A DNA stretch of 35,130 bases from Bdellovibrionales bacterium (GTDB taxonomy: Bacteria; Bdellovibrionota; Bdellovibrionia; Bdellovibrionales; UBA1609). The position numbers and the translations under genes were made by a program. Under the pieces are notes generated by a model that was given only the letters and a program-made list of their open reading frames with translations, was not told where the DNA came from and ran no database searches. Each line of letters starts with the position of its first letter. Positions within the stretch are counted from its first letter, which is position 1. Positions 1 through 35,130 of this stretch are shown here, in pieces. The DNA lies in NCBI GenBank assembly GCA_013216195.1, contig JABSOQ010000024.1:1-35130 (forward strand), in the 5' to 3' direction.

Positions 1-604
1 AATTGATCTCAACAAAGGGTCGAGCAGCTCTAGGGCTGAGATAGTGAATGTTTTGCGCTACCAATTCTTTACCCGTACCGTTTGAACCTTGAATCAGAAC
101 CCACGACTCAGTTGGTGCCACACGAGAAATCATCTGCTTTAACTTTTTCATAGGATCACTGTCACCGATAAGCGCAATGTTCTTACGAAGCTTGTTCAAA
201 AGAGCGTTCTTCTCGTAATTCGCTTTTTGAAAAGACATGATGTTCGATATCAAAATCGAAATCTTGTCCATTGAGAGTGGCTTTTCGACAAAATCCCAAG
301 CACCTAGCTTGACCGCTTTTACGGCTGTTTCAATTGTGCCGTGACCAGACATGATAATGAATTGAGTATTCGGGTACTGAGCTTTCGCTTTTTGCAGAAC
401 CTGAAGACCATCTAAATCGCCAGGCATCCAAATATCTAGCAGAACAATCTGAGGTTTGAACTCAGCGAGAGCCGCAAGCCCTGACACTCCGTCGGCTGCA
501 GAACTCGTAACAAACCCATCATCACCTAAAGAGGCCTCGAGAATATCTCGGATTGCTTTTTCATCATCTATTATCAAGACTCTGACTTCGCTCACTCCGC
601 TCAT
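1..604 (-). CDS. ntrX: NtrX-type sigma-54 response regulator, C-terminal part outside window
   Basis: The reading frame starts at the ATG complementary to 602-604 and overlaps the stop of the kinase gene upstream (ATGA), then runs off the window at base 1, so about 201 residues are visible. Residues 1-125 form a receiver domain: an acidic DDE near residue 14, the phospho-acceptor stretch VLLDIWMPGD, a SGHG-type switch motif and the conserved lysine in VEKPL. The AAA+ domain begins after it with Walker A GSNGTGKE (the usual second residue E is replaced by N). The family activates RNA polymerase carrying sigma-54, normally after phosphorylation by NtrY. The direct overlap with an NtrY-like kinase supports that pairing. 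The GAFTGA loop and helix-turn-helix lie outside the window and could not be checked. Confidence 0.9.
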   Translation of the reverse strand, partial: MSGVSEVRVLIIDDEKAIRDILEASLGDDGFVTSSAADGVSGLAALAEFKPQIVLLDIWMPGDLDGLQVLQKAKAQYPNTQFIIMSGHGTIETAVKAVKLGAWDFVEKPLSMDKISILISNIMSFQKANYEKNALLNKLRKNIALIGDSDPMKKLKQMISRVAPTESWVLIQGSNGTGKELVAQNIHYLSPRAARPFVEIN

Positions 605-2865
605 ACTTGTGACTCCTTTTCCTCGAAAGCAATAGCGCTTTCTGACTTCGTCATCGACTGTGCCTTCACTGGCAACTCAACTATCATCTTTGTCCCACCT
701 GGCTCATTTGCAAATGCTCGAATAAAGCCATTGTGGTCTTCAATCGTGCGCTTCACAATTGCCAACCCTAAACCGGTACCTGAATCTTTCGTTGTGACAT
801 AGGGTTCGAATATACGATCTCTCAAGCGTGCTGAGATACCAGGCCCGTTGTCGGCAACAGTTATCCTGGCAATTTTCAAAACCGTATCATACTGGATAGA
901 GATGTCCACTCTCCCCTTGTTTCCTTTGGGCAGAGCAAATAGCGCATTGTCCACCAGGTTCGTTATGACCCTCTTCATATTGTCGGGATCAAACATAAAT
1001 ACTGGCAAACTCTCATCTTTTTCAAAATGAATGCGTTTGGCGTTCGGCCCAGCTTTGTACAGCTTTATTGAATCTTCGACACAAGAGTTCAAATCTGAAG
1101 GAACTGGGTTTGATTTGGGTAATCTGGCAAAATGACTGAACTCATTGACCAGCACTTTCATATTGTCGACCTGATCAATAATCATATCGGTACACTCTTG
1201 AAAAGCAGGGTCATTCACTTGCCCACCAAACTTCTTACGCAGCCTCTGTGCAGCCAAGCGAATTGGCGTGAGTGGGTTTTTGATTTCGTGAGCAATACGC
1301 CGAGCGACCTCAGTCCAAGCGGCAGCTCGTTGCGCTGTAACCACATGGGTAAGGTCATCGAAGACCAACACCTTACCGACATCGTTTCCTTTGTCGTCAT
1401 AAAGAACTGACAGAGTCATTTGCAACGGAACATTGCGCCCATTGACCGTTACATGAACCTCTTTTTTCAGGCTTTCGGCCTTGAAGGTTCTAAGTGAAAT
1501 CATCAAATCTTCAAAAACCGAGTAGTAGTCCTGAGACAAGATTTCTTTAGCTCGCTTGCCCACATATCTAACGGGATCAATTTCTAGCAGATTTGCGGCA
1601 TAGCGGTTCACCATTGTGATCCGACCCGCTCTATCGACCGAGACCACTCCTGTCATGATGTTAGAAAGTACCACCTCGACATAGCGGCTGTATTCGTCGA
1701 GCTGGTTGAGTGTCTGTTTCAAGTCTGCATTCGCCTTGCTCGCCGATTCTTCTGAAGCTTTTAGATCTGAGGTCATGCTGTTGAAGTGAGTAACAAGCTG
1801 GTTGATCTCAGCAGAGCCTGATTGAATCGCCACTTTTTGATAGTCTTTTCTTGCAACTCTATCGGCGGCTTCTCCAAGCTCAAGTAGAGGCACTGAGAAC
1901 TGTTTGGCCAAATAGAAACCAAACCAAGTCGCACCTAACAAAATCACAAGTGCCATCAAGGTCAAAATGATTAGGTAAATGGCTTTAATCGGATACTCGA
2001 GAGGGTTCGTGTCTCGAAAGTCTTCATAGGCAGTAGAGATGTCATTTATCTTCGTCAATAGAGACAGCGGAATAAAACTCGATACCACTATCGCCCCGCC
2101 AGACTTTGGCACCGGAACCACAACTCTGACCAAGTTACCCTTTGCAAACTGATGAACAAAACTAGTCTCTGCCTGTTGGGCAATACCCTTCTGCAAGACC
2201 TCAAGCGAGACTCTCGGCACCACAGGGATCGACTCATCTGGTGAAAGACTCATGACTCTCTCAGAAAAAAGGTCAGGGTAGTACTCGACGCTATCAAGGG
2301 CATAAAGTGATCGGAACTCATTGAGCTGGTCCTGCAGATCTTTTTCTTCAAAAGTGCTGACCTGATTTCTGATCTGTTGAGCGAAGTGAAAGTTCTTTCG
2401 CTTCGCCGTTTTAGAAAAGGCACTTGTCACCTCAAGTGAGCTTTCTAAAACGCCTGCCATTTTGGCAGAAAACCACTTATCGAAACTGTTGTTAATGTAG
2501 AAGACAGATACGATAAACATCAGACCGGTAGGAATAACACTGAAAGACACAAAAGCTGCGATCAGCTTAGACTTCAAGGTGCTACCAATAATTCGGCCCT
2601 GTCTCTCCGCGAAGACCTTTACGACATTGCGAAAGATCATGAAGATCAAAAGCAAAAAGACAATGATGTTAAAATTAACTAAACCGAGAAAAAAGATGGA
2701 GTGGACGAAGGGCAGCGAATGACTGATGTCGAACAGTCTAAATTCTATGAAAAGAAGGGCTAAAAACAGGAATGAAAGCAGAAAAACGAGCAAAAGCTCG
2801 TTTCTCCGCTTAGTCCGTTCTTCTGGCTCAAGACCAGATGTTAACCGACGCAATAAATCTCCCAT
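601..2865 (-). CDS. ntrY: NtrY-like membrane sensor histidine kinase
   Basis: A 754-residue protein with the NtrY layout. It has hydrophobic segments near residues 24-42, 52-77 and 100-122, a periplasmic-type loop, another membrane segment near 293-317, a HAMP linker, a PAS domain (about 395-500), and a HisKA domain whose phospho-acceptor is His526 in ARRIAHEIKNPLTPI. The HATPase domain shows NLVDNALFAL, DNGPGIS and GTGLGLAIVKR. It would phosphorylate the overlapping NtrX product, a pair linked in other bacteria to nitrogen, redox or envelope signals. It is preceded by a 79-residue unknown gene ending 17 bases upstream and probably belongs to the transcript that starts at ribE. No strong Shine-Dalgarno is visible at the start, so a slightly different start is possible. 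Confidence 0.92.
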   Translation of the reverse strand: MGDLLRRLTSGLEPEERTKRRNELLLVFLLSFLFLALLFIEFRLFDISHSLPFVHSIFFLGLVNFNIIVFLLLIFMIFRNVVKVFAERQGRIIGSTLKSKLIAAFVSFSVIPTGLMFIVSVFYINNSFDKWFSAKMAGVLESSLEVTSAFSKTAKRKNFHFAQQIRNQVSTFEEKDLQDQLNEFRSLYALDSVEYYPDLFSERVMSLSPDESIPVVPRVSLEVLQKGIAQQAETSFVHQFAKGNLVRVVVPVPKSGGAIVVSSFIPLSLLTKINDISTAYEDFRDTNPLEYPIKAIYLIILTLMALVILLGATWFGFYLAKQFSVPLLELGEAADRVARKDYQKVAIQSGSAEINQLVTHFNSMTSDLKASEESASKANADLKQTLNQLDEYSRYVEVVLSNIMTGVVSVDRAGRITMVNRYAANLLEIDPVRYVGKRAKEILSQDYYSVFEDLMISLRTFKAESLKKEVHVTVNGRNVPLQMTLSVLYDDKGNDVGKVLVFDDLTHVVTAQRAAAWTEVARRIAHEIKNPLTPIRLAAQRLRKKFGGQVNDPAFQECTDMIIDQVDNMKVLVNEFSHFARLPKSNPVPSDLNSCVEDSIKLYKAGPNAKRIHFEKDESLPVFMFDPDNMKRVITNLVDNALFALPKGNKGRVDISIQYDTVLKIARITVADNGPGISARLRDRIFEPYVTTKDSGTGLGLAIVKRTIEDHNGFIRAFANEPGGTKMIVELPVKAQSMTKSESAIAFEEKESQV

Positions 2866-2882
2866 CGTTCAAAAGCGTATAC

Positions 2883-3122
2883 TTACTGAACTGATTGGTA
2901 CATGGCCTTTCCAACTTGGAACGCTGGGCCACCACGCTTGATCAGCTCAAGGCAAATCGCGCGAGCTTCTTCTCTGTTTAATCGACTCTGCTCTCTGTCG
3001 ATTCCAGTTGATACAGCAGCTGATTGAAGTACGAGCTTCGCGTTGTAGTCGCTCACTCTTTCGCTTAGCTTGTTGTAAAAATCGTTCATTGTGATGCTCA
3101 CGTCAGTAGAGTTGCCTTCCAT
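2883..3122 (-). CDS. Small unknown protein in rib-ntrYX operon
   Basis: A 79-residue acidic-to-neutral protein with no signal peptide and no membrane segment. It looks helical and contains the stretch LNREEARAICLELIKRGG near its end. A good Shine-Dalgarno (AAAGGAG, nine bases before the ATG) supports the start. It lies 36 bases after ribH and 17 bases before ntrY, all on the same strand. In many bacteria nusB follows ribH here, but this sequence does not resemble NusB and is too short for it. I do not recognise the family. Its place and ribosome-binding site make it a likely real gene; its role could concern either neighbour. Confidence 0.75.
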   Translation of the reverse strand: MEGNSTDVSITMNDFYNKLSERVSDYNAKLVLQSAAVSTGIDREQSRLNREEARAICLELIKRGGPAFQVGKAMYQSVQ

Positions 3123-3158
3123 ACTGAGATTCTCCTTTGGGTCTTGGGGGTTAAAAAT

Positions 3159-3635
3159 CTATAAATTCCTAATTTCTTTAAGCAATTCAATCATCTCTAA
3201 GACAACCTCGGCCGTTTCATTGCCTTTGTTGCCTTTTTCTCCCCCAGCTCGAGCATAAGCCTGCTCAGCATTCTCGGTAGTAAGCACCCCAAAGCCAACA
3301 GGCTTCTTGTATTCAATTTGAAGCTGCGTGCAGGCTCTTTCAACCGAATTGCACACGTAATCAAAATGAGCGGTATCTCCGCGAATGACGGCACCCAGGG
3401 TTACGACTCCATCTACCCCTTTATCAAGCAAGGCTTGTGCCGCAAGTGGTATCTCCACAGCCCCCGGCACGCGCACTTGGTGAATATTCTCCTCAGATAC
3501 ACCTCGTTTCACCAGCTCCTCGAGAGCACCGGCTTCAAGGGGCTCTGTCACTGGTGAGTTGAATCTTGCAGTGACGACGCCGATTTTCACGTTTTTTGCT
3601 GATTCAGCTGAAATTTGTCCCTGCATTGGCTTCAC
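3159..3635 (-). CDS. ribH: 6,7-dimethyl-8-ribityllumazine synthase
   Basis: A 158-residue protein of normal length for lumazine synthase, which condenses 5-amino-6-ribitylamino-uracil with dihydroxybutanone phosphate in riboflavin synthesis. Visible family motifs are ARFNSPVTEPL near the N-terminus, the VPGAVEIPLAAQ segment, GAVIRGDTAHFDYV with the catalytic histidine, VGFGVLTTENAEQA and the phosphate-binding RAGGEKGNKG. The start overlaps the stop of the ribB gene by four bases (ATGA), so the two are translationally coupled. It is the third riboflavin gene of the operon. I see nothing odd in it. Confidence 0.97.
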   Translation of the reverse strand: MKPMQGQISAESAKNVKIGVVTARFNSPVTEPLEAGALEELVKRGVSEENIHQVRVPGAVEIPLAAQALLDKGVDGVVTLGAVIRGDTAHFDYVCNSVERACTQLQIEYKKPVGFGVLTTENAEQAYARAGGEKGNKGNETAEVVLEMIELLKEIRNL

Positions 3636-4825
3636 TTGGTCACCTCATCACTTTTTTTTTGCAAATCTGCCGAAAGCTGATCGTCATCACCCAGTTCAAG
3701 CGGTTGAGTCGCAACAATCTCAAGCCCGTAGCCCTTTAAGCCCACACGCTTTGCGCTACTGTTGGTTAGCAGCTCAATCTTTCTAACACCAAGCTCACGA
3801 AGAATCTGAGCACCGACTCCATAGTCTTTGTGGTCAGATTTAAAGGCTTTGCCAACATCGCCAATCTGCTTATCACTTGCATCTAGCTCAGCATAAGCCT
3901 GAATGCGGTCAACCAACCTGCTGTCCATATCTTCCATTCGGAGGTACAGAATAACTCCTGACCCATTAGCATCGATTTTCTGCATAGCGGATTGAAGATG
4001 CTCACCACTTCTTGATCTCAAAGAACCAAAAACATCACCCATTACGTTCTCAGTGTGAACTCGAACCATGGTTGGCTCAGTTGGGTCAATCTCACCTTTG
4101 ATCAAAGCAATGTGCTCCCGACCATCAAGGTGATTTTTAAAAGCTCTCACTTGAAAGCCTGAACCATAACGTGAAGGCAATGTGGCTTCAGCCAGCTCTT
4201 CAACGAAAGACTCGGTTTGAATTCTGTAATTGATTAACTCTTCGATAGTTCCAATCTTTAAGCCGTGCTCTTTAGCAAACACTTGCAGATCTGGCAGCCT
4301 CGCCATAGTGCCATCAGGGTTCATAATTTCACAGATCACGGCGGCAGGGTTCAAGCCGGCCAATCTTGCCAAATCAACTGATGCCTCAGTGTGCCCAGCT
4401 CGCTTTAACACTCCACCTTCTTGAGCCTGAATCGGAAAGATATGCCCTGGCACAATGACATCGCCAGCAGAGGCATTTGGGCTGGCCGCAACCTTAATCG
4501 TAAGAGCTCTATCAGCAGCTGAAATTCCCGTTGTTACACCTTGAGCAGCTTCGATACTGACAGTGAAAGCGGTTTTGTTGGGAGAGTGATTGGTATCGTT
4601 GTTCACCATCAGCGGAATACCCAGCTTGCTGATCTGCTGCTCAGTCATGGCCAAGCAAACAAGGCCTCGGGCCTCAGTCACCATAAAATTCACTGATTGG
4701 GGTGTGATGTAGTCGGCGGCAATGATGAGATCGCCCTCATTCTCGCGATCTTCGTCATCGATCAGGATGACCATCTTACCCTGCTTGATATCTTCGATAA
4801 TCTCTTCAACAGTGTTAAACGACAA
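3632..4825 (-). CDS. ribB: DHBP synthase with degenerate GTP cyclohydrolase II-like domain
   Basis: A 397-residue RibBA-type fusion. Residues 1-200 are a complete dihydroxybutanone phosphate synthase (DDEDRENEGDL, RAGHTEASVDLARLAGL), which makes the four-carbon precursor of lumazine. The second half aligns with GTP cyclohydrolase II but has lost its zinc site: the three expected cysteines are Asn260, Ser271 and Ser273 in RVHTEN..GSLRSRSGE. The catalytic EGRxIGL loop reads MEDMDSRL. This matches the described 'RibBX' variant of Proteobacteria, in which the second domain is not a cyclohydrolase, so the bifunctional label would be wrong. A TTG start is chosen because it follows AAAGGGAAG and gives the usual distance to the DDEDRENEGD motif. 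A separate ribA is expected elsewhere in the genome. Confidence 0.93.
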   Translation of the reverse strand: MSFNTVEEIIEDIKQGKMVILIDDEDRENEGDLIIAADYITPQSVNFMVTEARGLVCLAMTEQQISKLGIPLMVNNDTNHSPNKTAFTVSIEAAQGVTTGISAADRALTIKVAASPNASAGDVIVPGHIFPIQAQEGGVLKRAGHTEASVDLARLAGLNPAAVICEIMNPDGTMARLPDLQVFAKEHGLKIGTIEELINYRIQTESFVEELAEATLPSRYGSGFQVRAFKNHLDGREHIALIKGEIDPTEPTMVRVHTENVMGDVFGSLRSRSGEHLQSAMQKIDANGSGVILYLRMEDMDSRLVDRIQAYAELDASDKQIGDVGKAFKSDHKDYGVGAQILRELGVRKIELLTNSSAKRVGLKGYGLEIVATQPLELGDDDQLSADLQKKSDEVTK

Positions 4826-4853
4826 TGGTCTTCCCTTTCGTTGTGGCTGAAAT

Positions 4854-5474
4854 CTAGCTTTTCAACTGCCCTAGTAAATCGGGGTTCGTCTCTAAAAACC
4901 GCCTCAAGGCTCTCGCCATTGTGTCGGCCTCCAAAGTCACGCCATCGCCGGGTTTCAGCTCACCCAGGTTTGTACGCTTCAGGGTCTCAGGAATCAAGCA
5001 AACCTCACAAGTTTCTGGAGTGATTTCATTTACTGTAAGACTCACTCCATTGATCGTGACACTGCCCTTTTTCCAAATCATGGGCCTTAAGACCTCAGGG
5101 TACTTAACTTCTAAAAACCAAGAGCCGTCTACCTCCTCAGATCGAACCACTGCGCCCATGGCATCTACGTGACCTGCAACCATGTGCCCGTGAACCCTAT
5201 CACCAACCCGAAGAGAGCGCTCAAGGTTAAACAAGCCTGATTGCATGGAATCAGTTGTCCAACCCGTGACCTTCAAAGTTTCAGCAGCCAGGGCAAACTG
5301 AATTTCAGAATCTGTAAACTCCTCGACAGTGAGGCAAACCCCATTAAAGGCAATACTGTCACCTGTCTTGAGATCATCAAAATCGGCTGGCTTCTGCACT
5401 CTTATTTGCAAAATCGAGCCCGTTTGAGAGAGCGAATTGATACGAGTTGTGGCTTCTACGATACCTGAAAACAT
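4854..5474 (-). CDS. ribE: Riboflavin synthase, alpha subunit
   Basis: A 206-residue protein made of two similar lumazine-binding halves, as in all riboflavin synthases. The first starts MFSGIVEA and contains FNGVCLTVEEF; the second contains GHVDAMGAV and INGVSLTVNEI. It dismutates two lumazines to riboflavin. The ATG at 5474 is preferred over a GTG at 5495 because the family begins with M-F-[ST]-G-I. It is the first gene of the minus-strand operon ribE-ribB-ribH-small ORF-ntrY-ntrX; no ribD is present in the window. The 130 bases upstream are shared with the divergent operon at 5605. I see no FMN riboswitch there. Confidence 0.96.
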   Translation of the reverse strand: MFSGIVEATTRINSLSQTGSILQIRVQKPADFDDLKTGDSIAFNGVCLTVEEFTDSEIQFALAAETLKVTGWTTDSMQSGLFNLERSLRVGDRVHGHMVAGHVDAMGAVVRSEEVDGSWFLEVKYPEVLRPMIWKKGSVTINGVSLTVNEITPETCEVCLIPETLKRTNLGELKPGDGVTLEADTMARALRRFLETNPDLLGQLKS

Positions 5475-5576
5475 GGCGTAAGTGTGCCAGATCACCGAAG
5501 AATGTCACTTCTGTGTGCCAATATTTGAAAACATAACAGTGTCGTCTAACGTAGAGCAAGAAAGAACGGTGAGAGA

Positions 5577-5592
5577 GGGCACGTGACTTGCT
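5577..5592 (+). promoter_or_regulatory. Sigma-54 (-24/-12) promoter of the secreted-protein operon
   Basis: The element GGGCACGTGACTTGCT differs from the sigma-54 consensus TGGCACRNNNNTTGCW only at the first base, and GG and GC have the required spacing. The C of the -12 GC is at 5591, so transcription should start near 5603. The ATG of the first gene is at 5605, giving a leader of about two bases and no Shine-Dalgarno sequence. The octamer GTGTGCCA occurs twice upstream (5482-5489 and 5513-5520, 31 bases apart) and could be an activator site, but that is only a guess. Confidence 0.7.
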
Positions 5593-5604
5593 CATGTTAG
5601 CCCT

Positions 5605-6687
5605 ATGGGCTCACGATTTTATGGCAATATCAAAAATCTCACAGGCATGGCGGCTATAGCTTTGCTGAGCTCGAGCACAGCTCTCGCTTCACCATTCGAT
5701 TTTCACTGGCCAAGTGTTTTACAGCGTAGCTGTGACTCTCAAATGTTGCCTGCCAGCTCGAAGGGCTACCGTGTGGCCACAGCCCCTGTGGTTCCGATGA
5801 TTTCAGCCGCTGAAGAGTTCTTGATTCAGCAAGAACAGCTGATTGATGGGCAAAAGGTTGAATTTCTGTTTCATGGCCGCCTCGAGCTGGATGGCCGCCT
5901 TACACTTGATTTTGAACTAGTTGATCACGCAAAGCAAATTAGGAGCAGCATACGGGGGCTAGAAGCATTTGCTGAGATGATGGAGCACCTTGGCTCCGAT
6001 AGAATGGTCTACGTGCAAAGCGACTGGAGCAGCGCAAGCAACAACCATGCGAGCTTTATCAACAACGTTATCGGAGGAGCCTCACCACAACAAGCAGCCC
6101 TTTCAACTTGGACGGCAAGGCAGCTACAAAACTATGGTTTTGATAGTGTCGAAAAGATCTGGTTCGAGCCGAAATCTACAGAGAAAATCAGAGAAATACT
6201 AGATGGAGTTCGAGAGGCTTCGCTTGATGATTTTACTGTGAACGTGATTTTCACAAGGAGCAGTCAGAGGGAGACTCAGCTCAATGGACCACTTGCAGAG
6301 TTATGGAGCTCAGACGGCAGTAGAGTCTGGCTGGTTGATTTGGTGTTTGGCTATAGACTTGGATTGGGCTTCGCAGAAAACCATATTGAGATTCTCGACG
6401 CGAGCCAGGTTACAGGTCAGCACGGCTCAAATCAGTCTCTGCTCGATTTGCAAAAAATTATTGATCAAATCAATGCTTACCTCTCGAGCCCTGGGCGGCC
6501 AGCAAGCCTGTCGGTAGGAGTTAGCCGAGATCTTTACAAAGCTCTCAGCACATTGAGGCCTTTTGGCCCACAAACAAAACTTGGAGACTTTCAACTCTCT
6601 TTGCTTGGCAAAATCTTGGCCAAGTACAATATGCTAGCCGATTCGGTATCAAGCTCTGGACGAGACTACGAGGTGATCTTTCGATGA
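5605..6687 (+). CDS. Exported protein of unknown function, paralogue of the gene at 7787
   Basis: A 360-residue protein with an N-terminal signal-like segment (hydrophobic part near residues 15-29, ending TALASP). The middle (about 108-185) matches the third gene of this operon: VDH..K.RS.IRG.EA, HLG.DR, W..AS.NH.SF and AA..TWT....L..GF..V. A second shared block lies further on (PL..W.S.G...WL.D..FGY.LGL.F). The block with tryptophan, NH.SF and TWT resembles, from memory, a domain found at the C-termini of polymorphic toxins; I cannot name it and have not searched for it. There is no Shine-Dalgarno, and the sigma-54 promoter at 5577-5592 ends so close to the ATG that the mRNA should be nearly leaderless. 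Its stop overlaps the next start (ATGA). Confidence 0.85.
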   Translation: MGSRFYGNIKNLTGMAAIALLSSSTALASPFDFHWPSVLQRSCDSQMLPASSKGYRVATAPVVPMISAAEEFLIQQEQLIDGQKVEFLFHGRLELDGRLTLDFELVDHAKQIRSSIRGLEAFAEMMEHLGSDRMVYVQSDWSSASNNHASFINNVIGGASPQQAALSTWTARQLQNYGFDSVEKIWFEPKSTEKIREILDGVREASLDDFTVNVIFTRSSQRETQLNGPLAELWSSDGSRVWLVDLVFGYRLGLGFAENHIEILDASQVTGQHGSNQSLLDLQKIIDQINAYLSSPGRPASLSVGVSRDLYKALSTLRPFGPQTKLGDFQLSLLGKILAKYNMLADSVSSSGRDYEVIFR

Positions 6688-7790
6688 AGATTGCAGTCTC
6701 AATATTGCTGACATCCTTGATTATGCCAAGCCAATCTGGCTTGGCCGAAGGGCTCAATGGTTCCGAATGGACCTTTACAAATGATCGCATGTTGAATGCT
6801 GAAAACACCAACAACATGCAAGCCTATCAGATTGAGGTGATCGCTAAGTGGCTACAGAGAATTGCAGCCCAATGTGCAAGTTGCTCTGTCAATCTTGATA
6901 AAAGTGAATTCACTCTTGAAGGCGATTTGACGCTGAACGTGTTTCCCGACAACCGAGTGCTTGAATGGAACATAACCGCAGCCACTTCAACGCGACTTCG
7001 AAGCTACGAAGAGCTTTTACAGAGGCTAATCTGGGACACAGCTAAAGGGCTCGGCCTTTCACCTCACGAGCGAATCGGAGGTGGCCATATCACACTCGAT
7101 TCTGCAACACACTTCGCTGGCGACGAATTGCTCGAGCGCAACTTTTTGGCTGACACCCTCAACCACCCTGAGCTTTCGATAGGCGGGCTAGGCCTCGTCA
7201 ATGGTGGTGCAAAGCCCGCAGCCGTTCTTGAGCCACATATTCTTGAGGCGATAGCTGCTGAATTTAGCAAGTTCGATGAGGGCCTGATCGACATCCATAA
7301 ACTGAGAGACAACATCGACACTCACTATGCCCATTCTGAGGTCGCATTTAGTGGTAACAAAAATCATGCGATGAACTTGGTGCGCCGAGGTCGCACAGAG
7401 TTGAGAGCTATCAAACCGCAAACTAGCATGAGGCAATATCTAGCCATTCTTGATCTGATCGAAGGGCGGATCGCCTATCTCAAGAAGTTTCGGCAGCCCA
7501 TACCTCTTCAGGTGCCAGACTATCGGAGCCTGTACAGGTTTCACCGCGACGAAGATTTCAAAATGATTATTGAAAACAAGGTACCCGCACAGCTCATCGT
7601 AAATGTGTTCGCACGCTACGTGATTGAATCTGGTCAAGACTGGAATGATTTTAGAAATGACCTGGCTGACCCTAGATTGATTGGTCTTCGACCCCAGGGC
7701 TTTGTTGGCTCACTGTCAGCGAGTCGTAAGCAACTGCTGTGCCCTGCCATTTTGACCGAGCCGACAAGGCGAGGTGTAGTGCAGCAATGA
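6684..7790 (+). CDS. Exported protein of unknown function, middle gene of operon
   Basis: A 368-residue protein with a signal peptide (hydrophobic residues 4-20, cleavage probably after GLAE). It is unrelated in sequence to its two neighbours. A central motif IGGGHITLD, followed by ELLERNFLADTLNHPEL and GLGLVNGGAKPAA, faintly recalls amidoligase/glutamate-cysteine-ligase-like proteins, which often carry a GxGH motif. This is weak and I do not assign a reaction. A CxxC pair (CASC) lies near residue 71. Both ends overlap the neighbouring genes by four bases (ATGA), so all three proteins are probably made together. The origin of the family and any partner in the cell envelope are unknown. Confidence 0.85.
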   Translation: MKIAVSILLTSLIMPSQSGLAEGLNGSEWTFTNDRMLNAENTNNMQAYQIEVIAKWLQRIAAQCASCSVNLDKSEFTLEGDLTLNVFPDNRVLEWNITAATSTRLRSYEELLQRLIWDTAKGLGLSPHERIGGGHITLDSATHFAGDELLERNFLADTLNHPELSIGGLGLVNGGAKPAAVLEPHILEAIAAEFSKFDEGLIDIHKLRDNIDTHYAHSEVAFSGNKNHAMNLVRRGRTELRAIKPQTSMRQYLAILDLIEGRIAYLKKFRQPIPLQVPDYRSLYRFHRDEDFKMIIENKVPAQLIVNVFARYVIESGQDWNDFRNDLADPRLIGLRPQGFVGSLSASRKQLLCPAILTEPTRRGVVQQ

Positions 7791-8851
7791 TCTCTCGGCA
7801 CCGTAGATACTCTTACCTCATCATTATTGCTTTCGTAATTGGCCTGGCCACTGAGCCCGTGATGGCAGCTCCTTTTTTATTTTCTCCCGCTCGAATCATC
7901 CACTTCTGCAAAAACCTCTTGGGCTATGGAGACCCCAAAACCTATAAGGTTCAAAACAGCCGCGTTCGTACCAACACTTCGACTGCAGACTACTACGGCG
8001 AATGGCAAAGTACCGCTGAAGCCGGCAGCTCTGAGAACTTTCACTTCTATGCCTACCTGCAAGACGAGGGGCTTTTGAGAATATTTGCCAGGCTTGTAGA
8101 TCATCAAAACAAAACCCGAAGTAAGATCCGCGGAAAAGAAGCACTTGATAGAGCTCTAAGGCACCTTGGTACCGACCGCATTAATGAAATTGAGGGGCAA
8201 TGGCATGCCTCGAGTGACAATCATGTCAGCTTTCGAAACGCACTGTTTGCTGGTGAAACACCTACTGATGCCGCCTACAAAACATGGACGGGAAAATTGG
8301 CTGAAGAACTTGGTTTCACTCAAGTACGGAGCATTCACGTCGCTGAGAGAGTGCTCACCATTAAGGGCCAGCCCGTAGGCAAAGCCCCGCCACCTGAAAT
8401 GAATTCTGAAAACCCCACCGACCTCAAGCAATTTGTCTACTTTGTTAGATTTGTGAAACCAACTGAAGCTCCAAAACTTCTTCAGCTTGACTCTCCCTTG
8501 TTGGCCAAATGGTATTCGGGTGGGCGAAATTTGTGGCTAACAGATATATTCTTTGGGTACCAGCTCGGCCTAAAATTCGAGAGCGATCAAATCAAGCTAC
8601 TCAACGGCTCGAAATACGAAGATGATAACGGGGTTTCTAGTGAACTGTTTAGCGTGGCAGAGCTCGTTGACGGTTTGAATTACCTACTCGACCCAGCCAA
8701 CGAGGGAACAGAGCGTGCAGAAAAAATCAAGGCTCACTACCGGTATGCACTAGAATCTTTGCAAAGGCTAAACAGGCCCACGACACACTTTGATACCTCG
8801 GGCTCAATACTGCTCGATGTGCTTGAACGCTACAGGCATGTCATCTTGTAG
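7787..8851 (+). CDS. Exported protein of unknown function, paralogue of the gene at 5605
   Basis: A 354-residue protein with an N-terminal signal peptide or anchor (hydrophobic residues about 10-26, ending VMAAP). The start at 7787 is chosen because its ATG overlaps the preceding stop (ATGA), as at the other junction of the operon; an upstream in-frame start exists but would lie inside the middle gene. It shares the full layout of the 5605 gene: VDHQNKTRSKIRGKEA, HLGTDR, W.ASSDNHVSF, AAYKTWTGKL.EELGF, then WLTDIFFGYQLGL. The TWTGK form is closer than its paralogue to the toxin-like domain remembered from polymorphic toxin C-termini. The gene ends 25 bases before the convergent clpB, with no evident terminator between them. 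Confidence 0.85.
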   Translation: MISRHRRYSYLIIIAFVIGLATEPVMAAPFLFSPARIIHFCKNLLGYGDPKTYKVQNSRVRTNTSTADYYGEWQSTAEAGSSENFHFYAYLQDEGLLRIFARLVDHQNKTRSKIRGKEALDRALRHLGTDRINEIEGQWHASSDNHVSFRNALFAGETPTDAAYKTWTGKLAEELGFTQVRSIHVAERVLTIKGQPVGKAPPPEMNSENPTDLKQFVYFVRFVKPTEAPKLLQLDSPLLAKWYSGGRNLWLTDIFFGYQLGLKFESDQIKLLNGSKYEDDNGVSSELFSVAELVDGLNYLLDPANEGTERAEKIKAHYRYALESLQRLNRPTTHFDTSGSILLDVLERYRHVIL

Positions 8852-8876
8852 CGCTACAGCAGTCGTAACAGTTTGA

Positions 8877-11474
8877 CTAAACGACTTTGATCATCACTTT
8901 CAGATCATTTGCCTCAAGCTTAACTGTGTCGCCTGAATTCACCTTTCCAGAGATCAATTCGGTTGCCAATGGGTCTAACACCTCATTTTGAATAACTCTC
9001 TTTAACGGCCTGGCACCGTAGAGCGGGTCAAACCCTCGTTTGCTCAAGAACTCAACAGCACTTGGTTGCCATTCAAGGTTGATCTTCTTTTCTTTCAGTC
9101 GCTTTTGAACTTCATTGAGTTGAATCGAAACGATTCCACTAATCTGCTCCTGCCCAAGACTCTTAAACGTTACGGTTTCATCGATTCTATTAATGAACTC
9201 AGGTCTAAAGGTCTGCTTCATTGCCTCAACTACAGCAGCTTGCTTGGCCTCATCATCAAGAGATTCATCGATCAGGGCATGGGCACCCACATTGCTGGTC
9301 ATAATGAAAACCGTATTTCGAAAATCTACAGTTCGCCCCTGCCCGTCAGTCAATCGGCCATCATCTAGAACCTGCAGCAAGACATTGAAGACATCTGGGT
9401 GCGCCTTTTCGATCTCGTCCATTAGAACGACTGAATAAGGTCGTCTACGCACTCTCTCAGTAAGCTGACCACCCTCTTCATAGCCCACATAACCTGGAGG
9501 CGCCCCGATAAGTCTCGCAACTGAATGTTTCTCCATGTACTCGCTCATATCAATTCTGACGACCGCTTCTTCCGTGTCGAACATGAACTCAGCTAATGCC
9601 TTAACGGTCTCAGTTTTACCGACCCCTGTGGGGCCTAAGAAAATAAATGAGCCAATCGGTTTGTTCGGGTCTGATATCTCAGCTCTAGCTCTCCGAATGG
9701 CATTTGAAACGGAGTGCAAGGCATGATCTTGACCCACAACACGCTCACGCAAATTGTCTTCCATAGTGAGCAGCTTATCTGATTCACTCTCAAGCATCTT
9801 TTTGACTGGCACGCCAGTCCACTTCGCAACAACTTCAGCAATCTCTTCAGGCCCAACCTCTTCTTTTAGTAAACGACCTTCGTCGTCATTGGCATCTCCG
9901 CCCTTGGCCGAACGCTCCTCATGATCTTTTAACTGCTTTTCAAGACCCGGCAGCTCTCCGTAGCGCAGTTCCGCTGCTCTTTCGAGATTGCCCTGCCTCT
10001 CGGCTTGCTCCATCTCGACCTTCAGAGTTTCAATGCGCTCTTTGATACCTTTTACGCCACCAATTTCAGACTTTTCTTTCTCCCACTGGGCTGAAAGCTC
10101 TTTGTTTTTTTCGTCGAGCTCTTTCAACTCAAGCTGAAGAGCAGAAAGCCGCTCTTTCACTTCGCTTGAAGACTCTTTCTTTAGCGCCTCTCTCTCGATC
10201 TGCAGCTGCACCATCTTTCTCTGAATTTCGTCGATCTCTTGTGGAACTGAATTGATCTCAATACTCAGCCGAGACGCCGCTTCGTCCATAAGATCAATGG
10301 CTTTATCAGGCAAAAACCTAGAAGTGATGTAGCGATGTGACAGCTTCACAGCATTCAATATGGCAGAGTCAGTGATTCTGACCCCATGATGGACCTCATA
10401 TTTTTCTTTCAGACCTCGCAAGATCGTGATGGCATCGTGAACAGAAGGCTCTTCAACAAGCACGGTTTGAAAGCGTCTCTCGAGAGCTTTGTCTTTTTCG
10501 ATATACTTCTTGTGCTCATCTAATGTTGTAGCTCCAATACAGCGGAGCTCTCCCCGAGCGAGAGCCGGCTTCAGAATCTGACCGGCATCCATGGCGCCAT
10601 CGGTTTTACCAGCCCCGACAAGTGTGTGAATCTCATCGATGAACAAGACAATCTCTCCCGCCGAATCTGTGACTTCTTTGATCACAGCTTTCAATCGATC
10701 TTCAAACTCACCACGATATTTCGCTCCAGCGATCAGGGCACCCATATCAAGAGCCATCAGTTTTTTGTTTATCAATACACTTGGCACATCACCGTTCACG
10801 ATGCGTACCGCAAGCCCCTCAGCTATTGCAGTTTTGCCGACACCCGGCTCACCTATTAGCACTGGGTTGTTTTTTGTTCGTCTTGATAGCACTTGAACAA
10901 CTCTGCGTATCTCTTCATCTCTACCCACTACGGGGTCGAGCTTGCCATCTGCTGCTAGCTCTGTAAGGTCTCGTGCATACTTCTTCAGGGCATCAAACTT
11001 GTTTTCAGGGTTATCATCTGTGACTTTTTGAGAGCCTCTCATTTTACCAAGAGCTTCTTTAAATGCCTCTGGCCTCAGGCCACCTTTTTCTAAGGCACCG
11101 ATCACACTCTTAGGGCCGACGCTGAAAGCAGACAACACAAAGTGCTCAGTGCTAATGTACTGATCGCCCATGTCACCGGCCTCTTTTTCGGCCTGATTGA
11201 ACACTTTCACTAACTCTGGGCTGGCCACCACCTTGACCCCTTCGCCAGATACCTGCGACAAACCGTCAATAACGTCAGTCAAAGCCGATTTGATTGAACT
11301 CAGGTCACCACCTGCTGAAGAGGCTACGGAAGGCACAATGCCTCCGGGCTGACTCATCAATTCAAATACAAGATGGGCAACCTCAACTGAGCTATGGCCG
11401 GCTCTTTCGGCAGCCTTAGCAGCTGTCTGCATGGCCTCTTGGCTCTTTTGTGTCATTTTCTCTATGTCGTTCAT
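8877..11474 (-). CDS. clpB: Protein disaggregase ClpB
   Basis: An 865-residue Hsp100 chaperone, normal length for ClpB, which with DnaK pulls proteins out of aggregates in the cytoplasm. Order of parts: Clp N-domain (about 1-145), first AAA+ domain with Walker A GEPGVGKT near 208-215 and Walker [10 protein letters not shown], the long charged coiled-coil middle domain that separates ClpB from ClpA and ClpC (about 400-525), and a second AAA+ domain with GPTGVGKT near 610-617 and [14 protein letters not shown], then the C-terminal domain. The start follows AAGGA with suitable spacing. It is a single-gene unit facing 11610 across 135 bases; I could not make out a convincing heat-shock promoter there. 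Confidence 0.97.
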
Positions 11475-11609
11475 ACCCTCGTCCTTGCCTATTTCTTCAA
11501 CTATCTATACATTCGCTGATTCGGTCTTCAAATCAAACACAAAGGGGTTACAGCACAAATCTGAGCTGTTCCATACCTTAAAACTGAGTTCAAAAGGGCT
11601 TTTGTCAAT

Positions 11610-11852
11610 ATGAAAAAACCAAAGGACCCAGTCCAGAGATCTAAGCGAAGTGTGATCAAGGATAAGATTGATCCAAGAGAGTTTCAAAATCTGAATCTAA
11701 TATTTTGCTGTGAACAGTGCTCTCACTTTGATGGCCCTAATGAGTTCTGTACGATTGGCTACGACGCCTCAAAACACCTAAAGCGTGTTCAAATGCATGA
11801 CTATTACCTAAGCGGCCGCATGGCCCAATGCCGCTTTGGAGAGGTCGACTAA
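11610..11852 (+). CDS. Small cysteine-containing protein of unknown function
   Basis: An 80-residue protein with a basic N-terminus and four cysteines in a pattern that could bind a metal ion: FCCEQCSHF, FCTIGY and AQCRFGE. No signal peptide or membrane segment is seen. It lies divergent from clpB, and the next gene starts about 205 bases downstream, a gap in which I see no convincing gene. A weak frame runs through part of the gap but overlaps the next signal peptide in another phase. No strong Shine-Dalgarno is present. I do not recognise the family, but the compact cysteine layout makes it likely to be real. Confidence 0.65.
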   Translation: MKKPKDPVQRSKRSVIKDKIDPREFQNLNLIFCCEQCSHFDGPNEFCTIGYDASKHLKRVQMHDYYLSGRMAQCRFGEVD

Positions 11853-12057
11853 GAGTCACGCTTGCCCGCCCCCACAGCCACTGAAGGTTTCTTTTACAGC
11901 TTTACATCACAAATGCGTCAAGGCGCCGAAATTGAGCCCCAGGTCAAGCCTCCGAGATCAGCTCTAAAATACGAGCTTCTGAACGATCTCAGTGCGGTCT
12001 CTTTCTTGAAACTCTGGGGTGTAGGTAAGCGTAGTCGAAACATATTTGGAGACTCAT

Positions 12058-12540
12058 ATGAGAAATCTACGCACTTTTGGGCTCGGCCTTACATTGGTTC
12101 TTACCTTCGTCATATTACCTGAGCCCTCTTACTCAAGAACAAATTCAGACTTTGAAACACAGTCTCAAACTTCTGGTTACAACCATGATAATTCTGGTAC
12201 GCAAACTACCAAATGGATCGCAAATGTTTGCTATCTTACGCAAGACAATGGGGCCATAGAGCCAATTGCTCTTGAGCAAACCTCGGAGCTTTGCCCAAAA
12301 CTTCGAGACGACTCTCAAGTTGAAGATGCCTACACAAACCTTGCCTTCTTTTGGAAGAGAAAGAACTGCCGCTGGGTCTGTGCACAAATGGGTGCTAGAC
12401 ACCACAACTTATGGCAGCGGAGGAATGGTTTGCGGGCGATACGTAAAAATATGCAACTGAACAGCTCATTTTTGAAAGCCAACTCAACGAAAAACTGTGC
12501 TCAAACTAAAGCCCGGCATGTCTTATTCCGATACATGTAA
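12058..12540 (+). CDS. Putative small exported protein, reading frame suspect at its end
   Basis: A frame of 160 residues with a signal peptide (hydrophobic residues 8-24, ending PSYSRT). The ATG is supported by GGAG six bases upstream. The mature part begins with a serine/threonine/asparagine-rich stretch and contains several cysteines (NVCYL, ELCPKL, NCRWVC). From about base 12350 onward the composition becomes unusual (RHHNLWQRRNGLRA). The +1 frame over 12370-12460 also gives a plausible cysteine-bearing exported sequence, so a frameshift cannot be excluded. The next frame begins 15 bases on. Family not recognised. It may be part of a decaying locus, since the neighbour carries an in-frame stop. 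Confidence 0.45.
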   Translation: MRNLRTFGLGLTLVLTFVILPEPSYSRTNSDFETQSQTSGYNHDNSGTQTTKWIANVCYLTQDNGAIEPIALEQTSELCPKLRDDSQVEDAYTNLAFFWKRKNCRWVCAQMGARHHNLWQRRNGLRAIRKNMQLNSSFLKANSTKNCAQTKARHVLFRYM

Positions 12541-12554
12541 TGCTGGGAGAGAAG

Positions 12555-13340
12555 ATGTACCTTTTTCGTTTGCTGTTCTTAGTGGCTCTGCAATGCACTG
12601 CAAGTGCTATGGCCCAAGGTTTTGTCGAAGGCACCGTCGATTACGGCTCTAGCCGTGAAGATGACCGTTACAAGCCCGTGTCAGCATACATGCAGTATGA
12701 TGAGGCCACTGGTCAGTACGCAATTCATCGCTGCCCTGTCAACGGCCAAGGGCCGGTAGGAGAAGTGCCCTGCACCCTGCACTTTGTGGGCACTTATGAT
12801 GAGATTTGCCGCATAGAAAAGAGTCACAAAAGGTTCATGACTGTCTTCACTGCTCTGGGCTCAGCTGTTCTTACCTCGATTACATGAGGAACCAGCCTTC
12901 TGGGTTTATCGCCAGAGCTCAGCCTCGCTGTTGATGCAATTCGAGCAGGTAAGAGACTCAGCGAGGTCACGGATTGCCCACGCACTCTGGCCTTGACCCT
13001 CGCTGGCCACATGAATGACGGCGTAATTCGAGAAGACCCCGAAAACCTAGGCGAAGTGGGCAAATTGCTTGCACCGCTAGGGGCTGCAAGATGGGCGGCC
13101 TGTCGTAGAGCTAGAGAGAGACTTGAGCGCGAAGGTGGGGGCTCACCGTTTGAAGAACCCGAGCAGTGCTCATCAATCGATGCCTCGACTTATTATCATA
13201 TTCGGGTGATCAATAGAGAATCTGAGCTCGACGTAAGGGTGAGGCCCCAGCCAGGCAGGACCCTGCGGTTTCCTGCTGCTGCTGAAGCTCCAGCGGCTGT
13301 CGACAGAAGCCGACCTGCCGCAGACGTTGAGTCGAGGTAA
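12555..13340 (+). pseudogene. Exported-protein gene broken by an in-frame TGA at 12885-12887
   Basis: The frame opens at 12555 (ATG after GGGAGAGAAG) with a signal peptide whose hydrophobic part ends TASAMAQ. It runs 110 codons to a TGA at 12885-12887. The same frame then stays open for another 150 codons to a TAA at 13338-13340, with ordinary codon use and a composition like a protein (for example LSPELSLAVDAIRAGKRL and EDPENLGEVGKLLAPL). The TGA falls inside a hydrophobic stretch. The simplest reading is a recent nonsense mutation or a sequence error in one gene of about 261 codons. Two separate genes are less likely because the second half has no good start. Selenocysteine or read-through is possible but nothing supports it. 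Family not recognised. Confidence 0.6.
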
Positions 13341-13370
13341 TCATTCAACCAAACCCAGACCTTTGCGGTT

Positions 13371-13399
13371 TTGGCATCTTGAGCTTTTACCAGCATAAT
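13371..13399 (+). promoter_or_regulatory. Sigma-70-type promoter of the hydrolase gene
   Basis: TTGGCA (13371-13376) and CATAAT (13394-13399) are separated by 17 bases, a good match to the main vegetative promoter. The predicted start of transcription, near 13406, is only about four bases before the ATG at 13410. No Shine-Dalgarno sequence is present, so this message too may be nearly leaderless. Confidence 0.45.
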
Positions 13400-13409
13400 A
13401 AATGAAGCC

Positions 13410-14321
13410 ATGGAACTCAGTCTTTATATAGTCGCATTTTCGGCAATCGCCCTCGTGGTTGTAGCAGCAGTCGTACTCAGCAAAAGAGTTTCTCGACTTA
13501 AAGTCAGTGCCCCTGAGGCGTTTGAACATATTCTCACGGTAGACGACTTTGAGATCTTTTATCAAGACTCCGGCAGAGGGCCTGGTCTGCTGTTTCTGCA
13601 TGGTATCGGGGCTTCAAGCTTTAGCTGGAGATTTCAATTGAATGAGTTCTCAAAAACTCACAGAGTCGTGGTGCCTGACTTGCCAGGCTTTGGCAGATCG
13701 TCAAAGCTAACCAACAAAGAATACGATTTGATTAGCCAACGAGACAGACTGATCGAGTTCATCGAAAGGGTCGGCTTAAAAAAAGTGGTCATTGTCGGCA
13801 GCTCTATGGGAGCCCTCATAGCTCTTGCAATAGCTGAAGCTAGACCCTCGTGGGTCGAAAAGCTCATTTTACTTGGGCCAGCCACGGAACCCCAGCTTGC
13901 ACCAAAGGGGCTGCATCAAATCAGCTGGTCGGCAGCCTTCTTTAAACCCTGGGTTGGCCAAAAGACTATCGAACTGATTATGAAAACGGTTTTCGTAAAC
14001 CCAGACGTAATAAACAAAGAAACCATAGCCAAATACAGTGAGCCCTACCAAGATACTGCTGCCATTCAGACTTTCATCAAATCTCTTAAAACACTCAGAT
14101 TTAAAAAAACTCAGCAACTGCTTCCCAAAATTTTAGCCAAGTCTCTTATACTCTATGGTCAAAAAGATGCGAGTGTTCCGCAATGGGTAGTCGAAAAACT
14201 TGCGAGGGAACTACCTAACTCTCAGCTCATTATGCACCCTGATCTTGGCCACCACTTACATGAAGACAACCCCACTTGGACGAACGCTAAAATCTCTGAT
14301 TTCCTCAATCCAAATGCCTAG
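13410..14321 (+). CDS. Membrane-anchored alpha/beta hydrolase
   Basis: A 303-residue alpha/beta-hydrolase-fold enzyme with an N-terminal membrane anchor (hydrophobic residues 4-24). The catalytic set is visible: oxyanion-hole motif FLHGIG, nucleophile elbow GSSMG with Ser132, an acid in YGQKDASVP, and the histidine in DLGHHLHEDNP. The cap region has the usual variable sequence. The family includes esterases, lipases and C-C bond hydrolases; nothing here fixes the substrate. It is probably attached to the cytoplasmic membrane facing the periplasm, or is exported with an uncleaved signal. It is followed by the flagellin regulatory region, and no operon partner is evident. Confidence 0.9.
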   Translation: MELSLYIVAFSAIALVVVAAVVLSKRVSRLKVSAPEAFEHILTVDDFEIFYQDSGRGPGLLFLHGIGASSFSWRFQLNEFSKTHRVVVPDLPGFGRSSKLTNKEYDLISQRDRLIEFIERVGLKKVVIVGSSMGALIALAIAEARPSWVEKLILLGPATEPQLAPKGLHQISWSAAFFKPWVGQKTIELIMKTVFVNPDVINKETIAKYSEPYQDTAAIQTFIKSLKTLRFKKTQQLLPKILAKSLILYGQKDASVPQWVVEKLARELPNSQLIMHPDLGHHLHEDNPTWTNAKISDFLNPNA

Positions 14322-14411
14322 CTTTCAAGACTCGACTCGACTCGACACCTTACTGAAATCCAGTCTAGAAGAGGCTTTCAAACAACTCACCAAAGTCTCG
14401 GAATCAACACT

Positions 14412-14427
14412 GAGGTCTTAAGACCTC
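14412..14427. repeat. Perfect 16-base palindrome upstream of flagellin
   Basis: GAGGTCTTAAGACCTC is its own reverse complement. It lies 56 bases upstream of the -35 element of the flagellin promoter, in non-coding sequence. It could be an operator for a dimeric regulator. About half such a palindrome would be expected by chance in a window of this size, so the evidence is position, not rarity. A short triple CTCGA repeat lies nearby at 14331-14345. Confidence 0.35.
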
Positions 14428-14483
14428 GATCAATCAAAGGGCCAAGTTTAGGGGATAGAAGTCCAAATTAGCCACACGTCCTG

Positions 14484-14510
14484 TCAAGAAACCGTCTGGG
14501 TTCCCGAAAA
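14484..14510 (+). promoter_or_regulatory. Sigma-28 (FliA)-like promoter of flagellin
   Basis: TCAAGAAA (14484-14491), an 11-base spacer, and CCCGAAAA (14503-14510) follow the sigma-28 consensus TAAAGTTT-N11-GCCGATAA in spacing and in the core positions AAG and CCGA.AA. Transcription would start near 14517, about 238 bases before the flagellin ATG. FliA control of flagellin is general in flagellated bacteria, and the gene downstream is a flagellin. Confidence 0.65.
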
Positions 14511-14517
14511 CTAAAGT

Positions 14518-14755
14518 GTCAAAGGCACATGAATGCATTTGGCAAATCGAGAAAAGAGATTTGTTGAACAACTTACAAAGGAGGCTACTCAAGGACGGAA
14601 ATACCGTACACGGAAATGGAAGGAAACAGAAACTTTCCATTTGATTAAGTACCAAAACAAATTTTTGACGGCTCGGATGCCGACCCTACGACAAGGGTTC
14701 TTACAAGGAGGATGAATTATGAAGTTAGATTTTTAAAAATAATTGGAGGTTTTAA
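14518..14755 (+). other. Long flagellin leader with a five-codon mini-ORF
   Basis: This is the predicted 5' untranslated region of flagellin. It holds a perfect Shine-Dalgarno AAGGAGG (14705-14711) seven bases before a tiny frame, MKLDF-stop (14719-14736), which ends 19 bases before the flagellin start. Another frame of 60 codons (14533-14715, start preceded by AAAGG) gives a basic peptide that may be an accident. A short hairpin CCCT/AGGG lies at 14693-14698 and nearby bases. The leader could control translation of flagellin. The rest of the gap back to 14322 holds the promoter and the palindrome listed separately, and nothing else I can identify. Confidence 0.4.
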
Positions 14756-15589
14756 ATGGGAATGCGAGTATCAACAAACATCGCTGCGATCAACGCTCAA
14801 AGAAACTTGAACGGCAGCCAGATGAATATCAGTGACAGCTTGGCCAAATTGGCGAGCGGTAGCAGAATCAACAAAGCGGCTGACGATGCAGCTGGTTTAG
14901 CGATTTCTGAAAACTTAAAAGCGCAGATCAGATCTGCTAGACAAGCCAATCGTAACGCAAACGATGGTATCTCAATGGTTCAAACTGCTGAGGGTGGATT
15001 GAACGAAGTCGGTAACATCATCATCAGAATGAGAGAGTTGGGAATCCAAGCGGCTTCTGACACTGTTGGTGAGAACGAAAGAGGTTTCATCGATAAAGAA
15101 ATTCAACAGCTCAAAAACGAACTTCAACGTATCTCTAAAGTAACTACTTGGGGTAAAACTAAGCTTCTCGATGGTTCAACTGAGGCTTTCGATTTCCAAG
15201 TTGGTATTTACAATGATGAGTTCGAAGACAGAATCACTTTTGACTCTGCTTCAAACGTTGCAACACTAGATGCTTTGGGTCTTGATGGACTTGACTACAC
15301 TTCTAAAGAAGGTGCTCAAGAAGCTCTTCAAGCTCTAGATGACGCTCAAGTAAACGTAAACAGCATGAGATCAGACCTTGGTGCTCTTCAAAACAGATTG
15401 CTATCTACAACTAACAACTTGTTAGTTGCGGAAGAGAACATGTCTGCAGCTAACAGCCGAATTCGAGACACGGATGTAGCGGATGCTTCTGCTGAGCTGA
15501 CTAAGAACAACATTTTGCTTCAGGCTTCTACTGCTTCTTTGGCTCAAGCCAACCAGAAGAACTCAGTGGCTCTTAGCTTGATTGGCTAA
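14756..15589 (+). CDS. fliC: Flagellin, short form
   Basis: A 277-residue flagellin, the filament subunit. The N-terminal D0/D1 part (MGMRVSTNIAAINAQRNL, LASGSRINKAADDAAGLAIS, GISMVQTAEGGLNEV) and the C-terminal D1/D0 part (LGALQNRLLSTTNNL, RIRDTDVADASAELTK, ending NSVALSLIG) are complete. The variable middle is reduced to about 70 residues, which fits short flagellins such as those of Bdellovibrio. The start follows GGAGGT by six bases. It stands alone, with its own sigma-28-like promoter and terminator and no other flagellar gene nearby, so it is probably one of several flagellin copies in the genome. Confidence 0.97.
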   Translation: MGMRVSTNIAAINAQRNLNGSQMNISDSLAKLASGSRINKAADDAAGLAISENLKAQIRSARQANRNANDGISMVQTAEGGLNEVGNIIIRMRELGIQAASDTVGENERGFIDKEIQQLKNELQRISKVTTWGKTKLLDGSTEAFDFQVGIYNDEFEDRITFDSASNVATLDALGLDGLDYTSKEGAQEALQALDDAQVNVNSMRSDLGALQNRLLSTTNNLLVAEENMSAANSRIRDTDVADASAELTKNNILLQASTASLAQANQKNSVALSLIG

Positions 15590-15615
15590 TAGTTCAATCA
15601 AATCGAACAACCTGA

Positions 15616-15646
15616 AACCGGTGGTTACCAAGCCACCGGTTTTTTT
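15616..15646 (+). terminator. Rho-independent terminator of flagellin
   Basis: A nine-base-pair stem, AACCGGTGG pairing with CCACCGGTT around an eight-base loop, is followed directly by a run of T. It lies 26 bases after the flagellin stop. Confidence 0.93.
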
Positions 15647-15908
15647 GTGCCCTGCCCTAGCTCAATGTGGCCCACCTTTTCATTTTCTAGAGGCCAAGTG
15701 TACCAACCATGCCAATCACAGCAGACACAGCAAGATACGGCCGATAGAGCCAGAATCGAGTCCACAGGCAGCGACACTTTGCAGAAACCAGTAGAAATCC
15801 GGTTCAGACTCAAGCCTCTTGCCCTTTTTTGCTAGGCAGCTGTTTGAATTCCTTTTACTATTTGTGGGTATGATTTTTTAGAACTTGAGTATTTGAGGAG
15901 CACCCATA
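15647..15908 (+). other. Intergenic region before the lysine-rich gene, possible promoter
   Basis: No convincing gene is seen here; short frames exist on both strands but lack start signals. A possible promoter is TTGAAT (15844-15849) with TATGAT (15869-15874), although the spacer of 19 bases is long. The start of the lysine-rich gene has a good Shine-Dalgarno, GAGGAG, eight bases upstream. A GCCGATAG at 15740-15747 looks like a sigma-28 -10 box, but no matching -35 lies upstream. Confidence 0.35.
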
Positions 15909-16655
15909 ATGGCCAAGAAGAAAGCAACAAAGAAGAAAGCTGCTAAAAAAACAGCCAAAAAGAAGACCACTAAGAAAAAGACAGCCAAGAAGGCCACCAA
16001 GAAAAAGGTGACCAAAAAGAAGGCAGCTAAAAAGGCCACAAAAAAGAAAGCGGCCAAGAAAACCAAAAAGAAAGTAGCCAAAAAAGCTACGAAAAAGAAG
16101 GCTACCAAAAAGAAGGCCACCAAAAAAAAGACGGCCAAAAAGGCAACTAAGAAAAAAGCTGCGAAGAAGGCTACCAAAAAGAAAGCCACTAAAAAGAAAG
16201 TAGCGAAAAAGGCCACCAAAAAGAAGGCGGCCAAGAAAACCACTAAAAAAGCTGCGAAGAAGACCACAAAGAAAGCCGCGGCAAAGAAAACTACAAAAAA
16301 GGCCGCTGCAGACACCAAACCGAAGAAGCCAGAAAAGCCGAAGGTTCCAAGCCTTGAGGAGATTGCAGCAGACTCAACTCAACTCATAGCTTCGGGTAAC
16401 CCCTTTATTGTAAAAGATCAAAGAGACAGCGCTCCAGTCAATGAGGCTAGCGAGGACGCTGCCGACCTACCTCCCGCTGAATTTGAGGAGTACACTGAAG
16501 ATGAAGACTTGGAAGCGAGCTTCGAGAGTGTGAGTGACCAAATGGATGAGTCTCTCGACCCTGTCGATGAGGCTGACGAAGACGGTTTCGATGATCTCGA
16601 GGACGATGACACTATGATGGATGTCGAAGACGATGATGAAGGTGGGTACTTCTGA
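15909..16655 (+). CDS. Histone H1-like lysine-rich protein with acidic tail
   Basis: A 248-residue protein of two opposite halves. Residues 1 to about 135 consist almost only of Lys, Ala, Thr and Val in repeats such as KKAAKKATKKK, as in the C-terminal tail of eukaryotic histone H1 and bacterial H1-like proteins. Residues from about 165 to the end are strongly acidic (EEYTEDEDLEA, DDLEDDDTMMD, ending EGGYF). The basic half should bind DNA or RNA without sequence preference. The acidic half could fold back on it, bind partners or limit DNA binding. A Shine-Dalgarno GAGGAG precedes the ATG, and a strong terminator follows. A role in nucleoid compaction is inferred from composition. Repeats make the exact length prone to assembly error. 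Confidence 0.85.
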   Translation: MAKKKATKKKAAKKTAKKKTTKKKTAKKATKKKVTKKKAAKKATKKKAAKKTKKKVAKKATKKKATKKKATKKKTAKKATKKKAAKKATKKKATKKKVAKKATKKKAAKKTTKKAAKKTTKKAAAKKTTKKAAADTKPKKPEKPKVPSLEEIAADSTQLIASGNPFIVKDQRDSAPVNEASEDAADLPPAEFEEYTEDEDLEASFESVSDQMDESLDPVDEADEDGFDDLEDDDTMMDVEDDDEGGYF

Positions 16656-16683
16656 TTTAGCCTCAACCCAAACTCATCAAGAC

Positions 16684-16715
16684 AAAAAGCCACCCCACCA
16701 GGGTGGCTTTTTTTT
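16684..16715 (+). terminator. Rho-independent terminator of the lysine-rich gene
   Basis: The stem AAAAAGCCACCC pairs with GGGTGGCTTTTT around a five-base loop, with further T residues after it. It starts 28 bases after the stop. The A run on the other side would also allow termination on the minus strand, but no minus-strand gene ends here. Confidence 0.93.
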
Positions 16716-16792
16716 GGGGGGCGCTCACTACTTAATGCCAGATAGAACCAATCTAATTGCAACCCTCACAAATCGAATTGAAGATAGTGAAC

Positions 16793-17149
16793 ATGGACAA
16801 AGACTTAAAGCAGATCGAAGACTTGTGCCCCAGCAAGAGAGAAGTCAGTGAGCTCTCTATATACGAACTCAATCGGCTCTCTCTGGAGCTAGAAGATCAA
16901 ATTGATGAGGCCACGGGGATTATGCAAGTCTCTGAACTCAAGGGCTGCCCTAAGCTGCAACACCTCTTCAAGACTCAGTTTGGTCGGACCTACAGCCGAT
17001 TGGCAGACTCCATGAAACTCAGGGAGTTCCTTTCAAAGAAGATGTCTGGAGGTAGCGGTGCGGTTGAAGGGCTGATTGGTGACAATGCAAGCTCGGCAAA
17101 TGGTTTGAGATGGCTGTCGACATCGACATTTTACACAAGGCCTGCATGA
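16793..17149 (+). CDS. Small protein of unknown function
   Basis: A 118-residue protein starting MDKDLKQIEDLC, mostly charged and probably helical (ELSIYELNRLSLELEDQIDEA), with no signal peptide. A start at 16793 is preferred over one at 16757 because the upstream part has no protein-like composition; no clear Shine-Dalgarno is present. The last 13 codons overlap the start of the next gene in a different phase. Family not recognised. A frameshift joining this gene and the next is possible but not needed, since a stop closes the second frame just upstream of its own ATG. Confidence 0.6.
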   Translation: MDKDLKQIEDLCPSKREVSELSIYELNRLSLELEDQIDEATGIMQVSELKGCPKLQHLFKTQFGRTYSRLADSMKLREFLSKKMSGGSGAVEGLIGDNASSANGLRWLSTSTFYTRPA

Positions 17150-17421
17150 TGTACTTCAAAAACAGAAACGATGACATCGCTGCCCTCGCCCGTGAAGTGA
17201 CATTTGATAAAAACGGGACCCCAAAGAGTTTTGCAATGACCGACACACTACCTCGTGAATCGATTCACGGGTATGTCTTAGAGCTTGCAAAGAGAAAACG
17301 CAGCTCTAGCTCTCCCCCATACTCAGCCACAATTTTTAAAGTTGGCAGTGTCGCGATCATAAAAAAGACAGCCTGGGTTGTGGCAGAATTTAAAGGAACA
17401 CGCCGCTGGCAGAAATTATAA
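17110..17421 (+). CDS. Small basic protein of unknown function
   Basis: A 103-residue basic protein (start MAVDIDILHKACMMYF; later ELAKRKRSSSS and FKGTRRWQKL at the end) with no signal peptide or membrane segment. It overlaps the preceding gene by 40 bases, suggesting translational coupling. The ribosome-binding site is weak (TTTGAG directly before the ATG), so the start at Met13 or Met14 is also possible. I do not recognise the family. The pair may form a small two-gene unit behind the terminator at 16684-16715. Confidence 0.55.
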   Translation: MAVDIDILHKACMMYFKNRNDDIAALAREVTFDKNGTPKSFAMTDTLPRESIHGYVLELAKRKRSSSSPPYSATIFKVGSVAIIKKTAWVVAEFKGTRRWQKL

Positions 17422-17556
17422 AGCTAGTCTAGGCCAACTGCCCTCAAGCTTGCTCATGCCAAATAGTTTTGAGCCCCCACTGACTCTTTGAAGACTCCAC
17501 CCAAAATCTGACTTTTAGCTTGGGGTAGCCCTAAAAAGGTAGACTTCTACAGGCAA

Positions 17557-17586
17557 GGTTTAAGAATTCATTAAGGATTCTTAACC
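17557..17586. repeat. Inverted repeat upstream of the FIST-kinase operon
   Basis: Arms TTAAGAAT (17560-17567) and ATTCTTAA (17577-17584) are perfect complements, and the pairing extends outward to GG/CC with a single bulged T. The loop is nine bases. It lies 111 bases before the FIST gene. There is no T run, so it is more likely an operator or a regulatory hairpin than a terminator. The rest of this 275-base gap shows no clear promoter to me. Confidence 0.4.
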
Positions 17587-17696
17587 GGCTTTTAGCAATG
17601 AGAAGATCCGACGATACTTTATACGTTGGGCATTCAACAAGATATATTGAGACAGTTGCATCCCAGAGATCATCCCAAGACAGAAAGGAATAAATA

Positions 17697-18749
17697 ATGA
17701 GAGAGCGTTCAATTTTAAGATCCCAAACATCTGAATTGAACCCAAAATTGGCAATCGAGCAGCTGACAGCCGAACTGCAACCACTTGATTCTAGCTTTAC
17801 TATCTTGTTTGTCTCGCCCACCTATGACTCTCTGGAACTTGAGAAACACATCAAAGAACTGTGCGGGCCAAAAGCGGTAGCTTGCACCACTGCAGGTGAA
17901 ATTTCTGCACTGGGCTATGGGCAAAATAGTATTTCGGGTATGTCTTTTAGCAAAGATCTGTTTGCCTCAACCATTGTTGATATCGATGAGTTTCAAAAAC
18001 TGACAGATCCACACCATCTCACTGAACTTCAAAACCGAGTGGTGGAAACGCTAAAGCTTCACCACAATCAAATCGCCGAGGGCCGCTCTTTTGCGATCTT
18101 GCTAGTTGATGGTCTCAGCATGAAAAAAGAAGATGTTACAGATTGCATCTCTAGTTTCATGCCAGTTGATGTTCCCGTCATTGGGGGATCAGCTGGCGAT
18201 GGACTCAAGTTTAAGCAAACACAAATTTTTGCAAATGATAGCTTCCGATGTCATCGTGCCACAATAGTCATGGTGACGACCTCTATCCCATTTCAGGTTT
18301 TCAAATCGCAGCATTTTCTAACCTCTGACAAAAAGATAGTGATTACCTCAGCCGATCCTGGAGACAGGATTGTGCACGAAATCGATGGGATGCCTGCGGC
18401 AGAGGCTTACGCGAAATGCCTTGGTGTAAACCTAAGTGATTTTGGTCCAAATTTGTATTCAAAGCATCCGGTATTGTTAAACATTGCCGGAGAAAGTTAC
18501 GTACGCAGTATACAAAAGGTCAACGATGACCAGAGCCTCACTTTCTACTGTGCTATTGAATCTTGCCTACTGTTCGAATGCATCTTACGCCGCCTTGAGG
18601 TCAAAAACCTAAGCGAGCGTGAAAGACAGGACCTAATCGACCTCTACACCATTAACCATGCCTGCGGATTCCATACTTATGGTGAGCAATTTGGCGGGAC
18701 ACATATCAATCAGACCTTAACGAGTATCGCCATCGGGAGTGAAAAATGA
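17697..18749 (+). CDS. FIST-domain sensor protein
   Basis: A 350-residue soluble protein made of the FIST N and FIST C domains, thought to sense small ligands and found with signalling proteins. Recognisable parts are the N-terminal CTTAGEISALGY, the glycine motif VIGGSAGDGLKF, and the C-terminal CGFHTYGEQFGG followed by HINQTLTSIAIG. There is no signal peptide, so it should act in the cytoplasm. The start is preceded by AAAGGA. Its stop overlaps the start of a histidine kinase (ATGA), a common pairing in which FIST acts as a separate sensor subunit for the kinase. The ligand cannot be told from sequence. Confidence 0.9.
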   Translation: MRERSILRSQTSELNPKLAIEQLTAELQPLDSSFTILFVSPTYDSLELEKHIKELCGPKAVACTTAGEISALGYGQNSISGMSFSKDLFASTIVDIDEFQKLTDPHHLTELQNRVVETLKLHHNQIAEGRSFAILLVDGLSMKKEDVTDCISSFMPVDVPVIGGSAGDGLKFKQTQIFANDSFRCHRATIVMVTTSIPFQVFKSQHFLTSDKKIVITSADPGDRIVHEIDGMPAAEAYAKCLGVNLSDFGPNLYSKHPVLLNIAGESYVRSIQKVNDDQSLTFYCAIESCLLFECILRRLEVKNLSERERQDLIDLYTINHACGFHTYGEQFGGTHINQTLTSIAIGSEK

Positions 18750-20020
18750 CAAATAAACTTGAACATCTTGAAAACGAAGTCGTTAGGCTGACAAAGGTAA
18801 ACAAGGCACTGATGAACAGAGTTGAGTCAAGACTCGCAGATAACAAAACTGCATTCGTAACCTTGGAAGGAAAAATTCTCCTAGAAAAGAGCGTGAGAGA
18901 CAGAACTCAACAGTTAGAAGAGACCACCAAAGACCTGTTGGATGAAAAAAATAAGCTCTCAAAGCTAGTAAAAGCACTGCCCGGAGACGTGCTTATGTTT
19001 GATGGTTCTATGAGCGTCAAAGATGTGTTTCGCGGAGAGTTTTTGGGTCTTCTTAGCCCCTCTAATGGTGAGAGCTCCGCAGCTCAATTCGAGACTGAAT
19101 TTTCTATCAAACTAAACTCTGATGTTAAAAAACTCTCTCCAGATCAAGAGTCTATTTCGTTTGAATTCCAGTGTACTGGATCAGAACAGTATAACTACTG
19201 CGGAGTCTCTTTGGCAAACGAAGACCACTACCTTCTTTACTCTCAAGACATGACCGAAATTGAGCTACAGCGAAAGCAGATCAGAGACCAGGAGATTCAG
19301 CTTATTGAAGCCTCAAAGCTTTGCTCCCTTGGTGAGATGGCTGGCGGTGTGGCTCATGAAATCAATACGCCTCTTTGTGCAATTCTTTTGGCTGCCAGCC
19401 AACTTGAAACAAGTGCTAAATCGAATCAGACTGCCAGTTCAGAAAAAGACCTGAGAAACATTGCCCTAATCATGCGCACAGTAGAAAGAGTTTCTAAAAT
19501 TGTTAAAAGCCTAAGACAGGTATCAAGAGACGGTGGTACCGATGAATTCGAAACATGCACACTTGAAGATGTGATAACAGATGCTTCGGGTCTTTGCACT
19601 GAACGATTCAAGTCACATGGAGTGAACCTAGACATTCAAGTGCAGAATCATGACATTTTAATCTCAGCTAAGAGAGTGCAGCTTTCACAAGTATTGTTGA
19701 ATTTGCTTAACAATTCTTTTCACGTCGCAAAAGATTGTGAAAAAGGATGGATCAAGATTCGGTTTCAAGAATCAGACTCGAACGTAAGGCTTCGAGTCAT
19801 TGACTGTGGCAGAGGAATCGAAGACGAAGTGCTTGATGAGATTTTCAAACCCTTCTTTACAACCAAAGAGATTGGAGAGGGCACAGGGCTCGGCATGAGC
19901 ATTTCCCAACAAATCGTCAACAAGCATGGCAGTGAGTTACGTTACGAGCTTTTTGAGGGCCACACTTCTTTTTACTTCGACATTTCAAAAGAGACTCACG
20001 ACTTGCCTCAAATAGCCTAG
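18746..20020 (+). CDS. Cytoplasmic histidine kinase partnered with FIST
   Basis: A 424-residue kinase without membrane segments. An N-terminal coiled coil (about 1-75) leads into a PAS-like region (about 75-175), then HisKA with the phospho-acceptor near His204 in GGVAHEINTPL. The HATPase domain shows NLLNNSFHVAKD, DCGRGIEDE and GEGTGLGMSISQQIV. It overlaps the FIST gene by four bases, so signal probably passes from FIST to kinase. No receiver protein is encoded beside it: the next gene, on the other strand, is a sigma-54 activator that lacks a receiver. The true response regulator is therefore probably elsewhere. Confidence 0.92.
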   Translation: MTNKLEHLENEVVRLTKVNKALMNRVESRLADNKTAFVTLEGKILLEKSVRDRTQQLEETTKDLLDEKNKLSKLVKALPGDVLMFDGSMSVKDVFRGEFLGLLSPSNGESSAAQFETEFSIKLNSDVKKLSPDQESISFEFQCTGSEQYNYCGVSLANEDHYLLYSQDMTEIELQRKQIRDQEIQLIEASKLCSLGEMAGGVAHEINTPLCAILLAASQLETSAKSNQTASSEKDLRNIALIMRTVERVSKIVKSLRQVSRDGGTDEFETCTLEDVITDASGLCTERFKSHGVNLDIQVQNHDILISAKRVQLSQVLLNLLNNSFHVAKDCEKGWIKIRFQESDSNVRLRVIDCGRGIEDEVLDEIFKPFFTTKEIGEGTGLGMSISQQIVNKHGSELRYELFEGHTSFYFDISKETHDLPQIA

Positions 20021-20049
20021 AGCGGAATAGAGTCAATAAGGTTTGGATT

Positions 20050-20081
20050 AAAAAAAAGCCACTCCATCACTGGAGTGGCTT
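20050..20081 (-). terminator. Terminator of the sigma-54 activator gene
   Basis: On the minus strand AAGCCACTCCA pairs with TGGAGTGGCTT around a four-base loop and is followed by a run of T. It lies about 60 bases after the stop at 20140. On the plus strand the same hairpin has no T run, so it should act mainly on minus-strand transcripts, though it may also slow those leaving the kinase gene. Confidence 0.88.
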
Positions 20082-20139
20082 AAAGAAGAATCTTAAACTC
20101 AATTCAACAAGCAGAGCAATTCTGCCGTCTACTCAGACC

Positions 20140-21210
20140 TTAAGAGTTTCCGCTCTTAGGTCTCGCGTGAACAGCGTACTTCTCAAACTCGCCGTACTCG
20201 TGAAGTTTGTTATACAAAGTTTTGATCGTAATACCCAAAGCGTTAGCGGCTTGAGTTTTGTTACCATCAAAGTAGTTCAAGGCTTTCAAAATATAGCGTT
20301 TCTCAAGCTCGTGAAGTGTCATAGTCGGATCATAGTCGTCGATGACAATCTTATGATCAGGGTTCTTGATATGCTCAGGCAAATCACCCGGCATAATCAC
20401 ATGACCCTCAGCCAAGATTTGAAGTCTTTCGCAAACGTTTTGCAGCTCACGAATGTTACCTGGCCAGTCGTACTTCATAAGAATCTTCAGAGCATCTTCG
20501 CTCATCTGACGTCCACGATTTAAGAAACCATTTGGATTTGTAGTCAAAAAGTATTCAACAAGCTCATTGATATCTTCTTTTCTTCTTCTCAAAGGAGGAG
20601 AGTGAAGCATGATCGTGTTGATTCTGTAGAAAAGATCCTCACGGAAGTTTCCTTTGAGAACCTCTTTGTCTAACTCTTTGTTAGTCGCAGAGATCAAACG
20701 GATATCAACCTTTATAGGATCTTTACCGCCCACTCTATAGATTTCGCCCTCTTGTAGGAAACGCAAAAGCTTAGATTGGATGCCTGGGCTCAATTCGCCG
20801 ATTTCATCCAAAAAGAGTGTTCCGCCGTTGGCAACTTCTGCCAAACCTATTTTTCTAGAATATGCACCCGTGAAGGCACCTTTTTCGTGACCAAACAACT
20901 CGCTCTCAAGAAGAGTCTCTCGAAGAGCACCACAGTTGATGGCAACGAAAGGCTTGTGGCTGCGAGAGCTACGCTCGTGTATCGCATTCGCTACAAGTTC
21001 TTTACCAGTTCCACTTTCACCAAGGATCAATACAGTCGCGTTTGATGGAGCCACACGGTCTACCATACGCATCAACTGCTTCATCACTTCAGCTTTGTAG
21101 ATGATTTTTTTTGATTGAGGAACTCCGTTAGAGTTCGTGTTTCGGCTTGCACCTGGCAAGCTTTGATTTTCGCTGGGGGGGAGTATAGACCCCTTATCCA
21201 TTCCAGACAT
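20140..21210 (-). CDS. Sigma-54 activator without receiver domain (PspF-like layout)
   Basis: A 356-residue enhancer-binding protein. After about 30 disordered residues comes the complete sigma-54 AAA+ domain: Walker A GESGTGKE, the sigma-contacting loop GAFTGA, Walker B GGTLFLDEIGE and the arginine-finger region FREDLFYRIN. A Fis-type helix-turn-helix follows (NKTQAANALGITIKTLYNKL). There is no receiver, PAS or GAF domain, so its activity must be set by a partner protein or by its amount, as in PspF. The ATG at 21210, after AAAGGGG, is preferred to a GTG at 21339. It is a candidate activator of the sigma-54 promoters at 5577, 24384 and 31790, but no direct link is shown. A terminator follows. 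Confidence 0.93.
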   Translation of the reverse strand: MSGMDKGSILPPSENQSLPGASRNTNSNGVPQSKKIIYKAEVMKQLMRMVDRVAPSNATVLILGESGTGKELVANAIHERSSRSHKPFVAINCGALRETLLESELFGHEKGAFTGAYSRKIGLAEVANGGTLFLDEIGELSPGIQSKLLRFLQEGEIYRVGGKDPIKVDIRLISATNKELDKEVLKGNFREDLFYRINTIMLHSPPLRRRKEDINELVEYFLTTNPNGFLNRGRQMSEDALKILMKYDWPGNIRELQNVCERLQILAEGHVIMPGDLPEHIKNPDHKIVIDDYDPTMTLHELEKRYILKALNYFDGNKTQAANALGITIKTLYNKLHEYGEFEKYAVHARPKSGNS

Positions 21211-21378
21211 ACGTTCTGCCCCTTTGGTTGAATAGGTTCTCGCTTCTTCTTCTTTCTTGTCCTTCTTGCTGCAGGTCTTTACCAGACAGCGCCGCAATGC
21301 CCAATCCCTTTTAACTCTTTGGTCGTTACGTCTTGACACAGGGTTCTATCAAATGCCCTATTTTTACGCAAGTCTTTT

Positions 21379-21407
21379 TTGCAATGCATTTTGTAAACGA
21401 TTCTAAT
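21379..21407 (+). promoter_or_regulatory. Sigma-70-type promoter of the Xer recombinase gene
   Basis: TTGCAA (21379-21384) and TCTAAT (21402-21407) are separated by 17 bases. Transcription would start near 21414, about 20 bases before the GTG start, leaving room for the Shine-Dalgarno AAGGA. Confidence 0.5.
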
Positions 21408-21433
21408 AAGATAGAGGAACGAAGGATGTCACT

Positions 21434-22432
21434 GTGAAGCCGAAAAATGACATATTGCTGGCTTACTGCTACTTGTGCGAGCTCAAGTCAAAGCAATTAG
21501 CATCTGATAATACATTGCGGGCATACGCAGTTGATCTCGGCCAGTTTCTTGGCAAATTTGGGCAGCTCAAGATGAAAAAAACAGCTGGTAAGGGTGAAAA
21601 TCCGTTTCAGATTTTTTTTGAAAATCATGAGTTTTCATTGAATTGGACTGAAATTGTTCTAGATCCAATCCCTTCACAGTCGTTTACAAATCTTTTAACT
21701 GAGGCCTATCAGAGCTGGGCCTCACTCGCTCCAGCCAGCAGAAACAGAAAAGCTGCGTGCCTGAAATCCTTTGCTAAATGGCTTTCTGAAAAAGACCTGA
21801 TTGACCAAGATGTGCGACACAGAATCTTTGCCCCCAAAGTTCCTCAGAAGATCCCTCACTTTCTATCGGTCGATGAACTGCAGTCGCTTTTATCAGCCCT
21901 CAAGCAGGGCAAGAGCCAGAACCTCAAGAATGTTGAAATTGAAGAGGCCCTGATTCTTCTGTTGTATGGCGGAGGTTTGCGTGTGAGCGAGGCCTGCCAG
22001 ATAAAGTGGGCTGACTTCAATTGGTCAAAAGGTTCTCTGCTGGTTCACAAGGCCAAAGGTGACCGAGAAAGGTTGGTCGTACTACCCGGCTCTGTGGTCG
22101 ACACCCTACAGGCCCTTCAAAGCTCTTCAGAGCCCTCTCTCTATATATATGGAGAATCTCCCCTGCACCCGAGGGTTGCCTACAATATCGTACGCTCCTG
22201 GGGCGCTAAAGCTGGTCTAAACCGGCCACTCAACCCTCATGCTCTTCGCCACAGCTATGCCACTCACCTTTTAAATGATGGTGCGGATCTCAGAGTTCTA
22301 GGAGAACTGCTAGGCCATAAAAGCCTGATGGCAACCCAGAAGTACACCCACCTGAGCCTGCAAAAGCTCACCCAGGTCATGGACACCCACCACCCACTCT
22401 CAAAAATCACAGGTAAAACTGGCAAAGCCTAG
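21434..22432 (+). CDS. xerC: Tyrosine recombinase of the XerC/XerD family
   Basis: A 332-residue site-specific recombinase. The catalytic set is complete: Arg in GLRVSEA, Lys in KAKGDRER, His-x-x-Arg in HALRHSYATHLL, His in LGHKSLMATQ and the nucleophilic Tyr in KYTHL. The N-terminal SAM-like domain that grips DNA is present but carries roughly 30 extra residues (about 45-75) compared with classic XerC. Xer proteins resolve chromosome dimers at dif. No att site, integron or phage gene is near, so a housekeeping role is more likely than an integrase role. The GTG start is chosen because the ATG six bases earlier hits a stop at once, while AAGGA stands seven bases before the GTG. XerC rather than XerD is a guess. 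Confidence 0.88.
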   Translation: MKPKNDILLAYCYLCELKSKQLASDNTLRAYAVDLGQFLGKFGQLKMKKTAGKGENPFQIFFENHEFSLNWTEIVLDPIPSQSFTNLLTEAYQSWASLAPASRNRKAACLKSFAKWLSEKDLIDQDVRHRIFAPKVPQKIPHFLSVDELQSLLSALKQGKSQNLKNVEIEEALILLLYGGGLRVSEACQIKWADFNWSKGSLLVHKAKGDRERLVVLPGSVVDTLQALQSSSEPSLYIYGESPLHPRVAYNIVRSWGAKAGLNRPLNPHALRHSYATHLLNDGADLRVLGELLGHKSLMATQKYTHLSLQKLTQVMDTHHPLSKITGKTGKA

Positions 22433-22448
22433 AGCTTGTCGAGCTCAA

Positions 22449-24356
22449 TTAGAATACCGATTCATCAGACCTTTGGTAGTCGATAAAATAGATACGACGA
22501 GCCAGTTGCCAGCTCTTGTCTTCATCTTGATGAAACATCAGAAGAGGGTAAACAAAGGTGGCTGACCCTTCTCTTCCCCAAAAACCAGGCTCCTTGGCTT
22601 GCTCAAAGTAATCATAAACCTCTTCTTCAAAGCTGAGCTCTTCTCGCTCTACCAGTGAACGAAAACGGTCGGGGTCAAAACTCATCACAACTTCGACAAA
22701 CTCAAGCCAACCCTCTACGACTCTGCTATCAGCGAACAACAATCTGGTTAAAAGGCTTGAGTGCTGACGTATTTTCCTTAACAACTTCTGGGAGGTGCCC
22801 TGTGGGTAAACCTGTTGCTGACTGAAACTCCGATCCGCGACGGCGACTTCGCTTGTGCGGTAGAGCAAACTGTGCTGAGCCGCAGTTGCTTTGAGGCTCA
22901 GCATGTTGACGAACTCTACCATGAACTTGTAGCGAAAAAACTCAGTTGAGAAACCGGGCTCAAAACGATCGATCTCGTCGATAAGCTTAAAGTAGCTCCA
23001 AGTCATGTCTTCCGTCATTTGAGCATATTCAAAAAGACCGGCATAAAGGCCGTCATAATCTCGAGCTTCACCCCGAAGTTGAGCATCATGAGAAAGCTCG
23101 CCAATAACCCTCGCCGTTGAGAGCCATTGATCACCAACATCGATCATGCCCTTTTGAAACGGCATCTGTAGCAACCAATAAATCGGAGATTGCTCAATCA
23201 CTCGAATGGCAAACTTCTGCATACCAAAATCAGATTTTTGGGCCAAATCGAGAGCTAGCTTTAGCAAGAACCGATTGAAGATGATTGTCTCTGTTGGTCT
23301 GAAGGTGAAAATGCGCTGGTTTGAAATAAGACCTAGAAAGTAACTGAGCTTGAAGCCCGTATCAAAACTCGGGTCTCTGGCAAATGCCTCAAAAATTTGT
23401 AATATCTTGATTGGTAATGCGTTTGGCTCATAATTGGGCAAACCGGCTTCTGCTAGCTGCTCCCATTGATCAATAGGAATCGGGCTATCAAACAAGTCGA
23501 GTACAGCCAGTTTCTGCTGAGCTCCCATCTTCTTCCAAGCCCTGAAGTTTTTCTTTCGCCACGCACTCTCTTCATGAACTTTGGTGTTCAGCACCAAAGA
23601 GACCTCGCCAACAAAAGCCTCAAGTGGCCCAGAATCGGTTTCAACTCGCTCGGCGAAGCCTCTGTTGTCAGCCATCATTCCTTTTTGTACGCCTGTTGGG
23701 CCATGAATACCATGGGGCTGATTGAATGCGGGGTAAGCTGAAATCAAGCGCCCACTTCTTTTGTCGACAGCAATTTTCACGTTGATTTCTGTCTCGTCTG
23801 TGCGGGTTACCTGGGCTTCAAACAGAAGGGCCCACCCCTTATCTTCCATAGCCCCTTGTTGAAATACAGCCTTGATGATCTCTTCGAGCTCGTCCTGATC
23901 CATGTCTCTTGGGAACAGTGTCTTCCAAAGATAACCACCATTGTGATTGATATCAGTCATCAACAAAGACTTTTTCTGAGCGGTGTTAAATGCCGAGTTT
24001 GGTAGTCGCACATGCCCCACACCATTGATAGCGTTTTGCATCACAAAGTACCAAGAACCCAGTGTCTTATCTGCACTGTCGACCTCGATCTTCTTAGTGC
24101 CGAGCTCAAAAATATCGTCTCTTTTTGCCATAAAAGCTTCTAGCCCTGCATAAGTGTGCATTCCGCCCTTCAGCCAAGCCCTCTTGGTAGTTGGGTTCTG
24201 CCCAAAATCACCTTGTAAGATGTGTTTTAGGGCTTTTTCAGTGATGACAATTTCTGTTGGTCGCCTGTGCATCTCATCGACACAAGACACTGTAGGTTTC
24301 GGGTTAGCCTGGGCCGAAAGCGCTACAAACAGCACTGTAAGAAGCAACCATTTCAT
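22449..24356 (-). CDS. Exported protein with N-terminal EndoU-like nuclease domain
   Basis: A 635-residue protein with a clear signal peptide (MKWLLLTVLFVALSAQA). Residues 36-210 resemble the bacterial EndoU RNase domain of polymorphic toxins: KHILQGDF with His45, KGGMHTYAGLEAF with His67, NGVGHVRLP, KTLFPRD with Lys145, a DELEEIIKAVF helix and SGRLISAYPAFNQ. Two histidines and a lysine form the EndoU active site. The remaining ~420 residues match no family I know, look helical and may serve as a delivery or binding part. Unlike usual toxins the nuclease is at the N-terminus, and no small immunity gene lies beside it. The sigma-54 promoter at 24369-24384 gives a nearly leaderless start. Homology is judged from motifs by eye. 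Confidence 0.8.
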   Translation of the reverse strand: MKWLLLTVLFVALSAQANPKPTVSCVDEMHRRPTEIVITEKALKHILQGDFGQNPTTKRAWLKGGMHTYAGLEAFMAKRDDIFELGTKKIEVDSADKTLGSWYFVMQNAINGVGHVRLPNSAFNTAQKKSLLMTDINHNGGYLWKTLFPRDMDQDELEEIIKAVFQQGAMEDKGWALLFEAQVTRTDETEINVKIAVDKRSGRLISAYPAFNQPHGIHGPTGVQKGMMADNRGFAERVETDSGPLEAFVGEVSLVLNTKVHEESAWRKKNFRAWKKMGAQQKLAVLDLFDSPIPIDQWEQLAEAGLPNYEPNALPIKILQIFEAFARDPSFDTGFKLSYFLGLISNQRIFTFRPTETIIFNRFLLKLALDLAQKSDFGMQKFAIRVIEQSPIYWLLQMPFQKGMIDVGDQWLSTARVIGELSHDAQLRGEARDYDGLYAGLFEYAQMTEDMTWSYFKLIDEIDRFEPGFSTEFFRYKFMVEFVNMLSLKATAAQHSLLYRTSEVAVADRSFSQQQVYPQGTSQKLLRKIRQHSSLLTRLLFADSRVVEGWLEFVEVVMSFDPDRFRSLVEREELSFEEEVYDYFEQAKEPGFWGREGSATFVYPLLMFHQDEDKSWQLARRIYFIDYQRSDESVF

Positions 24357-24368
24357 AGCAACAAAGAG

Positions 24369-24384
24369 AGCAAGTCAGGTGCCA
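24369..24384 (-). promoter_or_regulatory. Sigma-54 (-24/-12) promoter of the EndoU-like gene
   Basis: Read on the minus strand, TGGCACCTGACTTGCT matches the sigma-54 consensus at all fixed positions except the purine after TGGCAC. The C of the -12 GC is at 24370, so transcription should start near 24358. The ATG is at 24356, exactly 14 bases from the -12 C, the same distance as for the gene at 5605. No Shine-Dalgarno sequence is present between them. Confidence 0.8.
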
Positions 24385-24484
24385 GCTGAGAGCCTTGTAG
24401 TCACCCACTCACCTGTAAACTCTGAACTCCACTGTGGCTTCATTTGCAGTAGCCAGAGCTTAGATTTTTTGTTTAGATGTGGCT

Positions 24485-25024
24485 ATGGGTAAGCATAAAG
24501 CCATCATCTTTGACCGCGACGGAACCCTTATTGTCGACAAGATCTACCTAAATGATCCTGACCTCATTGAGTACCCAGATGGCGTATTTGAGGCCCTGCA
24601 GTTATTACGAGATGCCGGCTATGTGTTTGCTGTTGCAACCAACCAGTCAGGCATTCCAAGAGGAATCGTTCAGCCCGCCAACTTATTTGAAACTCATCGA
24701 AGAATTCGCAACGAATTTGCCAGGCATGGAGTGGACTTTCTCGATTTTTACTACGCTCCTTATATGACTGACACCGATCACTGGATGAGAAAGCCCAACC
24801 CAGGCATGCTTGAGGTGGCCGCGAAGAACCACGACCTAGCGCTTGAACAAAGTTGGATGGTTGGAGACAAGATGTCTGATGTTGAGGCCGGCCACAGGGC
24901 AGGCTGTAAATCTGCTTTCTTAAATACGACCAACAACCCCTCTCATCAAGATGGCTGGAGAGACCCAGAAGTCGTCTGCGACACCCTTCTTGAAGCTGCG
25001 CACTTGATGCTGTCTCAATCTTAG
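24485..25024 (+). CDS. HAD phosphatase of the HisB-N/GmhB type
   Basis: A 179-residue HAD-superfamily phosphatase. The nucleophile motif is FDRDGTL (Asp10, Asp12), followed by TNQSGIPRG, RKPNPGM and GDKMSDVEAG. This is the group of histidinol-phosphate and D-glycero-D-manno-heptose-1,7-bisphosphate phosphatases. The zinc loop of GmhB, which carries several cysteines just before RKP, is replaced by a cysteine-free stretch (YYAPYMTDTDHW), so the protein belongs to a zinc-less branch. Substrate therefore remains open: heptose or another sugar phosphate, or histidinol phosphate. The start is uncertain, since the ATG at 24485 has no Shine-Dalgarno; a GTG two codons earlier is possible. It stands alone between divergent and downstream genes. 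Confidence 0.88.
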   Translation: MGKHKAIIFDRDGTLIVDKIYLNDPDLIEYPDGVFEALQLLRDAGYVFAVATNQSGIPRGIVQPANLFETHRRIRNEFARHGVDFLDFYYAPYMTDTDHWMRKPNPGMLEVAAKNHDLALEQSWMVGDKMSDVEAGHRAGCKSAFLNTTNNPSHQDGWRDPEVVCDTLLEAAHLMLSQS

Positions 25025-25142
25025 AAACAAGTTGCTACACCACCCCTATTCTAAACCATCGTAGTTTGGCTAGTTCTCAAAGTGAGACTGTTGCAAGAAT
25101 GACTACCTTCTACGCGGTTTTCTTAATATTTGTGAAACGTGT

Positions 25143-25170
25143 TTAAGTACTTAGGTAGTGATCCCGATAA
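25143..25170 (+). promoter_or_regulatory. Sigma-28 (FliA)-like promoter of the FecR-domain gene
   Basis: TTAAGTAC (25143-25150), a 12-base spacer, and CCCGATAA (25163-25170) match the sigma-28 consensus well: the -10 differs at one base of eight, and the -35 keeps T.AAGT. The form resembles the flagellin promoter at 14484-14510, which also has T-pyrimidine-AAG and CCCGA.AA. The spacer is one base longer than usual. Transcription would start near 25178, about 38 bases before the ATG. Confidence 0.55.
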
Positions 25171-25215
25171 CACTATGAACATTCATGGCCGTAGTTTCAC
25201 GTTGGAGGTGGCCTA

Positions 25216-26643
25216 ATGAGATCTTTAGCAGCGATGCTAATAGGTTTGAGCTTCGTAGTCTTATCACCTTCTTTTGCATTCGCAAAAGGCCACGGCGTAT
25301 TCCGAGTGGTTAAAGGTGATGTGAAAGTTCAGAGTGCCAAGACTGGCAAAACCAAAAAGGCGAAGATCGGCCAAAAGGTCTTTCCAAAAGATACGGTGAT
25401 CTCTGGTGAAAAGTCTCGAGCCAAGATCATAATGGTCGACAAAAACGTTCTCAATATCTCACCAAATTCTAAAATCGAAATCGAAGCTTACGAGTACGAG
25501 CCGTCGAAGAAAAAGAAAAATGTTTTACTGAATGTGATCTACGGTAAGGTCAGATCTAAGGTGAAGCAAAAGTACGATGGCAAAGGGAACAAGTTTCAGG
25601 TGAAAACGAAGTCTGCTGTTGCCGGTGTACGTGGTACAGATTTCGTAACAGGTTATGACCCTACCAGCCGCCAATCTACAGTTGTGACATTTGAAGGTAA
25701 AGTGCAATTCGGTACACCTGGAGTGGGTGGAACGATCCAAAATGCTGTTGCCGTGAATGCTGGTCAAATTGCGAATCAAGCTGGTAACGCTTCAGTTGGC
25801 CAGCCAAGGTCAGTGCCTAGACAGCAATTAGCTGCCATGGATAATGAAACCAATGCCGACACGTCTTCAGCTGGCGGCTCAGATGAGCGACAGCCGTCTA
25901 ACTCACCTAATGAGTCGAATGACAAGGGTGAGAACTCTGATGACAAAGGCAAAGATGGAGACGCTAAAGGTAGCGACACCAAGTCTGAGGGCGGTGACGC
26001 TAAAACCGAGGGCGGTGACAACAAGGCTGAGGCAGGCGATGCCAAAGCAGATGGTGACAATAAAAGTTCAACTGGCGAAGCAAAAGCCGAAGGAAATGAG
26101 AAGGGACCAGCAAAGGGGAATGCCCAGGCCGGCAACAATGGTAACGGGGGTCGTTCTGGCGCGAATCGAGCGCCAGCAGCTTCCACCGGTGGGGAATCAG
26201 GGGGCCCCGCCGGTGGAGATTCTTCTGCAAATGGTGGGAGCACCACAGCAGAAAATACTGACGGTGGCCAAAAATCAGGGCCAGCCAGGGGCGGCCCGCG
26301 CCGTGGACCAGCGAGTGTTGGACCACGACCACGAGTCACTGTCGGAACACCTGCCACAGGGGCAGTAACAGCGGGACCAGCCACTAACGTCGGTGGCCCC
26401 TCACCTGATGTCGGTGGGACCGGGCCAGACGTAAGCCGAACTCCTGCCGCCGGTCTAGCTCCGCCGCCACCACCGCCACCTGTACCCGAGACACCTTTTC
26501 TACCTGGCGACTCTTTTCAACCTCCACCCGTTGCTGATGTTATTGGCAATGTTCCCGACGTTGGTGAGATTTGCGGTCAGATATGTAACGAAACCATCAT
26601 TGATGGCACAGCTCGCTTGATCATCAATATTCAAGGTAATTAG
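25216..26643 (+). CDS. Exported FecR-domain protein with low-complexity tail
   Basis: A 475-residue protein with a signal peptide (ending SFAFAKG). Residues 25-190 are a FecR domain: GVFRVVKGDVKVQ, a FPKDTVISGEKSRAKI strand, LNISPNSKIEIE, and VKTKSAVAGVRGTDFV before VVTFEGKVQF. There is no cytoplasmic anti-sigma part, so this is the periplasmic scaffold type rather than the iron regulator. Then comes a charged repeat region (GDAKTEGGDNKAEAGDAK-like units, about 235-300), a Gly/Pro/Ala-rich region and a final segment with CGQIC. GGAGGT stands eight bases before the ATG. A sigma-28-like promoter precedes it and a terminator follows. FecR proteins of this kind often sit with TPR/barrel proteins such as the next gene, suggesting a shared envelope role. 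Confidence 0.88.
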   Translation: MRSLAAMLIGLSFVVLSPSFAFAKGHGVFRVVKGDVKVQSAKTGKTKKAKIGQKVFPKDTVISGEKSRAKIIMVDKNVLNISPNSKIEIEAYEYEPSKKKKNVLLNVIYGKVRSKVKQKYDGKGNKFQVKTKSAVAGVRGTDFVTGYDPTSRQSTVVTFEGKVQFGTPGVGGTIQNAVAVNAGQIANQAGNASVGQPRSVPRQQLAAMDNETNADTSSAGGSDERQPSNSPNESNDKGENSDDKGKDGDAKGSDTKSEGGDAKTEGGDNKAEAGDAKADGDNKSSTGEAKAEGNEKGPAKGNAQAGNNGNGGRSGANRAPAASTGGESGGPAGGDSSANGGSTTAENTDGGQKSGPARGGPRRGPASVGPRPRVTVGTPATGAVTAGPATNVGGPSPDVGGTGPDVSRTPAAGLAPPPPPPPVPETPFLPGDSFQPPPVADVIGNVPDVGEICGQICNETIIDGTARLIINIQGN

Positions 26644-26685
26644 AGCAAGACAAACGTCTAGCCCTAGAACTACCCCCGACGAAAT

Positions 26686-26719
26686 AAGGGTTCTCTCCGC
26701 ACAGAGGCCCTTTTTTTTT
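26686..26719 (+). terminator. Rho-independent terminator after the FecR-domain gene
   Basis: AAGGG and CTCT on one arm pair with AGAG and CCCTT on the other, with two unpaired T on one side, one unpaired G on the other and a six-base loop. A run of nine T follows. It lies between the FecR gene and the TPR-barrel gene, so the latter either depends on read-through or has its own promoter. Confidence 0.85.
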
Positions 26720-26776
26720 AAAGATCCCCTATACTTACCATACTGAATAAGTTGAATTTCCTCCAGGAGTTGCACC

Positions 26777-28939
26777 TTGAAGCACCTTGCACTTGCTACG
26801 CTAGTTGTTCTGTTTTCTGCCGCCAGTTTTGCTCAAGAACCTGAACCCATAAAAACTGCAGATCAAAAAAACAGTAGACAAGTCAGCAAGCCGAACAAAA
26901 AATCATCGGCAAAGAAGATTGCTCAGCAGTTCCCTACAACCATTGAGTACGGCAGCGCCTCTTGGAATAGAAACTCTGCGAATATCGATTCGGCCTTTTT
27001 GTTTATTCGCGACAAAAACACGGGCAAAACTGCAAAGGTCGTGCTTGATGAAACGGCTCCCGACTCCTCAACATTTAAAGGTAACTTCTCGCTAGGATGG
27101 GCTAACGACAGCGAAGCGCAGCCAGAAATTTACATCCCTCCGCAGAACCTCGTCGGCCAAAAAGGTATGGAGAAGTTCAAGGCGATGCTTCGCACAGGCA
27201 AATTGAAGCGAAAGCCAGTCGTTTTTCACACTGACCGAGACGGCAGACAGCTGGTCGATGTCTACGACACTAAAGAACAAGCTGTAAAAGCTTACAAAGC
27301 CTTCAAAGACGAGCTCAAAATAGCAGAGCGAGAAAAGCAAGCTAAGAAATTGCTGAAGCAGGCCGAAGCAGATAAAGCCACAATAGAAGCCGCAGAAATG
27401 GCTGAAAGAGAACGAAAACTAAAGCAGCTCGAGCTTGAAGCCGCAAAAAGAGAGTCAGCACGTATTCGCCTCGAGCAGCTTGAAAGACAAAAAGCCGAAG
27501 AACGACTAAGAAAACAACAAGCACTGGCTCAAGCGGAGCGAGAGCGACGCAAGGCCCAGGCCAGAAAACTCGGTGAAGAGGGCATGCAGAAGTTCATTGC
27601 CAATGACTTTGCTGGAGCATCAGATTTATTTGCCCAAGCAGTGGAGCTTGATCCTGAAAACAAAGACTACAACTTGAACCATGGTATCGCCCTCTACCGA
27701 CAGACCAAGTATGATGATGCTTTGGTAAAACTCAATGTCGCACCTGACAAGCCTGATCGAATTGCAGAAAAGAAATACTACCTTGGTCTTTGCCATTACA
27801 ATCTGAAGGAGCTCGACCCTGCGATTGAAGACTTTGAATTCGTTCGCGATCAAAACTCTAAGGCCTTTAGTGCTTCCGCAGCTTTTTACTTAGGTCTTCT
27901 ATACATGACAAAAGAGGATTTCAAAAAATCAGAAGAGAACTTTCAATGGGTGCTTGATAACTCCACGAGCCCTGACCTCGATGAACAAGCTGAAAAGTAC
28001 ATTGAAAGTCTCGCAAGCCTAAAAAGGTTTTCAGACAAACGTAAAAAACCCTTCACGCTCAGCGGGATTTTAGGTTTGATGTACGACTCAAACGTTTTGT
28101 TAATACCTTCTGGAGCAGCAGAACAAGATGCTACAGGCTCAGAGGTCGCAGACGTCAGGCTGGTCGCATCAGGAAGCCTTGCTTACCGGGGTGTTTACAG
28201 CAAGAAGCATGAGTTCACTCCAACAGCTTTTTCTTACATGCTCCGCTCGCAGAAAAATGAAGTGTCGCAGGCTGATCCTTTTTTAAATAGTGTCGCCCTA
28301 CCCTACACTTACAAAGGCACTGCTTGGAACAAAGGCTACAAGTTCACAATCAAACCCTCCTATGAGGTGGTGAACATGGATGTTAATGAAGACGGCTCGC
28401 AAGAGATTATCATCAGCTCAGCCGTGGTGAACACTGACAACACTTTCGTAATGAGCAAAGACTGGATACAATCGGTGATTTTTGAATTTAGGCAGGATGA
28501 CTCACAAATTGAATCGGCAGTTGGAGACGAAGACCTCGACGCCACCAAATTCACTTTGAAGTCAAAGCACATAAATTTTTTAGACAAAACCCGCAAGAAA
28601 CTTCTCACTTCGTATGCGGCACTGGTGATGAACAATGCTGTCGGGAAGAACCGAACCTACCAAAGGATCGACTTGAGTTCGACTTATATGAAACCTCTCA
28701 ATTGGTGGAAATCAAATTGGACGTTTGGGTTAACCATGTACCAGATTAACTTTGTCGACAACTCTAACAACCGGTCTGACATTAACTACAATCTCGCTAC
28801 TGGCATTTCTAGGCCCATAAACAAATGGCTTAATTGGAGTCTGAACGCAGCGTATATCCAGAACAATTCGACTATTGATACCTTCACCTATTCGCGATAC
28901 ACACTGACATCTAATTTCATAGCAACAACGGATTTCTAA
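26777..28939 (+). CDS. TPR protein with C-terminal outer-membrane beta-barrel
   Basis: A 720-residue protein with a signal peptide (ending SFAQE). After a domain of unknown kind (about 45-180) comes a long charged coiled coil rich in Ala, Glu, Lys and Arg (about 185-275), then TPR repeats (about 275-415; FIANDFAGASDLFAQAVELDPEN, then YYLGLCHYNLKELDPAI). The last 300 residues have alternating strands rich in aromatic and polar residues and end in phenylalanine (TTDF), the usual outer-membrane barrel signature. The layout recalls TPR-plus-barrel export proteins such as the SLAM type, without proof of that role. The start is TTG, seven bases after AGGAG. It stands behind the FecR gene and 4 bases before the next gene. 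Confidence 0.85.
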   Translation: MKHLALATLVVLFSAASFAQEPEPIKTADQKNSRQVSKPNKKSSAKKIAQQFPTTIEYGSASWNRNSANIDSAFLFIRDKNTGKTAKVVLDETAPDSSTFKGNFSLGWANDSEAQPEIYIPPQNLVGQKGMEKFKAMLRTGKLKRKPVVFHTDRDGRQLVDVYDTKEQAVKAYKAFKDELKIAEREKQAKKLLKQAEADKATIEAAEMAERERKLKQLELEAAKRESARIRLEQLERQKAEERLRKQQALAQAERERRKAQARKLGEEGMQKFIANDFAGASDLFAQAVELDPENKDYNLNHGIALYRQTKYDDALVKLNVAPDKPDRIAEKKYYLGLCHYNLKELDPAIEDFEFVRDQNSKAFSASAAFYLGLLYMTKEDFKKSEENFQWVLDNSTSPDLDEQAEKYIESLASLKRFSDKRKKPFTLSGILGLMYDSNVLLIPSGAAEQDATGSEVADVRLVASGSLAYRGVYSKKHEFTPTAFSYMLRSQKNEVSQADPFLNSVALPYTYKGTAWNKGYKFTIKPSYEVVNMDVNEDGSQEIIISSAVVNTDNTFVMSKDWIQSVIFEFRQDDSQIESAVGDEDLDATKFTLKSKHINFLDKTRKKLLTSYAALVMNNAVGKNRTYQRIDLSSTYMKPLNWWKSNWTFGLTMYQINFVDNSNNRSDINYNLATGISRPINKWLNWSLNAAYIQNNSTIDTFTYSRYTLTSNFIATTDF

Positions 28940-28943
28940 TAAA

Positions 28944-29624
28944 ATGCTAAATCGAGTTACTGATCGAATTTCAACGTTCGAATACATGGCCTACCCAACG
29001 CCAGTAACTCCTATGCCGACTCGCACTGTGCTGTATAGCCAAGCCGACGGGAAACTGTTCTTGTTTTCTCCAGGTCCTTTTGATGAAGCAACATTTAAAG
29101 AGCTTGAAAACATGTCGAGTGAGATCATACTCGTTTCACCAAACCTTTTTCATCATATGCATCTTGAAAAGAGTTTTGAGCGCTGGCCACTGGTGGCAAT
29201 TTATGGCCAACCCGCACTGTGGAAACTCAAAAAGCAGCCCTGGATCAAACCTTACCTGAGAGACATTCGAGAGATTCATACTCAGCTGAACACGCAAATG
29301 AAAGCCATGTTCATTCGAGGCATACCTGCATTGGCAGAGACCGTTTTCTATGACAGCGATTCAAAGACTCTCATCGTAACAGACCTGATGTTCAACATGG
29401 ACTCTACAGTGGCTTTTGGCACTCGTCTTTTATTAAGCGCCTTTGGCGCTAACAACAAGCTGGCGCAAAGCAAACTCGTTAGAATGAACACAAAAGACAA
29501 GAGTGCCTACAAAAGCTCGGCTGAGAAGCTGCTAGATCTTGATTTTGCAAGAGTGATTGTTTCACACGGAAATCTTGTCGAAGACGCTCAAGCGTTCAAG
29601 GTTGCCCTCAGCAAAACACTCTGA
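28944..29624 (+). CDS. DUF4336-like protein
   Basis: A 226-residue soluble protein resembling DUF4336, a family with a metallo-beta-lactamase-like fold and unknown activity. Visible marks are LFLFSPGPFDEAT, the SPNLFHHMHL stretch with two histidines, ALAETVFYDSDSKTLIVTDLMFN and a late VSHGNL. The metal-binding HxHxDH motif of true metallo-beta-lactamases is not complete here (only HHMH is seen), so enzyme activity is uncertain. It begins four bases after the TPR-barrel gene without a clear Shine-Dalgarno and is probably translated by coupling. It ends 21 bases before the convergent peptidase gene. Confidence 0.75.
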   Translation: MLNRVTDRISTFEYMAYPTPVTPMPTRTVLYSQADGKLFLFSPGPFDEATFKELENMSSEIILVSPNLFHHMHLEKSFERWPLVAIYGQPALWKLKKQPWIKPYLRDIREIHTQLNTQMKAMFIRGIPALAETVFYDSDSKTLIVTDLMFNMDSTVAFGTRLLLSAFGANNKLAQSKLVRMNTKDKSAYKSSAEKLLDLDFARVIVSHGNLVEDAQAFKVALSKTL

Positions 29625-29645
29625 TGGCAACCTCCATTAAGAAGT

Positions 29646-31601
29646 CTACTGCAGATGTTTATCTAAAAAATCAAATAGGTAACCCAAATACAAAGCTCGG
29701 TTACGACGCTTTCTGATTCCATGACCCTCATCTGGAAACAGCACGAGTTGACCCGGTAGCTTCTTTTGCTCCATCGCCTGGTAAACCTGAATCGCTTCAC
29801 CTGCTGGCACACGAGGATCTGTTGCACCATGAATGATGAGCATAGGATCTTGCAAGTTATCTAGGTAGGTCAGTGCTGATAGCTTTTTAAGTGCCTCTAG
29901 GTCTTTTTCAGGGTCACCGTACTCAGATGTGCGCAAAGCTCGCCTGTAGGGTGCCGTATTCTCAAGAAAAGTGAGCAAGCTACTCATACCCACGATGGCG
30001 ATACCGGCATCGTAGGCACCTGCAAACTTAGTCATCGCCATGAGTGTCGAGTACCCACCATAAGAGCCCCCCATCACTGCAACTTTTGGCGTTTTGCCCC
30101 ACTTCGACCAGTTCTTTTTTATGTGCTTTGCCGCATCTTCAATGTCGGTAATCACATTTAATCGCTTTGGTCCATTGTCTGCGTGTAGCCAAGTCTTGCC
30201 ATAGCCATCACTGCCTCTGACATTTGGTTCAACGAAAATGTAGTTCTTTTCAAAGAACATCTGACGAATCGGAGAAAACCGGGGTATCGCTTGCCCTTCT
30301 GGCCCGCCATGAAACTGAACTATCACAGGGCAGACCTTGTCTGCGCATTGAGCTGGAGTTTGCACAAACATCGGAATCTGTGTGCCATCCCGGGCGGTGT
30401 AGTACTCAAGCTTAGGTGTAACCAGAGCGTTCAACTCAACCTCCGGCGCCGAAGAGGTTGTCCAAACTTTGCTTTTCTTACTCTTCCAATCGTAGATCAG
30501 GCCCTGCCCCGGCTCGTTGCCTTTGACAATGTAAAGGGAGGTGTAGCGACCATCTTGCGAGAAGCTGCCCGGGTAGACGTGCAAGACGTCAGGATCGTTT
30601 GCCTCAAAGAATGTGTACATGTTCAATGTCTTCAGATCGAGAGCTTCTGCCGAGTAATAACCACCTTTGTTAACCCTCATAACCGCTCGGGTTCGCTGGC
30701 GATCCGGCTGAATGGAGTCGATGTCGTAAGTCTCATTGTTACTAATCGCTTTAAACTCACCCTTTTGCCAGAGGTAGAGTTTCCGAAATTCACTAAATTT
30801 ATTTGTAAGAACCAGAATCTGATCTTTCTTCGATCCGAATCGAGCGCTGTACTCTTCGTCTTCGTCTTGACCAAACAGAGGAGTCTGAGTCTTCGTTTTG
30901 ACATCATAAAGATAATACTCTGAAGACGTGTTGCCCTTCCAGTTGGCCAGCAGAAGAAGGTTGTCATCCCAATGATCAGCAATGGCCCAATAGCCATCAG
31001 GCCCCTCGAAAACCAGCTCTCGTTCTCCAGTTTCAATATTGTGTTTGTATATGGCATAAGACTTCGGATTGCGGTCATTGGCTCTGTAGTACAGGTGCTT
31101 AGAGTCTTCAGTGACAAAGCCTAAGAACACTTGCACTTTCTTTTTGCCATAGACGAGCTTGAACTCACCACCATCTGTGCTCTGCAGATACAGCCCTGGG
31201 TACTCGTTGCCCTTTTCATCGCGCCCAATAACGAGGTACTTGCCGTCAGGTGTGATGTCTAATAGCCGGCTCGAGTCTTCTCCACCAGTCATCTGCACAG
31301 GGAACTTCATTGGCCCTGGCACCTTCCAAATTTGCCTTGAACCTGTCACATTCCACGAAATGTAGAGATCTTTGTTATCAGGAGACAGAGTTCCTGCACT
31401 TGGTGAGCGAACATCTAGCAAACCCTGAATGCGCTTGAGCTTACCACCATCAAGGGGAGGTGGGGCAAACTTGGCGAGCGTCTTCGTATCGATACTGTCG
31501 AGGCCATGCCCACCGTAACCTGGCTCTTTAGCGGGTGTTGTGCAGGCCACTGCAGCTAGACACATGATCAAACAAGATATTTTCAAAAAGTTGGTCTTCA
31601 T
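29646..31601 (-). CDS. Lipoprotein S9-family prolyl oligopeptidase
   Basis: A 651-residue serine peptidase. The start at 31601 is chosen because it gives a lipoprotein signal with lipobox LAAVAC (after GGGG upstream); an earlier in-frame start adds 16 non-signal residues. Residues about 60-400 are a beta-propeller with WD-like repeats such as SPDNKDLYISW and TPDGKYLVIGRD. The C-terminal alpha/beta-hydrolase domain has the nucleophile GGSYGG near residue 513, the acid in GATDPRVPAGEA and the histidine in DEGHGI. It should cleave short peptides in the periplasm or at the outer surface, which fits a peptide-scavenging or predatory life. A single-gene unit, divergent from 31847. Confidence 0.93.
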   Translation of the reverse strand: MKTNFLKISCLIMCLAAVACTTPAKEPGYGGHGLDSIDTKTLAKFAPPPLDGGKLKRIQGLLDVRSPSAGTLSPDNKDLYISWNVTGSRQIWKVPGPMKFPVQMTGGEDSSRLLDITPDGKYLVIGRDEKGNEYPGLYLQSTDGGEFKLVYGKKKVQVFLGFVTEDSKHLYYRANDRNPKSYAIYKHNIETGERELVFEGPDGYWAIADHWDDNLLLLANWKGNTSSEYYLYDVKTKTQTPLFGQDEDEEYSARFGSKKDQILVLTNKFSEFRKLYLWQKGEFKAISNNETYDIDSIQPDRQRTRAVMRVNKGGYYSAEALDLKTLNMYTFFEANDPDVLHVYPGSFSQDGRYTSLYIVKGNEPGQGLIYDWKSKKSKVWTTSSAPEVELNALVTPKLEYYTARDGTQIPMFVQTPAQCADKVCPVIVQFHGGPEGQAIPRFSPIRQMFFEKNYIFVEPNVRGSDGYGKTWLHADNGPKRLNVITDIEDAAKHIKKNWSKWGKTPKVAVMGGSYGGYSTLMAMTKFAGAYDAGIAIVGMSSLLTFLENTAPYRRALRTSEYGDPEKDLEALKKLSALTYLDNLQDPMLIIHGATDPRVPAGEAIQVYQAMEQKKLPGQLVLFPDEGHGIRKRRNRALYLGYLFDFLDKHLQ

Positions 31602-31789
31602 AAACTGCCCCCATAAGAAAGTGTCGTTAACATATACAGCAAAAGCCAATTTGCCAATGCTGCTTCAATCCCGGCCGCCAGCAGCAATCTGGGGCTCCAC
31701 ATGTGATTTTTTCAATGTAAGTCTTGCTTCAGACCCTCATAAAATCAGTATCTTGCCCGATTTGGCCCCTCTTTAATCGCAAATAAGCC

Positions 31790-31805
31790 CGGCACACATT
31801 TCGCT
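31790..31805 (+). promoter_or_regulatory. Sigma-54 (-24/-12) promoter of the small basic exported protein
   Basis: CGGCACACATTTCGCT fits the consensus TGGCACRNNNNTTGCW except for the first base and one T of TTGC, with GG and GC correctly spaced. The C of -12 is at 31804, so transcription should start near 31816, about 31 bases before the ATG. Unlike the other two sigma-54 promoters here, this one leaves a normal short leader. Confidence 0.6.
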
Positions 31806-31846
31806 CTCTAATGGGCATTTTGAGATGAAGGTTTTGGGGTCGACAA

Positions 31847-32482
31847 ATGCTGAAAAAGCTTTTGACAATCTGTTTTGCCACTTCAGTTGCCATGTCAACT
31901 GCCTGGACACCCTTAGCTAGCGCCTCTGAGTCCCCTTTGCTTGGTAAGATTCGCCAGGTCAGGGGCTATGCCGCCCGAAAACTGTTACGCAGTTTTCATA
32001 CAGCTCAAACTTCTAAGAAAGAAATGGTACTCGACTTCTACAGGAGGTCAGGTAAAGGCAGTAAAATCAGCGTGAAGGCTCCCCTTCGCTTTCAGACAGG
32101 CCCCTACAAAAGGCTTTTTCTAACTGACACCTTGTTTCGCACCAAGTGCCTTAAAGAGCTTGTGTGGTCAGCCGAGCAATTGAACTCGCACTTTCCTGAA
32201 TTTTCATTTCAGCTAGATGGTCGTATACAAAACTGCAAAAACCTAGAGAAGGGCGTTCAGAGAATTATCGCAAATAAAAGTAAGGTGCGGGCCAATGTCT
32301 CTCGCTTTCATACCCCCATGCACACCATCTACCTCACAAATCGAACTAAGTTCAATCACCACCAAGTCGGAAAAATGGGTCTCTACGTTAACGTCAACAA
32401 GAGCCGCGAGATTCAGAGACGACTTGTTGACTTCAGGGTGGGCGTCAATGACATCACTCACGAGCGCTCGCAAGTATTTTAG
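31847..32482 (+). CDS. Small basic exported protein of unknown function
   Basis: A 211-residue protein with a signal peptide (hydrophobic residues about 5-20, cleavage near ASASES). The mature part is strongly basic (many Lys, Arg and His, such as YAARKLLRSFHTAQ and NRTKFNHHQVGKMG) and has two cysteines (TKCLKE, QNCKN) that may form a disulfide. It resembles no family I know. Basic secreted proteins of this size include nucleases, toxins and surface binders; none can be claimed here. A sigma-54-type promoter precedes it, as for the toxin-like genes at 5605 and 24356. It faces recO at its end, 23 bases away. Confidence 0.8.
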   Translation: MLKKLLTICFATSVAMSTAWTPLASASESPLLGKIRQVRGYAARKLLRSFHTAQTSKKEMVLDFYRRSGKGSKISVKAPLRFQTGPYKRLFLTDTLFRTKCLKELVWSAEQLNSHFPEFSFQLDGRIQNCKNLEKGVQRIIANKSKVRANVSRFHTPMHTIYLTNRTKFNHHQVGKMGLYVNVNKSREIQRRLVDFRVGVNDITHERSQVF

Positions 32483-32505
32483 GTCTGTACTAACTAAGGC
32501 TTAAA

Positions 32506-33099
32506 CTAATCTAAGTAAGAGTTGATCGCGTGGTGAACGCGGTTTCGAAGTAAGCCGAAAGTGGCTTTGGGCATACGGCTCTTTTCGTGGTCTGAAATTT
32601 TTAAGTCATAAAGATCATTCTCTGGCAGATCTGGCGGCAAAACTCCTTGAGAGGCTAACAGCTTCATCTCAAAGTGCGTTTTGAGCAGCTCTGGCTGCTC
32701 TGAAGACTCGAGCGCACGTAGCGTATTGCCAGTCAAATTGAACAGTTCTTGCCCATACCAGTCGTTCTCTTGCGAAACCTTACTCACGAGCTGCAGAAGG
32801 TAGAAAGCCGTCTGCAACCTGTCATAGTTCAAGCGAAGCGATTCAAAACCGTTTATCAGCTTCGCCTCTTCGAGAAAATGCAAAGGTGATTCGATTTGCT
32901 CATCTTTCTTCTTGTACAGAACCTCAACAAAATGAGTGGGCTCAAGAACGCCTCCACCAAAGCGCTTTTTGCTTCTCATTGCACCTTTGGCAATAAAATT
33001 GAGTCGGCCAACCTGAGAAGACAACGCATGCACAATGAGATCAGACTCACCGTGCTTGATTGTTCTTAACACTATGATTCGATCTCGCTCTCTTTGCAT
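32506..33099 (-). CDS. recO: DNA repair protein RecO, short form
   Basis: A 197-residue RecO. The N-terminal OB fold is clear (VLRTIKHGESDLIVHALSSQVGRLNFIAKGAMRSKKRFGG), and the helical C-terminal part follows. RecO anneals single strands and, with RecR and RecF, loads RecA. It is shorter than the usual ~240 residues and contains no cysteine at all, so the zinc finger of some RecO proteins is missing. Its start overlaps the stop of mgtE by one base (TGATG), so it is the last gene of a three-gene overlapping unit. Confidence 0.9.
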   Translation of the reverse strand: MQRERDRIIVLRTIKHGESDLIVHALSSQVGRLNFIAKGAMRSKKRFGGGVLEPTHFVEVLYKKKDEQIESPLHFLEEAKLINGFESLRLNYDRLQTAFYLLQLVSKVSQENDWYGQELFNLTGNTLRALESSEQPELLKTHFEMKLLASQGVLPPDLPENDLYDLKISDHEKSRMPKATFGLLRNRVHHAINSYLD

Positions 33100-34457
33100 C
33101 AGATACCTAAAAACAAGCTCACGAGAAGGATCACCGCCGTCACATCAGCAATAGAAGTGAAAAGAGGTACAGAAGCCACTGTTGGGTCAAACCCAAGTCG
33201 CTTCATCGCCTGAGGAATAGTGGCACCCATCATAAGAGCCAGCAAAATTTGAACGAACATGACCCCTGCAAGGCCGAGCACTAAACTCTTGTTTGCTGTG
33301 ACGACCAAACCAAGCAACAAAGACAGTAGCCCAAAAATAAGGGCAAAAGAAAAGGCCAACCGAAACTCTTTCAAGAGCTGGTTACGACCCTTACTCGAAT
33401 CATAAGACGAGGCGCGCAAGTTACCCACAGCAACTGTGGCTGCCTGTGAGCCAGAAGTCGCTCCCATTGACAAGAGCACCGGAATAAAAGCTGCAACTAA
33501 CCAAATCTCATTTAAGCTCTTCTCAGCCTGTGCCGGGAGAGCTGCCAAAAAGTACACAATCGCAAAACATGCGGCTCCACCACCATAGGCAAAGAATAAC
33601 CAAGGCAACCTGGCTTTGAAGTGCTCAAACGTCGACACGTTTAGCCCCCAGCCCGCTCGCCCCATTGCGAGCAGGTCTTCTTCAGCCTCTTCTCGAATAA
33701 CATCAATCACATCATCAACAGTGATCAGTCCAACTAGCTCGTTGTTTCCATCAACAACTGGCAAAGACAGAAAGTCATATTTTTCAACGACCTTAGAGAC
33801 CTCTTCTTGATGAGTCTCCACGTTCACCGAAATCACTTCGGGGAACATGATATTTTTTAGAACCTCATCGGCCTTCGACAACAGGAGCTGCTTTAAACTA
33901 CTCACGCCGACCAACTGCTCGTTGTCGTTCACCACGTAGACATAGAAAGTGACTTTACTCTCTTGGCCCTCAGCCTGAATGCTTTCAATCACCTGCTTGA
34001 CGGTCATGTCTTTCTTAAAGGCGACGTAGTCTGAACCCATAATACCGCCGGCAGAGTCTTCAGGGTAACCCATTAGACCGGCTACTTCTTGTGAATCTTC
34101 TTTCACCATAGATGACAAGATTTCATCGGCTTCATCCTCAGGGATGCTCCCTAGCAGATCTGCCACGTCATCTTTTTCCATTCGACTGACAAGAGTGATC
34201 ACATCTTTTTTACTGAGAACCTTTAGCATTTCAGCCTGTTGCTCTTCTTCAAGATGACTCAAGATCTCAGCGCGCTTCTCTTCGTTGGGTTCCATAAGAA
34301 ACACATCGTAGCGGTCCTCATGACTAAGCACAGAAAGAAGCTCTGCTATATCGGCAGCATGTGATTTCTCTAAAATTTTAATCACATTAGGCCTAGCACC
34401 ACGGCTCATAAGTTTTTGAACTGTGGTGGCCAGCATTTTGACTTTTTCTTCGCTCAT
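33099..34457 (-). CDS. mgtE: MgtE-family magnesium transporter
   Basis: A 452-residue MgtE, of typical length. The N-terminal helical MgtE_N domain (about 1-130) with its acidic repeats (EPNEEKRAEILSHLEEEQQAE) and two CBS domains (about 135-255) form the cytoplasmic magnesium sensor. Five membrane segments follow, including the pore segment with SMGATSGSQAATVAVG. It admits magnesium when the cytoplasmic level is low. Both ends overlap neighbours (ATGA with the membrane protein upstream, TGATG with recO), so the three are co-translated. Confidence 0.96.
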   Translation of the reverse strand: MSEEKVKMLATTVQKLMSRGARPNVIKILEKSHAADIAELLSVLSHEDRYDVFLMEPNEEKRAEILSHLEEEQQAEMLKVLSKKDVITLVSRMEKDDVADLLGSIPEDEADEILSSMVKEDSQEVAGLMGYPEDSAGGIMGSDYVAFKKDMTVKQVIESIQAEGQESKVTFYVYVVNDNEQLVGVSSLKQLLLSKADEVLKNIMFPEVISVNVETHQEEVSKVVEKYDFLSLPVVDGNNELVGLITVDDVIDVIREEAEEDLLAMGRAGWGLNVSTFEHFKARLPWLFFAYGGGAACFAIVYFLAALPAQAEKSLNEIWLVAAFIPVLLSMGATSGSQAATVAVGNLRASSYDSSKGRNQLLKEFRLAFSFALIFGLLSLLLGLVVTANKSLVLGLAGVMFVQILLALMMGATIPQAMKRLGFDPTVASVPLFTSIADVTAVILLVSLFLGI

Positions 34458-35130
34458 GACAAAGCCTCTTCAAGTTGCTTTGGCTGTTTTTTCTTCAGGT
34501 AGAAATAACCACCAACTAAACCCCAAATAAACAGAAACACCTGAAAGGCCGTAATCGCAGTCTGCCCGATATTGGTTTTTTCGCCTGAGTACAATTCAAA
34601 CAAAACCAAAAAGGCATACTGCCCAACACCCACTCCTGCCGGGGCGATCGGAAATGAGGCCACAATAAAACCAATCGGCACCGAGAAGAAGTAAGTCGCC
34701 CAACTCAAATCGGCAGCCCCGAGTTGCGCGCCCACAAAAATCATAAAAAACACAGCTGTAATTTGAGCGCACAGACTGAGCCCGACTGCTGCAAACACCG
34801 CCCCGAGATGATTGCGGTAGCTATGAAACGCATCATAAATGCTGAACAGCTTTGGCCCAAGAGGCAGCTTCTCTAACCTCTCTTGAACCTTTAGACCTTT
34901 TTTAACAGTGCGCGAAAGTGACCCACCTATGAAGGCACTCATGCCCATCCACAGCAACGAAGAGGAGAGCAACACTCCTGTCAGAGACGTGTTGTCGAGA
35001 ACAAAACTCAAATTGAAGAGCATGGTCATGATTGCCAAAAGAACCATGCCGTAAAGGCCGAGTATTCGATCTACCACGACTGAGGTCACCGCTTCGACCC
35101 TGCGATCACTTTGATCTTTTGCGATGTAAT
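34454..35130 (-). CDS. LPG-synthase-type (UPF0104) membrane protein, N-terminus outside window
   Basis: The frame enters from the right edge and ends at 34454, giving about 225 residues of the C-terminal part. It is a chain of hydrophobic helices with family marks RRVEAVTSVVVDRILGLYG, PIGFIVASFPIAPAGVGVGQYA and a positively charged end. This is the membrane domain of lysylphosphatidylglycerol synthases and the related YbhN/UPF0104 proteins. No catalytic lysyl-transfer domain is seen in the visible part, so lipid transport or modification is possible but not established. An internal GTG at 35089 is not the start, since the homologous sequence continues upstream of it. It overlaps mgtE by four bases. 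Confidence 0.88.
   Translation of the reverse strand, partial: YIAKDQSDRRVEAVTSVVVDRILGLYGMVLLAIMTMLFNLSFVLDNTSLTGVLLSSSLLWMGMSAFIGGSLSRTVKKGLKVQERLEKLPLGPKLFSIYDAFHSYRNHLGAVFAAVGLSLCAQITAVFFMIFVGAQLGAADLSWATYFFSVPIGFIVASFPIAPAGVGVGQYAFLVLFELYSGEKTNIGQTAITAFQVFLFIWGLVGGYFYLKKKQPKQLEEALS

What the first reader, a model, noticed from the sequence alone, without database searches (positions are those of the whole stretch)
5605..8851. Two paralogous exported proteins flanking an unrelated third in a tightly overlapping operon
Genes 1 and 3 share a mid-protein block (HLG.DR, W..S.NH.SF, TWT..L..GF) and a later block (WL.D..FGY.LGL). From memory, the first resembles a C-terminal domain of polymorphic toxins. 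Gene 2, with a GGGHI motif, is unrelated. All junctions are ATGA. Duplication around an unrelated gene suggests a three-part system working together.
Basis: partly seen in the sequence, partly recalled or inferred. Interest (0 to 1): 0.7.

Follow-up and report, generated by a model that had tools for sequence, protein, structure and literature searches.

The report
Exported proteins sharing a toxin domain
A Bdellovibrio-type bacterium carries three overlapping genes for exported proteins, two of them duplicates that share a domain with the killing end of bacterial competition toxins and the third a distant relative of amide-bond-forming enzymes; the set looks like an acquired pack of effectors aimed at other cells, but its activity is untested.

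Summary
In detail: genes 1 and 3 are paralogues over their whole length (29% over 342 aa), gene 2 is unrelated, both junctions are ATGA overlaps. In relatives the ~120-aa domain is the C-terminus of CdiA-type, Rhs/HINT and eCIS polymorphic toxins, often followed by a small immunity-like gene. No Pfam or NCBIfam model describes it; its confident AlphaFold model looks GNAT-like, with a degenerate acetyl-CoA loop. Gene 2 belongs to a widespread exported family (47 of 368 genomes) remotely related to Amidoligase_2. The conserved three-part system fails: the two families adjoin nowhere else examined, the C-terminal halves of genes 1 and 3 are private to this genome, and the block sits between clpB and ribE, which nearly touch in several relatives. 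Best reading: an accessory cassette of exported effectors without immunity gene. Toxicity, chemistry and joint action are inferred.

The parts
5605..6687 (+). gene 1: exported protein, 360 aa, paralogue of gene 3
5848..6198 (+). toxin-type domain in gene 1
   Evidence: profile matches
6238..6684 (+). C-terminal extension of gene 1, shared only with gene 3
6684..6687 (+). ATGA stop/start overlap of genes 1 and 2
6684..7790 (+). gene 2: exported protein, 368 aa, remote relative of amidoligases
7077..7094 (+). GGGHIT motif of gene 2 (GGGHIH in most relatives)
7787..7790 (+). ATGA stop/start overlap of genes 2 and 3
7787..8851 (+). gene 3: exported protein, 354 aa, paralogue of gene 1
8021..8347 (+). 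toxin-type domain in gene 3 (model core residues 84-189, last strand 214-223)
8435..8845 (+). C-terminal extension of gene 3, shared only with gene 1
4854..5495 (-). left flank: riboflavin synthase-like gene (ribE; name by recall)
8877..11474 (-). right flank: clpB-like gene (name by recall)

Best explanation
The block is an accessory operon for three exported proteins. Genes 1 and 3 arose by duplication and each carries, in mid-protein, a ~120-aa domain that in other bacteria is the C-terminal effector domain of polymorphic toxins. The domain most likely has a GNAT-like fold and modifies a target by group transfer. Gene 2 is an exported relative of amidoligases (ATP-dependent amide-bond formers). 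Shown: homology of the domain to polymorphic-toxin C-termini, remote relation of gene 2 to amidoligases, exported-type N-termini (by rule), no immunity-like gene in the window, a block lying between genes that nearly adjoin in relatives. Inferred: that the proteins leave the cell and act on prey or competitors, that the domain is still toxic, that the three act together, and the chemistry. Export would keep the proteins out of the producer's cytosol, so no immunity gene would be needed; and since acetyl-CoA and ATP, the usual cofactors of these folds, are cytosolic (established knowledge), active versions would have to work inside another cell.
For: Profile of 17 outside proteins hits both genes, also with the selecting motif removed; no hit among reversed sequences. 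Domain at the end of CdiA-, Rhs/HINT- and eCIS-type proteins. Small gene 3-30 nt downstream in 14 of 21 such loci, 0 in the Bdellovibrionota loci or the window. Model pLDDT 91, pTM 0.81; best solved matches GNATs; bridge proteins with Acetyltransf_1 plus the domain's C-terminal motif. Gene 2 family versus Amidoligase_2: hhalign 96.5%, E 7.6e-10, controls 0.4% or less. clpB-ribE spacing 97-238 nt in four relatives, 3.4 kb here.
Against: No activity data. The domain is internal here, with a private extension, not C-terminal. Profile-profile comparison with 17 GNATs fails (0.2%); fold scores are middling (E 3.5e-3, Z 5.7-7.4); the GNAT donor loop is degenerate. Gene 2 lacks the second His of GGGHIH and no Pfam model detects any of 23 family members. 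The three genes are not together elsewhere, so joint action rests on overlap alone.
Confidence: 0.5

Rival explanations
1. Domesticated domain: genes 1 and 3 use the toxin-derived domain for a task in the cell's own envelope (binding or modifying a surface molecule), not as weapons; gene 2 likewise serves as a binding protein.
For: Internal position of the domain and private extension; altered donor loop and altered motif in gene 1; no immunity gene; cofactors are absent from the periplasm (knowledge).
Against: Sporadic spread (14 of 368 genomes) and private insertion suit accessory weapons better than housekeeping.
Confidence: 0.25
2. No joint function: gene 2 and the pair 1/3 are separate accessory effectors that happen to be packed with overlapping ends; the two families meet only here.
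For: Families not adjacent in any of 35 other regions examined; gene 2 family far more widespread than the domain.
Against: Two consecutive ATGA overlaps suggest translational coupling, which usually accompanies joint use.
Confidence: 0.4
3. Paralogue pair of unequal partners: gene 3 is the active protein and gene 1 a degenerate partner or regulator that pairs with it.
For: Gene 1 departs at 4 of 16 conserved columns, gene 3 at 1, the other 21 rows at 0-2; the two domains are sisters in the tree (94/82).
Against: Most rows were collected by a pattern that demands several of those columns, so the contrast is inflated; among rows not so collected G312 also has TWTA and G272 TFFV.
Confidence: 0.08

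Closest known systems
C-terminal domains of polymorphic toxins (CdiA with PT-VENN or DUF637, Rhs with PT-HINT, eCIS_core effectors)
   Same: The ~120-aa domain is homologous
   Different: Here it sits inside small exported proteins with a private C-terminal extension, without delivery module, pretoxin domain or immunity-like gene
GNAT acyltransferases
   Same: Predicted order of strands and helices; GNATs are the main solved matches
   Different: No Pfam hit, no profile-profile support, degenerate donor loop (RSxIRG instead of [QR]xxGx[GA]; that consensus recalled), different conserved residues (N, TWTG)
Amidoligase_2 (PF12224)
   Same: Gene 2 family aligns over 172 columns including the E, GGGHIH and ExR regions
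   Different: Exported, with conserved cysteines; too far for Pfam detection; gene 2 itself has GGGHIT
Secreted two-gene effector systems of Bdellovibrionota (PMC12419801, passages seen)
   Same: Small operons of predicted secreted effectors in the same phylum, some including an acyltransferase
   Different: Those are built round Lipocone domains; the passages seen do not mention this domain or an exported amidoligase partner

Membership tests
Polymorphic toxin effector (genes 1 and 3) | domain homologous to the C-terminal domain of toxins with recognised delivery modules | tested here: met
   E 1.3e-22 and 9.6e-19 with a profile of outside proteins only; 8e-12 without the selecting motif; modules in 7 of 9 long relatives scanned
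Polymorphic toxin effector (genes 1 and 3) | delivery or pretoxin module in the same protein, toxin domain at the C-terminus | tested here: not met
   No Pfam or NCBIfam domain in genes 1 and 3; ~130-aa extension follows the domain. So they share the domain but are not filed as polymorphic toxins
Polymorphic toxin effector (genes 1 and 3) | immunity gene next to the toxin | tested here: not met
   Immunity-like families found at 14 of 21 outside loci, none in the window or the Bdellovibrionota loci
Polymorphic toxin effector (genes 1 and 3) | toxicity in a target cell | not testable with these tools
   needs expression
GNAT superfamily (the domain) | GNAT fold | tested here: inconclusive
   Model pLDDT 91; Foldseek 2i79 E 3.5e-3, prob 1.00; VIA Z 5.7-7.4, rmsd 3.3-5.1, 95-125 aligned, below the level the tool calls safe
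GNAT superfamily (the domain) | acyl-CoA loop [QR]xxGx[GA] (consensus recalled) | tested here: not met
   Alignments show RSxIRG in the window genes and unlike loops in CdiA-type rows
GNAT superfamily (the domain) | sequence similarity to GNATs | tested here: not met
   hhalign 0.2%, E 0.35 against 17 GNATs of the genome; Pfam none; only a bridge in G027
Amidoligase_2 (gene 2) | profile similarity to the family | tested here: met
   hhalign 96.5%, E 7.6e-10 over 172 columns, controls 0.4% or less; smaller sets 49% and 82%
Amidoligase_2 (gene 2) | curated Pfam score | tested here: not met
   0 of 23 family members listed under PF12224 at E up to 0.1; 0 matches of PF12224 in the own genome. So a remote relative, not a filed member
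Amidoligase_2 (gene 2) | conserved acidic, His and ExR residues (catalytic roles recalled) | tested here: inconclusive
   E28, E94, H135, E239, R241 invariant in 23 rows; second His is T in gene 2
Amidoligase_2 (gene 2) | ATP-dependent amide ligation | not testable with these tools
   needs enzyme assay

The most novel reading that the evidence does not exclude
A so far unnamed polymorphic-toxin effector family with a GNAT-like fold and a non-standard active site (conserved N and TWTG) has been taken over in Bdellovibrionota as immunity-free, exported effectors; here two copies are coupled to an exported amidoligase, so that molecules of prey or competitors are modified by two different acyl-transferring or amide-forming enzymes delivered together.
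Probability: 0.2. Interest if true: 0.75.

Novelty: new variant of a known kind. Interest (0 to 1): 0.55.

Why it matters
It links a domain that sits at the business end of three unrelated toxin delivery systems, yet matches no Pfam or NCBIfam model, to small exported proteins of Bdellovibrio-type bacteria, whose effectors are mostly unknown. It also uncovers a widespread exported amidoligase-like family in that phylum, which is odd because such enzymes need ATP. Both give testable entry points: a toxicity assay with the small downstream partner of a relative, and an enzyme assay.

Tried and rejected
Weak P0001 hit in G007 (E 0.005) lies in a methyltransferase/reductase-like frame (read by eye): chance. 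Weak NCBIfam and PDB-sequence hits for the proteins and profiles: E 0.04 or worse, unrelated. PHROGs and PADLOC: nothing for five proteins. Plasmids and phages by tblastn: no relatives (one search matched only 31 N-terminal residues). E. coli genomes by blastn with one P. corrugata stretch: none. Viral contigs: two profile scans without relatives, one pattern hit, L033. C-terminal extension elsewhere: four marginal hits (E 0.001-0.006) in frames of 638-1235 aa, taken as chance. GNAT by profile-profile: failed. EndoU idea for the gene at 22449-24356: PF14436 found nothing in the own genome. Literature: no held paper has all the terms for a GNAT-fold antibacterial toxin with immunity protein or for DUF4157/eCIS with acetyltransferase toxin; some searches gave lists, of which passages were read in PMC12419801 and PMC3482391 (none of 'GNAT', 'acetyltransferase', 'Bdellovibrio' in the held text); the others were seen as listing and start of abstract only. 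Iyer 2009 on amidoligases is not held; only its reference-list entry was seen.

Bias: the 25 named loci were picked by a DNA pattern for TWTG..A...G[FY]T.V, so conservation of those columns in A6 and A10 is partly by construction. Rows dropped: L037, L040, L054 (truncated) and L055 (short) from A6 and A10; G134 and G027 from the tree; 18 of the 25 PF12224 matches were used; 20 of the gene-2 places listed were fetched for the neighbour check.

Full report
OBSERVATION. Three frames, 5605-6687, 6684-7790 and 7787-8851, overlap by ATGA at 6684-6687 and 7787-7790. Protein 2 shows no clear match to protein 1. The pair has no other copy in the genome. All three start with a basic residue and a hydrophobic run; this is a home-made rule, not SignalP.

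FINDING RELATIVES. Pfam, NCBIfam, PHROGs and PADLOC have nothing convincing for the three proteins. A two-row profile found four weak relatives in the same taxonomic family (5 of 140 genomes of the order, own included). A six-row profile of the middle region then found 14 of 368 genomes of the phylum, 17 matches including the two in the window. The relatives are mostly small proteins (about 190-350 aa) ending with the domain; 11 of 15 pass the signal-peptide rule. Organism names come only from contigs that reappear in the named collection: Bdellovibrionales and Bacteriovoracia/Bacteriovoracaceae MAGs. The window is therefore from a Bdellovibrio-type bacterium; whether it is predatory is not known.

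TOXIN LINK. One pattern scan of named genomes returned 25 loci: 4 from these bacteria and 21 from others (Pseudomonas, Duganella, Dyella, Tahibacter, Chromobacterium, Sphingomonas, Streptomyces, Micromonospora, Actinocrinis, Nocardia, and MAGs of Acidobacteriota, Planctomycetales, Verrucomicrobia, Elusimicrobiota). In most cases the domain ends the frame; in three Nocardia loci it lies inside giant frames that run off both ends of the stretch, and a fourth (L045) is cut near the domain. Of nine long proteins scanned, seven have polymorphic-toxin parts upstream: Fil_haemagg_2 with PT-VENN (L038, L047) or DUF637 (L056), PT-HINT with Rhs core (L036, L048; the L048 core match is below its cut-off), eCIS_core (L041), and RHS repeat with LysM and He_PIG (L046); two had no hit (L057, L058). 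No model in either library covers the domain itself. The key test: a profile from 17 non-Bdellovibrionota domains was run against 484 proteins; gene 3 scored E 1.3e-22 and gene 1 9.6e-19. With everything from the TWTG motif onward removed, so that the pattern used to collect the rows cannot help, both still score about 8e-12. Reversed sequences gave no hit.

IMMUNITY-LIKE GENE. Directly after the domain, 3-30 nt downstream, the toxin loci carry a small gene of about 80-130 codons. Two groups (weakly alike, hhalign 29%) cover 14 of the 21 non-Bdellovibrionota loci; ten of these built the models and four are independent hits (L037, L040, L046, L054). Misses: four Nocardia loci, L052, L056 (only 66 nt held downstream) and L058, which has a different 132-aa frame. 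None of the 15 Bdellovibrionota regions, the 4 named Bdellovibrionota loci or the window has it. This fits a toxin-immunity pair in kin-directed systems and its absence in exported versions.

FOLD. The domain of a Streptomyces Rhs protein modelled with 23 sequences has mean pLDDT 91 and pTM 0.81; order: strands 22-27, 30-35, 40-46, 51-57, helix 68-82, strand 85-90, helices 94-123, strands 129-138 and 141-150. In gene 3 the core of the domain is mostly confident (blocks of 67-93) while most of the rest is under 60. Foldseek's best solved structure is a GNAT (2i79, E 3.5e-3, prob 1.00), followed mostly by GNATs, with LasI and antizyme among the top rows (that these two are GNAT-like is recalled). 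VIA gives mostly GNAT rows with Z 5.7-7.4 over 95-125 residues at rmsd 3.3-5.1; the gene 3 model gives the same picture, top Z 8.1 for a 2ARH fusion, then GNATs and also Alba-like proteins. These scores are in the range where the tool warns of common arrangements. Profile-profile comparison with 17 GNATs of the genome fails (0.2%, E 0.35), although its short alignment lies in the expected register. A bridge exists: in G027 two paralogous exported proteins carry the domain's C-terminal motif, and the one scanned has Acetyltransf_1 above its cut-off. I therefore call the fold GNAT-like and probable, not established, with a degenerate donor loop.

GENE 2. Its relatives occur in 47 of 368 genomes of the phylum, far more widely than the toxin domain. 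Columns E28, E94, H135, D157, E239 and R241 are invariant in 23 rows; C64, C67 and C353 are present in 21 of 23. 14 of 22 family members in the fetched regions pass the signal rule, and several show a lipobox by eye. Against 18 PF12224 matches, hhalign gives 96.5%, E 7.6e-10 over 172 columns; an unrelated profile, the reversed profile and five column shuffles give 0.4% or less. Smaller alignments gave 49% and 82%. Pfam itself lists PF12224 for 0 of 23. Gene 2 has T at the second His of GGGHIH (H in 17, N in 5, T in 1 of 23).

IS IT A SYSTEM? Six genomes hold both families, but none of 15 domain regions has a gene-2 relative and none of 20 gene-2 regions has the domain. The C-terminal extension of genes 1 and 3 is found only here, apart from four marginal hits. 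In 16 relatives searched for both flanking genes, the clpB-like and ribE-like matches lie within 3 kb of each other on one contig in 9: 97, 164 (same genus), 192 and 238 nt in four, 0.9-2.9 kb in five; in four they are further apart and in three on different contigs. In the window the gap is 3.4 kb and holds the three genes. The gaps of five relatives examined hold other ORFs without relation to ours. So the block looks like a private insertion. In a tree of 32 domains genes 1 and 3 are sisters (94/82, below the starred level), in line with a local duplication.

MECHANISM. Most likely the proteins are exported and act on other cells, with genes 1 and 3 as effectors bearing a group-transferring domain and gene 2 as an amide-forming enzyme. 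The cofactor argument (acetyl-CoA and ATP are cytosolic; established knowledge) favours action inside another cell if the enzymes are active, and the lack of an immunity-like gene agrees. Against this, there is no activity data, the domain is not in its usual terminal place, and loops and residues typical of the parent enzymes are altered, so a binding role is open.

VERDICT. Observation confirmed; toxin memory right; conserved three-part system not supported. A new variant of a known kind: a polymorphic-toxin domain in exported, immunity-free, duplicated form next to an exported amidoligase relative.

Noticed in passing
window 22449-24356 (-): 635-aa exported protein whose N-terminal part (KHILQGDF...GGMHTY) recalls EndoU-type toxin motifs; no Pfam hit and PF14436 finds nothing in the genome.
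   Followed up: partly
window 15909-16655 (+): 248-aa protein made almost wholly of lysine/alanine repeats (AKKATKK type, histone H1-like by eye); no Pfam hit.
   Followed up: no
L035, L036, L038, L041, L044, L047, L048, L053, L055, L057 just downstream of the domain: Small conserved genes that look like immunity genes of this toxin domain, in two weakly similar groups; not looked up in family libraries.
   Followed up: partly
L139 4523-5230 and 6666-7361 (-): Two paralogous exported GNAT-type proteins (33% identical) about 1.4 kb apart in another genome of the family, both with the domain's C-terminal motif.
   Followed up: partly
L112 7650-8864 and 8877-9989; own genome C283:11021-11725: Gene-2 relatives occur as a tandem pair in G035, and a second relative in the own genome has a frame with two stops.
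   Followed up: no
L033 4580-4756 and 4177-4575 (-); L058: A viral contig ends inside the same toxin domain and carries next to it a 132-aa ORF like the one beside the Verrucomicrobia copy.
   Followed up: no
L163 113-1363 (+): In a congener the clpB-ribE gap holds a different exported-looking protein with an HEMAH metalloprotease-like motif, so the spot may be a cargo site.
   Followed up: no

Follow-up and report, generated by a model that had tools for sequence, protein, structure and literature searches.

A predicted exported EndoU-like RNase of a Bdellovibrionales bacterium and a related family in defence islands and prophages

The EndoU-like gene and its surroundings

The window analysed is a 35,130-nucleotide stretch of a Bdellovibrionales genome (assembly GCA_013216195.1, contig JABSOQ010000024.1, positions 1 to 35,130). 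An open reading frame at 22449..24356 on the minus strand (stop codon included) encodes a predicted exported EndoU-like protein of 635 aa, exactly as an earlier note on this DNA described, and each of its halves has a codon-position GC similar to that of neighbouring genes. It is convergent with the gene for a XerC-like tyrosine recombinase (21434..22432, plus strand) and divergent from that for a GmhB-like HAD phosphatase (24479..25024, plus strand). These two genes form the left and right edges of an insertion and lie outside the system.

Four relatives (G034, G008, G033 and G026) have xerC and the HAD gene overlapping or separated by no more than about 50 bp; in the window the two are split by the EndoU-like gene, which runs the other way. 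As the junction is intact in these relatives, the gene is most simply explained as a lineage-specific, accessory gain and would not belong to the core machinery. A same-genus genome (G002) has a 506-aa gene (L091) downstream of xerC, which was tested as a hidden homologue of the EndoU-like gene and found to be unrelated. No small same-strand gene adjoins the EndoU-like gene, and its neighbours, xerC and the HAD gene, are both kept in relatives that do not have it; as the earlier note said, there is no immunity gene beside it.

Other features of the window were recorded. A FecR-domain protein (25216-26643), whose C-terminal part is long, of low complexity and rich in G, P and N, adjoins a TPR protein, and this pair is kept beside xerC-HAD in several relatives. 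Three successive plus-strand ORFs of 360-370 aa at 5605-8851 have no Pfam match. At 17697-20020, the gene for a FIST sensor domain protein overlaps a histidine kinase gene, probably forming a signalling pair.

The EndoU-like protein begins with MKWLLLTVLFVALSAQA, a predicted Sec-type signal peptide of textbook appearance spanning residues 1-17 (24306..24356, minus strand) with predicted cleavage after AQA17, followed by NPK. The simple rule that recognized it lets through 0.2% of random 28-mers matched in composition, and 0.35% of internal stretches from window proteins. By this rule the Sec signal of the earlier note is supported, and the 635-aa protein is very probably exported by the Sec route. 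No Shine-Dalgarno sequence was seen upstream of the gene start, and neither candidate start (Met1 or Met29) has a good ribosome site.

Residues 216-635 (22452..23711, minus strand) form an orphan C-terminal region, predicted at very low confidence to be mostly helical. Searches of Pfam, NCBIfam, PDB sequences, phages and the 368 other genomes of the phylum gave no match, which agrees with the description of this 420-residue partner in the earlier note as unknown, and Pfam and NCBIfam revealed no delivery domain in it. A single-sequence fold of all 635 residues was uninformative (pLDDT 35).

Assignment of the N-terminal domain to EndoU

Residues 34-215 (23712..24257, minus strand) make up the EndoU-like domain. 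The Pfam EndoU family PF14436 matched the protein over residues 141-209 with 13 bits (E = 0.14), under its cut-off of 25.3, so the protein is filed as an EndoU-superfamily homologue and not as a PF14436 member. Whole-protein pattern scans of genomes and viral contigs with the window protein alone gave no relatives. By tblastn one remote relative was found on a Pseudoalteromonas plasmid (E = 2e-9), which itself matches PF14436 below the cut-off (E = 7.6e-4). An alignment of these two proteins retrieved five viral-contig and 22 genome loci. The undescribed family referred to here as EndoU-N is represented by 21 proteins from Pseudomonadota and Bacteroidota, mostly of 620-650 aa and with an N-terminal EndoU-like domain. 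In alignment A3, which has 22 members, 15 match PF14436, all under its cut-off.

A profile of the 21 family members, built without the window protein, scores 97 bits on residues 34-215 of that protein (E = 4e-26 for a search space of a million sequences). Compared with a profile of canonical EndoU domains (alignment A6: L015, Rhizobium, an E. coli plasmid and three phages), the family profile gave a probability of 81% over the span from K..FP to SAFP; the window protein alone gave a weak hhalign match to canonical EndoU (10% probability). EndoU-like proteins from other members of the phylum are matched by both profiles, with 39 bits (family) and 24 bits (canonical) for L062, 23 and 28 bits for L078, and 20 bits in each case for L079; the double matches of L062 and L078 tie the EndoU-N family to canonical EndoU. 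A tree of the domain had long branches and was unresolved (the L078 row was in the wrong frame), and it was set aside. The EndoU relation put forward in the earlier note is upheld by profile comparison and by the fold, Pfam alone being insufficient.

The domain has the motifs HxxxGD, GGxH and K[ST]xFP, with a His-His-Lys triad in the EndoU order. The predicted catalytic residues are His45, in the HILQGD helix (codon 24222..24224), His67, in GGMHT (24156..24158), and Lys145, in GYLWKTLFP (23922..23924), all encoded on the minus strand and invariant in an alignment with the 21 family members and two exported relatives. Ser206 in LISAYP (23739..23741, minus strand) would be the S/T residue of the final core strand; it is invariant in alignment A3, and canonical EndoU has S/T at this position. 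All the motifs listed in the earlier note occur in the protein, KT.FP and SGRLISAYP among them, and distant relatives keep both histidines and the lysine. A His-His-Lys triad makes up the active site of EndoU enzymes: in coronavirus Nsp15 it is H235, H250 and K290 (PMC7840905), and in the EndoU toxin CdiA-CT STECO31 the residues are H187, H204 and K261-T262 (PMC9086364). Assigned by order and motif, His45, His67 and Lys145 would be the counterparts of both triads.

Bacterial EndoU toxins (PF14436; CdiA-CT STECO31 and RHS/MafB-linked EndoU) resemble the window domain in the His-His-Lys(Thr) site, the S/T-x-[FY]-P of the last strand and the EndoU fold. However, they are C-terminal warheads with adjacent immunity genes, whereas the window domain is N-terminal, and its stretch from His67 to Lys145 is 78 residues compared with 57 in STECO31 (from residue numbers in PMC9086364).

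Residues 19-239 were modelled from a 27-row alignment (mean pLDDT 76.6, pTM 0.76). In the model, His45 is part of a helix and Lys145 and Ser206 are in strands, with His67 falling between a strand and a helix. Among 350,542 PDB chains, the best three matches to the model were coronavirus Nsp15 (probability 0.82-0.85), the sole matches above 0.8. Nsp15 shares the His-His-Lys triad (PMC7840905) but has different accessory domains and only 12-15% identity over aligned columns. In a viral structure library, the leading matches were mainly replicase polyproteins of coronavirus and related type (probability up to 1.00), the top one (1.00) being the Nsp15 EndoU replicase region. Since E-values (about 0.06-0.09) and TM-score (0.34) of the Nsp15 matches are modest, with all Foldseek E-values above 0.001, the fold is supporting rather than decisive evidence; the model points with moderate strength to the EndoU fold that the earlier note expected, the only confident PDB folds being Nsp15 EndoU. 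Overall, the identity of the domain as EndoU-type is well supported, and it is highly likely to be active as an RNase.

Relatives in the phylum and the EndoU-N family

A joint profile of the window protein, two exported relatives and three EndoU-N members found matches in nine of the 369 genomes of the phylum. The architecture of the window protein itself occurs in one of the 369, which indicates that it is not a general predation enzyme. Hydropathy revealed hydrophobic signal-like N-termini in L061 (259 aa), L062 (532 aa), L077 (482 aa), L079 (521 aa), L080 (292 aa) and L082 (414 aa; a weak match, E = 4e-4). L078 is a frame of 1537 codons with a C-terminal EndoU-like domain, and L081 is partial. 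Domain architectures vary among these proteins. Inspection showed both histidines and the lysine in all complete members from the phylum. About 10 bp downstream of the exported EndoU-like gene of L079 lies a same-strand gene for a 188-aa protein (L079:1910-2476), possibly an immunity gene; in L061 and L062 the next gene is on the opposite strand. In genome G010, from the same family as the window genome, a large protein (L015:40-1752) has a canonical EndoU domain at its C-terminus (43 bits). What we take to be the Bdellovibrio 16S primer site is present in 40 of the 141 genomes of the order, mostly from family f8, which makes Bdellovibrionales its probable identity; the window genome belongs to f1.

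The EndoU-N family, exemplified by WP_010554775.1 (Pseudoalteromonas) and WP_001546990.1 (E. coli), both annotated as 'hypothetical protein', has the N-terminal domain in common with the window protein and a similar total length. Common landmarks are H45, H67, NGV..LP, GYLWKTLFP and S-A-[FY]-P. The family differs in being predicted cytoplasmic, with no signal peptide evident among the listed relatives, in its C-terminal domain and in its location in defence islands and prophages. At least 21 relatives have the nuclease first, followed by a helical domain different from the window tail. The domain order that the earlier note called unusual is therefore not unique, being found in these predicted cytoplasmic proteins; the oddity is the signal peptide together with the replaced C-terminal part. 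The tail scored -3 bits against the family C-terminal domain in hmmsearch, and in hhalign it did no better than shuffled sequence. Scattered similarity between the two in a full-length MAFFT alignment was unsupported by these profile tests.

The family profile had no match to PDB sequences, and comparison of the family with PADLOC and PHROGs gave only chance-level matches. The 103 proteins encoded by neighbouring genes matched 137 PADLOC models at E ≤ 1e-5 (best 1e-236), compared with seven models (best 3.5e-12) for 82 control proteins from unrelated loci; the controls come from other genomes and are a rough baseline, and one protein can match many models. Named neighbours include Zorya II (L042), LmuB (L057), type I R (L053), type IIG (L056) and Shedu (L059). 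The contexts are defence islands (Zorya, Lamassu/ABC-3C, Shedu and restriction) and prophages.

Of 5,426 complete E. coli genomes, five have a relative, with DNA identity of 66-69%. The two loci examined (L096:6986-8938 and L097:7082-8938) both annotate the gene as 'hypothetical protein' and place it in a tRNA-Gly element that also carries an integrase and, beside the gene, an ABC-three component system. On two viral contigs (L066:9926-11893 and L067:9956-11890), the family gene is a moron, inserted in reverse orientation in a tail gene cluster that, on our reading of the sequence, is presumably P2-like. Legionella copies are shortened or split (427 aa; or 321 aa with a downstream 302-aa frame; L043 and L045), and may be decaying. 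Given the setting in defence islands and prophages, EndoU-N proteins are probably anti-phage RNases. No EndoU family was tied to anti-phage defence, defence islands or abortive infection in the open-access papers searched.

Possible roles of the exported protein

The reading that we favour, with some reserve, is that the window protein is an exported EndoU-superfamily endoribonuclease, in which a Sec-borne His45/His67/Lys145 domain is joined to a 420-residue predicted helical domain and which would act on RNA outside its own cytoplasm. The precursor would leave through Sec, and the mature protein would fold outside the cytoplasm and cleave RNA from prey, from competitors or from lysed cells, with the tail as a targeting, binding or regulatory part. 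Export as a precursor that folds outside the cytoplasm would make a neighbouring immunity gene unnecessary. Action on the RNA of another cell, prey included, appears reasonably likely. A prey-directed role is plausible by analogy with B. bacteriovorus, whose signal-bearing DNases Bd0934 and Bd3507, nucleases of other families from the same order, are released into the prey cell (PMC7925074); the further exported EndoU-like proteins in the phylum also speak for it. Given the DNases, prey RNA is a reasonable target, but competitor RNA or free RNA would fit equally.

A scavenging RNase, with free or prey RNA as food and no role in attack, seems rather unlikely. EndoU endonucleases usually cut only at restricted sequences, which suits them badly to bulk digestion, and scavenging would leave the 420-residue partner unexplained and fits poorly with sporadic presence, even though export without an immunity gene favours it, as does the finding that predation by B. 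bacteriovorus does not depend on two of its secreted DNases (PMC7925074). The protein might also be a polymorphic-type toxin used in competition, its delivery and immunity genes being elsewhere in the genome and its tail serving delivery. EndoU domains are common warheads of such toxins (PMC3482391), and both the possible immunity gene of L079, about 10 bp behind an exported EndoU-like gene, and the canonical C-terminal EndoU protein of G010 are in keeping with this. However, the nuclease is N-terminal, directly after the signal, and not C-terminal behind a delivery module, there is no small gene adjacent and Pfam and NCBIfam show no delivery domain in the tail, and a toxin of this kind is considered unlikely.

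If translation began at Met29 and the signal peptide were spurious, the protein could work against phages in the cytoplasm, as its nearest relatives probably do; these have no signal and a similar distance from start to first histidine, and the poor ribosome sites at both starts would also allow this. The low chance rate of signal-like N-termini (0.2-0.35%), the signals on other EndoU-like proteins of the phylum and the absence of the family C-terminal domain from the window protein make this quite improbable. Least credible is a degenerate or catalytically dead copy, as might be suspected of a single orphan with no close homologue, since the catalytic residues are all intact, the frame is open over 635 codons and codon-position composition is normal in both halves.

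On the favoured reading of an exported RNase, a broader scheme may be suggested, tentatively. EndoU-N would be a single-gene anti-phage family, with an EndoU-like effector and a C-terminal helical sensor, carried by P2-like prophages, tRNA-Gly elements and defence islands. In the Bdellovibrio order the same nuclease would have been turned outward, against other cells, once provided with a new partner domain and a signal peptide.

Known EndoU RNases come from toxins, eukaryotes and nidoviruses. Among the open-access papers searched, none reported an EndoU that serves as effector in phage defence or that Bdellovibrio-like bacteria secrete. If the scheme is true, one domain family would join a defence nuclease with an exported weapon or digestive enzyme. 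The E. coli member, present in five of the 5,426 complete genomes, is a testable candidate for phage defence, and the window protein is a candidate exported RNase beside the known secreted DNases.

Follow-up and report, generated by a model that had tools for sequence, protein, structure and literature searches.

What does a FecR-domain protein do together with a tetratricopeptide repeat (TPR)-barrel protein when the two genes lie one behind the other, downstream of what looks like a flagellar promoter? We addressed this question for a locus on a 35,130-nucleotide stretch of DNA from a member of the Bdellovibrionales (the whole stretch is called the window here). An earlier note had placed both genes under a sigma-28-like promoter and had proposed their joint expression in the motile phase. 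For comparison, we used a sample of 58 loci plus the window. Each genome contributed a single FecR locus, except G056, which contributed two; the weaker paralogs of these genomes were set aside, as were genomes whose FecR matches were all weak and two loci with the TPR gene alone (L145 and L146). For L106, which yielded no start codon, the start was set at the start of the open frame plus 24 nt. The features of the window locus are listed in Table 1.

TABLE 1 Positions and supporting evidence for features of the FecR/TPR-barrel locus
Feature	Position in window	Strand	Basis
Sigma-28 (FliA-type) promoter: -35 TTAAG (25143-25147), N16, -10 CCGATA (25164-25169)	25143-25170	+	Sequence, published consensus, ortholog conservation
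Shine-Dalgarno sequence GGAGG of FecR gene	25204-25208	+	Sequence reading
FecR-domain protein, 475 aa, with signal-peptide-like N-terminus (by eye)	25216-26643	+	Pfam; orthologs in the order
Folded FecR region, residues 27-212	25294-25851	+	AlphaFold pLDDT mostly above 90; Foldseek
Low-complexity linker, predicted disordered except for a low-confidence helix near its end	25852-26604	+	pLDDT mostly about 40-60
Conserved C-terminal tail with alternating hydrophobic residues, here ARLIINIQGN	26605-26640	+	Tail pattern count
Intrinsic terminator between FecR and TPR-barrel genes	26686-26719	+	Hairpin and run of T; sequence reading
Protein with TPRs and predicted outer-membrane barrel, 720 aa, TTG start	26777-28939	+	Pfam, AlphaFold, structure comparison
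Predicted outer-membrane barrel, residues 426-719, 14 strands (own count)	28052-28933	+	AlphaFold model

A conserved sigma-28 promoter precedes the FecR gene

The motif reported in the earlier note, TTAAGTAC-N12-CCCGATAA, is present at 25143-25170, where TTAAG-N16-CCGATAA agrees at 11 of 11 positions with the attack-phase (FliA, sigma-28) consensus of Bdellovibrio. That consensus, TTAAG-N16-CCGATA, was published for the FliA attack-phase regulon of Bdellovibrio bacteriovorus (PMC3627812). None of 100 shuffles of the window contained the core pattern TAAGTAC-N11..14-CCGATAA, and this is the only site of the TAAGTAC form in the 4.1-Mb genome. By itself, the motif is weak evidence, since TAAG-N16-CCGATA occurred 12 times in the same genome versus 9 times for a reversed control. 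What makes the site convincing is its conservation upstream of FecR orthologs. A site with the N16 spacer and at least 9 of 11 matching positions was found in 37 of 59 FecR upstream regions (the window and the 58 loci). When 16 other spacers were tried on the same regions, 0 to 10 reached this score, and 5 of the 59 did so on the reverse strand. Shuffling the regions 100 times gave a mean of 2.04 and a maximum of 6, versus the 37 observed. The site lies 34 to 103 nt before the start codon in 35 of the 37 loci (143 and 246 nt in the other two), and 25 of the 29 genera outside family f8 have one.

Sigma-28 control of the FecR gene, as the earlier note had claimed, gains support from this conservation across families, from the FliA encoded in the window genome (TIGR02479, 273 bits; cut-off, 189.6), and from the precedent of fliL in B. 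bacteriovorus, where a substitution in the -10 element of the predicted FliA site stopped expression (PMC11323537). The claim does not extend to Bdellovibrio itself. In family f8, which we take to be that of Bdellovibrio, 11 of 12 loci lack a site of at least 9/11 upstream of the FecR gene, and the best match in B. bacteriovorus kdesi (L226) is 8/11. A search of the f8 loci for alternative promoters returned nothing beyond weak sigma-70 and sigma-54 likenesses.

The proposed close resemblance to the flagellin promoter in the window proved wrong. Upstream of the flagellin gene (14756), TTAAGTAC occurs at 14645, yet there is no CCGATA at N16. The best N16 match in the 400 bases upstream is 7/11, and we rejected a shared promoter type on this ground. 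A different arrangement, TCAAG-N15-CCGAAA, scores 9/11 at 14484. Over 58 genomes, the pattern TYAAGT-N15-CCGAWA was enriched in some (e.g., G063, 11 versus 1 for the reversed control), and in the window genome it was not (3 versus 6).

A terminator separates the two genes

Of the claim that one promoter serves both genes, the half concerning the FecR gene holds and the half concerning the TPR-barrel gene does not, as the latter has no sigma-28 site of its own in the window. A site of at least 9/11 occurred in only 1 of 44 intergenic gaps, and we rejected the possibility that the TPR-barrel gene is separately controlled in this way. Joint expression thus depends on read-through from the FecR gene or on an unseen second promoter. 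The claimed terminator, a hairpin followed by a run of T, is present in the sequence and missing from the list of an automated scanner. Terminators were found in 14 of the 44 FecR/TPR gaps, window included, compared with 1.1 in base-shuffled gaps, a control built from single-base shuffles in which dinucleotides are not kept. When folded whole, the 151-nt intergenic RNA was unremarkable (z = -0.61). Given this recurring terminator between the genes, it is plausible that read-through past it sets the ratio of the FecR protein to the TPR-barrel protein.

Predicted structures of the two proteins

The FecR domain named in the earlier note was recovered by Pfam (58.6 bits; cut-off, 24), and in the AlphaFold model its fold resembles the signaling domains of PupR and BDI_1681 (Foldseek). 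The linker that follows is poorly conserved in the ortholog alignment. The pattern of the C-terminal tail was found in 49 of 56 proteins (those of the loci that exceed 250 aa, plus that of the window). Shuffled tails gave a mean of 12.5, and linker windows gave 0.2 among proteins over 300 aa, a mild control, as hydrophobic residues are scarce in the linker.

A PupR-like fold would suit classical FecR regulation, in which the protein would act on an ECF sigma factor as its anti-sigma protein or as its regulator, on the model of iron-citrate signaling. A Leptospira anti-sigma model, matched weakly (E = 0.005; 16 bits versus a cut-off of 200), points in the same direction. We consider this reading highly improbable. 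Unlike FecR-type anti-sigma proteins, the window protein lacks a cytoplasmic anti-sigma domain followed by a membrane helix: FecR is the sole Pfam family above cut-off, and in the AlphaFold model a short, signal-peptide-like helix alone precedes it. Unlike FecR-type cell-surface signaling, the locus has no adjacent ECF sigma factor; no sigma factor of any kind was found among the 17 window proteins scanned, which include both direct neighbors. We rejected the anti-sigma reading on these two grounds. In addition, the partner is a TPR-barrel protein and not a TonB-dependent receptor.

For this partner, the claimed TPRs (TPR_2, 35.3 bits; cut-off, 27) and, as a prediction, the barrel (AlphaFold model with a mean pLDDT of 87) were both borne out. 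The TPRs (residues 252-423) follow an N-terminal beta domain (54-162) and a coiled coil (166-249). By eye, the candidates for exported parts have signal-peptide-like N-termini. Periplasmic TPRs before an outer-membrane barrel are also the layout of the export channels BcsC and PelB, as well as of PgaA. BcsC was the first Foldseek match to the model, and PelB was also among the matches listed. Accordingly, the protein could be an exporter, secreting either a polymer in the manner of BcsC, PgaA, and PelB or, like Slam, the FecR protein, which would then end up on the surface. The long disordered linker and conserved tail of the FecR protein are features that a cargo could have, and the FecR part matches Leptospira surface-protein models, far below cut-off. 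However, several observations make export an unlikely role. By our own count, the model has 14 strands, compared with 16 in barrels of BcsC/PgaA-type exporters, and among the matches listed, the predicted barrel is closest to CymA/OmpG (VIA Z about 22; rmsd, 3.1 to 3.5; about 270 residues). Also unlike those systems, the 17 window proteins scanned include no glycosyltransferase or polymer synthase. As for Slam (type XI secretion), which belongs to the Slam/DUF560 sequence family, the Slam Pfam family was not matched at an E value of 0.01 or better, and no Slam entry was among the matches listed, 50 in each of two structure comparisons, although a listing of this length is no argument against Slam. 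A profile of the TPR-barrel protein compared with solved structures had 60 matches listed, which matched the TPR part.

The pair co-occurs with a CHASE2 cyclase

Within the order Bdellovibrionales, the FecR and TPR-barrel genes form an old unit of two genes. The TPR-barrel gene is downstream of the FecR gene in 57 of 58 loci, within 361 nt in 55 of them, and B. bacteriovorus kdesi carries the pair. We found no published description of the module in the literature searched (FecR, CHASE2, Bdellovibrio). Among 98 genomes, with kinship ignored, the pair and one CHASE2-type adenylyl cyclase were both present in 60, both absent in 34, and found singly in 4. These counts used TPR-barrel matches of E = 1e-15 or better and cyclase matches of E = 1e-100 or better, several of which are contig-end fragments. 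Within family f1 alone, the corresponding numbers were 24, 21, and 2, and the barrel gene and cyclase were on different contigs in 24 of 24 genomes; in family f8, the pair is near the cyclase gene. One genome that is 99% complete (G023) has the cyclase and lacks the pair. In genus g37, 9 of 15 sampled genomes have neither, so the module is not a universal prey sensor.

The cyclase of the window genome (G000, contig C179; CHASE2, 142 bits; Guanylate_cyc, 75 bits) is encoded on a contig other than that of the pair and not directly downstream of it. Its upstream region reaches 7/11 for the sigma-28 site, and only 2 of 30 cyclase upstream regions reach at least 9/11; the idea that the cyclase is under sigma-28 control as well was rejected. 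No sigma-28 site was seen where pair and cyclase gene are neighbors, an arrangement found in Bdellovibrio-like genomes. Together, these patterns suggest that a non-flagellar envelope module was kept under the flagellar sigma factor over several families and that this control was lost where the module was newly placed.

The module could instead be an accessory of the flagellum or its sheath that, for instance, helps it pass the outer membrane or forms part of a periplasmic structure associated with the motor. Such a role would explain both the sigma-28 promoter of the FecR gene and the confinement of the barrel gene to genomes with flagellin (62 of 83, versus 0 of 15 without). Moreover, all 6 loci of genus g4 have a flagellin gene immediately upstream of the pair. 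We nevertheless doubt it, given that 21 of the 83 flagellin-bearing genomes lack the barrel gene and that the cyclase tracks this gene more closely than flagellin does. Furthermore, outside the order, a CHASE2 cyclase gene is accompanied by a FecR or barrel gene on four stretches of plasmid DNA, none of which has an annotated flagellar gene.

Fused relatives outside the order

These stretches were drawn from 603 plasmid records that contain a related cyclase; 30 of the records were listed and 4 neighborhoods examined. A plasmid search with the TPR-barrel protein gave no match. In Methylocystis, a CHASE2 cyclase gene directly follows the gene of a 1,221-aa protein that combines FecR and TPRs with some 600 more residues; the C-terminal part of this protein matched no barrel family. 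On pSymB of Sinorhizobium meliloti, a protein of about 1,200 aa with FecR and TPRs is encoded directly upstream of a 649-aa CHASE2 cyclase. Judging from its length, its replicon, and the published barrel position, this protein is presumably NsrA. NsrA is described as an outer-membrane barrel receptor needed for CHASE2-cyclase signaling, with the barrel at residues 600-1200 (PMC7529298, PMC13001267). BLAST matches of the window proteins to the Sinorhizobium fusion were not significant (E = 0.066 and 0.036), and the two have in common only Pfam FecR and generic TPRs.

DISCUSSION

We think that the pair is probably a split, NsrA-like receptor of the motile phase that signals via FecR to a CHASE2 cyclase; swimming cells may use it to sense something outside. 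The promoter and the co-occurrence of pair and cyclase are established at the level of sequence; the signaling is inferred. FliA would transcribe the FecR gene from the conserved site, and the terminator would limit transcription into the TPR-barrel gene, so that the FecR protein may outnumber the barrel. The barrel is predicted to sit in the outer membrane, its TPR and N-terminal domains lying in the periplasm. A stimulus acting on the barrel at the surface would be passed through these domains to the exported FecR protein, perhaps docked via its conserved C-terminal strand, and on to the periplasmic CHASE2 domain of the inner-membrane adenylyl cyclase encoded on contig C179. This signal would change cAMP, as the close co-occurrence and the fused architectures elsewhere lead us to propose. 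The whole would work as a split Sinorhizobium NsrA-CHASE2 cyclase system under flagellar sigma control. A more specific version is tentative: in this Bdellovibrionales module, the terminator would split NsrA into a diffusible FecR messenger made in surplus and a barrel sensor that is scarcer, with FliA timing the route from surface or prey sensing to cAMP.

The Bdellovibrio group is known for its predators, and in this group, the pair is a candidate route from stimulus to cAMP. Bd1971 is a c-di-GMP phosphodiesterase that is reportedly stimulated by cAMP, and the relevant sections of that report name no input to the cyclases (PMC6717892). If the more specific version is right, flagellar gene control would be tied to cAMP and then, via cAMP-stimulated Bd1971-like enzymes, to c-di-GMP. 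The pair is open to test in a named culture, B. bacteriovorus kdesi.

Among known systems, the FliA attack-phase regulon of B. bacteriovorus shares its consensus with the window promoter (PMC3627812) and differs in that the f8 copies of the pair, with one exception, lack the site. The LysM-FecR and CHASE2 histidine kinase operon of Burkholderia likewise pairs a FecR protein with a CHASE2 sensor. However, its output is a histidine kinase, its FecR protein has a LysM domain, and the word "barrel" is absent from the main text of the report (PMC5192318). The closest parallel that we propose is NsrA with CyaK, CyaD1, and CyaD2 of S. meliloti, which has FecR, TPRs, a barrel, and a CHASE2-Guanylate_cyc partner (PMC7529298, PMC13001267). 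Unlike NsrA, which is one polypeptide, the window system divides these parts between two genes, adds a long linker and tail to the FecR protein and an N-terminal beta domain and coiled coil to the barrel protein, and combines an unlinked cyclase with a sigma-28 promoter.

Conserved sigma-28 site upstream of the FecR gene

The earlier note had placed a FecR-domain gene and the TPR-barrel gene that follows it (together, the pair) under a sigma-28-like promoter, TTAAGTAC-N12-CCCGATAA, and direct reading of the sequence found this site where it had been claimed. Recast as TTAAG-N16-CCGATA, the site is identical to the attack-phase FliA (sigma-28) consensus of Bdellovibrio bacteriovorus, which is carried by 92 of 140 attack-phase promoters according to excerpts of the published study (PMC3627812). 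Its end and the FecR start codon are 45 nt apart, and FliA is encoded in the same genome. In a single genome, the motif by itself carries little weight: TAAG-N16-CCGATA occurs 12 times, versus 9 times for a reversed control. Six of the 12 copies lie within 200 nt upstream of a frame 90 aa or longer (two of these are only 7 nt off), and four fall inside long frames.

We therefore turn to orthologs, scoring 59 FecR upstream regions (the window and 58 loci of relatives) against the consensus with a threshold of 9/11 matches at spacer 16. Thirty-seven regions carried a site, while the 16 other spacers within 8 to 24 yielded 0 to 10 regions and the reverse strand yielded 5. Across 100 dinucleotide shuffles of the same regions, an average of 2.04 regions reached the threshold and never more than 6 did; in control stretches taken within either gene, ahead of the TPR gene or downstream, the count was 1 to 4. 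The distance from site to start codon was 34 to 103 nt in 35 of the 37 regions. Judged from sequence, it is this conservation that decides for a predicted promoter beyond chance.

Features of the pair and its surroundings (window coordinates)
Feature	Position	Strand	Description
Site upstream of flagellin gene	14484-14509		9/11 sigma-28-like match, spacer 15
Element 5' of flagellin gene	14650-14675		AAA-CAAATTTTT-AC-like, by eye
Flagellin gene	14756
Lysine-rich frame	15909-16655
Frame	22449-24356		635 aa
Sigma-28 site	25143-25170
Ribosome site	before 25216	+	GGAGG, read from sequence
FecR gene	25216-26643	+	475 aa
FecR protein, N-terminus			signal-peptide-like, by eye
FecR region	residues 27-212		well folded in predicted structure; resembles PupR and BDI_1681 signalling domains in structure comparison
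FecR protein, linker			long; disordered in predicted structure
FecR protein, C-terminal tail			short, conserved
Terminator-like signal	26686-26719		hairpin and run of nine T
TPR-barrel gene	26777-28939	+	720 aa; N-terminal beta domain, coiled coil, TPRs, predicted barrel (structure model)
Frame	28944-29624		226 aa; start 4 nt past TPR-barrel stop
Frame	31847-32482		211 aa

The presence or absence of the site follows the location of the pair. Where XerC, HAD, RecO or flagellin genes lie close by, 32 of 41 loci carry a site; where a gene for a CHASE2 cyclase, an inner-membrane adenylyl cyclase, lies within about 4 kb, none of 10 does. By taxonomy, 25 of 29 genera outside family f8 have the site and 11 of 12 f8 loci lack it; we take f8 to be the family of Bdellovibrio because B. 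bacteriovorus kdesi (locus L226) shares gene order with f8 loci. The sole f8 locus near XerC and RecO (L115) scores 9, and a non-f8 locus adjoining the cyclase (L143) scores 7. Scores of 7 or 8 were obtained for kdesi and nine more cyclase-near loci, at least two of which (L229 and L235) duplicate L139 and L142. One pair with RecO downstream (L200) stands in a record titled as a Streptomyces griseus MAG, a title that is apparently mislabelled.

Organization of the pair and its products

The FecR gene is followed by the TPR-barrel gene in 57 of 58 loci, with a gap of at most 361 nt in 55. The terminator that had been proposed to separate the two genes is also there, and terminator-like signals occur in 14 of 44 such gaps (window included); after base shuffling, 1.1 gaps on average and never more than 4 had such a signal. 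No sigma-28 site at 9/11 was found in 43 of the 44 gaps. With a terminator and site-free gaps, co-expression of the TPR-barrel gene with the FecR gene would therefore need read-through or another promoter. The 226-aa frame, whose similarity to DUF4336 is weak and below the cut-off, may share a transcript with the TPR-barrel gene here. At an E threshold of 0.01, Pfam gave no match for the 635-aa and 211-aa frames.

The C-terminal tail pattern is present in 49 of 56 FecR proteins; shuffled tails matched it in 12.5 cases on average and linker windows in 0.2. By our own count in the model, the predicted barrel of the TPR-barrel protein has 14 strands. Its nearest structures among the chains compared are CymA and OmpG (Z about 22), and the best Foldseek match of the protein by E-value is BcsC; we infer a location in the outer membrane. 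Of 290 genomes sampled from the phylum (a total that is not split into genomes inside and outside the order), a profile of the barrel protein matches 62, each of them either the window's own or labelled with its genus, family or order.

Co-occurrence with a CHASE2 cyclase

Ten of the 64 loci compared carry, 3' of the pair and facing it, a long gene for a CHASE2 adenylyl cyclase, either adjacent or separated by one or two frames. Should genome G071 be strain HD100, we would guess from gene order that the cyclase adjoining its pair may be Bd2640. The relative in the window's genome, with CHASE2 and Guanylate_cyc domains, is on another contig. Across 98 genomes, barrel gene and cyclase occur together in 60, are both absent from 34, and occur singly in 4, counts that ignore shared ancestry; three of these four are assemblies 57-84% complete, and the fourth (G023) is 99% complete. 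In family f1 the corresponding counts, likewise ignoring shared ancestry, are 24, 21 and 2, and the two genes are on separate contigs in 24 of the 24 genomes with both. Where the genes adjoin, their joint loss may be one event. Flagellin tracks the pair more loosely than the cyclase does: the barrel gene is found in 62 of 83 genomes with flagellin and 0 of 15 without (again ignoring shared ancestry). Genus g37 lacks pair and cyclase alike in 9 of 15 genomes, so the module is no universal prey sensor.

Thirteen of the 15 genomes without detectable flagellin keep FliA above the cut-off (G003, G004, G015, G016, G017, G019, G022, G024, G030, G031, G032, G037 and G042), which suggests a non-flagellar role for FliA in the order Bdellovibrionales. 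Raw 9/11 sigma-28-like matches with spacer 15 rather than 16 lie upstream of the window's flagellin and of three more flagellins of its genome (L004, L005 and L007). By eye, an AAA-CAAATTTTT-AC-like element also stands shortly 5' of flagellin genes in L003 and L008. In five loci of genus g4 (L185, L188, L192, L199 and L209), a flagellin gene lies just 5' of the pair, with a gene for a small lysine-rich protein in between in four of the five; in the window, flagellin and the lysine-rich frame are about 10 kb from the pair.

Comparison with fused relatives, among them a presumed NsrA

Among 30 listed matches to the window genome's cyclase, we examined four plasmid neighbourhoods. FecR genes adjoin the related CHASE2 cyclase in Shinella, Ruegeria and Methylocystis; in Azospirillum the neighbour is a ShlB-type barrel gene, with no FecR match. 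The gene before FecR in Shinella encodes a TPR protein whose barrel match falls below the cut-off. In Methylocystis, one chain runs from FecR through TPRs to about 600 residues without a Pfam match, and the end of its gene and the start of the cyclase share one base. A relative of this fusion on Sinorhizobium meliloti pSymB (39% identity over 99%) has FecR and TPRs, and its gene is followed directly by a CHASE2 cyclase gene. Its frame spans 1219 aa when the earliest possible start is used and was scanned as 1200 aa from an internal start; the annotated Ak57 copy is 1190 aa. From its length, its replicon and the published barrel position, we infer that the pSymB protein is NsrA. Excerpts of the NsrA study describe an outer-membrane receptor required for CHASE2-cyclase signalling, with a barrel at residues 600-1200 (PMC7529298).

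Because FecR and TPRs are fused elsewhere beside the cyclase, analogy argues that both window products may act together and with the cyclase. The FecR protein would touch the barrel and the CHASE2 domain, and signalling by the pair would alter cAMP. A downstream route is present in Bdellovibrio, where, according to one study, Bd1971 is a cAMP-stimulated c-di-GMP phosphodiesterase and bd2640 is one of the adenylate cyclases annotated in HD100 (PMC6717892). The fusion does not make the window pair members of the NsrA family, and BLAST of the window proteins against the S. meliloti fusion gave no significant similarity. We think that the two genes of the pair encode a split, NsrA-like receptor produced in the motile phase.
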